Positions 1 to 64,000 of a stretch of DNA of 64,000 nucleotides are shown here, piece by piece; position 1 is the stretch's first letter, and each line of letters opens with the position of its first letter. A model generated the notes under the pieces. That model searched no databases. It had not been told where the DNA came from and worked only from the letters and a program-made list of their open reading frames with translations. The stretch is from Amphibalanus amphitrite (Eukaryota > Arthropoda > Thecostraca > Balanomorpha > Balanidae). Position numbers and translations under genes: made by a program. The stretch covers positions 1 to 64,000 of the forward strand of contig NW_024882890.1 of the NCBI RefSeq assembly GCF_019059575.1, written 5' to 3'.

Positions 1-44
<44 letters not shown>
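1..44. repeat. (GA)n microsatellite
   Basis: Nearly pure GA dinucleotide array cut by the window edge. The sequence after it does not match the LINE 3' end that adjoins the similar array at 52892, so I see no reason to treat it as a LINE tail. Confidence 0.95.
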
Positions 45-2358
45 TAACCCGGAAGTGTTCCGACCGGAAGGGCGTGGCCCTCTGGTCGCTGTCACGACCC
101 GTCATACTGTCGTAGCGCTGTGTCAGCCGCCGTTGTCAGCTTTGACGAGGTGCGTGCGAGCCCGCCTGATGGCCCGTATCAGGGAGTGATGACCGGGGGA
201 GAGAGGGAGGGGGAGTGCGACAGGTGGGTGTTAGTGAGTCTCCGATGAAACCTCACGCAGTTGGTTAATTGTAAGTTCCAGGGACCAGGGGCTATGCACG
301 CCATAAACGTTCGTGAAGACTCAAAGGCAAAGTAGCAGAAAGGGGCGGAGAACTATGCCAACAACCCAGTAATGCAAAAAATAATATTGGAAGTTGAAAC
401 CATCCGCTCTCTCTGTTCGAGCTCGCGGTGGCTGCTGCGGCTGTGCGACAGGGTAGACTGCGCCGCATTACCATTCAGCCTTGCGGTACAGCATCACACG
501 ATAGAGCCGAAACGTTACGTGGCGGTCGCTTCGAGTGTCGATTCCTTCGAATTGCAGATTCCAAATTGTGTGTAAAACATTCATGAATCCATGTGCACCA
601 AATGTGTATGTATGTTTATCAACCGCACATACGCATATGCCAAAAACATACCTACCAGTCCCAATGGAATAGTGTCGGAAACTACAATGAGTACTTCAAT
701 TTTCCATTCCAGTCCTGAGCACTGCAGGCCGGACTCGTCCACTCTCATCATTCCCTATATGCTAACGCACCGATCGCTGAAAGACTAGATGTGTGGGGTA
801 GGGGGCCGGGAGCGGTCCGGGGGATGACAGCCGGCTGACAGGTCTGACACGCAGCCCGTCCCCATGCTGACAGGTCAGCTGACACACTGACACGCACCGT
901 AACGCGCCACCGCCCACCACTTTTAACAGATTTGTTTTTTCCTCTCGCTTTCCGGTCAGTTGGACAAGTGTTCAATTTCTCGAGAGTTAGTATAAGTGTG
1001 TGCGATGGGATGTTGATAAGTAGCTTGAATAAGTAGCCTGGACGTTCAAGTCATTTCTCGCTATTTTCAGGATTGTAATTTGCTTTGGGACGGAGCTTGA
1101 TATGCAGCAACCTAAAAGCACTAAGCGGTAACTTACTGTTTCCCTGCTTCCAATCGCTTTCAGTTCCTCACAATTTCCATTCACTCTCAAGATTCTGACA
1201 AAACACACCACACCACCTGACTAACAGTAAGAGTTTGTCCGTCGTGTGAAAATTACCGCGGTGACGAAGGCCGGAGCGGTTTGTCCAGGCCGTGAGCCGG
1301 ATTCTCGACCTCGTCTTTACATGTTTCTGGCCGTCAGTGGACGCTGCTGGGCGCCATCTATTCCCAGCCGGCGCCGGGAGCTGACAGAACAATCCCCATT
1401 CCTTATGGGGCCGGGGGCGTCCACAGGGGCCACGTGCCTCGGCTGTGGTGGCCGGCCTCCACTCCGCGCCCGTCCAGATTACATTTCATGGCGACGAGAC
1501 AGCCGTGAAAACCGCCAGCTGGAATTACAGCTCCTGTGTGTGCTCTAGCTTGCATGAGCCTTCCTATGGTTTCTTCTTTTGTATTTTATTTACATAGAAG
1601 CTGGCTTATGCTCTCGTCTTACGGTGGATATTTTTCAGACTCCTTTCACTTACATCTTTTGACTTTCTTTCTCTCTGGTCTCATCTACTTTCATCACGTA
1701 TTTTTTCGTGTCTTTTTATGTTTTGTTCTCGCACCTATCCATGTCTTTCATCTCTCAAGTGCATGCTCTATACCTCTTCAATCCTCGGCGTCTTTCTTTT
1801 TCTGTCCCTCCGTGATCTCTTGTCGTCCTCCTTTCCTTCCTGCATTTGCACTCGTTTTCCCTTTTATCTGCTAGTAACTAGTTGTTGTGTGTGGTTGTGT
1901 AGTTGTTCTTTACCATTGCACATTCTCTTCTCTCTCTCTCTTTCTCTCCCTCTTCCCCCTCCCCCTCTCTCTCTCTCTCTCCTTCTTCTTCTGCTTCATT
2001 TCCGTCCACCTCCCTCCCTACCCCTACCGCCCGCACGCGTCCGTCGGTCCGTCGCTCCGCCGGCCGTCCCGCCACCTACCGATCGTCGGTCTCTCTCGGT
2101 CTGACGCCCCTGCCGTACTCACTGTGTTCCCAGCAAACAGCACCTAATGGATTGCGCCTCGGTCTACGGCGTCGACGGCTGTCCGGCCGGCCGACGGTCG
2201 TCTCAAAGACGGATGAATAAAAACAAAAGTTATTGCACATGGATGCTGCATTGCAGGGTTGCAGACCACTTGACTGGATGATGTAGCAATTAAATGAAAA
2301 TGTGACAAATATCCAAGGTTGAAAATTGTGAGTCTACCCGCCAGTTCGGCAAAGTAAC
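45..2358. other. Intergenic, no gene recognised
   Basis: No supported exon. The stretch holds a degenerate CTGACA-rich patch (about 820-900), a long pyrimidine-rich tract on the + strand (about 1555-2010) whose ORFs are low-complexity Ser/Leu/Pro strings, and a short CpG-rich patch (about 2020-2200). Confidence 0.6.
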
Positions 2359-2362
2359 ACCT

Positions 2363-4264
2363 GGGGCATTCCACGACAGATCGTACCACGCCCGTCACCC
2401 TCATCTCTCAGATTTTAATGAAAATCCGTCCTAGGGGTAATCATAGGCCCCAAAGACGCCTGACAAAATATCAGACTTCTCAGATCAAAACTTTTTGAGT
2501 TATATTGCATTACATTTTTTTAACTTCGGTTTGTAACGGTGAGTTTGATGGCCTATAACTCAAGAACGGGTTAAGCTACCAACAAACAGTAAGCAACACT
2601 AAGCTTGCGATGAATCAAAAATTAATATTACCATTAAAAAATTCCAAAAGAAAAATTTTAATTGTTGAGCGAAAACCTTAATCTTTTTTCATTTGCCTCT
2701 AATGACCTTTGGGACCAAAATTTTTCACATTTTTATTTTTTTCAAAATAAACTTCATGTCATTGCAAATTGGCATGCAAAAAATTAGAAAGGTGTTCTTT
2801 CTATAAAATCCCTATTTTCCCGCAAACAAAATGGGTTTCGGAGGGGTTGATACGACCCCAGCACGCCGTTTCGCTTCTAATAGAGCTAAAGCCTCGCGGA
2901 AAAAACGAGCGTGTTTGCGGTAACAAGTCGCAGCGATTGGTACCCGATTTTAAGGTCTCAGGTTAACCGGTAGCGTCTGGGGTCAGGTCAAGTGACTGAA
3001 GTTACGGGTTCGAGTTTAGTAAATAACTTCGCAAAAAATGGCCGAAGAGCCGCGATTTTGGCATCATTGTGTTCGCCTAGCTCAGGTGGATCGAATGGTA
3101 TACTTTTTGCTAGGGTGAGGTCAACTTAAGTAGTTGACCTCGGGTCAAGGTCAGGTCAGAGCCCCTAAGGTCACGGAGCTAGGCAAAGGGTATCATATGG
3201 CATATCATTCGATTCGGAAGGTCTTCCCGAGTCCATTGGTGGCTTTCCCGACTCTCTAGCTCCATTTTATCGGGAGTTATTGACGAAAAACTCGTACGAC
3301 CCTAGTGACGTCATCAATGACGTCACGCAAGGTTACCAAAGCAAAAGAAAAGCATTGGACTTTGCAAGAATTGCATGAAATCATGATACCACGTACGTGG
3401 GATAGTTTTAGATCATTCTCGGCGCCAAAATAACAGTTTTTTATATTTCCCAATTGACTTATAACAGTGATGTCACGTGACCGATCTGACCTCACGTAAC
3501 CTTAAAAATTCCCAGATATACAAGTTGTGAGACCTCTGGAGGACACCATGTATGCGTCCTGTAACTTTCATCTCGGACAGCTATGGTCGTTGGCGTCCAA
3601 AACAATGTCAGAACCAAATAGCCTTTTTCACCCTCGCGCTTATAGGAAAGAGGGTTGGATGAACCCTCTTTTCACTTTTTTTCAGATGACTCAGACTTCA
3701 ATTGAAATTTCAGTAACCCGTGATGTCACTAGGCAGCTTTACCACGCCATTTGTAAGCTCCCCTCCCGAAATCACTATTCGAAACCGTTATCGTGACGTA
3801 AAATAAATACATTTATAGAAAGAACACTTTCCTAATTTTTTGCATATTTGTTAACAATGAGCCAAATATTTTTTCAATGAAATAAAGATTCAAAAAAATT
3901 TGGTCCCAAAGTCCAAAAAATACAAATGAAAGAAAACTCGATATGTCATATATCAAAAATAGCGCATTTTTCGAAATTTCAAAAATACATATTAATCTCT
4001 GTTTTAGTGCAAGTTTAATGTTATATAACATTTGGCATTTGAATAATCCGTCTTAGAGTTACAGTCCGCCAAACTTGGCGCTGCAAAGCAAGATCCAAAA
4101 AATGTTATACACCATAACTCAAAAAATACTTATCTGATAAGCCTGAAATTGTTACAGGTAGATTCAGAGCCCCTGATTACCCCTGAGACCAATTCTCGTC
4201 AAATTCCGAGAGATGAGGGTGTCAAATTGAAAAAAAAGTGGTACGATCTATCGTGGAATGCCCC
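2363..4264. mobile_element. Foldback DNA transposon with ~450-bp imperfect inverted arms
   Basis: The two ends are inverted copies starting GGGGCATTCCACGA. Similarity continues inward through about 2363-2810 and 3803-4264; for example the inner arm segment AAAAAATTAG...AAAGTGTTCTTTCTATAAA at 2776-2806 is matched in reverse near 3808-3840. A 4-bp direct repeat ACCT flanks the element (2359-2362 and 4265-4268). The loop (about 2811-3802) shares sequence with the 7330-8223 element, including a stretch around GCGGAAAAAACGAGCGTG, and holds GGTCA motifs and two perfect CREs. No transposase ORF is present, so it is non-autonomous. Superfamily is not assigned; 4-bp duplications occur in several groups. 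The arms have diverged, so it is not very recent. Confidence 0.8.
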
Positions 4265-4268
4265 ACCT

Positions 4269-5905
<1,637 letters not shown>

Positions 5906-5940
5906 AGATGATAGAGAGGGAGGGAGGGACAGAGGAGGGA

Positions 5941-6548
5941 GGACAGTTGTCCTTCATACAACTTGTCAAAAGGGACAATCGGAAGTTCTCAATTCATCTC
6001 AGCTAATGAAACTAGAGGTTTCACGAATGTACTTTTGACATGACCTTTTATGTTTCCAAATTTGATGAACGCGCTGTTTGCTTGCTAATTGACCTATATG
6101 AGACCATCAATTAAGGTGTTGTTTGATGTGACGCAACCATAACACACGGTACTTGATGGGAACTCTCCACATACTAGCCTGACGACATCAGGATCAGAGA
6201 AAGGGCAACAAAAGTGCCGCAGGATCAATATGGGAGTTTTCTAGGTTTATGTTTTCGATTAGCTAAGTTGCGAAATACCCGATATACAATCTTTTAAACT
6301 TTTCCTCATTATTTAGTACGAGTAGACACCCGTTACTTAACATACATACCTACAATGGTGGTGACAATATTTGGTATTTTGTTAAGTGATTTATTTGATA
6401 TTTTGTGTGTTCGGTCTATTTTATGTGATATTAAAATTATTTGTTTTGTATTTAAATGCATATTACTAAGACCCGATTTGTTTAATTAATCAGATTGAAG
6501 CACATCTATAAAGTTCCGGGAAATGCACAATCAAATGATGACCTCGGC
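5941..6548. other. AT-rich intergenic, nothing recognised
   Basis: No ORF of note, no repeat ends and no RNA gene seen. Similarity to the 25842-27561 hAT element starts only near 6549. Confidence 0.5.
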
Positions 6549-6855
6549 GTTCAGTAGGTAGCTTCAAGCCTAGCATATCACAACCCAGAAAATACGTGAG
6601 GTAAGCAAAGAAGCAAGAGCTTCAACTTTCAAGACAATCACTGCTTGACAGTTTCATTGCTCTAGTTCCAGAATCCATAGCATTGATTATGTAAAGAAGT
6701 ACCAGTTCTGTTGTTCTGTCTCCCAGCCATACATGATTTAGCTCTAGATTTCTACGGTGCTTCTATTCTGATTCATCGTTTTCTGTTCATGTATCTTCCT
6801 TAGCCCCTCGCAAGTTTATGTGGGTATGCATCATGAGCTTGAAAATCTTAAGGCC

Positions 6856-6909
6856 ATTGCAATCATAGAGATCTTATATACATGTATATAAGATCTCTAT
6901 GATTGCAAT
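6856..6909. repeat. Perfect 54-bp palindrome (hairpin)
   Basis: Two 27-base halves are exact reverse complements, with centre ATACATGTAT. The related hAT copy near 27363 has only the outer ATTGCAAT here, so a 38-bp palindrome appears to have been inserted between two copies of the 8-base ATTGCAAT. That word is itself palindromic, so the duplication could be a target-site duplication or part of a hairpin expansion. Confidence 0.97.
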
Positions 6910-6960
6910 ATGCTTATGTTTTTTGTTTAAACAAAAACAGCTAATTATATATCATGATTT

Positions 6961-7115
6961 CAGTAGCTGCGGAACACCTTCAATGAAGGGGGGGGGGGCA
7001 CTGTCGACTTTTGGTCCCATTCTTTCCATGCAACGCCCGTAGGGGTAATGTTAAAATGCCAAAATCAAAGGAGGGCACGGTGCCTCGGTGCCCTCCCCGT
7101 TCCGCCGCCTTTGAA
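6961..7115 (+). mobile_element. hAT-type MITE with exact 8-bp target duplication
   Basis: Starts CAGTAGCTGCGGAACACC and ends with the inverted match GTTCCGCCGCC. The 8-base word CATGATTT occurs directly before (6953-6960) and after (7116-7123). A second copy of the same family is at 44852-45008, and the hAT relative at 27.4 kb has an empty site here. The 8-bp duplication and terminal CA fit the hAT superfamily. It carries no ORF. Confidence 0.9.
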
Positions 7116-7329
7116 CATGATTTGGTTTTATTTCATTAAAAGCACCCACGGCTGGCTGTCCATGCAGTTTGCACGGCTGTGGGCGACTGCGGGGCGGCTA
7201 GGTTGTAAAAAATTGCAGCCGCGCAGAACTCTAATGAGAAGCCTGTTCTTCCTTTTACATGTTCACCCGACAACAGCAACAGTGCCCCTTAGCTTGTTAT
7301 GCTCTTCTCCTGAATAAGAAGAGACTTAA

Positions 7330-8223
7330 CCCTCGCATGTGTGCGGCGTTTTCCAGCTTCTAATGTGTAGGGGGGGGGGTCGGTTGGACCCCCCCTTGCC
7401 GTTTGGCCCCTGATCGAGCTAGAGCTTCGCGGAAAAAACGAGCGTGTTGCCCGTGACGAGAGGAAGCCGATGATACCCAATTTTAAGGTCCTAGATCATT
7501 GGTTGACCTTCCAGGTCAGGTCAATGACCCAAAGTCGGGAAAATCGGGACCTATTAGAAAGTCGTAAAGTGTGGCTGCTTAGGGGTTTTTCGGGGTGCTG
7601 ATCACGAATATCGTGTTAGTTTTGATCACAGATGATGTCTTTAAGCATTTAGACCAGGTCGGGTCAGGTCAGGTCAGGTCAATCAGTAGGCGTCGTGACG
7701 GGTATTCGTAGTACGTGTCAACCGCCTCTGACAGCTTCGTAACATGTTACGAAGGCACCAAAACTACTTCGTAAATGTTCAAATGGTTGCCAAATTCGAA
7801 TTCAGCTCCAAAAACTAGCCTATAAACATGTAAAACTCGAAAAAGTGAACCGAGGTCACCCGAGGTCACCAAAGGTCAATGACCTGACCTGACCTTCAGG
7901 TGACCTTGACACCCACCCTAATGCATGGGAGCAACATCAAATCACATGTTTGAACGTTTGAAACCACGAAAAGCTTGCAAACGCGCGGCTAATGCGAGCC
8001 GACGTACGCCGAATCGCGATTCCGGCCAAACATGGTCTCGGAAAAGAGGTCACAGGTCAAAGGTCATTTGGGTCAGGGTCATGAAATTTTCAGGGTAGGT
8101 GTCAAATTGATCAATGCGAGGGTACTGAAAGTTTCGTCGCGATCGGCGGCTTTTTACGCGAGTTATTCGCGAAAAACCATGGGGGGGGGGTCCATCCGAC
8201 CCCCCCCCCTACACATGCGAGGG
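7330..8223 (+). mobile_element. piggyBac-like non-autonomous element (family A)
   Basis: Flanked by TTAA on both sides (7326-7329, 8224-8227), starting CCCTCGCATGTGT and ending with its inverse. TTAA targets and CCCT/AGGG ends are the known piggyBac signature. The right end runs straight from the terminal motif into a C-tract/G-tract hairpin. At the left end the ATGTGTAG motif is repeated after a spacer of about 20 bases before the G-tract hairpin. The interior has GGTCA arrays (about 7658-7682, 7849-7905). No transposase ORF. Confidence 0.88.
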
Positions 8224-8227
8224 TTAA

Positions 8228-8810
8228 GAGTCTTTTGAAGCAGGCTAATTATGCAGAATCACGACCCATTAAAGGATACTTAAACTTACGAGCTTGTTAG
8301 AAGACACGCCTGTGTACACGACCTTCAGGCTTACAAATATCAACACACATATTGTCTGGAGCTGCCTCATTAGAATGAACGGATGTACCTTTATTGGCAT
8401 CGTAGCAGGGTCAGCATATTAGGGTTCTGTCGCGATGCTTTTGAGATTCAAAGCACATGTTCTACATACAAAAAAAGGAAATAACTTTTTCACATATTCA
8501 GTCTCAAGTTCAATTTCTTATGTTCTAAATTTGCTATTCTTTTATTTCATAGATCCTGAACTTTATTGTTTAATGTTTGTCTATTCATCATTACCATGCG
8601 TTCCCTTTTTATTTCAAGTTGTTAGTATTTTTCTAATTTTGTTTATGCATGGCATAATTCAATTATTTTCATTCGTCAGTTGTTGAAAATTGAAATGCTA
8701 GGCGCTTCTGGAACCTCGATTGACAAGAGCTTTTGAAAAAAAGATCAACTCACAACGGCTGAAAATCGGGATTTTCTTAACAAAAATCACCGATTAGATT
8801 TCCATACCTG
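8228..8810. other. AT-rich intergenic, nothing recognised
   Basis: The 83-residue ORF at 8435-8686 is Phe/Leu/Ser-rich from T-rich DNA, with no recognisable domain. I see no other feature. Confidence 0.5.
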
Positions 8811-9535
8811 ACGTGCCGAGTGTCTCCTTCCCCCACAGCTCGTTCGCTACCGCCAGGATCCCGGTTTTGGTGGTGTCGGTCTCTAACAAGCCTCTGGAAA
8901 CTAGGCCAGTCCACCAGTTCGTCTACACAGCGGTACCAGATTTCAGCGGTTCCAGTTTCCTCGTTCTCACCAGTCTGCAGGGTCGACCAGACTTCACAAC
9001 CGCCCCGGCACCACTGTCCTCCCGTCCGGCGCCGTGATTATAATCTCCGCCGGGCACCGTCTGTCGTCTGTCAGTCGCTCTGACCTCACCGCACCCCGTG
9101 GCGCACGGTCCCGTCCGACGACCGCGACCGCCGACGGGTCAGCGCCGCGCCGCGCCGCCGACTGACCACCGGTCGAGTCGAGACCGACGCGCCGGCCGAG
9201 TCGAGACCGACGCGCCGGCCGAGCGGCGGGCAGAGCGCGGCAGAACACTCCGAGCATCGAGATCGATGGTGGCCCAGCTGCCGTCGGCCGGCCCGCGCCG
9301 TCATCCGCCGTCATCCGCCGCCTCCGCGGTGCCGCGCGGCGCCGGACGTCATCGGCGGCGAATGAATGGAGCGGCGGCGGTGGTGGCGGCGGCGACGGCG
9401 GCGGCGGCGGCGACGGCGGCGGTCCCGAGACGTTCGTTGGGTGCCCGGGAGGGAGCTCGGCTCCCCAGAGACGGGGAGCGCGCTGTGTTAGGGGAACTAA
9501 TGGTGCAGCAACAACAGGTGATAAGCAGCACGGCT
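8811..9535. other. CpG-rich island with short tandem repeats
   Basis: GC-rich and open in several frames on both strands. It includes two exact 23-bp tandem copies at 9175-9197 and 9198-9220 (starting GAGTCGAGACCGACG), a repeated CATCCGCCGT at about 9302-9321 and a GGC/GAC triplet array at about 9369-9421. No domain is recognisable in the ORFs. Confidence 0.65.
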
Positions 9536-10475
9536 CATGAGCCAGACAGTAATCTGCGCCAGCTGACGAGCAGTCCATGTGAAACAGCACAATGTATCGC
9601 TTTTATGGTAACGCACAGCATGTGATGCATGTATGTTGTTGTCGGAGCATAAACGAAGATGTTATGGGAGGCTTGTCGATGGCAGGAATGCTGAAAGGGT
9701 AGTTTTTGTGGGTGTGAAGTGTGGCAAAAAAATGGGCATGAAGTGGGCGCATAAACAACGAAGGCTTTGCCACCGAAGTGTTTATCTTGACAGCCCAGTA
9801 CCTTGTTTCACAATCGGCCATGAAGCGGAATAGATACAGGATCCATGATGAAAAGAACTTTCTCCACGTGTTCAGTGCTCATAGATAAGCGAAAAACTTT
9901 GGCAGATAAGAACTTATCTGCCATTTGCCAAAGTTCTTATGTGCATCACTGATCGCCCACGAATGCGTGCATATTTCGAGCATTTCTCCTGCATCCTGCA
10001 TTGTATGCAGAAGAGCTGATGCGATTTGGAATAAATAGCACCCCCTACGCACGATAAAGTCGAAACATTTTCATCAGACTCTAGATTTCACGACAAAATA
10101 CGTCCAGCTGCGCGCGTGGCGTAGTTAGGCGGTACGTCTCTTCTCTTTACCCTGATGCAACACCGGTCTCAGTTTTATGATACCGCTGATTGGTTGACAC
10201 TTGTTCCACAGGTACACCCACGGGGATAAGTGGGTCCTCGATGATTGCATCAGGGCGCCGCCCACCGTGCCCGCAGGATGATCGCCTCAGGCGGTTGGTG
10301 TGGGCGCTCAAAGTCAACGGCGGGCGATCCGTTTGGACTCGACTGTTGACAGGGCCATGGGACGATCCGGTCATCTTCGTGTGAGGCGGAACAGGGGAGG
10401 GGTCATTTTTTGGAGGATGTGGACATGGGAAAGTTTTTGTCAGAACGTTTTAAATTTTGCGCGGCATTGTTTAAA
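9536..10475. other. Intergenic, no gene recognised
   Basis: Moderate GC. Apart from the nested hairpin at 9893-9938 I see no feature that can be supported. Confidence 0.5.
9893..9938. repeat. Nested hairpin
   Basis: An inner 11-bp stem with an AA loop (TGGCAGATAAG at 9900-9910, its complement at 9913-9923) sits inside outer arms AACTTTGGCA and TGCCAAAGTT. The arrangement can be drawn as a cruciform. Confidence 0.85.
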
Positions 10476-10478
10476 CAT

Positions 10479-13400
10479 GGCCGTTTTCACGACGGAATAG
10501 CAGGCATCTATTTGATACCAATATAATCCTTTGGTTCCTCAGGAATTTTAGTAGTTCTTTTTAGTAGGTTTACCAGCTTTCGAATGAATGGCGCGTTAGT
10601 TTGCTATTTTTCTATTAAATATCACATCGATTTACTTTATCTAAGGATTTATCACTAACATCAACATAAAGCGTAAGCACAATTATAAAATTATGAAATT
10701 ATTAAATACTAGTACAATAGTTAAAAAAAGATACTGAGTTGCCACACTACAAAAGATATATTCATTTATGGCGCACGACAGACATTTAGAAAGCAGCGCC
10801 CTGTTTTATTGCACGCTGCTAGCCGCTTCCATTGGGTTTTGCAGGCCGACGTCATTGGTCGTTACACGTATGATGTCACGCGACTTGTGGCCTGTCACGG
10901 CTCTTTAATGATCTCCACTAAATGAATGCAACAATGGCCTTTTAAGTTGATCTCTGTGGCCATCTGTCTATGGAGCGACCAATATGAAAGTTGGGCGAAT
11001 TTACCGGGGTTACATGACTATGAGCAAGCAAATGTGTATCAGGAATGGATTTAGGTGGAGAATTGCGCTGGACCATGAGTGCTCGAACGCTCCCAATTCC
11101 ACGCCGGTTTGGCTTTGGAGCCGAGACAGACGATGCGGGTCAAGGTCACCGCTGGGGTAACGGTGGATTGGCTGCGCCCGAGCACCCGTAACGCGGCACA
11201 ATTCTCCATCTGTGGATTTTCCTATTCGCTCAGCATTGTGATAGGCGTTCGTAATAGCATTTACTCTGCTCATGTACCTATCCCCGGTTATTTAAAATAA
11301 GTTTTTGTGGGGGAATATCACGGCTTTAGGTACTCGGTGGCCCTATTCACGACTTTCAAAGAATGCTCCGATAACTAAACACCGCACAGACCTACTGCAT
11401 TAGTGAATCTGACAGAAGGTCTGTGGAATTACATCCCCCCTCGGCCCTCACCACACCCCTAAAAACTCATCCAGTGTCCAAAACCACTTTTATCGACTCG
11501 CCAAAAAAAAAAAAAAACACACACACATACACACACAAAGCATGGGGCATGTCAGCTCTCAGTTCATTTATCATTGTCTTTACCATGGTTCAATTGCATT
11601 GCGCGATTTAAAGCACGTGAGTGCCTATATAGTATATATGTAGAAAATAATATCTACAGCAAAACATCCAAAATTACAAAGGCTACAATGCTTAAAAAGT
11701 AGGTTCATCAAGGAAGCCCATTTTTACTTGCGTTGTGTTCCCAACCATGCGATTCCAACGCGGGCTATTCGCAACGTCTGTTAAGGCACGTTAACAACTG
11801 ACAAGCCGCCACCGCTGCCACTTATTCATAGATGGTTGATATCGCAGCTTGGGCGTCAGCAGCGCGGCCCACAACGCGTCGGCGCCAGCGCACGCAGCTG
11901 TTGGCACTCGGCAGCCGGTGTTGCGACTTAACGGCCGGCCGGCCCCATGAAGGAGAAGCTCTTGGTGAAGCTTTGTGATCGCCTCATAGCCGCCTTGGAT
12001 GTCATCTTTCTTGGCAGATCCATCCGTTCAGATGGTACGGTGCAGTCTGGATAAAGGACGAAGTCCAACGCCGCTAACCCCGCGACCGCCACCCCACAAC
12101 GTGGCCGCAGATCGAACGGGCGTGAGGGCCGTAAGGGCCACCCCGCCATCCGGTAGGTGGCTGAGCAGCCGGGCGCAGCGGCGCCTGGGCGGCGGCCGCG
12201 CTGAGATGAAGTCCCAAACCGCCATGTCGCCATCACCGCCATCACCATTGCTGCAGCTGTTCCCAACCGCCTCAATCGCCGCCGTTTTGCCAGCAGTCGC
12301 GCCGCAGAATGGCAGAAGCTCCAGAGTAGCCTCCAGCGCCCCTCTCCGCACGTGTGCAGGTGCACTGCGGCCGCCGGGCCCGACGTCCAGGCAGAACATG
12401 ATATTTCCATGCTGCTCCGACGGTGGGCTGGTCTTGTTTGGGCGTTCCTCCACTGTGACGTCGGTCACGCCTGCCCCGGCCAGGGCGCAGAGGCCGACGT
12501 GTCACCATCCGGTTGCAGTCCTCAGTCGGGTCGCAACGTGTACCTCTTCCGCAGCGTGGAGCGCGCTCCCGCTGGGCAGCGATACAGCCAAAAGTAGCAT
12601 AGCATGCGGGCGGCCAGCGCTGCGCCGGACAGCGGACCCATGCCGGGGGTATGCCGGTCTCGGCCATTAGCGGAGTCGTCGGGGCCGAGGCTGTACATAC
12701 AGCTGGTGACCGCGTGAGCCGCCAATCGAAGCTCACGGCTTATAAGCTCGACGCGGGCATCACACGCCGTCCCGATGGGAGCTCCACGACGCCGCCGCGA
12801 ACTCCAGCGCGGCTCGCAGCGCGAAGACCAGTACGGACGGCCGGGGCAAACGGTGTGCGGGAGTCGCAGGCGACGTTCTGCGGACAGAAAGGGTTGGGCA
12901 TAAGCTGGTCGGCAGGACACTCTTGAGCCGAGCCTTTGATGTAATTACAGATGATCCAGAAGCATGCACAAAAATTCATGACACACTTTTATGTATTCAT
13001 GACACGATCATTTATGTATTTGCTACATATGATATGATATACCAGCTCATGATCAGTGACGCATTCTGGGCAATATGTTCTAAAGTGAAGTAACTGAAGT
13101 TACAGCTTAAAAGCTTTAAAAAAAACAGCTTAAAAAAACACACACACACATTCGATAGCTTATGAGAATAACATGCCTTGTGTGCTTAATGCAGGAAAAT
13201 ATTTTTTTTCACTTTTTTAGAAACAGCAAAAGAGTTGTCAACAAGCCATGTCAACTATCTTAACAATTTTTATGGAAACTGCTCTAGCTAGCTTAAAGTT
13301 CCACAACGTTTCCGGAGTACCGTACCCAAACTCAGTTCATGTTACAAGAAAAAACAGTAATAATGCCTCCTAATTTTGAATGAAATATAGGTATGAGTAA

Positions 13401-14559
13401 TTTGATTTGGAAAGCAACAAATTTCCACACATCATTTTAGCAAAATTACTATTTTCTTCAGCCATCAGGTTACACAAAACTATAGTAAACTTTATGATCT
13501 AGTTTACACAAAACCAAAGCCCCGATTTTAACAAATGTAGATAAAATTTAAACAATTTTAATAAATGTATCGTGGAGAAAATGAAAAGTGTAGATTTGTA
13601 AAGCCGGGATATTTCAATTTCACGGATTAGGCACTTAAAGAAATATCTTCACCTTTCTTTGAGCCACCAGCCTTCACCCAAGTTTTACACGAATGTAGTG
13701 AAGCAGACAATGTGGCAACTCAAAATTGTGATGGTTTGAGATAATTATGACGGTAAAAGAAAAAGCAACACAAGGTTCCTTACCCTCGTTTTTTCACATG
13801 GGTTCAGATGAGGCTTCAAAAGTTGCCGACCTGAGGAGCTATAGGAACTTGAGCTTTCCAAAACTCAATTTCTAAGGGCACTGAGCAGTGTTTGGCTTTC
13901 ACACGAATGCGATAGTAAGTTATATGAAGTTGACAAAGCAAGCAAAGCAAAGCATGATGCCCCGCGCGTCCGCCCGCGACCAAGCCCCGCGTCCGACTCC
14001 CGACCGCCGCGTGACCCGAGGCGCCCGGCGGTCACGTGACCTACCGGCCGGGACTGCAAACGGCCCTCACCACCATTCTTGTATGACGTCATATCCTACT
14101 GAGGTGCTGATTGGTCGGAATTAGATACCTGAAGGTAATTATCTGCCGTAGTTATTTTTGTTTCATTGTTTTGCGTGTTTTCTTGTATGAAATGTAATTA
14201 AAAAATTTGTCATATTTTAATCACCATTAAAACATAACTGAATAGGTATAAAAGAGAACTCGATATATACTTTCCTTGTTTTTAAGAATTCCGGAATTAG
14301 ATACCCGAGGGAGCAAAGAGGGAGCAAGTTGCCACGCTGATTTAATACCTCATAGTCGAAAGGTGGGCTACTAGAACAAAAAATTGCTGTGTTTGTAAAT
14401 AAATAAGTGATTTGAGGGCAAAAAATGCCCGGATTTAAACTTCTAAAATTATTTTGAACATAAAATATTTCAGTTTGAGGGATGTTAAGGCCTCTAAGGG
14501 TAGGTACTTTTTAGGTATCAAATAAGTTCCTCTGCGAAAGTTCCGTCGTGAAAACGGCC
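10479..14559. mobile_element. Candidate 4-kb element bounded by inverted 19-bp ends
   Basis: GGCCGTTTTCACGACGGAA at 10479-10497 is matched in reverse complement, without change, at 14541-14559. Weaker similarity runs about 30 bases further in (a CTATTTGATACC motif on both sides). A 3-base CAT lies outside each end. The interior has no transposase and includes the CpG island at 11790-12935, so the two ends could instead be independent copies of a small repeat. Confidence 0.35.
11790..12935. other. CpG-rich island, ORFs on both strands
   Basis: Several ORFs of 130-220 codons overlap here on opposite strands, none with a recognised domain. The mutual overlap and CpG-rich composition argue against translation. 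It could be regulatory DNA or an old gene remnant. Confidence 0.5.
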
Positions 14560-14562
14560 CAT

Positions 14563-16358
14563 ATGAATTATTTGACTAATGCTGGCTTAGTAAATTGTGC
14601 ATGGTTTTGCTTGAGCGTAATAAATTTGCATGGTTCTGTATAGCTTTGAATCAGCCCGTACATTGGAGTAGACCCTTGCTCATCCTTTTCAAAGGAAATT
14701 CCACTAACACGGGCAGCTAGAAGCGTACAACAGTCGTTCGTTTTCTAAGAAATTTGAGCTTTTTGCGGTTTGTATCTATGCAATTCACTGATCGCTAATG
14801 AATGCACGCATTACTTTGCATACGTGTGCGTGCCCAGTCATGTGTCGGTAAATTCTAGCCCTCCCTCTGATACCATTTTTGAATCGTAACAGCAATTAAC
14901 CAGTAGACCGACCTGGCTTCTTAAATCCCTTCTCACGCCCGCTAACACCCCAATCAACCCCGTACCTGACAGGATCGACCACTGGTACACGGAAGGGGGT
15001 CGGGTCCCGATGCCGAGCGATAACGCAGATAGGGGTGGTCAAAAATCCCCCGCTGTGAGGGAGAGACGCACCGTCACCGGCCTCAAAGTGAGGGATTTGT
15101 AAGGAGGTCCAGGGTCGGAGGATAGGCGACAGCGCCGGTGGGGTATTTAGGCGCCGGACTGACCAGATGTCGGTCAGCGAACGGTAATTTGTCACATGAC
15201 GGATACCTATAGCGTCTTTTAGGCGTCAATCTGTTAAAGAACTGCAGTGGTGAAGATCTCATAGGCATTGTGTTAGTTCCAATATTTAAGTTGTGTAAAT
15301 ACGTGTCTGTTAACGAGCATGTGATGTTAGTCGGATTTGCGTATAGATACATGCGTGTCGAATTCATTTACAAACGACTGAGTATAGCATCGTGTTCAAG
15401 GAATGTTTGACATTGTTTGATTTTTTGAACGATATGTTTCAGATGCATGATTGATGCATTTCAGATGCAGGGATGTTCAAATGATAAGCGGCCCACCACC
15501 GACCCTAATGCAGCCCAGGACATTCAATAGCATGCCAGGCTGGTCTGACTTACTCGATTATCCTTTCCTCATTCAGTTTCAAGTAAACAGCAACAGTGGC
15601 TTCTGCCTTCATAACAGATATAGAACTTAGTTCTCCACAACTCAGACACGCGCCACACGAAAGGCAGAAACCCGCTCGCCAGCGCCTACATTTCTGCACA
15701 ATGCACATTTCACATGGCCCAGCTATACGGCCGAGCCAGCCCAGCCAAGACGCTGGTGGCGGCAGTCCCGCGGAGACGGTGAGAGCGGTGAAGGGACCCA
15801 CACCGGGCGCAAGAGAGGACCGCTCCGCCGCCGACCCCCGATACACTCGACTCACATATGATATAGACACAAGACCATGACAATATTTATGTGCTCGGAG
15901 AACGGATGGCCATGATATTCCACATTTGTGAAACTGATTTAGTATCGGTGCATTCCGATAAGGCTATGGGCGTCGTCACTTACATGCTAAATACGGCCAT
16001 TAGGACGGTTCCATCGTTACATTTCTTCTAAGTCGGTAAATTGACTCAGGTAATTTATAATTGGATGGGTGACCCAGTGTCGGATTACATGTCGTTCCCA
16101 CCCGGTGGCCGGTACCCTAATTCCCTGCAGGCACCGCTGACCTGCATCCCCTGTCACTCAGTCAAGACCCTCAGCCTCCTTACTAATCCCTCTCTTTGAG
16201 ACCGGCGGCAGCGGCCCCCTTTCTCAGTGTGTGGTGGCCTAAGACTCCGTGCCAGCGTTATCGCTTCTCAGCGGGACGCGGCCCCTCTGGCCGGGCCCAG
16301 ACAGGGGGCAAGGGTGAAAAGTGACGAAATGTCAGCACGTGCGGAGGACGCTGCAGTC
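14563..16358. other. Upstream intergenic region of the 16.4-kb gene
   Basis: No exon or repeat ends are supported. AT-rich to about 14890, then mixed composition. ORFs at 15550-15880 overlap on opposite strands and show no domain. The last 300 bases before 16359 are GC-rich and probably contain the proximal promoter. Confidence 0.5.
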
Positions 16359-16390
16359 AGTTGTGTGCGTGCCGTGGAAGAAGCAGGACG
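16359..16390 (+). promoter_or_regulatory. Initiator plus downstream promoter element (predicted start site)
   Basis: TCAGTT at 16357-16362 matches the arthropod initiator, with A+1 at 16359. GGACG at 16386-16390 lies exactly at +28 to +32 and fits the DPE consensus RGWYV. No TATA box is seen 30 bases upstream, as expected for DPE promoters. The leader from here to the start codon at 16668 contains no ATG, which supports the placement. Confidence 0.6.
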
Positions 16391-16437
16391 TCTTGTTGCC
16401 GCTCTTCAGCCGACTTCAGCCGCCCTGCGAGCGCTTC

Positions 16438-16626
16438 AGTGTGCTCTACAAGAGCCCCAGCGGCCTTCAGTCTGCTCTACAAGAGCCTCAGCCGCTCTCA
16501 GTCTGCTCTACTAGAGCCTCAGCCGCTCTCAGTCTGCTCTACAAGAGCCCCAGCCGCTCTCAGTCTGCTCGACAAGCGCGGCAATCTCCTTCGGTCTGCC
16601 CTTCAATTGCGCTCTGCTTGATCTTC
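16438..16626 (+). repeat. 31-bp tandem repeat in the 5' leader, five units plus a decayed sixth
   Basis: Units begin at 16438, 16469, 16500, 16531 and 16562, followed by a decayed unit from 16593. The typical unit starts AGTCTGCTCTACAAGAGC. The part GCTCT-ACA-AGAGC is a 5-bp stem with a 3-base loop, changed in unit 3 and decayed in units 5-6. The unit is not a multiple of three, and the array lies between the predicted start site and the ATG, so it is probably untranslated. Confidence 0.9.
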
Positions 16627-16667
16627 GGCCAACCTCCAACGTCTTCAGCTTCTTCCGTCCACACAGC

Positions 16668-18308
16668 ATGGATTTCTCGGTCCAGGAGATGTTCGCTGAG
16701 CTGCAGGACTTCGAACAGGTAAGAATACCTTTTGAATCTCAACTTTACTTGCGCTTTCGAATTGGCGTGTTGTGAAGCACAAATGCGATACAATACCCGT
16801 CATGCGTTCGAGTATCAACCACGAACACTGTTTAAAAGATCGTTTTATGAAAAATGAGAAAAGTAAACTCCATAGTCTGCAATTTGAATTTGCGCATTCT
16901 TTTCTCAGAAGTTTAATGGTTTTCAGGAGGCAGGAATTAATACCTATTCCAGTATTCGTTTTCCTTGTCGAAATTTGATGGTCAATGTTCGCAGATGCTT
17001 CGAACTTCAGATTATAGGTACAGACAAGCTTCTGAATTACGCAATTTTCGCCTCAAAATGGCCGAGTAGCATGCGTTGTATAACTTTATTCCATAGATTA
17101 TGCCTTGAAGCCTTTTCTTGAAGTGCCCATTCTGCACACTTAATTAATTAGAGCAATTATAGCGCAGTAGATATGGTGTAAAATAACTTTGAACCAAATA
17201 TACTAACAGAGGCTTCCTTCCAGAGTCTGAAAATGTCGGAGCTGATGGGTGAAAGGACTGAGGACATGTCGTCGCTTCTGCCGAGTCCTGGGTATGGGAC
17301 CATCGACTGCGATCTCTTGTCGGCGTTCAAAGGTGAGCCGTGCGCTAGTTACATGAATTCATGTTTGTGGCCCATGCCGATAAGTGCTCATCATATAATT
17401 TTTCGTGACTCTGTTAAGCTTTTCGTCTTACTAGATCATTTAATTACCTTAATTTCACTAGCTAGCACAATAAACGAAAAGTGAGTTGGTCGGCACATTG
17501 GGTCTGTTCCAGTTGCACTTCCTAACACCTCTAAACTCCTCCAAGATTGTTTTCCTGTTCCAGTAGCAGCTCTAGCTCCTACAAAGCCAAGGAGCGCCCT
17601 CCTCCAACCTCCTCTATCTTGCTCTCGGAGGAGTTTAGAGGTGTTAGGAGGTGCGACTGGAACAGACCCAATGACTTCACTTTTATTGTTTTGAGCTATT
17701 TCGGTTGTTTCATTTGAAAAAAATGTTGTCATTTTCTAGTCTGTCGGCGTGGAAACTGCATTTTCCGATTCTTCGCAAATTACATGTGTTTTATACATAC
17801 CTATATATGCAGTATTACGACGGTAATATTTATAATTAATTCACTCTCTATAAATGCTTTTACAGCTTTGTTTTAGCTCAATACATAGGTCAGTTAAATA
17901 GCCAAGTTGCGTGTGATTTTCACGGTAATGATAATAAGCTGTCCCTTTGATTGGTAGAATGTTTTGGGGAAGAATAAACGTCTAAAAGTTGCTCAACCTG
18001 TGTCACATCACAACACTATTTTCTAACCGTCGCGTTGGTGTTCCTTTGCAGCAGATCCAGTGGAGAAGGCGCGTGCCCAGCCTACCAGACCTTCCCCCGC
18101 TTCTGTCACCCCCATCGGGGGCAGCCGCGCTCCCGCCAGCCCCGTTCGGCGCCCCAGTGGTGACCATCGCAGCAGCTCGAGCTGGAGTCTCAGCTCCCTG
18201 ATGCACACCGCTCAACTGAGGTCGCTGAAGGCCCGGGTGCCGCCGAGGGTGCCTCGCATCAGGATCAGCCGCTCGGGACCTACCTGGTCTTCTACTGTGG
18301 TGTTCTGA
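16668..18308 (+). CDS. Three-exon gene for a 138-residue Ser/Pro/Arg-rich protein of unknown function
   Basis: Coding exons are 16668-16718, 17224-17332 and 18052-18308. All introns are GT-AG (505 and 719 bp), the frame is continuous and the stop is TGA. The start ATG has a good context (ACAGCATGG) and is the first ATG after the predicted start site. The N-terminal third (MDFSVQEMFAELQDFEQ onward) is acidic and could form an amphipathic helix. The middle has LPSPGYGTIDCDLLSAF. The last 85 residues are Pro/Ser/Arg-rich, with four Ser-Pro or Thr-Pro sites plus another in exon 2, a Ser run (RSSSSWSLSSL) and a basic tail (RVPPRVPRIRISRSG). There is no signal peptide or membrane segment. The third exon has a CAGCAG acceptor that could add or drop one Ala. 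I do not recognise the family. A nuclear or phosphorylated regulatory protein is a guess from composition. Confidence 0.65.
17496..17673. mobile_element. Short MITE inside intron 2
   Basis: Ends are inverted repeats of about 45 bases (CATTGGGTCTGTTCCAGT on one side, inverse on the other, continuing through CTAACACCTCTAAACTCCTC). Total 178 bp, no coding capacity. No convincing target duplication is visible. The GGGTCTGTTC start recalls PIF/Harbinger ends but this is not enough to classify it. Confidence 0.8.
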
Positions 18309-18389
18309 AGAGATCGTTCTTCCCTTGCAAAGAGCTGGGCTGCAGTGTGGGATCATACGAGCCAGCGTGGGGCCACTGAGATGGTGTGA

Positions 18390-18415
18390 GGAAATGCTAG
18401 GATCCTAGCATTTCC
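18390..18415. repeat. Perfect 26-bp palindrome in the 3' untranslated region
   Basis: GGAAATGCTAGGA followed at once by its reverse complement. It sits 82 bases after the stop codon and could form a 13-bp RNA stem with almost no loop. A partial repeat of the motif (GAATGCTAGG) follows at about 18427. Confidence 0.95.
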
Positions 18416-18769
18416 ATAGGATTCTAGAATGCTAGGGCAAAGATGTGCCCACGATGTGCCGGGATCGAGTGCTTTGTGAGGTCTGATGCTGCGCAATTTG
18501 TGAGAGTCGGGCTGTTACAGGGCGAATACGGGTCTGTCAAAATGTGATCTGTTAGAAACGAACCACGTGATCCACTATATGTAAAGTGCTGGACTTCATC
18601 ATCTATGACGTCTGTTAGATTTTCGAGTGTGAGTCTATGCCATCTGTTAGAGTCGAAAATCTCCCCATAGTCCATGTGATCTGCAGTAGCCATGTGATAT
18701 TTGAACAAATGGATCTCATATTGTGATAGCCTCACTTTCACTGTTCGCTAAAACATAGCCACTTGTTTA

Positions 18770-18775
18770 AATAAA
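18770..18775 (+). terminator. Poly(A) signal AATAAA
   Basis: First canonical AATAAA after the TGA stop at 18306-18308 on the + strand, giving a 3' untranslated region of about 480 bases. The cleavage site cannot be fixed from sequence alone. Confidence 0.5.
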
Positions 18776-18887
18776 TGCTTAGCCACATGTTGAACAGGCG
18801 ACAGGCTGGCACATTGCTATTGATGTGCCCAAACGGCAGATAAAAAGCTAACTCGATTTGTGATAGTTTGTAGTTGCGAGTTCAAAC

Positions 18888-19155
18888 TAGAGATGTCAAT
18901 CGGATACCAACTTTTTGGTATACCGATACCAAACCTATATCAACTTGGTATTTGGTATTTCAATCCTAATTCCTAATGTACTTGGTATTTTGTTGGTATT
19001 ATGAGTCTCACTAATGTGTAAGAGGCTGAGAAATTGGTAAATAGTCGGTATTTCCCTCATGTTATTAAGCTGGTTCGGTAACGGTATTTCCTTACGATTT
19101 ATATTGGGATTTGCTTTGGTATCGGTATTCAGATTTTCTGTAATTGACATCACTA
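18888..19155. mobile_element. hAT-type MITE
   Basis: Ends are inverted: TAGAGATGTCAAT at the left and ATTGACATCACTA at the right. The flanking octamers are GTTCAAAC (18880-18887) and GTTCCAAC (19156-19163), 7 of 8 identical. The 268-bp body is rich in GGTATT/AATACC words, many inverted, and has no ORF. Terminal TAGAG with an 8-bp duplication fits hAT. It lies just past the poly(A) signal of the upstream gene. Confidence 0.82.
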
Positions 19156-19163
19156 GTTCCAAC

Positions 19164-19668
19164 GTCAAGTGTCATTAGTTGCAATACTGTGGCTGTACAA
19201 ATAAGAATGTTAGATTACGACGAATAGCTCATTCATTGCTCAATGTCCAGTCCTACTTCACATTGTGGTTTCATGTACCTATAATCATCCCGACCATCGT
19301 CACCAATATACATTTGAGAAACTTGAACGGTCTTTAATCGAGCGGTCTCTGACGAAAAAAAGCTTTGTTGCTTTAGAGGCAATCACTTTTTTATGTCTGA
19401 TTCTACCCACACATACAATGTTGAATATAAAACGCGCGTTTTACCGAATTCGCATGGATCACCTCTGTCAAATAGATCGATCCCAGTGAAGTTAGGTCCG
19501 AGGAATGTTTGGCCACTGACCAGCAATGCTCTAATCTTTATTTGTCTCGACTTTTGTTGGCCTGGGGCTCGACAGATTCGATACCTACGGCACTCAACCG
19601 ATGGAAATGTGTTAAGTTTCAGATTGCAGATGGCGAGCTACATAGAGAAACTAAACTTCTTTCAATAT
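19164..19668. other. Intergenic, nothing recognised
   Basis: Short unique stretch between two DNA transposons. ORFs are under 110 codons and have no domain. Confidence 0.5.
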
Positions 19669-19672
19669 TTAA

Positions 19673-20607
19673 CCCTAGAACGCCTAGGGGGGTTGTATCA
19701 ACCCCCCCCCTGAGGTTTTTTCGAAGTGCACGCTAAACGGCTTGTCGTAGCGGGCTGAAATTTTCAATATCCTCTGGGGCAGCCTTTGCGCATCTTTTGC
19801 CGAAAAAAATTGATCGGGTCATGTCAGGTCACGGAGTTATGACGTCATAAGAGGTACAGCCTCCGGCCGACAGTTACCAAACGTGTGCGCCGAATTCCTA
19901 GGTTTTCTGCCGGTGATACCCACATTGTTTGATGGATCATGATGAAACTTCCCATGCATGTTGGGGCAAGCAGTGGCTATCGTGTGGTGCAAGAAAATTG
20001 ACCGGGTCAGGTCAGGTCACGGAGCTATGACGTCACAAGAGGAACAGCGTCCGGTACTATTTTTGAAAAGCGCCCGAACCACTATTTTGCTAATTCTTGT
20101 CACCTCAATGGGAATATGCAGCAATATTAGCTTCTATAGGGAGCAAATGGACCTCCCAAATCCAAAAATACAATCAGATTTCAAAAATTTAAATTTTGAT
20201 TTTTCGAATTTCTGCCGCCGACTGTGACCTTGCCGACTTCCGGCGCTCCCAACGCGCCATTTTTAGAGCTAGGGAAGCGAAATACATACCAAACGATAGA
20301 GAATTGATCAAGGAACACGATAGTGAAGGTTTCAAGTCGATATCTCCCACCGTTTTGCCGCAATCGCCGCGGAAAGTTGAAAAAGTTTGATTTTTTCGGA
20401 AAATTTGACCTTTGACCGGTCATAAGTAGGTCAAATGTTGACCTAGGACCAAAAAATATACCACCAATCGCGAGATCTCGTTGAGAGCAATCCGTTGTTT
20501 TTTTCCGCTAAGCTCTACGACCTTCCGTTTCGAAACGCCAGGGGGGTCGTAACAACCCCCCCCCCCTGGTCGTTCGTGTTATGAGAAATGGCCTGGTCGT
20601 GCGAGGG
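19673..20607 (+). mobile_element. piggyBac-like non-autonomous element (family B, copy 1)
   Basis: TTAA flanks both ends (19669-19672, 20608-20611). Starts CCCTAGAACG and ends GCGAGGG. The left end goes directly into a G-tract/C-tract hairpin (about 19686-19711). The right end has an extra CGACCAGG copy and spacer before its hairpin. Inside is a duplicated module of about 188 bp, each with GGTCA repeats followed by a perfect TGACGTCA (19840-19847 and 20028-20035). The copy at 62235-63181 is the same family in opposite orientation; my hand alignment of about 390 bases suggests mid-90s percent identity. The ORFs at 19958-20227 and in the other copy are non-coding sequence shared by descent. Confidence 0.92.
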
Positions 20608-20611
20608 TTAA

Positions 20612-22000
20612 CGGATAGTGATCGGTGATGCTCGGACCAGACACGCAACTCTTGTTATCCTGCCGCCAGAGGCGCTGCGCTCCTTCCCATTGACTCTAGG
20701 TGTCGCTAGCAGATTTTGTTGTAAGAGCTTTTTACCGTTTCGGATCGATGGTTTTTAGCTAAAAATGCGGTAGTTGATGAACTAAATTGTGTTCTTGTAT
20801 TTTTAGAGAATGACAAAGAAGTTTATGCTAATTCAGGCCGTCGTAAGTTCGAGGTAGCCTGTCATTTCTATTGATTCTTCAGAGTTTCCAGAATGTAGGT
20901 GGCAGGGCGAAGACCTGAGCAGCTTGTACAGGTGGCAGCACTGAGCAGACCCGTGCACTGACCGCCTGGGCTTGGACCCGTATGACGCTCGAGCACTATC
21001 GGGACGTTGCTCTATGTAGTAATTCACAGATTTTAGACGGAGTAATTAAACACAAACGAGCATATACGTTCCTTTTATCCCTAGGAGTAGGACCCACCCA
21101 TCTCCATCATTGACCAGTGGCCATACCTAGTTCCCTTTTCCGAGCAGACGGTTAGCCCAACTGAACAGTCGGTGAGGGCAGCTTACATAGGGTCTGGGTC
21201 ACATCCTATTGGGGTAACCGTTTGTCTGACCCACCGCGTGTTTCAGCATGACACACCAGTCCCAAGTCCAACAGGGACCAGCTCCAAGATTACTTTACTA
21301 AGACCAGCTCAGCCCCTGCAGATGTGCAGCGCACCGATCGGTGGTATAATTATAATCCGTCCAATGTCTTCATCTTATCAATCGTGTAATATTCTGTCAT
21401 TCCATGCGTCTTTAATGGTTTTACCTCTAAAAAGCTGCAGGGTTCAGTCGAAAACAAAACTAAATAGATATCGTGACAGCTAGCTGGCTTGGGCTTGAGG
21501 GTCCCATGGAGTAACGAAATCATGCTCGTAATTATTTAAGATTTAGGCGATATCGACTATTGCGTGGAGTATTTGTTTAGGACAGTGTTAACTGTTATGT
21601 TTAATGATTTCACTATGCCCGACAACAATTGGAGATCTTCATAACGAGGCTAGCTGTGGCTGGTGAGTCAGAACTAGAATGGGACTTTTATATTCTGTCT
21701 CGGTTTATATTGACGTTCTATTAGGTAAAAAAAAAAAAATATAATGAGCTACATAAGACACTCGTTTGAGTATTTTTGTTAAAATGAAATGAATAAAGAA
21801 TGTGACTGTATTTGACGGTAACTAGGACAAGTGTTCACTATTATCATGATGATGGCTTCGAACTTCTTTTTAGCCCAAAGAAAAGTGCACATTTACATCA
21901 TTTGTATTTGATATATTCCTAGTTTGTTTGTCAATGACATTAAGGGGAGATAATTATACAGAGCATTTCTCAAACGATTCCCCACCACCTACCCAAACGA
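20612..22000. other. Intergenic, AT-rich, nothing recognised
   Basis: Contains a run of 13 A near 21727. No exon, RNA gene or repeat ends are supported. Confidence 0.5.
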
Positions 22001-23350
22001 CCCACCTATTCAGTCCTCACCAAACTAATGATTCTAACCGTCACACCAGTGAAATTCGCCGGGGCGCAGGATCGGCGCACCTTTCAGACAGCACCTGCGG
22101 CTGCCGTCCGGTGTCACCCCTCCCCCTTCCTCCTTCCCCCGCTGGTGTCGGCTCCCGTCTGGGTCTGAGCGTCCCTCCGGTTCCCAGGGGGACCCGGTCA
22201 TAAATCCCGTCCGGCCACCGGAGCTGTATTGACGGCAGAGGTGACCGGCGGCGCGCCGCCGTCGCCGCAGGAGCGCCGTTTAATGACCACCACTCGAGAG
22301 CGGCCGAGCACCGGACTAATTGTGTCCGGACAGGCGCGGTTAGGCCCGGTTAGAGGACTATTTATTGGGTTCGGAGGGGAGAGGAGACGGGGGAGTGTGG
22401 TCAGCCCTCCTGCCGCGCTGGACAGTGGTTTCTGAAGAGGAGCGCCGGCCGACTGCCGACCGCGGGCAGAGGGGTACTGATGAGGGAGTACTGTCGGATG
22501 AGGAGGGGTCATCTGGATGGCGTCAACCCGATGGACTTGAGGGGAAGTGTGAAACTTGAACCGCAAACGTAGACACTTGATGGCATCTTGCTACACAGTG
22601 TCTAATCAATTCTAGCTAAGGTACTACATACCTCAGGTACCTGCAATCAGTTTTTTCAGAGCAACAAGGAAATCATACGTTGCCAATAATATTTTGACCT
22701 TTCCCTTTTCAATAACGACATATTTTGAAGCATGAAATAAGAACCGAACACTAAAAGCTCCTTTTTAGTTAGAGCTCCTATCGCTTACTTACAGCTTTCT
22801 ACACCTCCGATCAACTGAAGCTTCCTTATAGTCCGCAGCTCCCGTTAGCAACAGCTTCCTTTGTTCACACTTCACAGCTTTTATGGTCGCATCTCCCATC
22901 TCAGCAGCTCCTACCGACCCAGCCTGGGTGCTGACGCTCATCTCACCGCCCGCTCCTCCACTCCTCCCCGCCTCCGTCGGCCCATCTCGGGCCGGATCAC
23001 TCAGCCCGCGGGCATACCGTGCTGACCCGGCCCTTCCTGCCGGCGGCGCCGTTCTCAGGAGCGCGCCGGAAGCGACGAAGACGGCCGCACCGAGACCGAC
23101 GCGGCGGCGACGGCGGCGCGGGCCGCGCGCGGCCGTTCTCACGTGCTGCCGGAGGTGCCTGCGGCGTTTTTGCCGCAGGGCGTCGGACGTGCCGCCCTGT
23201 CGACCGTCGGCGACGCGACGGTGACGGTAGCCGGCCGCTGCTGACAGCGTCATCCGCCTCCCGGGAACGGCGCCGGCGGCACAGAGGAGGCGGTGGCGGC
23301 GGCGGCGGTGATGGGAGACCATCATGAGGTGATGGCTGGAAATCATCATG
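22001..23350. other. CpG-rich island
   Basis: GC-rich, with overlapping ORFs up to 225 codons on both strands made of Arg/Pro/Ala strings, and CGG/CCG triplet runs (about 23095-23115, 23289-23309). A short AT-rich gap lies at about 22570-22800. No domain is visible. Confidence 0.6.
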
Positions 23351-24100
23351 AGGTGCTGATGTGGATCCGTTGATGCCTCTAACGTTGCTGTCGAATGTTG
23401 ATGCAGTCTCTTCCGATTGTGTCCTGGAGACACAGCACAGTGACGGAACGAGTGTCAAAATTGAAACAAACGCCACACATGTGGTGTCATTTAAACGTTT
23501 AAATTTTGCATGTTTTGAGCTGTTACACAAATATCGATTCCTTATTTTGTTACTAATTCCGCGCAATGCTGATGCGTATGTCAGACACAAAGAATCGAGG
23601 AGTGGTTTTTGAGGGGGAAGGGGGAGCCGTCTAAATTGGATTCTGCTATGCGTATGACCATGGGAAAGCTGCATGACATCTCGTGACCTTTAAAAGCTGC
23701 CTGATAAAAAGTCACACTTGGTCATTTTTCTTTGAGTTCAATGTTTAAACTTTCAAATGGTGTAATTTTAGCTTCGTTTTTAATCAGTTTTTGAGTTCCA
23801 TGCAAATATTTGTTTACCTTTTCATATAAAGTGCATCTTCCTGATGCATGATCACTGATCAACCACTAATCATGCATTATGCAATATGCATGTAATAAGT
23901 GATGTATTGCCTTGAAAACATGGCGTATGCCAGCATCCATGTATGTACTACGCAGAATTGCCAAATCTGAGGGCTACCTGAGAGGAATCTTCTTCAGTCA
24001 TCACTCTTGCCACAGGCATGCTGTTACCGGACATTTCCCACAGCCCCACACCCCTCCGGTGACATTGGAATGGAATGGGGAGCCGCCATTTACCGATAGC
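23351..24100. other. AT-rich intergenic, nothing recognised
   Basis: Unique DNA with no supported gene. A patch rich in TGCAT/ATGCA words lies at about 23835-23900. Confidence 0.5.
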
Positions 24101-25833
24101 CCCCACCCCCAGGGCAAATCCCCAGACGAATCTCCCCTCGGGTGAACTTCCTGCGGCGCGTCCCGTTCCCAGGCGCCCCCCGGTGACCCCTGACCTCGAC
24201 GTGGGGTCACCGGCTGGTGGGCTGACCCCCTAATTCCGTGTGCCCGTATGTCGTCGAACGCGACGGTCCCCTCGACGACTCCCACGCGCGACCGGAGCCG
24301 CCCCCCGCACCGGACGGCAAAGACTGATTGTCCGACGGATCGTGGCGTTTGTAAATGGCCCGAGGGAGGATCGGGAGCATGAAAGGGCATTCCTTGGCTG
24401 CCGGCCATCCCCAGGGACAGGTGAAGGTGCTGCTGGATGGAACGCAAAGGAGGGGTGACATGCAGCAGAGACTTACCAGCTCGCTTTGAGAGCAACACCG
24501 ACTGGCATCACCGACTTGGCAACGAATAAAGTCAGGAGTATTGCGCGATATTTTGAATAATTTGATGCGCTGTTAATAAGGCAGTGTCGGCAACTTCATG
24601 TCATAACTGATATATAGGAGTAAATATGCAAGCTTTTTTGTTTAATAGCGTGCGACTACTTGAAATGGTATACTCTGAATATACCTTCCCCGTTTAATGG
24701 AGCACACTTCCAGACACCTTGTTCCGGTCCTGACTTCCTTGCCCGACAGAGGGTAGGTCGGGGCACTACCGTTGCCCGGTGGCACTGCCGGCGGCACCCT
24801 CCCCCCAGCAGCCTCCGCTCATCTCCACTCATCGGTCCGGTCAGTGCCCCGCGGCGCCGAGCGGCCAGCCTGGACGGCCATTGCCCCTGGAGCACCGGTG
24901 CGGGAGGGGCGGTATTTCGGGCGCCGGCACCCCCTCTGTTGACGCCCGAAGAAGCGCTGTCCGGTCGCCACCAGTAAACACCGGGCCAGTGGCGGGCCGC
25001 GCTCAAAAAGGCGGCTCGGCTCCGGTTACTGGCGGAGCGGCGCAGGGGAGGGAGGGAGTAACGGACCGGGCACCCTCCGCAGACAGAGGGACGGGAGCGT
25101 CACAGGACGGGTCACTGCGGGAGGACCCGGCGGGAGGCGGGTCACCGCGGGGTGGATGCGGGTGGGGGAAAGGTCACAGGTCGGCCACTGACTCCGCGGA
25201 TGGGGCCGCCGATAGGACACCGCTAAGACTGCGAGGGGAGCTCTAACGAGAGACCGGTCATGGTTCAAATGCGATGCTTGTAAAGATAACGCTTCAACTC
25301 CAAAAGTTGAGAACATGCTAGCACGACAGCTACATCAGTAACGCGGCTCATGGGGCAGCCGATAGCCGGGTGTGAGGTCTCCCCTCCCTCCCCTCCCCTC
25401 ACCACCCCCGCCCCGTCAGGCCAGTTTGTCACCAGTTTGCCAGCCGACCACCCCGCCAGTCCAGTGTTGACCCAGCCGGCCGTCTGTCCACTGGCGGAGC
25501 ACTATCGCCCCTCAAACACACCGGTGAGCCGAGCCCCTATCGCCGCGCGCCTCGTTCCGATTAACTCGGGGGTTAACTGCGGTCAGCACCGATAACTTCG
25601 CGCTATGTGGAACTGGCCATGTGGGCCATTCAGTCGTGGTGACCATGCATGCACATTACATACACACAGTCGTCTAGACACCGTGTGATTATGCCAGGTA
25701 TTTGGTGAACACCACGCCATGCGACCAGGCGCGTAACCACGAGTCTGAAGTTACTGGGGACCACATGGAAGGCCGCGAAGACCAAATATAATATTTCAGG
25801 ATCAGCCTTCGCCCGAGTGTGTGGGGGGAGATG
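24101..25833. other. CpG-rich island(s)
   Basis: GC-rich from about 24120 to 25250, except an AT-rich gap at 24500-24700, and again at about 25330-25580. Many CGGTCA/TGACCGG words. Opposite-strand ORFs overlap throughout and show no domain. Confidence 0.55.
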
Positions 25834-25841
25834 GTGGGGGG

Positions 25842-27561
25842 TAGAGGTCTGCACCGGCCGGCTGCAGCCGCGGCTGGCTGCAGCCCCACGGCTGTGGGCC
25901 GGGGCGGCTGCAGATATCTCAAAGAACACGGCTACGGCTGTGGCCACGGCTGTGAGATTTCAAGCTCAATCTTAAGTACTCAAATATAAAATTTTAAATC
26001 CTTAATCTTACATTCTGATAAGCAGTCTAGCCTGTAAAACTCATGCAAAGGATGCCCAGCAACATTGAAAGTGGTGAAGCCTTTGAAAACCTGTAATGGT
26101 TTTACCATTTGCTGTAGGGGAGTTTGCACTCTGGTACAGAATACTAATTATATGTACCAATTGTTCCTTCATCATCAAGAGCTTGGCAGTTTCAGAAAAT
26201 GCAACATGTTGCATTGTCACATCCCTCTCAAATCAATCTCACCTGGTCATTAGGAGAGCACCTTACAGCTATTGAAGACGAGCGTTCAATAATTCTCTCA
26301 GGTAATAGAAAAAGAAATCACGCCTAGGTAGAGGCAGGTAAAGGCTTCATAAAATATTATCTAAAATAACTCTTAGACGAATTTCTGGAATTTCGGCAAG
26401 TCCAATTACATAATATAAAACTGGCGCCTTATGTTCTAACTGGTGTGTGAGTGACCGCTAACAGAAAATGCTGATCAACGAAGCCAATGGAATAAGATTA
26501 TAAGTGAGCATGAACCCTACTCACGGTTAATTCACATGATGGTGAAAACCCTGAACACGTAATTCACATGACGGTGAAAACCCTGAACACAATATTTCTT
26601 ACGCGAGCTGTTGACTTTACTAATAAAATGACGTTTTCTTCTAAAAATGTTAAAATTTGACCAATAATCTTTGTTTGAGAGCAAGTTTTTAGTTGTATAG
26701 CATTATTATTTATAATTTATAATTTTTATGGCTGTTTATAGTGACACAAAACAATTCATTGCCACTTCTTTGCTATTGACGTCATTAAAAACTCAAGTAA
26801 AATTTTTGATTGAAAGAGGCAATTGTGGCTCGCACGTCCTTGGGGATTTGAGCGAAGATCATTATTTGGAAAAATCAAAATAGATGAATGTTTTTCTTTC
26901 TTGGATGCTCACTAGTGTGTTTTGATGCCTTGCATATCAAAATAGTTTGAGTCTTGAGACTTGCTCAGAAGGCTGCTTCAAGCCTGGCATATCACACCCC
27001 AGAAAATATGCAAGGTAAGAAAGAAGCAAGAGTTTTGACTAGACAATCACTGTTTGACAGTCCATCAACTTCAGTTTCATTTTCCATACCTAACATTGAT
27101 AATGAAAAGCATCAGGGTCTGTTGTTCTGTCCCACAACCATGCTTCAGGATTTGGCATTAGATGTCTACACTGCTAGTGCTTCTATTCTGGTTCGTTGTT
27201 TATGTTTTCTGTTGATGTAGGTACCTACCTACCCATCTTTCTTAACCCCTTGCAAGGGCTTGTGTAAGCATGCGATGCGCATCAGGCTTCAGGCCGAAGG
27301 CCTGAAGCCTGATGCGCAACCACTTAACCTATGATGCTTCATGAGCTTGAGAATCTATAGCCCATTGCAATGTGCTTTTGGCTATATGTTTCAACTAAAA
27401 ACAACTTACTATATACTATTTGGTTGTATTTCATTGAAAGTATCCACGGCCGGCTGACGGCTGGCTGCCCACAGTTTGCCACGGCTGTGGGCGGCTGTGG
27501 CTGTGGAGCCATGGCTGCGGGGCGGCTAGGCTGTGGAAAATTGCAGCCGTGCAGAACTCTA
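25842..27561 (+). mobile_element. hAT-type non-autonomous element with exact 8-bp target duplication
   Basis: Ends are TAGAGGTCTGCAC and GTGCAGAACTCTA, inverted copies of each other. GTGGGGGG lies immediately outside both ends (25834-25841 and 27562-27569). Subterminal regions are packed with GGCTGYGGC-type words (25857-25950, 27455-27535), as is common for hAT transposase binding regions. There is no transposase ORF in 1.7 kb. A truncated relative is at 6549-7233. Confidence 0.92.
27276..27318. repeat. Perfect hairpin, 20-bp stem with 3-base loop
   Basis: TGCGCATCAGGCTTCAGGCC, loop GAA, then the exact complement. The related hAT copy at about 6835 lacks this hairpin and about 20 neighbouring bases, so it is an insertion or expansion specific to this copy. 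Confidence 0.95.
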
Positions 27562-28261
27562 GTGGGGGGCGTTTTTGGCCACACCTGCTTTTTTTGTTGC
27601 GCGTGTAAGCACAACCGCGGCGCGCACCGACACAGGTAAACATGACACACTCAACCGGAAAATTGCACCTGTGACCCCTTCTATGCCTCTGAGATCATCT
27701 CAGGTCATGAAACATCTCCAACAGTTTTTTACCATTACTTTAGGTAGAAACATGTTAGAGCGCAAACACCATGGATGTGTTCTACTTAACAATACCAATC
27801 GCATGACATGCAACATGACCTTTTCCTTCCATGCGTCTCGACGAGACCAACGCGATGCCGGTAAAATCAGCGCCATGCAATTTTTGAGTCAAAAGTTATG
27901 ATACAAAAACCTTTCCCGCAAAACGCCAACCTGGAAGCTAAACCGTTGACCTTAGGTCAAAGCTGAGAACATTGCTCAGAAAGGTCTTTGAAAAAGCTAT
28001 CGAATGCGCTTTCCCGCAGCACTGCAGCTCTATTGGTTCCTGACGTATGCGCCGATTTGTGAAAAGTTGTCAAAATTGGGAATAAAAGTTTGTGAAAATC
28101 TTACCTTTGGTGACCTCCAGTGACCTGAGCGATGACTTGATCAAAAATGGCATAGGTAATTCGGAAAGATACTGTAGCGAGCTATCTGCTGCTTCTTACC
28201 GTGTCTTTCTAGCTTGCTTAGGTAATCTGGTGTGGCCAAAAAGCCCCCCCCCCCCCACATG

Positions 28262-30300
28262 ACTAAGTTGGTTGAGAGGCCCACCCGGGCGCTGGCTAAA
28301 CAAAACATCCAGTTTTGTTTTCCGTTGACTACATATTACTCTTCACGTCGATTTAGAGACAAGATTTGGCTATTCAAGCAAATTGAGGTCGTCGGTTTTA
28401 CTGGGGACGGTCCCCAGTAACCCAAAAGTTACTGGGGACCGGTCCCCAGTGTCCCCAGTGGTGGTTACGCGCCTGCATGCGACGGCCGGCGGTTTCTGGG
28501 GACACATCATGACACGTGACCCGCGGCTGGGATCTCCGAGTGCCGTGGCCACTAATCTAGGTCGAACCCTGCCATAAACCACGGCGGCCAGCGTGCAGCT
28601 ATCTATCCCCACTCTATAGACAGTGTCTGACCGCGATGATTGGCCGTCATACACCCCTGTGACGTGCGGCGGCGCGGCGGTGGCGACCACCGGCGGATCT
28701 GATAACACCGGCAGTAAACGCTGACCATAAAGGACTGACCATAAACCGGCTGACCATAAACGTCCGACGGGCCTCTGGCGGTGACGGAATTAACGCTCAT
28801 CGGTCGCCCAGATAGCAGTGGTGGCGAGGAGGGTGCTATCGGCTCTGGCGAGCGGTGACCAGGGCACCGCGCAGGCCCCTGATGGATCTGTTTATGGGGA
28901 GTGACTGTCAGTTACCGGCTACTGGCGGCGCTAATAACGCGGAAAAGAGATGTAACTGGGAAGACCAAAGCGCGGGTTGAGTAATTTACAGTTGATAGTT
29001 GGCTGGTAAACCGGGCATCGGCTACCCAGCATTTATCTAAAAAAGTTCATCTTCGTATACGAGTAAAACTGCGTCAGCCCCGGCCTTGCTTTGACCATTC
29101 CACTTCTTGGCTGATCTGCCCTAGCCTTGATCTTGCATTGACCTCATTGTGACCTCTCTACCCCAACCCACAGTCCGCACCCCCAACTGACCGGGTCATG
29201 TCCTTCATTACCGCGCCAGACCTGCTGAGGGAGCAAACATTCCACAACACTGTCTTATACAACTAGCATTGGCCGCGGCAGGCGCGGGTGGGGTTTTCGG
29301 CCGGTTGGTTTATCCCGCGCCCATCTGGCGTTGCGCCGCTCCAATCGGCGCGCTCTGGCAGCCCCTCTGACAGCCATTGTGCCGAGTTGCGCTGCCCGCG
29401 GGCTGTGACAGCAGTCCACTGGACGGCCGCTCGGCATGTTTCCAGACCAACTCATCGGCACTCCTCAGCGGGCCGAGCGCCAATTAATCGTTCACCGCTA
29501 ACCTTTCAGCCGGATGTCAAAAGACAGTTGCCGAGAAAAATGTCCGCAGTTTATCAGTGGGGGCGTCCCTAAAGTGTTTTGATTAATTCTGTCGTATCGT
29601 CCTTGCATAGTGAGCAGCTGACCGTGTTTCTAAAGCTGCACATTCGGACCGTTTGGCCTCGGGGGAGGGTGGGGGAAGGTGACCGGTGGGGGTGGGGGAG
29701 GGGGAGAGTGGCCGGTGGCAGCCCCCGGTCCGGATCTGTCGGCCGATAAGGCCCGTATGGCGGCCGCTGGACGCCAATCACGCTGAATTATCTGTGAATC
29801 TGTGTTCCATCCGCTGTCGGACACAACACGGAGCGCACGCCACACTGCCGCTTCACCCGTCCATTTATAACCCCTCAGGCAGATTTACAACCCGAACGCT
29901 TGGCTCGCAACAAAATGTAAACAGCCGTGCACACTGCGATGGGGGCCCCGGTGTATGCGAGCCATAACCTGCGATTTTATGCATTCCCAGAGCGTCGCTG
30001 GCGATGTTTAACACAGTTTCGTTTTCTCCAAGTGCCTATTGCTGCGTATTTTCTCGGGGTTAGAAGCCAAATGAGTAACGCATCCGACGACGGGCGGCTG
30101 GCCACGCTCCAAAACAAATGCCCGCGTTACAATTGGCTTGCAACTACAGGTGCTTGTGCAATGGGAGCAGCTGATTTGTAGTGATAAATAGGTGCATTAA
30201 TCTACCAAGAAGTCGACCTCTGTCATCGTCCGAACCATCTCCCTGTTTATCCCTCCTTTCTATGCTGCCAGCGTAGACAGCGGCCACCACACATTCACCG
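28262..30300. other. Intergenic, largely CpG-rich
   Basis: AT-richer to about 28390, then GC-rich, with a repeated GGTCCCCAGT motif (28408-28450), a CCATAAA cluster (28572-28897) and a G-rich stretch (about 29659-29715, GGGGGAGGG-like) with quadruplex potential. No gene is supported. Confidence 0.55.
28572..28897. promoter_or_regulatory. Cluster of five CCATAAA / TTTATGG sites
   Basis: CCATAAA occurs at 28572-28578, 28725-28731, 28739-28745 and 28754-28760, with TTTATGG at 28891-28897. The middle three are within CTGACCATAAA copies spaced 14-15 bases. TTTATGG is the core bound by posterior Hox (Abd-B type) and Caudal/Cdx homeodomains in known systems. Use as an enhancer here is inference. 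Confidence 0.35.
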
Positions 30301-30950
30301 CTTCGTGTTAAACACGGATGCAACTTTTCCCCTGGTGCGTGTCTCAAGAGTCTCGCGGTGATCAGCGCAGCGTGCGTCACAGGCGGCAGCGCCTCCAGTC
30401 ACCATCTCACGCGGACAAGTTTTCCACCGCCCGACCTACCTCAACTCACCGCCGGCAGTCCAAGAATTTAATTAAATCGCGGCAGAAGCGCCAGCGGGGA
30501 TGGCGGCGGGGAGAAGGGAGGGGTGAGAGGGCGGGCGAGGCGAGGCGGGGCGGGCGGGCGGGCGGGCGGCCGTCTTGGCAGAGGGAGGGACGGTCGCCGT
30601 TCTGCGTCCAGATGAGCGCATCTGGCCGGAGGCTATTTCGGGTCATCGGCGGCGGCGCGGTGGCTTCCAGCGCGGCCTGTCTGGCCGGCGGGCAGCCCGC
30701 TGGTGTGGCGAGGGACGGCGCGAGGAGGTCGGTGCCAGCTGGCAGCCACTGGACCCGCAGATGGAAGGCTTGGAGCTTCGACGGACGTCAGGGGCACGCA
30801 CACAGGCCGATTATCGGCCGCGGGACGAAAGGATGGCGGGGAGAGGGGTCCCGCTGCCACCGCCAGCGCGTGGCCGACGCAGCGGCAGGCGTTTCCGGTG
30901 AGATCAGCGTCGGCCGTCCCCACCCCTGTCTTCTCCTCCCCACCCTACCT

Positions 30951-30981
<31 letters not shown>

Positions 30982-32260
30982 ACTAAACGCGCGCGTTTTT
31001 CTGCGTGGGTACCTGAGTGAGATGACTGGGGGCCGTCCTTTCCGGGCCGCCGGCCGACCGACGGGCCGCGTCGCGACTTGGCAGGCCTTCAAGCGGGCCT
31101 GCCTCAAGCCGAGTTCTTGTGGCGATGCCGTTGAGCTCCGCAGTAGCAGCTGCGGCCGTCACTCAGATGCGGACGACGCGACCGTTCCGCTCTGAGTGGG
31201 CCGCGGCCGCGCTGGGCTGCGGACTCTCCAGCCGCCCCCGCCTCCGCCCCCGCCGCCGCCCAGACTCAGCTCTCGAGACTGCCCCGTTTGAAGTGGCTGA
31301 TCAGCAGGTGACGACGGAAAACCTCTCCGAACGATTAACCGCGTGGTGAGAGAGCCCGCTCACTCTGTAAGTGTTGGGAAAGAGAGCAACACGGGATGAT
31401 TCAGCTGAGGAGCAGAGATGAAACGGCGCGCTCTGCAGCATTTATCATTCACAAAACTGCAGCAATGATATGATGACTGATGAGTGATGACAAAGGCAAC
31501 AGGGGCAATGGTGCTTCAGGACAAAACAAACCTATTAGGTAATGAACTTGTTAGATGTTATAATGCAATCGCTAAATCATATTCGTATGTATGTCTCTCT
31601 TGTCAGTCCACTCCAACCCTCTAAGGTCGCAGTGTCTAGTAGACCTCCAGTCCCGACTAGACCAGAGAAGACCCCGCCAGACCCGACTGGACCCGACTGG
31701 ACCCAGTTCGCCGCCGACAGAGCGGTCGTCGGCACCGGACGTTCACATTTCGTGGTTGAATTGACGCTAATTCGGCGTCCGGCGTTCCGATGGCCGCCCC
31801 TGCGCCGTCCCCCCGGCGCCCCAACCCTCCGCCGCCAGTCCCCGTTGCACGCATCTTGGAGGGCACATTCCTCTCCGGACTGGGGACCGTCCGCCGTGGG
31901 AACCGACCCGCTAACAAATCTGCATGCGTCCATATGGATCGGACGGCATCTGCGTCGGACGGCGGGCGGCGGGCGGCTGCCGGCGGACGCGCCGCGTCTC
32001 CGCTGAATAGCTGAAATGAGTTACCGTCGGGAGCGGCGACGGCCGAGCAGGTGGCCCGGCCGCGCAGTTATGCTAATGTTTGAGGGCACCTTTGATTGAT
32101 ATGATCTGGTGCGGCGCGGCCAGGAACTCGGGCGCTGCGAGCGTATTGTGACCGTCGTGACCACTGTCCGCCGGTGGGAACCTGGGCGCAGGTTCCGAAC
32201 AGAAATCACGGCCAATTTCGCCTCCGTCAAAGGCGCCAGACGCGCCGGAGCGAGAGCGGG
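30301..32260. other. CpG-rich island
   Basis: Very GC-rich, with GGGCGGGC repeats (about 30545-30570) and a GCC then GAC triplet array (about 30951-30981). ORFs up to 222 codons overlap on both strands and are Arg/Gly/Pro strings without domains. A less GC-rich gap lies at 31380-31600. Confidence 0.6.
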
Positions 32261-34146
32261 CCGGCGCTGAAGAGAGATGAGTGCATATGAGTTTGTGTGC
32301 TCGTGGGAGCGGCGAGAGATGATTTTCGAGGCGGTGTTAGAGCGAGTGGGCCGATGAGAGCGCTGCTTTTGCCGTGTGGTTCTGTGGTAGCTTTGCCAAA
32401 TTCCGAGCAGAGGTCACTGATTTTGAAATGTTCTGACAGAATCGTTGGGAGGAGGCCTTGTGTGACGTATGCGGAACTACGAGGCTTTGCCGTATTTTTT
32501 TCATAGACACGGAAATGGCGGAATACAGACGTTTGGCTAGTTGGCTTTTTAAATAAAATAATGCCAAAACACTTTCTCATCCCCCTAACTATCATACTGG
32601 ATCTTCCCTAGGCTATAGTTCTATCAAAAATTGTAAGACATTTGTACCATTGATTCCGATCACATAAATCAATTTTCTCCTCGCTGTTATCAGTGTTGGT
32701 GTTCGGTCTCCCCGCTGCCGGTCGCGGGGACGGCCTGTCGGGGTCGCCGCCGATGTCCACTCCGATCCAGCAGAGGGCGACGGGACCGTCCGTCGGCAGT
32801 GAATCAGAGCCGCCAGTAATTTCCTAAATGGTCACTTGTGTTTTTATGGCCCGTTTGTCAGCGGTTATCAGAACGGTCCTGAATTAGAGCCGATAGTGCG
32901 TTTGGTCGCGGCCGCCCCGGCGCGCCCCGGCAGTGCGTCATTGGTGGTGGGGTGGCCGAACGGTTGCGGCGCCCCCGACCCCGTCGTCCAGCGGCGCAGA
33001 TTGCGCCCAGATAGCCGCAGCGCTGAAAAAAGCGCCGAGTTCGCCGCTGCCGGCTGAGGGTGCGGCCCGGCGGCCCGCTGGGTCCGGTGGCGGCCAACTG
33101 TTTTCATAAGGGCCGGCTGCCACGAGAGACGGGGTGCTGAAAGGGCGGACAGGGGTCATTTGGGGTGATTTATCATTTTAAAGTCTTAGCTGGGGGATGT
33201 CAGTTGTGGGAGGTTACGTTTGTCCAGCAACAAGTGTGGACCAGGGGTAAAAAAGAACAGACTGATTTTCGAATGCATTACTTTGACATTCACTCATAAA
33301 ACGCAAACAAAGTTGGCACCATTATGTCGCTTCATGTCGCTCAAAGCAAAATGCCTAAGCCAATGCTATCTACCGTAGTTTTGAATCATCCGAGACACAT
33401 GACGCTCTGCAGCCTCACCTAGTTCTTATTCTGTATGTAAATAATCCACATCAGCCGAATAAACCCTTCCATTCACCGGGAACCTCCGAGCCCGTGCGCT
33501 CCACTGGGCCGTTGGACAGTTGGTCGGACCGCTATATCCCTTACTGAACCTCTCTCTAACCGAGTGGCAGGGTAACGGCCACGACCGGTGGCGACTTGTT
33601 TACCAGTCCGCGCATCTGCACGCGTCACTGACAGCTGCAGTGGTAGCGATTCGATATAGGCACCCGCCGGCGTCGGCACCAGCACTGATGGAGACATTGT
33701 CGACGCGTTTTTTGTGTCCCCTTGCCGGCCGGCCGGTGCGCGCCCGGGCCTGTCAGCGTGCCCGGCGTGACAAACAATCAATACGGGTTGCGTTAATCAG
33801 TGCAGCTTTGGATGACAGCCGCGGAAAAAACAGCGGCGGCCGCGCTTTCCCCTCATCTGGCTAAAAAGAATAATAACCGAGATAATGAGGGAGGATGGCG
33901 CGGTGACCGATGGTCGCCCCGTCCCGCGGGAGGGGAGATAAAACAGGCCACCGCCACGACGGCGACGACCGCGACGGCGCCGACGGGCGTCGGGAACGGC
34001 GGCGTCAGCGGCGGCGGCGGCGGCGACGCCGAGGTCAGCGTCTTTCCCGCCCTCCCTCTCCACCGCTGCTCTGCTGTCTCCACCACTCCTCATCTCCCAA
34101 CTCCCTCTTCTTTTGACCTCTCTTTCTCCCTCCGCGTCCCTCCCTC

Positions 34147-34149
<3 letters not shown>
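32261..34149. other. Mixed intergenic, no gene recognised
   Basis: CpG-rich patches at 32690-33130 and 33470-34050 (including a GGC array at about 34009-34029), separated by AT-richer DNA. From about 34050 the + strand becomes pyrimidine-rich, leading into the TC array. Confidence 0.55.

Positions 34150-34212
<63 letters not shown>
34150..34212. repeat. (TC)n microsatellite
   Basis: About 31 TC units inside a 220-bp polypyrimidine tract. The preceding sequence does not resemble the LINE 3' end at 52977. Confidence 0.97.
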
Positions 34213-34214
<2 letters not shown>

Positions 34215-35889
34215 GCTGTTCTATTTTCCCTCTTCCCCACGTCCCCTCTTCCTCCCTCATACATATTGTCCTGCCAATTTTTGATAAGCGCTTGATATCA
34301 ACAGAAATAACCGTCTTATATTACGTTTTATCGGACATCAGACAACGGAAGCTTTATTGTATTTTTATGACAGAACCGTGAAATAAAAGCACTTTTAAAC
34401 GCTTTCATAGATAGTACTTCATTTCAAAGATGAAGCTACAAGCATGAAGCAACTGATTTGTCTCCAATACATTAACGATGAAACTTCATTGAGAATGGAC
34501 ATAGGAGACACAGGTGTAAATTTAAAAATGTGAGATAAACTTAACAATTTTTGCCGTGAAACTCTGCTTCGTGGTTCGCGCTGTTTGACAGGAGTTTCTG
34601 AACAACTCGACCCTGCCCTCACAGTCCACACGGTCCGTCGCTATGTAAACTCGGACCGTTTCGGGTGGTTTCCTCAGGGTCTGTCGTCGCCATCTCCCCG
34701 TCGGTAGCCGGCACCTGACAGTACAGGGCGTCATGCACGGTCTGCGTATCGATACAGCCCTGCCAGGAGGTGCCGGGACCCGGTCCGGGGCGTCGTGTCA
34801 CTGTCCCTCGCCGAATATCGACCGGGGTCTGTCCGGGGCCGACGGGGCGGACGGGAGGGGCCGGGGCCGGCTGCGGGTCAGCGCGGAACGGTGACGGGAT
34901 GTCGGTAAAACCACCTGAGCATACATACATGCGGGTCGGCCCCGGCCGCCGCGTGTCGGGCGGACAGCACACGAACACACAGGCACACAGACAGACAGAC
35001 AGACAGACAGACAAGCGGACACAGACAGCGGACACACCTGGCCAGGTAGCAGACCAGCGGTGACGGACACGGTAGGGGGAAGGGCTGCTACGCTGGGGAG
35101 GGGACGGGGAGGCAGCCACGCAGCTGACAGATGCATGCTGTCACACGGCGATCAGAGAAATACGGCACAAAATGATACGGTCACCATGATCCAACAGCCT
35201 TTCGGCAGCTCCCCGATATGCTCGGTCAAATTACAAATGACAGCAATAGCGTTCTTTCTCTCTTTGTGCCGTCGTTTAATATAATCGAAATTCAAGGATG
35301 ACTTATTCTCGCGAAGCCTGTCTCTGCCTGATTAAATTATCATTATTTTTAGGTTCCAGGCATTCCTGCATCTCACATCTTACAATTTTTGTCTTTGTCA
35401 GCGTCTGTAACGTGGGGCACGGGGGCGGGCTTGTGTCCTGTGTATGGTCGCGTGCGCCAGCAGGAGCGTCCTGCCTATAAAGGTAGTGTGTACGCTACGG
35501 CCGCGTGTCTCCTTCGGCGGTGCCCTGTGTTCTTCTCCCTACTCCCTAGCAGAGGCTCCCTGTGTACGGCGGTTCCGTTCCTCCAGCAAAGGCCCCGACC
35601 CAGTGTGTCGTTTGTCAGTGACACCTACTGGGGTGCCGGGCCCTCCGGCCGGTGTGGCCAGCTTTGTTTATCGGAGCCCCACTAACGGAGGCGGACCGGC
35701 CGTGTTTGGCTGCCACCGACCCCGGTAGACTCACTCGTCGCCGCCGGGAAGGGGGGGGGGGGCGGTGGAAACTCGGGCAATGCAGCACTGTGGGAACTCG
35801 CACTGCTTCTTGGAAACAGCCGTGGGCGAAGCTCTGAGAAAGGACTCTCAAAAGGCGCAAACAGCGTTGTTATTTTCTTCAGCGGTACT
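34213..35889. other. Intergenic with a CpG-rich patch and an ACAG array
   Basis: AT-rich to about 34550, then GC-rich. A CAGA tetranucleotide array of about seven units lies at 34985-35012. G12 is at about 35749-35760. No exon is supported. Confidence 0.55.
35476..35482 (+). promoter_or_regulatory. Possible TATA box (TATAAAG)
   Basis: TATAAAG in a GC-rich context (CTGCCTATAAAGGTAG). A 98-codon frame overlaps it but has no domain, and no downstream gene is recognised. Low confidence. Confidence 0.2.
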
Positions 35890-38800
35890 ATTTTAAAACG
35901 AGTTTGACGTAGTCTGGTTCAACATAGGCTTTTGATTTATTATTTCACCATTTCAATGAATGACGCTATTTCGTAAAAAGCTTGTGCAAGTTAACGCCTT
36001 CACGTACTCTTTTTAACGTGCAATGTGGGATAAACTTGCTCAAAAGTTTGCATCAGAATCCTGTTCATCCCGGTCCATTTTCGTGAGTTTTTGAGTCTGC
36101 TTTATCTTATGGAAAGCGTTGGCCCCGCCTCCCCTCGTTCTCTCCCGACTCCACCCCTCTCCAGCGCCTCCTCCGCCACTCTTTCTCGCTCCATCTGCGG
36201 GCCCGTGTCCTGCTCAGATGGTCGGCGCACCATGCATCATCCCGCAATTACATTCCGGGCGTTTTTTGCTGCGGCGCCGGCGCATCCCCAGCCCCCCGCA
36301 CCGCTGCGGGCAGGCCGAGGGTCAGGGGGCCCCCGTCATCATTAGACTCCATCTGGCGGCTACGTCTTGCCACTCGTCATCCATCATCGAAAGCTCGCCC
36401 TGGCCATCAGCGAGATTGCGTACATCCGCGGCCCGGCTCGGCCCGGCCCGACGAGAAACAAGGCGCGGCTACGGTGGTGGCGCCGGGCGGAGACGGCCTG
36501 GGTGGGTCGGAGTGGGTGTCGGTTGTATGGTCTGGGTGAGGATACGAGGGAGCAGGGCCACTGGAGTTTTCAGCAAGGTGTGTTACTCTCAGGCCTTTTC
36601 ACGAGCTCGCCTTTTTTCATTTTGAGTCGCTGTATCAAACAGCAGTTGAAGGCGGAAACGAACGGTGTTTTACGTCAGTTGTGATGGGAGACGATGCCAC
36701 CTGAACAGCCCATAAACTGAGTGACGACACTAACATCCTACTTTACCGAAATATGATCTATTTAAGTCGTCGTTTATTATACTTTATTTGCATTGTATGT
36801 TTCATTTCTCACTCTACCTGTGTTAACCACTTTCTGTGTCCTCAGCCCTCTTCCCCCTCAAGGGAGACCCCCTGGCTTCCTTTCCCACCCCAAACCAACT
36901 CACCTTCTAAGGGCCCGCCAGACCGACCGCTCATTTTAATTTCCTAATACGACCCAATATCGTGGCCGTCGCGTCAGCCCGGCATGCAAATAAAGAAAAC
37001 TTGGACAAATGGGCTGCGGCGCTCCGGCACGAGCTAGCCGACTCGTTATCACGCGCTCCCCCCCCCCCTCCCCCTCGGGTCGGGAGACAGTCGTAATTAT
37101 GGTGCCGGCGCGTGCCTGTGGTAACTGACGGCTAATGAGGAACTGACTGGCGGGCCGACACAGACTGACACCGGCCACCGACACAGACTGACACCACAGC
37201 TAGTCACATTGCACTCGCGTGTGTTGGCAAGTTAAGATATGTCGGACTGCTTGATATTGTTATGTTTATTGTGACAATTCGCTTACTTATTATCATTGAT
37301 TACTCAGTTAGGTATATGGTGTGTTTTTGTACCTAGTTAATCACCTGGTACTAATCAGCGCACGATTTACACAATTAAAAAATATTATGTGTTCAATCTT
37401 TGCTTTCTTTTGCTTCACGGTATTTTCTTAGAAAGAAAAAATAGCCTGCCTGTGGGCTGTGCCTGAATATTTTGTCTTAAAATCTAGATATAATACAATT
37501 ATTAGCTTTTTAAAGGCTCATTACCAGGTAATTTTTTGTTGAAATCATTAGGCATGTATATGTATACATTTGAAAGTGATATGGCCTTACTTCCTTGTGC
37601 AGCCTCGAGTCCTTCGGCGACCTTGTAGCTGGTCCGTTTTCTATCAGCTCAATCGGTAGTGTGGCGCAGGCACGACGGTCACAGCGTGACCTATCGTCCC
37701 ACAGACCTGACCCTGGCCTGACTCGTGGGCTATGCCGCCCCTGGCCGAGATAGCACCTGACCTGACATCGAGACCGAGGGTCCGGACCGCTCACTAGAAA
37801 TACTTGTCCTTCTTTGTTTAATTCTCGGATTATGCTGAACGTGGCGTACTGGACTCGTGAGATGTCAATCTTTTCCATTGGGGCAATAGAGTATTCCAAT
37901 AAATTACTGATGGCATGACATTTTTTAAAGATTTTTTTCTTAATGAATATGATTTCAGATTTGAGACAGTTGACGGTGAAGTCGAGTGTCAATTGTAGGT
38001 AAAGACGAGTGTTTGCATTCCGTAGGTCAGGTTTTAATCTGCCGACAAATGAAAATAATTGCTTTAATCATCTCAACCTTCCCTTATGCCCCAGCCCTTT
38101 GCACTCAGACAAATGTTTTTTATCCCCCGAAGAAGCCGCGTCAATAGTTTCCAGTGTCCACCGCCGCCGGCGGCAGTTCCCGATCAGTCCGCAGAGCGGC
38201 GCTAGCGTCGCCGAGCGGCAGTAGCAGCGGAAGCGTTGGCCATTGGTCACTCGCTGGTCAGCCGGCTGGCCATCAAATCAATGATTTGTCGGATATGGCG
38301 CGGTGGGCGGGGCTACGGCGTCGGTGGCCGCTGGCCGATCGGGGGGCGGTGCCGTCGGAGCTGACGCAAAAAAGCCGACCGCCAGTGGCCGTGCAGAGAT
38401 GATATCGGAGCGCCAGTGGAAGGGTTGAACGGAGAGATCTCGGATGGTCCGGAGAGGCGAGATACAGCGATGTTGCTGTCGTAATTTGGAGCCTATGGTC
38501 CCTGTTTTATAGTTTGGTGGTGTTTTGTCAATAATGTTTAAACATGGTTTCTTCGCATACTGAACTAATAAATTGACATTCAATGGTAACTTATATAGAT
38601 GAACGAATGATCAACCCTGAAAAGAATAAAATGGTGTTTGAATTTATTTGACTGTCAGCAAACTGAAGCGGTGAGAGGTTCAGACAGACGGGCAGTTGTC
38701 TGTCTGGCATCGTGAGAAAGGAATTAGAGTAACATTTGCCGAAGTTCTCTGTGTAACTTAAATGCCAATATTTTTATTCGAGTGAATAGCCTTGCTGGGT

Positions 38801-38960
38801 CTATAGGTATTTTCATCATTCATAGCCATAGTTAACTTTTGATTATTCAAATATGACAAGTTTATATCTGAGCTATAGCATAAAAGAAGGTAAATGATAC
38901 ATCTGGTCTCAATATCCAAGTAGCTGCAATCAATCAAAAGAAAAAGTTACGTGCACACCA
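35890..38960. other. Intergenic, alternating composition
   Basis: CpG-rich at about 36110-36560 and 38130-38400, AT-rich at 35900-36060, 37200-37600 and 38480-38960. A near-tandem CCGACACAGACTGACACC occurs twice at about 37153-37193. The 160-codon minus-strand frame at 37510-37992 shows no domain. No gene is supported. Confidence 0.5.
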
Positions 38961-40000
38961 AATGCATATGGACGAAAATTGAGTACAAACGAATACCACC
39001 ACCGCAATCCAGCCCCCCTGGAACCGCCGATAGTGGCAGCAGGCAGGACCAGCCCTGTACCTGGACTATTTACCCAGGGTGACCCACTGTTTGTCCTCCG
39101 ACCTAATCCGACATATCCATATGTCGACGGCGGCGGCGGCGGCGGCGCGGCGCGACTCGCCATAGATGGATGACGCCCTGGGGTGCCCGTACGGCCCTGC
39201 ATCAGCCATTTGCGATATTGGCTGCACGCGGCGACCGGCCTTGGTCGGCGGCCTGATGGAGGTCGGCCTCGGCGGGGGTCCAGCCGGGACCGGCACAGAC
39301 GTCCCCCGGTCAGACCGCAAGTTAACGGTGCGATGACGCTCTGCACACCAGCTGCAAGGGGTGGTGGCGGGGCCTGGCCACCCCTGGCCGGCACACATGG
39401 CTGGAGATCCACAGAGCTGCAAGGACCGCTCGCCGCCGCTGCACCGCTGCCGCCGCTGCCGCCACGACAACCAATGCAACGGCTCCCCATTATAACAGCT
39501 GGGGCGGAGTCGGGGAGGGCTGGGATTCGGGGGAGAAGCCAGGAGATTATCCGATTGCGGCCGACCGCCACCGCCCTGGCGAATGCTCGGTGACCGGGAG
39601 ATGCGTCTCCAGATTATGAGGAGCTGCGGGCGGCAGACGGGCGGAGAGCGGGCGGCGAGCGGGCGCGTTGCCCCTGTGTGACCGCTGTCCCGTGCAGGTG
39701 ACGATGCGGTGCGTTGCGGTGACACTGCACCGTGCTAATTACGGCACAAATTGCTGCGCCGTCTCTGATGATCAGAGCGCTAGCTGACGCGCGGAGGACG
39801 TCGAATCAATCCAGTGAGCGATGGATGACGCCAGATCAGTGGCGTCGACTGAAGACGCGTCACTGACTCATCACTGATGCGTCACTGATGTGCTACTAAC
39901 GTCAGAACAACGTCCGGGGGTCACCGTTCGCTCACTGAGGTCAGCGTCAGGCCACAGGTGTCAGCTGTTGGTGCCACACTTGTGCAGAGATCTGAATTCT
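38961..40000. other. CpG-rich island
   Basis: GC-rich at about 39000-39730 with a GGC array at 39127-39145. The 213- and 219-codon frames overlap on the minus strand and a 136-codon frame lies opposite; none shows a domain. It ends in a short GCGTCACTGA-rich patch. Confidence 0.55.
39861..39893. repeat. Three 11-bp repeats around CACTGA, with an AP-1-type site
   Basis: CACTGA recurs at 39861, 39872 and 39883, exactly 11 bases apart, as CACTGACTCAT, CACTGATGCGT and CACTGATGTGC. The first contains TGACTCA (39864-39870), the consensus AP-1 site. Regulatory use is inference. Confidence 0.5.
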
Positions 40001-43000
40001 GATATGTTGTAACTATATGTGACCCGTGGATGATGGCGCCTGGATCAGTCCAGCTATAACTACGAGCATACGAATAATAGGTAATCTATATTTACTGCAA
40101 CATTCATGCACCGCAATTGTGCGAGTCAACATGGACATATTTGCAAAAACAAACATCTTAAGCATTCTTTGTTTTACGCCTGGTTGATTAGAAGTCAGCA
40201 CGGATTTACATCGTGTCCAGCAGCATTCAACCTCTTGCCTCTCGCCATAAAACACTATCCTCCCTGGGGCGAATTTTTATCAGCATCCCTCCCAGCGCGG
40301 TGACCACCGCACACAATGCACCCGTCGACGCATAACGCAGCAGTCGTCGATCTATCGGACTTCATACAAAATCTCCTTCCGATGCCAAACAGTCAGCGCT
40401 GCGCCCGACCTCCGATGGCTGATGACATACCGACAATACTCGCGTACCGTCCGATTTATATCTGATGTCGGACCGTCAACGCCCGCGTCCCGCGTCCGAT
40501 CACTGCCGATTGCGGCCTGCCAGCGGCTCTGAACGGTCGCGGTGGCAGGCGCGCTGGTACCCGATGTGCAGCGGCCCGCGAAACTGACAGGATCAGACGG
40601 AGATGTATGTACGGACCGATTGATGTTTCGGATGTTTCGGGACATGTTTTGAGGGTGAAGAGTGTTGAACACATGTTTTGCAAACATTTAACAGATGTAA
40701 ATGCAGCAATTTTGCACTGTGTAGAACAGGGGATATCCCGCCTCCCGTAGAGTTACGAGTTAGCGATAAACGTCAGAGCTGACAAGTTGACTCTGTAGTT
40801 GGGTGATATATGAAACGCACTTACAATGCCGATACCGAGCATCTTGCATTGGTGTTTCGTCCAAGACATTTATAAATCCGACTTCACACGGGACCTAATT
40901 CATTGAATGGCTAAATGTATTATGTAAATAAGTATTCCGTATGCCTTCGTAGGCTTTCAAGCATCCGGTATTTGTCATAATTCTTGCAACTATACTGTCC
41001 GTTACGTCCATCTCTCCGCCGCTTCTTACGCGTCCCCCTGGCCTCAGGCGCGTCGCTTCTGGCCGCGGCCGCGTCGCCTCTGGCCGCAGCCGCGTCGTCT
41101 CCCGTCGCGACGCACCTCGCCGTGTCGCGCGCGTCGCGGCGACAATCGTTCATTGTGGCGCGCTCACACGCGCTCGCAGGTAGCCGCCACGACAAAGGAC
41201 GATTTATGATTTCTGTCCATGACGGATGGGTGGGAGCGGTCGGCGTCACTGGCGTCTCGCGCCGCTGGCCGTTGGTGAGCCGCGGTGCCGCCGATTCAAA
41301 CACCGTCGTCCCCGAGCGGATCGTCGCAGAGAGGGCCCTGCCGAGAGGGGGGAGCTGCTCAGCGCGCCGGTCACCGCGGCCATTCCGGCGCACTCAGGTC
41401 GCCGTGTCGCGCGCGACGTTAACGGCGCACGGTGGTCGTTAGCGGCGCAGGAGGCGGCGTTTTTGGCGCAGTTGCGGCGGTGCATTAGCGGGGCTGTGCC
41501 TGTGGTGACCTCTGATATTCGGTGGCGGCTTTTTACCGCGGCTCTCCGGCAATTGGTTTAATCGGCTCGGGCCATTAGGGTCGGTGGGGAGCCGGGAGCG
41601 GTGGCTGTGGCCGCGCTCTCCGGATTACGGGCAGACTGGTCGGCAGCTGAGGACCCTTCCGGAGCCCTGTGTCCGGCTTCCGGATGTTCCGGAGTATGGT
41701 CTTTACCGTGGGAACCGCACCGCTAGTGGATCAACAGAATCCAAACGATCGGAAATCCTACAGCAGGACAGGACGCACTGATCAGGCAGGATACACAGAG
41801 TTTTAGGGACATATTTCCACGTCACTGGACATGCTAGAACATTTAAGACGCATTGCTAAAATTGACATGTTCCCATGTTTCTTGAACAAAATGCATTCTG
41901 CTACAAAGAAAAAAGATTTCTAGGTTAAGGACTAGATCCCGAGATGAGCAACTGAATTCCACTGGCGGATCCAAAAAGGTAGTCTTGGATCGGTCTTAGA
42001 TACCCAAAAAGTGTCTTCAAATTAAAACAAAAAATCGAATTTCGATTTCTTACGCACTGTTGCGCTATCAAAAACAATATTTTCTTCATAAGCGTTAATC
42101 AGTTTTCTTTTCATTCTGAAAAAGTGAAATTTTGCCCATTTCGGGCGTCCGGTTTTTGCCCCAACTGCCCCTCGATGCATGAGTGCTGACGTCGCGCATA
42201 AAGCTTGGTAAAGATTTAAGAGCGTTGCACCCGATCGGGGAAATCCCGTTATGCGAGAGAAGACGAATGCTCAACGTGCTCACATAGCCAGACCACTAAC
42301 TCGCCAAATCCGTCTTAACATGACTGGGTCTAAGTATCACATCTGCATCCGTCAGCAGCGAATGAGAATTTCGTCGAGGCGGCTTGAACCGGAACCTTGC
42401 AAGTTAGCTCAGAGATTCAATACTTTTCAATTAACATAAAGGTATGCTAGTGTATGCAATTAGCCTACTTGCAGTTGCTTCCTTAGGCACTTGTTACTGA
42501 AAATGCTTTAGATATTCATATTAATATGTACTCTGTAGTGCGTCCTTCCAAGTAACTTTCAGGATGGCACACAATTAAAAAAAGAAATAATTATAATAAT
42601 AAAACTGTGTCTCACAGCACACTTCTGAAACTTGGCGCATCTTTTCTACATACGCATCGGACACGACCACACCTTCTGAGAGCAGCTGCACAGAACTCGA
42701 CACCGTACCGTAACGCTCCTGACCAGCGTGCCCCTCACTATACGGACCACCCCCCCCCCCCAAATAACGGACGCCACGCACGCACAAAACACGCGCCGGG
42801 CGCACGCACATGATACGCCGCCGGCCGCTGGGGAGGGCCAGCTGTCGGTCTCCTGGCCGATAACGCTCCTCCTCATCTCACTTGCATATGCATGCCGATC
42901 GGCGGCCCTCTGTGCGCCGCTTATGTCGCCGCCGCGTCGCCGATCGCCGCAGACGCGCCGTATTCACGCGAGATTACCGTCATTGTGGAGTATTTTATGC

Positions 43001-43624
43001 GCACCGGTCGAAAACAAACCGCGCGCGCCGGGCGGCAACGGCTATCCGTTACAACGCTCCACCGAGCCTCGCGGCCGCGCGGAGATCGCGGATTACCCAA
43101 CGCACAGATCTACATCACGCACATGGGCGCACTTTTTATGCGCGTCGCGGATGGGCGGCTAATCTGCGGCGGTGGCGGCGCGGGCGCGGCGGTGGCGCAG
43201 CGGCGGGCCGGTCGTCACGCGCCTATTGATCTATGGTCCGGCGGCGGCGACGATGACGGCGGCGACGACCGGTGAAGGTGACGCCTCTGAGCCGGCCCTG
43301 TCGTCGGCAGACGCCCGGCCTGTCCTCTGGGCGCCTCGAGCGATAATTACCGCAGATTGGGGGATTAATAGGGCGGAGCGATTGAACCAGCTGCACTCGC
43401 TCAGAGGGCTTCCGACGGCTAGAGCCGGCACGGAGGGTGTCAATTATTGACCTGATTAAAATTCAGCGCTCATGTTAGATCTGAGATGAAACATGTGGGA
43501 AGAGATAGACCTTATTTCAAGGGATGCATGGCAAGCTTCTTTGTTCTCGGGACACTGAATGTGTCACACGTTCAAATATTTTAAAGATTTCAAAGACCAT
43601 CATAAGTGATTTTCATTGGCCCTC
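40001..43624. other. Intergenic, two CpG-rich islands
   Basis: CpG-rich at about 40980-41740, including two GCGTCGCYTCTGGCCGC repeats at about 41050-41090, and at about 42690-43440. AT-rich at 40680-40980, 41800-42120 and 42400-42660. A lone MITE-like end, CACTGGCGGATCC, is at about 41958 with no partner found. No gene is supported. Confidence 0.5.
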
Positions 43625-43628
43625 TTAA

Positions 43629-44513
43629 CCCTATTAGTGGCAGGGGGGTTGTTTATATCCACCCCTCAGGTTTTTCGGGAATATCTCCGAAACCGCTGAA
43701 GCTACGATGCTGAAATTTTCTGACTTTTCCTAAAACTAAATTGGGCACATTCCCTGAAAATTTCAAGTTCATAACTTTACCAGGGGCGGCTCCAGAGCAC
43801 TGGGAATTGGGGGGTCCTATTCGTGAAGCGAGTCATTTGGGCGAAGATCACGATGCTGCACCAGTTTTACGAACAGTGAATGAAAGGTACCATGTGATAA
43901 CATATACAGTTATTGTGCATCCTCTTTTGACACGTTTTTGCTATAATAGGCGGATCCAGGCGTCCAAAAAGGGGGGTTATGTTTTACCTCCCAACATAGG
44001 TGCCCTGACACCGCCTATGCATGACCAATACAATTGTAGTCGTTCTCTCATAAGAAAATTGTAACATAACAAGACCATTACCACCCTTTTTAGAAACAGT
44101 ACCAACAAAAACCTTATTTACTATACTTTTTTGTGTACCCCCAATCTCAATGATCTGTATCCGCCTATGATTTTTGAAAATGCATATTTTTAGGATCCAT
44201 GTGAATTCCTGGTTCATTCTCTATCGATCGGCAAAAGTTGCGTTAAGATTGGTTCAGAAACCTGGCCGTGATAAACAGTCTAAAATGTGTCTGCAATTTG
44301 CCCGTTTTTACCCCCCTCTACCCCCCCCCCCCCCCTATTGACATTTTTTAATTTTTTATTTTTTTAGAAATGTAGATCACGTTAAGCGAAATCGAATGCC
44401 GTTTGAATTTTGAAAATCGGCCCATTAGATCTCGAGATATCAAGGGAGGTCGTAAACAGCCCCCCCCCCCCTGCCACTAATTAGGGGTAGCCAGGAGCCT
44501 GCCACTAATAGGG
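43629..44513 (+). mobile_element. piggyBac-like non-autonomous element (family D) with nested MITE sequence
   Basis: TTAA on both sides (43625-43628, 44514-44517). Both ends carry CCCTATTAGTGGCAGG. The left end runs into a G-tract/C-tract hairpin at once. At the right end TAGTGGCAGG is repeated after a spacer of about 20 bases before the C tract (about 44459-44471). The interior contains hAT-like MITE ends. A second C tract of about 14 lies at about 44324-44336. No transposase ORF. Confidence 0.88.
43943..44170 (+). mobile_element. Probable hAT-type MITE nested in family D
   Basis: Left end ATAATAGGCGGATCCAGG, right end inverted as TATCCGCCTATGA. Flanking octamers TTTTTGCT (43935-43942) and TTTTTGAA (44171-44178) agree in 6 of 8 bases. 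Further ends of the same type (CAGGGGCGGCTCCAG at 43781, CACCGCCTATG to about 44020) suggest more than one nested copy, so these borders are provisional. Confidence 0.5.
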
Positions 44514-44517
44514 TTAA

Positions 44518-44843
44518 ATGCAGCAATTTGACAATCTTGAACTTTCCCTGACGGTCATTGTTGACTCAAATATACGCCGTTCGTTTATGCATGCAATAAC
44601 ACGAGTGTCATGACGGTACATTTTGACATCAGGCAATACAAGTTATATGTATGACCTTATGCACTTGACTATCGATGTGATTCTCAGACCTATGTCTTTC
44701 GACTATCGGTGCTGACCGTTCAGTCGCGACAGACTTCAATACTGCAACCATAGTTCGTTGCAATAGTTCAATCGTTTGCTTACCATATCACATGTTTGCT
44801 GTCGGCTTAGGAATCAGATGCCACCAGTCTACACGCATACCAT
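44518..44843. other. Unique intergenic, nothing recognised
   Basis: No ORF or repeat ends seen between the two DNA transposons. Confidence 0.5.
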
Positions 44844-44851
44844 ACAGTCCT

Positions 44852-45008
44852 CAGTAGCGGCGGAACACCTTCAATTAAGGGGGGAGGGGTGGGCACTGCC
44901 GACTTTTGGTCCCATTCTTTCCATTCAACGCCCATAGGGCTAATGTTGAAATGCCAAAATCAAAGAGAGGCACAGTGCCCCGGTGCCCTCCCCGTTCCGC
45001 CGCCTATG
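44852..45008 (+). mobile_element. hAT-type MITE with exact 8-bp target duplication
   Basis: Starts CAGTAGCGGCGGAACACC and ends GTTCCGCCGCCTATG. ACAGTCCT flanks both sides exactly (44844-44851, 45009-45016). Same family as 6961-7115, with shared blocks around CTTTTGGTCCCATTCTTTCC and TGAAATGCCAAAATCAAA. No ORF. Confidence 0.93.
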
Positions 45009-45016
45009 ACAGTCCT

Positions 45017-48000
45017 GATGGCCACCTTTCGTAGCGGGCGTGCCTTGCCGTCTCCGGAACTGTCTGGAGCCGCTCTTATGTCAACAAAGCCCACCCTCTG
45101 TCGATTTTCCAGCTGCTTTTTGTCTCACGCTGTTGCGCTGAGGAGGCTGGTGTTAGGCCCTTAGTAGTGCGCGGCGTTGTAGTCACCGGCGGATCCAGTC
45201 ACCGCGCGGGGTAGGCTGTGCCGCACTACCTCCATGGCCGACCGCAGCGCTATTGCTATGACCGGTCGCCTCGGGTCAGTTGGGTCACTGCGGACGGTGA
45301 AATGGGTATCAGACGAGCCGGGAGTGTCTCAGTGACCGGTGGAGCGGTGCGCAGTGTTCTCTGCACCTGGCCCGCGGCGACCACGTGATCAGTCGAGCAC
45401 GAACGGCGGCACCTGGACGATGGTCACGTGACGGGCGGACTCTGGAAGGACGTGGTTACTGGTCAGGCTCAGTGAACGTGACGAATGTGTTCGGTGTGCA
45501 CCTGGACCGTCGGTATGTGCACACTCGAGACATTTCTAGAAGGCAAGGCTTTTTTACTTGTCCATTCGATAAAAAAAGCTACAAAGATACCGAATTCAGT
45601 GCAGCTAATTTTCACTTAAATATATTTTTGTCTCTTCTTCTGGGTTAGGGCACGTAGCAGCTTGGCTCTTGCGTCCAACAATATTTTTGTCATGCGATGA
45701 ACTTTGAATTCCAAAATAAACGGAACAGCATGTTGTGGTTAGAATACCATTGCCATGGATGGAACACTTAATGATTAAACGCTATTTAGTGGTATGATGA
45801 GTGTAACCGTATGCACTTTTTTATCTAAACTGTCACAGATACTCGACCTCCCCAGGCGCGTGTCACGCGGAGGAAGCGGTGGTATTACCGGTCACGCGCT
45901 GCTACCTACCCAGTCAGCGGGACATGACGGCTGCACAGGGCGCATTACCCGGTCATAACCTGCGGTCATTTGGAGCCTCCGGTCATGAACCGCGGTCAGA
46001 AGGTCCGCTGACCGCTCCTGACCGAAGCACTCATGGACATTGGACACGTTGAGATAGAGGTGAGAAGGAGGGCATCTCGTAGGTCTGTCTTCAATTGAAG
46101 TGAATAATTTTAGGCGGTGGATTTGTGGTAAATTAGTGGGCTTCTTTTTTAATGCGCAAAGTTTTTAGTGACGTCTGAGGCTACTTCTTTGAAGTCTGCG
46201 TCCGTGGCTAGTGGCTACTTCATTTTAAATGTTTCGTGATAAATTTTGGAATTTAAACATGTTCATTAAACGAACACGATATCTCACTTCTTCAACTTCG
46301 CTCAGAAATAGCATCCGGTTTATGAGGATTCACATATTTGCGCTGCCCTGAGGCTGTTTTGTATAAATTCAAACGCTGGCGTTTCCAGTTGCGTTTCGTG
46401 CGAGTGAACAGGCGGCTGGCGGCTGTCGGAATGGGCGACTGTTCGCGGCGCAGCCGTCAACCACAGCCGACGGGTCTGAGTGCCTCACCTGTAAACAGGT
46501 CGGAGCGGGGTCTGTAGCCGCTGACAGCAGGTGAGCTGGTGCCAGCCAGAGGGAGGGTGGTGACCTCAGGGAGGAAGGGGTGGTGACCTAAGGGGTGGGG
46601 ATGGGGTTGGCTGCTAACCTTAGGGGAGGGGGGCTGGCCGTTCACGCTGGCTGCTGAGTGGTGAACTGAGAGATAAAGCTATTGATGCTGCTACTGGGGA
46701 GGGCGTTGTCGGTTTGAGAAATGTCTTAAGAACTGAAGATTTTGTGATTTAGGCTACAAGCTATGCTAACGCGTTAGTTAACTTTAACGTCACGTTATAA
46801 CACGTTATAACGTGAGAAATACGCCTGTTGAACCCAGAATAAATAAATTAACTAAAAGTTGAATAATCTTATATTAAAAATGTCCTGATCAGGCAAAATA
46901 TATGTATTGCATCAAAGCAAATGAACATGCTGGAAACTGGTTCTTTCAATAGCGTTCGGTTTGATAGCGATGGCGTTCATCTTGAGTCGTGTTGTTTCGG
47001 TGCGTCACCCCACCAGCCGAGCTCTGGCCGTGTTGCCGCGCTGTGAAAGTGACCGAACGTCCCCATACCCCCGCGACAACCGGCCACTAACGCAGCTCTG
47101 GCGGCCGCAGCCCGTCGTGTTCCGCCGGCCACCCCGCCTAAGTGTGCGACGCATGATCGAGCCAGGTCTAAAAACAATGCCGTGCGCAGCGCTCGGGGGA
47201 AGCGGTGTGGACGCGAACCGTTCTGGCGGCCGAGCCCCGTCCGGTTTTACAGCCATCCCGAGCGCCGTGTAATGGCGTGCTTATTCATATGTGGCGCGGA
47301 GAAAGGATGTGGCTGATCCGGGAGATGAGTGTCGTTCTCCAAGGCTGGGGAGAGAACGTCTGCAGCGCACCTCAGCTGGACAGATGGGAGCTGCCGAGGG
47401 TGCTTCCGGATCGTGGGGAGCCTCGGACAATCGGAGGAGAGGTTTGTCATCAGTATCACAAGGCTGTTACGACCTAGATGGAAAATGGGGACTGAATTTG
47501 TTAATGAGCCCCTCCTTTCCCCCTTGCTGGAATCAATTGTGTCAAGTCGCACCGAACCCCACCGTGTAAAGCAAAATAATCTTCATCACTGACATTTGAC
47601 ATGAGACTCTCATTCCAAGATATGAGACAGATTTCCGAAACACTGTTTGCTTGTAACTCTACTAGAATCTCCGGACGACTAGCAATGCCGCCCTATTGAG
47701 CTTGTTACCTATGTGATATACCTTCCTCACGCCGGCCTTTCGTGAGGACGGACGTCGATGGTATGTATGTACGAGTACTCGTATACGCCGCCACCAACAA
47801 AGCCGGCGGCCGGCTCCAACCGTGGGCAGGCGATCCGTCCAGTTGCCAGTGACAAATGAAACCTCGGGCGGCCGGACGTCGCCGCGCGGCGCGGTGACAA
47901 ATGCGCCGCTGCTCGTCTGACTGTGACTATCGCGCCGCAATCGCCGCAGCGCGCCGCTCCTTGTCGCCCGACAACGTAATTACAGCCGGTAAGAATGCGC

Positions 48001-48625
48001 CAAACCAAATCATCGCTAGACCAAACACGGGCGAAAAACCACTCGGTAAAAACTGGTCAGATGGATATTTAAATGGTGCAAAAACAGGAATGACGCGCAA
48101 TTTATTTGTCGCTCGCCGCAAGGTGAGACAGGTAAAAAAGCCAGTGATCCGTCATTTTCGCCATTTCCGAACTGATGTTTTCGTTCCGTTTTCTGAGTCC
48201 AAAAACCGTAATTAGGTGCATTTATTCGAGCGTGCCCACAAAGCTCCATGCAGTGCAGATGTGTGCTACTCATCGGCAATTGCCGCGAGTTATGACGCAT
48301 ATGCCAACAGTAGGACAAAGCAGGTTTGTGCGGCGGCACAATGGGTTGCGCGGCGGCTGCCGAGGGGTGTTTGTCGGCGGGTTAGCAGCGCTTCAGGGCT
48401 GCATTAGCGACTGATGGACGGATTAGAGCCGGTGTCCGTTACGGAGCTGTCTAGAAGAGGGACTGCAACCCTAACGACTCAATTACACACGGCGCCGAGG
48501 TAGCAACAACTGACAAACACTTCAGGCGGCCACACACACCGTAAACGGTGGGATAGTTCGTGCATCTGCGGATATTTTTCAGCCGTTATAAGCCTCATAG
48601 ACAATAGACATTTCTTAAAACCAAC
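45017..48625. other. Intergenic, no gene recognised
   Basis: CGGTCA/TGACCG-rich DNA at 45190-45510 and 45840-46030, a G-rich GGTGGTGACCT tandem at about 46555-46590, AT-rich 46060-46360 and 46680-46960, and CpG-rich 46970-47280 and 47720-48010. Opposite-strand ORFs overlap and show no domain. Confidence 0.5.
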
Positions 48626-48763
48626 GTTACAGACATTCGCCGCCAGCCGTACATGTATTGTACAAACAAACATAAAAGCAATCAGTCTGCGTTGGTGCTC
48701 CGCACGAGCCGCGACGCTCCGTGTTGCGCGAGCCGCCGGTATTTCGAGGCGGCTTGTTTCCTC

Positions 48764-49580
48764 ATGGAGGAACGGTTCAACAACCTTCTTGAGAGGTTTG
48801 ACAAGTTGGAAAGCTCAGTGGAGTGCAATCAGTGAGCATTTGAAGACCGACACCGCCGGTCGTCGGCTGGTCGACACTCAAGAATGCGCAGACACTCAGC
48901 CGCAGCCGCTCGGTGAGTCTGAAGTGGGCGCGAGCAGTGATCTGCAGACAGACTTTAAGAGCATTCGCGAAAGTCTGGCGAAGGTCAGACTACCACCGGA
49001 CTTGGTGGTCGGTGATTGAAGAGCAGGCGTCAGCAAGGCTGACTGGCCGAAGTTCCAGGTCATTCAGAAGTGTGCGCGGTATCAGGAGACCGTATTGAAA
49101 CTGCTCTCTCAGTGTACAAGCAGAGAACCCGTCCTCTCTGAACTATCGACTATAGCTATCGCACAACTCCGGTACCTGCAAGAAGAGTATACCAACCTGC
49201 TGGTGGCGAACCAGTTTGATGACGGGACGACCAGGCTGTTCCAGACGCTGCAGCAGAACCCGGCAGCTTTCACGCCGGGGGCGCTGGAAAATCTGCAGCG
49301 AGCCGTGTCCATCGCCGGAGCGCGACACAACCGGCAGGTCAGTGGCTCTGGAAGGTTCCGCGGGCGGGGCTCATTCTTCCCGTTCGCTTCTGGCGGTCCG
49401 GGCAGAGGCTACCGCCTGGACGCGGCGGGTCAGCGACCCGGCGGCGGCGCGGCGGGCTCGGGCTCCGGATCAGCTGACTGGAGGTTCCGCCGCGGGCGGT
49501 TCGGGTACGCACCCGGGCCTCGTGACCTGGCCGCCCGAGCGCAGCAGCCGGATGACGTCACAGGGACATTCTCAGCTGAG
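48764..49580 (+). pseudogene. gag-like region of the DIRS-like element
   Basis: A first part rich in acidic and leucine heptads (starting MEERFNNLLERFDKLE), then a helical core, then a Gly/Arg-rich tail with RGRGSFFPF-type sequence ending just before the reverse transcriptase region. The Gly/Arg tail resembles nucleic-acid-binding tails of DIRS gag proteins. Broken. Confidence 0.5.
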
Positions 49581-49598
49581 TAAACCATCACGTGAGTT

Positions 49599-51482
49599 GT
49601 GAGGGGAATTATGCCGCTGCATAAGGACGAGTGGGTGCGCATTGGGGCGCCTGATGCAGTTCTGGACTGGATTATGAATGGTGTGCCGGTGCCTGTGCGT
49701 GACATTCCAGAGCCCCGTGTCTTTGAAAATCCCTGTTTTAATGAACCAGAGAAAAAGTTTTTGGAAACTGAGCTGATGGCGCTAGAAAAGAGAGGTGTTA
49801 TAGAAAAAGTAGCTGACGTGCCGCATTGTGTCTCCCCTTTGAAGGTTGTTCCAAAGAAAAATTCCAAATATCGCCTCATTTGTGACTTGAGATATGTGAA
49901 TTCTCACTGTGATGTGCCACATTTTTCGTCAGAAGGTGTTTCTGTCCTGCCAGAGGTTATGAGAGGTGGTGAGCTGGCGGTCACTGTAGATTTAAAGGAC
50001 GGATTTTATCATTTCCCTGTCCGTGAAGAGTTCAGAACGTATCTGGGTTTCCAGTATGGTGGATGCTGGTATGTGTGGTGTTTTCTACCATTTGGTTTGG
50101 TGGCTAGCCCGTACTATTTCCACAAATGTATTCGGGTGGTCATAGAGTATATGAGAGGGACCGAACGCCTGTCGGTCATGGCCTACGTAGATGATTTTTT
50201 ATTGACGTCAACGAAGAATAGAATGGCCAGTGACGTGAAAATATTTTTAGATACTTTAGCTTCATTAGGATTGTGTGTCAACTGGGAGAAGTCGTGTTTG
50301 GAGCCGTCAAATGTTGTGTCTTATTTGGGTTTCGATGTGCACTGTGCGTCCGAGGGTGAATTGCCGTTCATTACTGTGCCTAAATGCAAAGTGTCGAAGC
50401 TGAAGCAGGATATAGGTAGGATGTTAAAGCGGCCCACTGTGTCGGCGCGTCTGCTGGCTCGCATCGCGGGTAGGTGTATCAGTATGATGGCAGCGGTGTT
50501 CCCGGCCAAGCTGAAGTTGCGGAACATTTACCGTCTGTTGAATTCTAGGATGTCTTGGGACGAGGCAATGCCGTGGTCGCCCGAGGCCAGAGAGGATCTG
50601 GCGTGGTGGCTTACATCGCTGGACGGGTGGAACGGCCGGCTGCTGGTGCCGCCGGCCAGCTGCGACTTGCAGCTCTCCACGGACGCGTCCGAGACTGGCT
50701 GGGGAGCGACACTTTCCACCCCGGTCGCTCAAACCGCCTCGGGTTTCTGGCGGCCAGAGGTGAGCGCAGAAACGTCCAATTTTCGCGAGTTACTAGCTGT
50801 TTATTTTGCCTTACTGTCATTTTGTTCTACGCTTCGTGGCAAAACCGTCGAGATATTGTCCGATAATATCACGGTAGTCGCGCTCATTAACAAGCTTGGG
50901 TCAGCTGATCGTCGCCTGGACGCCATCGCTCAGAATATTTGGGAGTTTGCTTTTGAGCATCAGGTCATGCTGGTTGCGCACCACATTGCAGGATATTTAA
51001 ATGTAGACCCCGATGAGCTGTCACGTATTCCGCTGCGTCACGAGTGGACACTCCATCCGGCTGTGTTCCAGCAGTTGGAGCGCATGTTCGGCCCGCACAC
51101 GATCGACCGGTTCGCCTCCCTGTCTACGGCGTTGCTACCGGTCTACAACAGCCGCTTCAGGGACCCCGGTACCGCTGGTGTGGACGCTCTGGGTCAGAAC
51201 GATTGGCAACAGCACAACAACTTCATAAACCCGCCCTTCCGGCTGGTCGCACGTGTGCTGGACGCGGTGCAGGCGCAGCGTGCCGAGGCCACGCTGATTG
51301 CCCCGATGTGGCCAGGCCAGCCATGGATGGAGCGGCTGCGGCGGCTCAGCGTCTGCCCGCCGCTGCGGCTGCCGCCTGTGACGCAGGCCTGTATTCCACT
51401 GCTACCGCACCAGCAGATAGAGCCGCACCGCAACAGACGGTGGACTCTGTTCGCCTGGCGGATCTCTGGAGAGCCCGGTTAG
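49599..51482 (+). CDS. Reverse transcriptase-RNase H-methyltransferase-like region of the DIRS-like element
   Basis: Open frame of 627 codons. The reverse transcriptase core is recognisable by VDLKDGFYHFPV, LPFGLVASPYYFHK and the catalytic YVDD within AYVDDFLLT. RNase H follows with LSTDASETGWGA, FRELLAVYFALLSF, LSDNITVVALINKLG and HHIAGYLNVDPDELSR. The last third (DRFASLSTALLPVYNSRF to NPPFRLVARVL) matches the methyltransferase-like domain typical of DIRS elements. It would copy the element RNA into DNA if expressed. Part of a fossil element, so no host role is proposed. Confidence 0.85.
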   Translation: MRGIMPLHKDEWVRIGAPDAVLDWIMNGVPVPVRDIPEPRVFENPCFNEPEKKFLETELMALEKRGVIEKVADVPHCVSPLKVVPKKNSKYRLICDLRYVNSHCDVPHFSSEGVSVLPEVMRGGELAVTVDLKDGFYHFPVREEFRTYLGFQYGGCWYVWCFLPFGLVASPYYFHKCIRVVIEYMRGTERLSVMAYVDDFLLTSTKNRMASDVKIFLDTLASLGLCVNWEKSCLEPSNVVSYLGFDVHCASEGELPFITVPKCKVSKLKQDIGRMLKRPTVSARLLARIAGRCISMMAAVFPAKLKLRNIYRLLNSRMSWDEAMPWSPEAREDLAWWLTSLDGWNGRLLVPPASCDLQLSTDASETGWGATLSTPVAQTASGFWRPEVSAETSNFRELLAVYFALLSFCSTLRGKTVEILSDNITVVALINKLGSADRRLDAIAQNIWEFAFEHQVMLVAHHIAGYLNVDPDELSRIPLRHEWTLHPAVFQQLERMFGPHTIDRFASLSTALLPVYNSRFRDPGTAGVDALGQNDWQQHNNFINPPFRLVARVLDAVQAQRAEATLIAPMWPGQPWMERLRRLSVCPPLRLPPVTQACIPLLPHQQIEPHRNRRWTLFAWRISGEPG

Positions 51483-51741
51483 AGGCGCTCGGCTGGTCTC
51501 CTGCTGCACGTGAGCAGTTCCCTCTGTGTTTGGCTCATTCCACTCACGCGAATCACGCGAATTAACAATCGTCTGCGCCGCAGTGGCACTTGCACGAACC
51601 GAGCTCCTTTCCAGTTACTGGTCTATGGCGAGATCATGTTCCATGCGTCAACTTCCAAATCCATGAGCACCAACGCAGACTGACCCCGCCCGCGACCTCG
51701 GTCACGGGCCGGGGTCAGCCCCTGGCGGCGAATGTCGTAAC

Positions 51742-52890
51742 TACGGTGAAATAAAGTTAGGTAATATTTTATAGTTTCGAAATGGCGAATGGGTCAATTT
51801 AAGGTACAGCGTTATTTTTTTACCTTTGAAATCTTTCACACTATTTAGGTAATGCCTAATTTATTATTAGCACCTATCAAAAAAAAGTTTGGTAAGCTGG
51901 AAGACAGCCGTTGCTTGTCAGTTGTTGGGAATTATTCATCGTCGTCCGTCGTCCGTCGTCAGCAGTCTGTCGTCAGTTGTCTGTCGTCAGCCTCCAGTCC
52001 GTCCAGCCTCCTCTCCCACGGCCTGTTCGAGTCGGGCCCGTTCCAGCCCGGGAGCGGGGCACTGAGGGGAGGGGAGGGAGGGCGCGGGGCCACCGCCCTG
52101 GACAACGGCCCCCCGGCCAGACTGCTGGCGCCGCATCTGGGTGCGCTTTTTGCACACACCGGCCCAGCTCAAACAAACAACAGTTGCGAACAAATAGACA
52201 CGGTGTCTGGTTTCGGCGCGCCTGCGAGCCACCGAAACACTGGACACATGGAGCAATGTCCGTCCTCCCCCGCCGAGCGTCGGCCGGCCGACGACGCCGA
52301 CGCGACGGGCCGACGGGGACAAAAACGGCCGGTCACATCCCGTCCCGCCCCGCCGGCATCGCCCCGCCGCTGGCGACGCGTCGGTCACGACGGCCGGATC
52401 CGTCGGCGTCCGCGGCGGAATGGCCGCGCGGCCGCCGGAACGGTGCCTGACACGGCCCCTAATGGCACCGAGCGGACGTTAGCCTGATGGGACGAGCGCG
52501 GACGACCGCTGAGAAATGCGTGTCCGACGGCCGGCTCGACCACCAGGCCAATGTCAACAGCGCGAGATATGAGATAGTGTATAAATACAGATCGGGCCAC
52601 ACACGGGGTGAGACGAGTAGTCAACCGTGTTCAGCAGAGGAATTATTTGTAGGTGAATGTTGGGATGTGTGAGGCTTGGCGCGGCTAATGGCAAAACAGT
52701 TATGCCTACGAAATGTGACGCTCTGACTGCAAAACAGGGCCAGTGAGTGACCTGACACGGTTCCGGCTTGCCTTCCTCGGAAGCACCTGGATTTGGAGAT
52801 GTAACAGTCCCACATTTGAAATACCATGAATTAATTGTGCGATGCATTACTCTGTAGGAACCTGCTAATGTAATTTTAACACTTAAACAT

Positions 52891-52891
<1 letters not shown>
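51742..52891. other. Intergenic with a CpG-rich island
   Basis: AT-rich to about 51900, GTCGTC-rich at 51940-51990, CpG-rich to about 52540, then a possible TATA box. ORFs of 211 and 179 codons overlap in different frames with a 133-codon frame opposite; none has a domain. Confidence 0.5.
52580..52587 (+). promoter_or_regulatory. Possible TATA box (TATAAATA)
   Basis: Exact TATAAATA immediately downstream of a CpG-rich island. No initiator sits at the usual distance and no gene is recognised before the LINE at 52977, so this remains weak. Confidence 0.25.

Positions 52892-52976
<85 letters not shown>
52892..52976. repeat. (AG)n microsatellite joined to the LINE 3' end
   Basis: About 42 AG units, directly abutting the LINE 3' end at 52977. 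On the minus strand this reads AATAAAGGGAT followed by CT repeats, so the array may be the LINE's own tail, grown by slippage. Confidence 0.95.
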
Positions 52977-52979
<3 letters not shown>

Positions 52980-53054
52980 CTTTATTGGCAGACTCTAGGT
53001 CCATAAACGAGGCATCCACTCAGCTAGGGCACCAAGGCCCAATATAACACAATC

Positions 53055-55868
53055 TCAACTTCCATACAAGCTCTTGGACCATGCTTTCCTTATCAAGGAA
53101 GTGTAGGCCAAGTCACTAAAGAATAGTGACAACACAATCCTGTTGGAAGATCGTGCAAGACGTGACACAAAGTTCCACACTGATCTACGATACAGCGCGT
53201 CAAAGCCAGGTAAACACTCCTGAACAAACATATTAGACGCACTGCAAAACCTATCGTAGCCAAGAAACATCCTGGCAGCATTATTAAAACACACCTTGAA
53301 TTTCGTTAGAACAGATGCATGAAAGGAGTGCCAAAGGGTCATACAACTGACATTTGAACAGTAGGTAGTATACAGGTACTTCTTAACGGAGTATGAACAC
53401 ATTGCAAATTTTCGACTCAAAGAATTCGCACGACAGCACAAATTACGGTATTGTTGATGAATTTCCATGTCATCAGCCCTGGTGCTTTTGTTAGTAAGCT
53501 GAAATCCAAGATACTTGTACGAGTCAACAAACTTCAATTCACTACCATCAAGAGTGACAGACGGTACGTACAGTTCTCGGAAATTCCTAGGAAGAATTGT
53601 CATACACACGGTCTTTTTCGTATTGAACTTAATATCATGACCATCTGCATACGTAACACAAAGATCCAGCATTTTCTGTAGTCCATACGTCGAAGGAGAA
53701 AGAAGGACCATATCGTCTGCATAATACAGGTGATTTATGCTACCGTGAAAGTGGCACCCAAAACCACATTGTGCGATAAGCATTGATAAATCATCAGTAT
53801 ACACATTGAACAAAAAAGGAGATAAAATGCCCCCTGTCTTACGCCATTCGACACTGTAAATCCCTCTGATAGCTCATCGCCCCATAACACATGAAATTGT
53901 TGTGATTTGTACCACGAACAGAGCAATTTTACCAGATGAATATCCATTTTCCTTTCTAACAGCTTCGCAAAAAGTGTCCAGTGGTTTACACGATCAAATG
54001 CCTTGCGGGCGTCAAGAAAACAAAGAAATACAGGACTTCTGTTTCGCAGAAAGTAATCAGTGACCTCCTTTAGAGCATATATGGCCAAGTCAGTCGAATG
54101 GTTCTCCTTAAAGCCAAACTGGTGATGGCCTGTAGAAAGCTGGTCAGAACATCGGTTTAAAATAGCCCTCTCTAATATCTTAGAGCCCACACTGGCAATA
54201 GCAATTGGACGATAATTATCCTTTTCAGACAGTTTTCCGGCTTTGTCTTTAACAATAGGTGTTAGCACAACTTTTGCAAAAGAATGCGGTATGCACTATG
54301 CAGCCATGTCTCACCATCATAGACAAACACAAAGACAAGTGTGTGGCACATGGGACCCCAGCATGTTTAAAATGTTCAGCACTGAGGCCATCATTTCCAT
54401 TAGAGCGACCAGATGCAAGCTCGTGAATGGATTTCAGAACCTCAGGGACTGAGAAACACTTGAAAGTACTTGTTTCCTCCTGAAACTGCCCTAAGACATA
54501 CTCTTTACGATCCGTCTTATCCACGCTATTCAAAATGTCTGAAAAATGATCCTTCCACATGTCAGCAATATTCTTACATCCCGAAACACCATCAATCGAA
54601 TGGGACAGTGGAGGGCTCCTATTCAATTTCTTTACCTCCTTCCAGAAAGCAGACAAGCTGTAAGGATTTTGAACGAGTTTATCTGCTAGTGACTTAGCCC
54701 TCATTTCTTTCTCATGCCGAAGACAGAACCGTAAAGCATACTTAAATCGTGACCGCGCCAGACGTAATTGCAGGTAAATGTACCCATCCCTGGGCTTGCC
54801 AATTAAAGCCCACAACGAATAAATATCACAGAGTAAGTCATGGCTGTCTTTAACATATTCGTTCCATCCAGGAATATTACGTTTCTTCTTATATCCTAGG
54901 CACTTCGATATTGTGAGCTCAGATGCTTTTTGTAAGCAGCTAATTATTTCATCATAGTAGACATTAATTAAATCAAAGTGTTCCTTTGTATCTGAACACT
55001 CATCACAGTGCAAGAGATCGGTAGGAACGGTAAGCTGGGCCAGACCGTCATTCACAGCAGAACTGTAAGTTACGATATCCTCGGGACTAAGCGAATCCCA
55101 GTCTACGATCCACCTCATCCTCTGTTCAGTGTCAGAAACATGACACATTCTCATGCAACTGAGTATCGATATTGACCACTATGGGGAAGTGATCAGAACT
55201 GAGAATAGATTGATCAATGGTAACGCTATCAACAAGAGCATAAAACCCCCTCGTGCAAACGATATGGTCCAACCAAGTCTCCACCTCATGGCCATCATTA
55301 ATGTGTGTCACAGTGTTTGAGGGAAGGTACTGAACATCCGCTATCACCAAGCGAGAATCATTACAAAACGACTCAAGCTCTTTACCGAACTCAGTTCCTT
55401 TGACCACATCTGCATTAAAGTCACCAAGCACACATACGTATTGGGAATCAAATTCCTCGATGATCGTTTTGAGCTTACCTAGGTAGAAAACATAACTGTC
55501 GAAATTGAGGTTTGTGTTGTAAGGCAAGTATACACCAACAAAAAGAATTTTTACACCACTAAACGAATATTCCAAACCGACTATCCGGTCATCCTCATAA
55601 CATACTGGCTTCACTGAGAGGCCAAAGAGTTACGCCATAATACAGCTACACCACCGTACGGTCTACCTCTGATTAAGCCCGCAGATGGGTCAATCGACGA
55701 AATACCAAAAGAAGTGAAATCACCGTGAATATTGCAGAGAGTAGCCAGATCCGACGGAAAGAGCCAATGCTCTTGAAGAAAAACAATATCCGAACTTTCA
55801 CATAAACTATGAATCCCACCAAAATTACGTTTAGCCGATTTACAGTTATATGAACTTATCTTCAACAT
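53055..55868 (-). pseudogene. LINE ORF2: endonuclease-reverse transcriptase, four frameshifts
   Basis: Probable start MLKISSYNCKS at 55868. Endonuclease motifs in order: SYNC, QEHW, GRPYGGVAVLWR, VLGDFNAD, LDHIVCT and SSDHFPIV. Reverse transcriptase motifs: DNYRPIAIASV, FGFKENHSTDLA, FLDARKAFDRVNH (catalytic Asp), NGVRQG, YYADDMVLL (catalytic YADD) and YKYLGF. The protein would nick target DNA and prime reverse transcription there. The reading frame shifts near 55620, 55145, 54290-54303 (a 7-base near-tandem duplication, TGCATAG then TGCATAC on the minus strand) and 53830 (one G short in a G run). The last open piece ends at 53055 with FSDLAYTSLIRKAWSKSL. Confidence 0.88.
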
Positions 55869-55927
55869 GAAAAAAATAAAAATGAAAAGCGTAAGCGTAC
55901 GTACAGACCCCAGGATAGAGACCATTT

Positions 55928-56959
55928 CTATGAACGAAGCACTGGTGCCCTCTCCGCAGAAGGATTCAGAGTTTTTCGTTTCTGGAAGAACCGCCGAATC
56001 ACAAGACCATGAGCCCACAGTTCAGGGTCAAGTAAGTTCACATCTACAGGTGGGTTGATCAGGTCAAGGCGATACGATTCGTAGCTGTCGAAGCGTGTCG
56101 GCAGCTTTTCTGCCGTCACCGATTCCGCACCTGACTGCTGTTGGACGTAAGAGGTGACGGAATCCACGCCTGTGCCCGGTGGCAGCCGAGACATAAACAT
56201 GGAGAAGCGCCTAACCGCTGCCACGGCCTTTATCGGTCCTGCCTTCTTTGCCCCGATCACAGCAGGAGACTTACCAGGAAGGGAGGTCTTCACACTAGCC
56301 GTCACCTCAGGACCAGCGACGGCACCACCTGTAGCGCCACCTGCTGGAGCAGAGGGCTGCGGTTTCCGAGCTGGGGGAGTACCTCTTTTCGAACGGTTCG
56401 CAACTGTCCATTCACCCCCCTGAGGGCGAGAGGCTGCACCTTGAGCGACTTCGGCATACGTCTTGTCACTCAACACGTGCGAAGAGTGCTCAGCCAGATC
56501 GCGAGCCTGTCCAGGAGAAGCAGATGCATGCATTGCAACCTCTTCAACGCGCTTAGACGTATCCGCTGTAGCTTTCAGTACATCTTGGATCATCTCTTTC
56601 ATTGAAGACAGTTCGACCTCCATCAGCTGCTGTTTCCGCATCAGCGAGCTTACGTCGATGCAGTCCACAGCAATCGGAGGAAGCTTTGACAGATCCATGG
56701 CGACGAACTTGGGAAGACTAGCTCTGTCACATTCGAGCAGCATTTTAGCAATCCCATCAATGTACATCTTCTTCTTATTTTGTCCACGACGAATACCAAT
56801 TCTCAGTCCTTCATCGACATGATCGCATAGTAGGCATTTAGCGGCCTCGACCTCGTCATCAGTAAAGCTGTCACTCACCAGCTTAGAGATCACATCCAGA
56901 GGTACACTGTCAATCTTGCAAAGCATGTAGCAGAGCAACTCATTGATGATAATATTCAT
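55928..56959 (-). CDS. LINE ORF1 protein, 343 residues
   Basis: Uninterrupted frame upstream of ORF2, separated by about 60 bases. Residues 1-60 are helical with Cys residues (LLCYMLCKIDSVPLDV), about 108-145 look coiled-coil-forming (QQLMEVELSSMKEMIQDVL), 175-240 are a basic Pro/Ala/Gly linker and about 245-330 form a folded C-terminal domain (RRFSMFMSRLPPGTGVDSV, KLPTRFDSYESYRLDL) of the RRM-like type common in CR1/L2 and Jockey ORF1 proteins. Such proteins bind element RNA. No CCHC zinc knuckles are seen. Confidence 0.8.
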   Translation of the reverse strand: MNIIINELLCYMLCKIDSVPLDVISKLVSDSFTDDEVEAAKCLLCDHVDEGLRIGIRRGQNKKKMYIDGIAKMLLECDRASLPKFVAMDLSKLPPIAVDCIDVSSLMRKQQLMEVELSSMKEMIQDVLKATADTSKRVEEVAMHASASPGQARDLAEHSSHVLSDKTYAEVAQGAASRPQGGEWTVANRSKRGTPPARKPQPSAPAGGATGGAVAGPEVTASVKTSLPGKSPAVIGAKKAGPIKAVAAVRRFSMFMSRLPPGTGVDSVTSYVQQQSGAESVTAEKLPTRFDSYESYRLDLINPPVDVNLLDPELWAHGLVIRRFFQKRKTLNPSAERAPVLRS

Positions 56960-57000
56960 CGTTTGACTCTCGGTTTGACTTGGCTATATCCAGCGACAGT

Positions 57001-58180
57001 GCAATTAATTGAAAGCACGTGCCATTGGTCGAAAAAAAAATCAAGTTCGGTTTACCGGGAAATTGACGCAAAAATTAGCCACTTTTTACTTGAAAAATGA
57101 CTTAATATAAATCCAAATTACACGATAATTCAACTAGAGGCTATTTTAGGCTTGCGGCCTCTGACAGAAAACGAAACGCACTACAAGAAGATCTACATCA
57201 CAATCTTCAGCGTAAGTTAAAACCCCAGAAATCACCTTTCCAAGATGGAGCAACGAAAAGCCAACCATCCAATCCAACCGCCATTAGCCCTACGGTGTTC
57301 CATGGTGAGAAAGGCAATTCGCTGAATTCAAACTATTCTCTGAAGCTCCTGCCGCACCTCCCTCCCCCGCTGACCGTCGCCGCCGTCACCGGACGCAGCG
57401 TCGGTAGCGACGATGTCTCTGTGCAAAAACGTCGCGTCACGTCGGCCCCGCGTCGGTGGGGACGTTTTAGCGGCGCTCCAGGGGGGGGGGGGGAGCCCGG
57501 GAGGTGAGCGACCGCAAAAACCGCAGCCGCGCGACGGTGAGCACATGGGTCCACATTCCGGGCACGGTGACGGCCGCGGGGGAGGGGACGCACAGAGAGG
57601 GACAGGGAGATGGGGAGGGACAGGGATATGCGGGAGGGGGACGGATGGACGGGGAGGGCTGGGATCGCTCTCGGAATCAAATGGCCCGGCACACACAGCA
57701 TAAGAGACAACGTATTTTGAATAGGTAATGCAGGCTCCCAATAATTGACGTACAGAACTTCTTGACAGGGGTATGCTAGTGTCATTACCATGACAGTGAC
57801 GCCACAAGATCCATATGATGACCCAGTGATTGTCGTTAAGACTTTTCACTACAGACTTTTCACTATCCAGTGGCGCCATCAATGCCCAAGCAGTGACTCT
57901 CGTCTCTCAGTGACACCGTCACCAGGGACGTCACCTTGATCCTCCGACGATTGATGACGTCACCAGCGGCTATGTCGTTGACCGATGACGTCAGTACGGA
58001 CACGTTCGGCCAGTGCTGGCGTGTGCTCGGCGTGTGACCGCTGGGCAGTGGAGCGTCCAGGAACGGCGCGCTCTCTCACCAGTCCGCCGTCCGAATTTAC
58101 CACTTCGTTAGTTGTCTGACCGACGGACAAACGCTATGTTATCGGCGGAGGTGACGGAACGGAACAGACGTGAGCAGTGC
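57001..58180. other. Intergenic, CpG-rich with G/A-rich patch
   Basis: Possible LINE 5' sequence to about 57300, then CpG-rich. G12 is at about 57480-57491 and a GGGGA/GGGAC-rich purine stretch lies at 57578-57660. ORFs up to 184 codons overlap on both strands without domains. Confidence 0.5.
57955..57993. promoter_or_regulatory. Two perfect CRE sites (TGACGTCA) 31 bp apart
   Basis: TGACGTCA at 57955-57962 and 57986-57993, with a GACGTCA at 57927-57933. The 31-base spacing is close to three helical turns. CREB/ATF-family bZIP proteins bind this palindrome in known systems. No target gene can be named. Confidence 0.35.
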
Positions 58181-58186
58181 TGAGAG

Positions 58187-58306
58187 TACGACTCACATCG
58201 AGTCATGCATTGAGTTACTGGCGCCTCACACCGATTCACACAACTGAGTTATCGACTCACATTGGCTCACATCGAGTAACCGACTCACATCGAGTCACAC
58301 TGAATG
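58187..58306. repeat. Degenerate repeats of CGACTCACATCGAGT
   Basis: CGACTCACATCGAGT occurs near 58190 and 58281 with partial copies between (ACTCACATTGGCTCACATCGAGT near 58256). The unit is itself partly dyad-symmetric (GACT...AGTC). Function unknown. Confidence 0.7.
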
Positions 58307-58309
58307 CCC

Positions 58310-61300
58310 GACTTATCTGATTCATTTCTGAACAGCAGTCATTATTCATGAAAGAATGCAAGTTCCGATAAAGCATTCAAATAAACGGCCGTTTGCAAAT
58401 AATTGAAATAGAACAAAGCCGGTTGTTTACGCCTGGGTAAACTGTCTGACTGTCGCGGTGTTCGCGTTAATATTCGCCAGTTAATCTTCCGCGCACATAG
58501 GTTCGAATTACCGAACAAGGAGCATTAGGAAGCTTGTAAAAAGCTGGTAATTGCCGAATTATAGCGTTGATTGATTGATGATGATTACATGAGTATGAAA
58601 CCAGGTTTTGCACAAAGCCGAGCTTCCAGTCATTTCCGAAAATGAGGCCGGTGTTTCAGTTTTTGCATGGTAGTTATGAAGTACAGTGTGACACTATGCC
58701 TACCAACTTCATCATTACTCATCATTAAACTCCAAAAACTTCTTCCTAAAAAGAAGACAAAGCAGTCAGTACCTACACATTGCCGCCATCTCTTGGTTTT
58801 AGCATTTGCAAAAAGTGCAGTAATGGAATCAGTAGGTAAATAACAAAATAGCTTCAGTACCTGAATGCTGGAAGTGGATGAGTGCCAATCCGGCTCCATG
58901 CATCCCGTTTTGAGATTATATCGGCACTTGCACAATTTTCCATGCCAGTCGTGGGCTCGTTGGTTCTCTGACCGCCTGTCCTCCCTGGCCCGTCCCCAAT
59001 TCTGTCTGATTGACTGCGCGCCTGCCGCTGCCGCTCCTGTCTCCCTGCCACCCCGCTCAGACTCCCCAGCGCGGCCCGGGCCGGCCCGGCCCGGGTCGAC
59101 AGTGGGGTAGGTCAGCTCCGTACCGCCGCCGCCGCTGCCGCTGCCGCCGCCGAGCCCAGATACAATTCTGTGTGAACGCCGCTCAACTACCTGTGTAGTG
59201 TGTATGCTGCCGCCGACGGGAACCGGTTTTCACACCCCAATTGTAACCCCCATACGCTCCTGTGCAGAGGATGGATTTAGGGGGGGGGGGGGACTTACGG
59301 TCTGGTGTGACATAGAGACCGTCGTTTGGGAAGTTTGGAATAGAAAACGCAATATATTGCAAAAGTAAGGCATTGTTTCGACCACGGAAAATGCGAAATT
59401 GTAAGAAATCACTTATATAAACCATCACAACTCAAAAAAGCCTATCAAATTTTTGCTCTGTATCGATATTTCAAGTTTCCACATTTTTTATTGTTCATAT
59501 TGCATACGGTAGAGAAGCTGGCAGTGCATATTATCTGCCATCAAAAGGGATGTTACAACACTGGCTCAGTGAGAGAAGCGCGGTCTTTGGCAGAGCCGCG
59601 ATGTGTAGTTAGCTATCTTCATCGTGAACTTGACCATGACCGTGGACCGTCTCGGAGTTGTTCAAAGTTTTAGGAAGAGGGCCAACTTTCCCTGTGAACT
59701 TGCCATTACCGACGATCTATAATACCTCGTCGAATATGTCCGCTGTCAGTCTCTCTAAAACAGCTGCTGGAAATGATGGAGATATGTTCGGCATATTTTT
59801 GCCAGACAAACAAACACTATGCGGTTACAAATGTGTGTTGTTGCACTGCTGAACGTGCCAGGGCGGTGGAACTCGCGAGCATTGCCAAGTGTCGTAAAGA
59901 AGCACGTCGAACGGAACCGTAACTCGCTCATCGACATTTGACCGCAGCCTCGCCAGAGCCTGGCCACAGCCCGCTCCAGACGGAGCCCATATAAAACAGC
60001 CAGACTGGACAGCGGGCCAGGTCAAAATAACACCTCCGACCGGAACCTTAGCTGCCTCGGGTGTTGAAGAACGAGTTTCTAATTCGGTGACCTGGCGCGC
60101 ATCGAACTTTGGTGGAGTAAGCGCCGGAAACAAATAAATACAGTCAAGAGACAACAGTTGACCACGGTAGTATGGCTAGTCAATGACAGCGCTTTATTCG
60201 AGTCACGGTTCTCCCGGGCTCCCTGTTCGAGTGTCTGTGGCTCCTTTTTTCCTTCTCCGCCTGACCTTGTCGAGTGCCGACGCCGACGCGGCCCGCACTC
60301 CGGGCGCACACCCATGGAGCAGTAGCTGTGCGGACCATTTATCAGTGCGTGGCCTCCGCTGGCCTGTGTCCGGTCGGCACGCGCCAGGCCCTACCCGAGT
60401 CGGCCCGCGTCATGGCGAGTCGCCGGAGGGCCGACTCGCCGCCGTGGCCGGCTCTCTGACTGATGACTCGGGCGTTACACAGCAGAAACCGGTCAGCGCC
60501 AAAGCGTCCACCCGCAGCTGGCCACAGAGCCGAGCTGATACAGGGATGGTCACAGCTGGACAGAGGTAAACTCAGCCAGTCACAGCTGGTTCAAAAGTAA
60601 ACCCCGCCGGCTACAGGTGACTGAGAGATAAAACTATAGTTCAAGTGCTGCGTGCTGGTAAAACTGGCTTTAGTGGCTGGTCGCAGCTGACACTCCGGTA
60701 AGAATGACTTGAAATTTAGATATTTTTTGGCGTGGAAAAAAAGATTGATGGGATTCAGTCTTTATCGAAACAAACATAAAACCGTTCCGCAAAGAATAAG
60801 GTCAGAGTAGCCTGAGGATCCCCGTGTAGCCTGTAGATTCTCTCGGATAGTGATCACATCCTGTCACGGTGAATCGTTTGATACACCCATCAAACCGCCG
60901 ACCAGCACGCGTCCAAGTGTGGACACACAACGGAGACCGCAAGGCGCCACAATAAATAATAGGTCCCGCTAGACTACACCAGCAGCCACACAATTTATCA
61001 GCGCACAATTAGCCGGGGCTGGAGAGCCATGCGGGCGACCGCTGCGGCAGTCACCACCTGCCTGAGGGCCGGGCCGGTCGGTCACTGACCCCGACCTGCA
61101 GGGCTGCGGGCTGCGAGTGGCGGATCGAGCACAGTGCACACGCAAACCTCTGCTGAATTCTCTGCCAGCCTCTGTATATCCGTGGTATTCGGTTTGTTTC
61201 CAAATCGTGCCCATCTTTCTCCTTCCTTCATTTTAAGACGTCTGAAAGAAAATGATGTTCAGTGTCTTGTGTCTTTTTGTCCACTCTTGAAGAGTTTGTT

Positions 61301-62230
61301 CCTGTGTGCCAAGGATCCCCAGCCGCGGGGTGGAACGGCCTGCGATGTCACGCTATGTGACCTTGTCCGTGTCAACCCACCGGAAGGTCCATGACAGCCT
61401 GATGCTTCGACGATGACGAGTCAGTTTACGCGCCGCTCAGCACCAGCTGAAGGACCGGACAGACGTGAGCGGCACATCTGCGGGCAAGCGGTCAAACAAA
61501 ACTCCTCTCACTGAGAGATAGCCGCCCTAAGCACTCTACCTCCTCTAATAGCATCAAACTTTGCAAACTTGGCTGGCCTTAGTGACCTACCTTGTTTGAC
61601 GTTGGATTCTACCATCTGACCATGATTGGTTGGTATTAGTCTCACCCGGATTCAGCAGTTTCTAAAAGACTTTTTGATCGATTTCAGCGCAGGGTTGTAT
61701 ACCAATCAAGTCGATTGAATTGATTGATTTGTTTCAACGCGTATTTTGAGTTGATTGGATTGAGTCGATTGACTTTTCGAGATGACTGGTTGACTGACTC
61801 GTTTGACTTTAGCGACTGGTTGACTGATTTGATTCCCGAAAATCAGAGTGACTCGTATGATTGAGTCGATTGAATGGAAAGTTCAAATAAGTTTTAGTTG
61901 ACGAAAAATAATGACACCAATTGATGACACCAAAGATCACAAAACTACACTGCAAACTGCTTGTCATCACAACTGCAACATGGGGTAGATGGCCAAATAA
62001 AGAACAGGGCCTAAACAACATGAACAGCCAACATTGACTTTCAACTGCAATAACTGCTCCAATCCTGGTGATAGAACCTGGCGATGCACCTACCTTCCTT
62101 TCTGCACTCAGCAGGAAACATTTTTTTTTTCAATCCAGATGATAAAGTGCAAGGCCCTATATACTAATAAAGTGTGATTAATTAATAATTCACATCTCCA
62201 CATCTCCTCAGAAACAATCCACTGAACTCT
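58310..62230. other. Intergenic, no gene supported
   Basis: AT-rich 58310-58860 and 59320-59560, G12 at 59281-59292, CpG-rich 58990-59130 and 60220-60480. The stretch 61690-61880 is a degenerate low-complexity tract of GATTGA and GACTGGTTGACT words. A TATA-like box at 59990 and a 128-codon frame at 60183-60569 are noted separately. Confidence 0.5.
59990..59996 (+). promoter_or_regulatory. Possible TATA box (TATAAAA)
   Basis: GGAGCCCATATAAAACAGCC in a GC-rich setting. A 128-codon + strand frame starts 190 bases downstream (60183-60569) and includes a hydrophobic stretch (SVAPFFLLRLTLSS), but it has no known domain and uses CpG-rich codons, so a gene here is doubtful. Confidence 0.25.
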
Positions 62231-62234
62231 ATAA

Positions 62235-63181
62235 CCCTCGCCCGTAAACGGCGATCTGCCACCTTCGCCCATGCAGGGGGGGGGGGGGTTGGTGCGACCC
62301 CCGCCCTTGGCGTTTGAAAACGGAGCGTCGTAGAGCTTAGCGCAAAAGACCAACGGATTGCTCTCGCCGAGATCTCGCGATTGGTGGTATATTTTTTGGT
62401 CCTAGGTCAACATTTGACCTACTTTTGACCGGTCAAAGGTCAAATTTTCGGAAAAATAGACTTTTTCAAATTTTCCGCGGCGATTGCGGCAAAACGGTGG
62501 GAGATATCGACTTGAAACTTTCACTATCGTGTTTCTTGATCAATTCTCTATCGTTTGGTATGTATTTCGTTTCCCTAGCTCTAAAAATGGCGCGTTGGGA
62601 GGGCCGGAAGTCGGCAAGGTCACAGTCGGCGGCAGAAATTCGAAAAATCAAAATTTAAATTTTTGAAGTCTGATTGTATTTTTGGATTTGGGATGGCCAT
62701 TGGCTCCCTATAGAAGCTAATATTGCTGCATATTCCCATTGAGGTGACAAGAATTAGCAAAATAGTGGTTCGGGCGCTTTTCAAAAATAGTACCGGACGC
62801 TGTTCCTCTTGTGACGTCATAGCTCCGTGACCTGACCTGACCCGGTCAAGTTTCTTATACCATATGATAGCCAATACTTGCCCCAACATGCATGGGAAGT
62901 TTCATCACGATCCATCAACCGATGTCCGTACCACCGGCAGGAAACCTCGGGCGTTGGCACTCAGTTTGTGAAAATCCGGCCGGAGGCTGTTCCCTTTGTG
63001 ACGTCATAACTCCGTGACCTGACATGACCCGGTCAAATTTTTTTTATCAAAAGATGCGCAAGGTTTGCCCCATAAGGTACCCAAAATTTGGCGGCGCTGC
63101 GCGCCGCCGTTTTTGCACTATTTCCGAAAAACCTCAGGGGGGGGGGTTGCACCAACCCCCCCCCCTACATGGGCGAGGGAT
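62235..63181 (-). mobile_element. piggyBac-like non-autonomous element (family B, copy 2)
   Basis: Inverted copy of 19673-20607, same body sequence. Ends CCCTCGCCC and GGGCGAGGG, with G-tract/C-tract hairpins inside each (about 62275-62305 and 63138-63166). The + strand left end has the repeated TCGCCC motif and spacer; the right end is compact. The flanking direct repeat is ATAA (62231-62234, 63182-63185) instead of TTAA. CREs at 62812-62819 and 62999-63006 are spaced 187 bases, as in copy 1. No transposase. Confidence 0.9.
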
Positions 63182-63185
63182 AAAT

Positions 63186-63831
63186 ATCTGAAACCCCTAC
63201 AAAAATAACTGAAACAAAAGCGCCGTTTTCGTCTCGCTGATTACGTTTGCGTACAATTAATAGCTAATTTGCTGCATTGTTTAATTTGCAGCAGAACGTT
63301 TGTTGATCCTTTTCTCCTGAGAGCCTAAGCATAACATATTAAATATATTTCATTTTCCTTAAAATATTTTACCGAATATTATTAAGTGTTTTTATTTCAA
63401 ATGAAATAATAATTAAAACGAAATTGGTGCTGTACAACCGATTTATTTTATGATGATCTACCATACTACATGATAATCAATGACGTCATCTTACCAAAAA
63501 GTCAAAAGAAGTAGAATAAGGATTTATAAAAGCTTAGCATACTTATTGGCAAAACCAAACCTTTTCGTTGTTTCGCAGTCGCGCCGTGCCGTTTTCCCAG
63601 TCCCTGTCCTCTCCATTTCCTTTTAAATATTTAATCCTCATCCCTATGTATCCCCCAGTCCTAACAGTTTCAAATTGTATTGCAATAAAATGTTTTGAAT
63701 TCTTCACATAGGTACCTAACATTGACATACCACGTCCAGAATCGTGGACCGCTAAATACTTCAAATCTCTTCCTTCCCAATCTGACAACATCCCATGTCT
63801 CAAATACACATTATGTGGAATGATTTTTCAG
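63186..63831. other. AT-rich intergenic or intronic
   Basis: No exon supported. The 88-codon minus-strand frame at 63543-63809 shows no recognisable domain. If 63832-63880 is an exon, this stretch is its upstream intron. Confidence 0.45.
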
Positions 63832-63880
63832 GCTGCCCGTCAGTCTCTGTCTAACCGAAACCGTCACATGCATGATGCAG
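63832..63880 (+). CDS. Candidate internal exon, 49 bp
   Basis: Preceded by a good acceptor (TGATTTTTCAG) and followed by a strong donor (GTAAGA). Two of three frames are open; one reads ARQSLSNRNRHMHDA. Neighbouring DNA is AT-rich, as expected for introns. No partner exon is in the window, so gene identity is unknown and chance splice-like signals remain possible. Confidence 0.25.
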
Positions 63881-64000
63881 GTAAGATATTTATTTCTATT
63901 TCCCTATGGTTAATATGTTATTGATGCATATTATCCATTAAAATAGACATGGTGTAGGGTAAATGGCCAAATCACGAACACTGCCAAATTCCGAGCAGCC

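What the first reader, a model, noticed from the sequence alone, without database searches (positions are those of the whole stretch)
7330..8223. Four piggyBac-like MITE insertions share asymmetric ends and a G-tract/C-tract hairpin just inside each end
Seen directly: elements at 7330-8223, 19673-20607, 43629-44513 and 62235-63181 are all 885-947 bp, start CCCT and end AGGG. At one end the terminal motif runs straight into a G tract, a short TTGG/TTGTA-type loop and a C tract. At the other end the terminal motif is repeated after a spacer of about 20 bases before the hairpin. Known piggyBac ends are likewise asymmetric (short spacer on one side, long on the other). The conserved G-tract hairpin in elements with unrelated bodies is, to my knowledge, unusual and suggests a constrained role in transposase binding or strand transfer, or G-quadruplex formation.
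Basis: partly seen in the sequence, partly recalled or inferred. Interest (0 to 1): 0.75.

Follow-up and report, generated by a model that had tools for sequence, protein, structure and literature searches.

The report
Jumping-gene ends with poly-G docking sites
Four short pieces of mobile DNA in this animal genome carry, just inside each end, an inverted repeat with G-run and C-run arms that is most likely the docking site for the enzyme that moves them, placed as in the well-studied piggyBac transposon but with an unusual sequence.

Summary
All four elements are piggyBac-type non-autonomous transposons (885-945 bp, CCCT tips). Three are flanked by TTAA; 62235-63179 is flanked by ATAA. Each has one short end (14 nt, then G tract, core, C tract) and one long end (40-42 nt). 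Two of the bodies (19673-20607 and 62235-63179) are related, inverted, 89% identical.

The 807.55-Mb assembly holds 9,609 short-end and 9,772 long-end matches on the forward strand, against 160 at intermediate spacing. In capped lists for contig C1, 29 of 29 adjacent inward end pairs are long+short.

The 'hairpin' sits where T. ni piggyBac has the palindrome bound by the transposase's cysteine-rich domain (CRD) dimer. A transposase gene on contig C44 has an E2-type long end, a piggyBac core and a CRD with the T. ni ligand order; its short end was not read.

Arms covary strongly at short ends, weakly at long ends, where the distal half-site is near-fixed. This leans towards half-site recognition by protein, but does not exclude a hairpin. 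G-quadruplex is unlikely.

Verdict: new variant of a known kind. Binding is inferred, not shown.

The parts
7330..8223 (+). Element E1, non-autonomous piggyBac; flanked by TTAA at 7326-7329 and 8224-8227
   Evidence: 40 scored copies (this one among them) at 98-100% identity, of 3,508 first-look candidates
7330..7369 (+). E1 long tip (40 nt): CCCT tip, spacer, repeated tip motif ATGTGTA
   Evidence: 40 nt in 30 of 30 copies held
7370..7395 (.). E1 long-end palindrome, core TCGGTTGGA; predicted CRD-dimer site
8181..8209 (.). E1 short-end palindrome (core TCGGATGGA read from the tip); predicted CRD-dimer site
8210..8223 (-). E1 short tip, 14 nt
   Evidence: 14 nt in 29 of 30 copies held
19673..20607 (+). 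Element E2; flanked by TTAA on both sides; short end on the left
   Evidence: 40 scored copies (this one among them) at 98-100%, of 2,073 candidates
19687..19710 (.). E2 short-end palindrome, core TTGTATCAA, after a 14-nt tip (19673-19686)
20541..20566 (.). E2 long-end palindrome (core TTGTTACGA from the tip), before a 41-nt tip (20567-20607)
   Evidence: same kind of end on the C44 transposase element
43629..44513 (+). Element E3; flanked by TTAA on both sides; short end on the left
   Evidence: related long ends in 3 of 37 readable rows on contig C1
43643..43665 (.). E3 short-end G/C-tract repeat (imperfect; core 13 nt in this copy)
44444..44471 (.). E3 long-end G/C-tract repeat (imperfect), before a 42-nt tip (44472-44513)
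   Evidence: by eye
62235..63179 (+). Element E4; flanked by ATAA (62231-62234 and 63180-63183) instead of TTAA; long end on the left; body 89% identical to E2 inverted
   Evidence: 40 scored copies (this one among them) at 98-100%, of 1,482 candidates
62276..62302 (.). E4 long-end palindrome, core TTGGTGCGA, after a 41-nt tip
63137..63165 (.). E4 short-end palindrome (core TTGGTGCAA from the tip), before a 14-nt tip (63166-63179)

Best explanation
The four elements are members of several families of non-autonomous piggyBac transposons. The 'G-tract hairpin' is a subterminal, roughly two-fold-symmetric double-stranded DNA site to which two cysteine-rich domains (CRDs) of a transposase dimer bind. 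At the short end it lies directly behind the tip motif, so that one dimer can hold tip and palindrome together. At the long end the tip motif and palindrome are repeated 26-28 bp further in, which gives a second, inner binding unit, as proposed for T. ni piggyBac LE35/RE63. The transposase pairs one short with one long end, excises, and joins TTAA (sometimes ATAA or other) targets. Shown here: anatomy, abundance, spacing rule, long+short pairing, arm covariation, and a resident piggyBac transposase gene with a CRD of T. ni ligand order and an E2-type long end. Inferred: that this CRD binds the G/C-armed palindrome, the dimer or tetramer assembly, and mobilisation of the families in trans.
For: Position: T. 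ni LE35 has its CRD-bound palindrome at bp 17-33, centred near bp 25 (PMC7351741); here the G tract begins at about bp 15 at short ends and 26-28 bp further in at long ends, against 28 (63 minus 35) in T. ni. Spacing is bimodal genome-wide: 9,609 and 9,772 forward matches against 160 in between. 29 of 29 adjacent inward pairs in the C1 lists are long+short; label shuffles give 14.6 on average, 24 at most. Short-end arms match in 32 of 39 positions over 13 families, shuffled mean 16.8, none of 20,000 shuffles as high. The long-end distal half-site is T 10, C 10, G 9 of 11 while the proximal one varies. One other piggyBac end in the genome (L001) has a clear unrelated palindrome centred at bp 24.5, and two (L080, L087) a weaker one there. 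The C44 element has an E2-type long end (312 bp at 92.6%), E2-like sequence on its 5' side as far as E2 position 86, a PF13843 core closest to T. ni piggyBac (6x67, E 5.9e-63; piggyBat 9c0f 9.7e-29) and a CRD with Cys/His order C5HC2, the order of T. ni, 10 of 28 residues identical over its C-terminal part (E 0.001 for the single comparison). That CRD lies in open frames of 674 aa at C527 and C171.
Against: No binding data. The CRD alone finds nothing in PDB or Pfam, and has 23 residues between its first two Cys pairs where T. ni has 11. The palindrome centre is not at a fixed distance: 25-33 bp in E1 short ends, because tract length varies; a rigid complex would dislike this, though assembly error in homopolymers may contribute. 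The short end of C44 was not read. Of 33 tip-like sites scanned, only 3 have their best palindrome at 24.5; L080 only equals and L087 is below the best of its 60 shuffles, and several CCCATTAATGCC ends have theirs at 61.5. All 11 long-end cores can still fold as hairpins between six-base tracts, so symmetry alone does not separate protein site from hairpin. Autonomous partners of E1 and E3 were not identified.
Confidence: 0.79

Rival explanations
1. The inverted repeats act as extruded hairpins or cruciforms (or as single-strand hairpins at replication) that the transposase or the host reads as structure, not as a double-stranded protein site.
For: Short-end arms covary between families so that the stem is kept (32 of 39). 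With G-T pairs the long ends reach 26 of 33 (shuffled 22.5, p 0.02), and all 11 long-end cores placed between six-base tracts are predicted to fold, F6 and F12 with a one-base bulge and E3 with an internal mismatch (RNA parameters).
Against: Long ends keep a near-fixed distal half-site even where in-register pairing is lost (E3 and F6 1 of 3, F12 0 of 3). The position equals that of the double-stranded CRD site of T. ni piggyBac. G and C tract lengths of one end are not coupled (rho 0.22, 0.05, 0.07, -0.16), which is weak evidence.
Confidence: 0.13
2. The G tracts form G-quadruplexes that help synapsis of the two ends.
For: Runs of 6-16 G at both ends of all 60 copies examined.
Against: The motif of four G runs with loops of 1-7 is absent from 16 of 16 end strands of the four elements and found in 3 of 240 end strands of the 60 copies; the F5 long end has three runs and no motif. 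Core and C tract would not be needed. A quadruplex between two ends is not excluded.
Confidence: 0.04
3. Tract length is passive: slippage expanded a short GGGG...CCCC site in a common ancestor and the families inherited it without any role for length. This concerns the tracts only and is compatible with the best explanation for the core.
For: Tract lengths vary freely within families; the degenerate E1-like relic at 2840-2957 has only G4/C4 around the core TTGATACGA.
Against: No E1 tract among 30 copies is below 6, and among 30 E4 copies only long-end C tracts (minimum 3) fall below 7. Families with different tips keep both arms, but the patterns demanded six on each side.
Confidence: 0.3

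Closest known systems
T. ni piggyBac (LE35/RE63 ends, PMC7351741; passages read)
   Same: CCCT tip, TTAA target, palindrome at about bp 17-33 of the short end, the same unit about 28 bp further in at the long end with the tip motif duplicated; transposase core related (E 5.9e-63); C5HC2 order of CRD ligands
   Different: Palindrome arms are G and C tracts with a family-specific inner half-site, not TGCGT...ACGCA; tract length and so the centre float by several bp; CRD with a longer stretch between its first Cys pairs; many families, about 9,700 ends of each kind on the forward strand
piggyBat of Myotis lucifugus (PMC11707139 and PMC13405395; passages read)
   Same: CRD-bound imperfect palindromes near the tip, asymmetric ends
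   Different: piggyBat palindromes lie only on the left end, three times; its CRD fold differs; the C44 core is much closer to T. ni piggyBac
CMITE families of corals (PMC2872659; passages read)
   Same: TTAA-flanked piggyBac-type MITE families that differ in tips but share inner sequence
   Different: CMITEs are about 100 bp with a conserved 75-base internal region; no G/C-tract palindrome or long/short ends in the passages read

Membership tests
piggyBac superfamily | TTAA target site duplication | tested here: met
   53 of 60 E1 and E4 copies have TTAA on both sides; 4 have another matching tetranucleotide (ATAA twice, ATAT, CTAA), 3 do not match. Window: 3 of 4, E4 has ATAA
piggyBac superfamily | Tips CCC(T) / AGGG | tested here: met
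   the genome patterns required CCCT, so they do not test it
piggyBac superfamily | PF13843 transposase with matching ends in the genome | tested here: inconclusive
   PF13843 matches at 116 places. C44: E2-type long end seen and E2-like 5' side to E2 position 86; the last about 85 bp with the short end not read. None found for E1 and E3
piggyBac, T. ni type | Asymmetric ends: palindrome near bp 25 at one end, about 28 bp further in at the other | tested here: met
   13-15 nt before the G tract in 53 of 57 readable C1 short ends, 39-42 in 35 of 37 long ends; 160 forward matches at intermediate spacing against 9,609 and 9,772
piggyBac, T. ni type | C-terminal cysteine-rich domain with C5HC2 ligand order | tested here: met
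   Order read in L083 and equal to that of T. ni 5lme/6x67; weak similarity in the C-terminal part. Fold and zinc binding not tested; no PDB or Pfam match by itself
piggyBac, T. ni type | CRD dimer binds the subterminal palindrome | not testable with these tools
   inferred from position and symmetry
piggyBac superfamily | Seamless excision | not tested
   no empty sites were compared
MITE (non-autonomous, high copy, no coding capacity) | No transposase gene; many near-identical copies | tested here: met
   no stop-to-stop frame of 120 aa or more lies within the elements; 3,508, 1,482 and 2,073 first-look candidates for E1, E4 and E2, 40 scored each; E3 query not answered. At 885-945 bp they are longer than the usual MITE
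G-quadruplex motif | Four runs of 3 or more G with loops of 1-7 on one strand | tested here: not met
   0 of 16 end strands of the four elements; 3 of 240 end strands in 60 copies

The most novel reading that the evidence does not exclude
A piggyBac lineage has turned its CRD palindrome into a homopolymer-armed, length-tolerant docking site. The transposase accepts a site that slides by several bp from the tip, family identity is written in a three-base inner half-site, the long-end distal half-site is a shared GGGG-TCG, and a strict short/long (about 14/41) rule governs synapsis in many families of one genome.
Probability: 0.3. Interest if true: 0.65.

Novelty: new variant of a known kind. 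Interest (0 to 1): 0.46.

Why it matters
PiggyBac is widely used for gene delivery, and its required end asymmetry is called enigmatic in PMC7351741 (passage). One genome with eleven end families seen in two or more readable copies, many near-identical insertions and a resident transposase is a natural data set: it agrees with a long+short rule in nature, and it offers candidate CRD half-site codes that a gel-shift or transposition assay can test directly.

Tried and rejected
A swap of left and right cores in E1 was an artefact: loci of minus-strand hits are not turned, and the error-tolerant tip pattern matched the wrong end. It disappeared once orientation was handled.

Coupling of G and C tract lengths: none. 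A palindrome at bp 17-33 in every autonomous family: not so: of 33 tip-like sites (duplicates and chance sites included) 3 have their best palindrome at 24.5, clear only in L001; the best palindromes of L005-L008 and L074 lie at 61.5 on one side. Linking C103 and others to the G-tract ends failed: the C103 ends are CCCATTAGTGCCC, and the G-tract end in L075 lies outside that element. Rfam (gathering threshold) and tRNA scans of the window: nothing. CRD against PDB and Pfam: nothing.

My first text said that each end strand has one G run and that pairing is lost at some long ends. On checking several strands have more runs, though no four-run motif in the window, and with G-T pairs or a bulge all 11 long-end cores can still fold. 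I lowered the best explanation from 0.82 to 0.79 and raised the hairpin rival from 0.10 to 0.13 for this.

Literature: searches for piggyBac with barnacle, MITE, G-rich, G-tract, poly-G, palindrome, subterminal and others showed no title or opening of an abstract on G/C-tract piggyBac ends; listings are capped and only open-licence PMC is held.

Not done: the E3 genome search did not complete; E3 copies are known only from 3 rows.

Full report
WHAT IS THERE. The window is contig C1393 of an unnamed 807,550,619-base assembly of 2,644 contigs. From size alone I suspect a barnacle (recalled, not tested). The four elements were read directly. E1 7330-8223, E2 19673-20607 and E3 43629-44513 are flanked by TTAA on both sides. 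All begin CCCT and end AGGG. Each has one end where 14 nt lead straight into a G tract, a core (9 nt in E1, E2 and E4) and a C tract (short end), and one end with 40-42 nt before the G tract (long end), in which the tip motif is repeated. No stop-to-stop frame of 120 aa or more lies inside them. E2 and E4 have 88.7% identical bodies in opposite orientation, so they are sister families; E1 and E3 share only end regions or short pieces with the others.

GENOME-WIDE COPIES. E1, E4 and E2 queries each gave 40 scored copies, the window copy among them, at 98-100% identity and nearly full length, out of 3,508, 1,482 and 2,073 first-look candidates. Thirty loci of E1 and thirty of E4 were held, the best-scoring ones and not a random sample; all 60 were delimited. 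53 of 60 have TTAA on both sides, 4 another matching tetranucleotide (ATAA twice, ATAT, CTAA), 3 do not match. The G tract starts after 40 nt in 30 of 30 E1 long ends, after 41 in 30 of 30 E4 long ends, and after 14 in 59 of 60 short ends (13 in one). The 9-base core is the same in 119 of 120 ends when compared within family and end, whereas tract lengths run from 3 to 16 and the two tracts of one end are uncorrelated (Spearman 0.22, 0.05, 0.07, -0.16; all p above 0.2).

SPACING. The pattern TTAACCCT, 4-34 nt, G6, 4-13 nt, C6 occurs 9,609 times on the forward strand, and with 34-64 nt 9,772 times; read backwards, 0 and 2 times. Reverse-strand counts (31,268 and 28,494) are inflated because one site is listed for several ends of the C tract, so I use forward counts; about twice as many ends in all is my inference. 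A G tract beginning 15-32 nt after CCCT occurs only 160 times on the forward strand, and the one readable row there is an interrupted tract. In the readable rows from contig C1, 53 of 57 short ends have 13-15 nt and 35 of 37 long ends 39-42 nt before the G tract; the others are at 10, 12, 16, 17 and 47.

PAIRING OF ENDS. The lists are capped and cover contig C1. Of the 121 ends in them, 58 form 29 adjacent inward pairs under 1.5 kb, and all 29 are long+short; shuffled labels give 14.6 on average and 24 at most in 10,000. The other 63 ends have no partner in the lists, which demand intact tracts of six. The readable pairs come from nine tip families, so they are not 29 independent events.

WHAT THE 'HAIRPIN' IS. 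In T. ni piggyBac, the CRD dimer binds a palindromic repeat at bp 17-33 of the 35-bp left end, with the minor groove narrowed around bp 25. The right end is 63 bp, and its bp 34-63 nearly repeat left-end bp 7-35 (PMC7351741, passages; left-end sequence). The ends here have the same plan: a palindrome that starts at about bp 15 at the short end, and the same unit 26-28 bp further in at the long end with its tip motif duplicated. Other piggyBac ends of this genome were scanned for palindromes at 33 tip-like sites, many of them duplicates or chance sites. L001 has GTGTCCTCATATGAGGACAC centred at 24.5, above all of its 60 shuffles; L080 has CGTATCATTTATGATACG there, equal to its best shuffle; L087 has TGGACATTTTTGTCCA there, within its shuffled range. 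The CCCATTAGTGCC sites show none there, and the CCCATTAATGCC and CCCATTAACGCC ends of L005-L008 and L074 have theirs at 61.5. So the place is shared with T. ni by some families of unrelated palindrome sequence, not by all.

HALF-SITES OR STEM. I took the commonest core per family and end, with the window elements; minor variants and the single F14 core were dropped. Labels F5-F15 are mine and some rest on one or two copies. Over 13 short-end families the three bases next to the tracts match across the centre in 32 of 39 cases, shuffled mean 16.8, none of 20,000 shuffles as high (arm pairs such as TTG/CAA, TCG/CGA, CGG/CCG, TGG/CCA). Over 11 long ends the score is 22 of 33 (shuffled 18.2, p 0.02). 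There the distal half-site is nearly always TCG after the G tract (T 10, C 10, G 9 of 11), while the proximal one varies. E3, F6 and F12 match at 0 or 1 of 3 positions in register. This is what half-site recognition by two protein domains predicts. Against it: with G-T pairs allowed the long ends reach 26 of 33 (shuffled 22.5, p 0.02), and set between six-base tracts all 11 cores are predicted to fold, two with a bulge and one with a mismatch. So a hairpin is less favoured, not excluded. An earlier count of 17 nine-base cores gave 40 of 51 (shuffled 25.9).

QUADRUPLEX. A four-run G motif is absent from 16 of 16 end strands of the window elements and present in 3 of 240 end strands of the 60 copies.

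THE ENZYME. PF13843 transposases match at 116 places; ends were looked for at 18 of them. The gene on C44 lies in an element with an E2-type long end at its 3' side (312 bp, 92.6%) and E2-like sequence on its 5' side as far as E2 position 86 (97.3% over 297 bp). Its last stretch, with the short end, could not be fetched. The long end thus lies downstream of the transposase gene, as I recall for T. ni piggyBac. E2 positions 399-627 find no match in this C44 copy. The core matches T. ni piggyBac 6x67 at E 5.9e-63 and piggyBat 9c0f at 9.7e-29. The CRD has the ligand order CxxC, CxxC, CxxH, CxxC, as in T. ni, with 10 of 28 residues identical in the C-terminal part and a longer stretch between the first two Cys pairs. 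By itself it finds nothing in PDB or Pfam. It matches at 15 places, some partial, with open frames of 674 aa at C527 and C171 and 590 aa at C1173. In C44 the core and the CRD are in different frames, so that copy looks broken. Few such genes against thousands of candidate short copies suggests mobilisation in trans (inference).

HOW IT LIKELY WORKS. A transposase dimer grips the short-end tip with its catalytic cores and the adjoining G/C-armed palindrome with its two CRDs. The long end offers the tip plus an inner unit for a second dimer, which makes a short+long pair the productive synapse. Binding and assembly are inferred from T. ni piggyBac and piggyBat. Variation of tract length moves the palindrome centre from 25 to 33 bp in E1 short ends. 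Either the linker tolerates this or some of it is homopolymer error in the assembly; the data here cannot tell.

NOVELTY. The kind is known. The G/C-tract form of the site, the near-fixed long-end distal half-site and the abundance were not seen in the listings, which are capped and cover only open-licence PMC. I read passages, not whole papers: PMC7351741, PMC11707139, PMC13405395, PMC8086355, PMC2872659, PMC8917513.

Noticed in passing
window 2840-2957: Degenerate relic 75% identical to an E1 end region (118 bp), with only G4/C4 tracts around the core TTGATACGA; perhaps an older relative of these families.
   Followed up: partly
window 62231-62234 and 63180-63183: E4 sits in ATAA rather than TTAA; among 60 E1/E4 copies 4 have matching non-TTAA flanks (ATAA twice including this one, ATAT, CTAA).
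   Followed up: partly
window 53055-55629, minus strand: Pieces of a LINE-type retrotransposon: two RVT_1 stretches and an endonuclease domain in different frames.
   Followed up: no
window 49596-51482, plus strand: Reverse transcriptase (RVT_1) with a sub-threshold RNase H-like match in a 628-aa frame; class not determined.
   Followed up: no
E2 19803-19866 and 19991-20054; C44 5' side: A repeat of about 64 bp (89% identical) inside E2, with further copies on the 5' side of the C44 transposase gene.
   Followed up: no
[quoted passage not shown] the CRD match follows at 300251.
   Followed up: no
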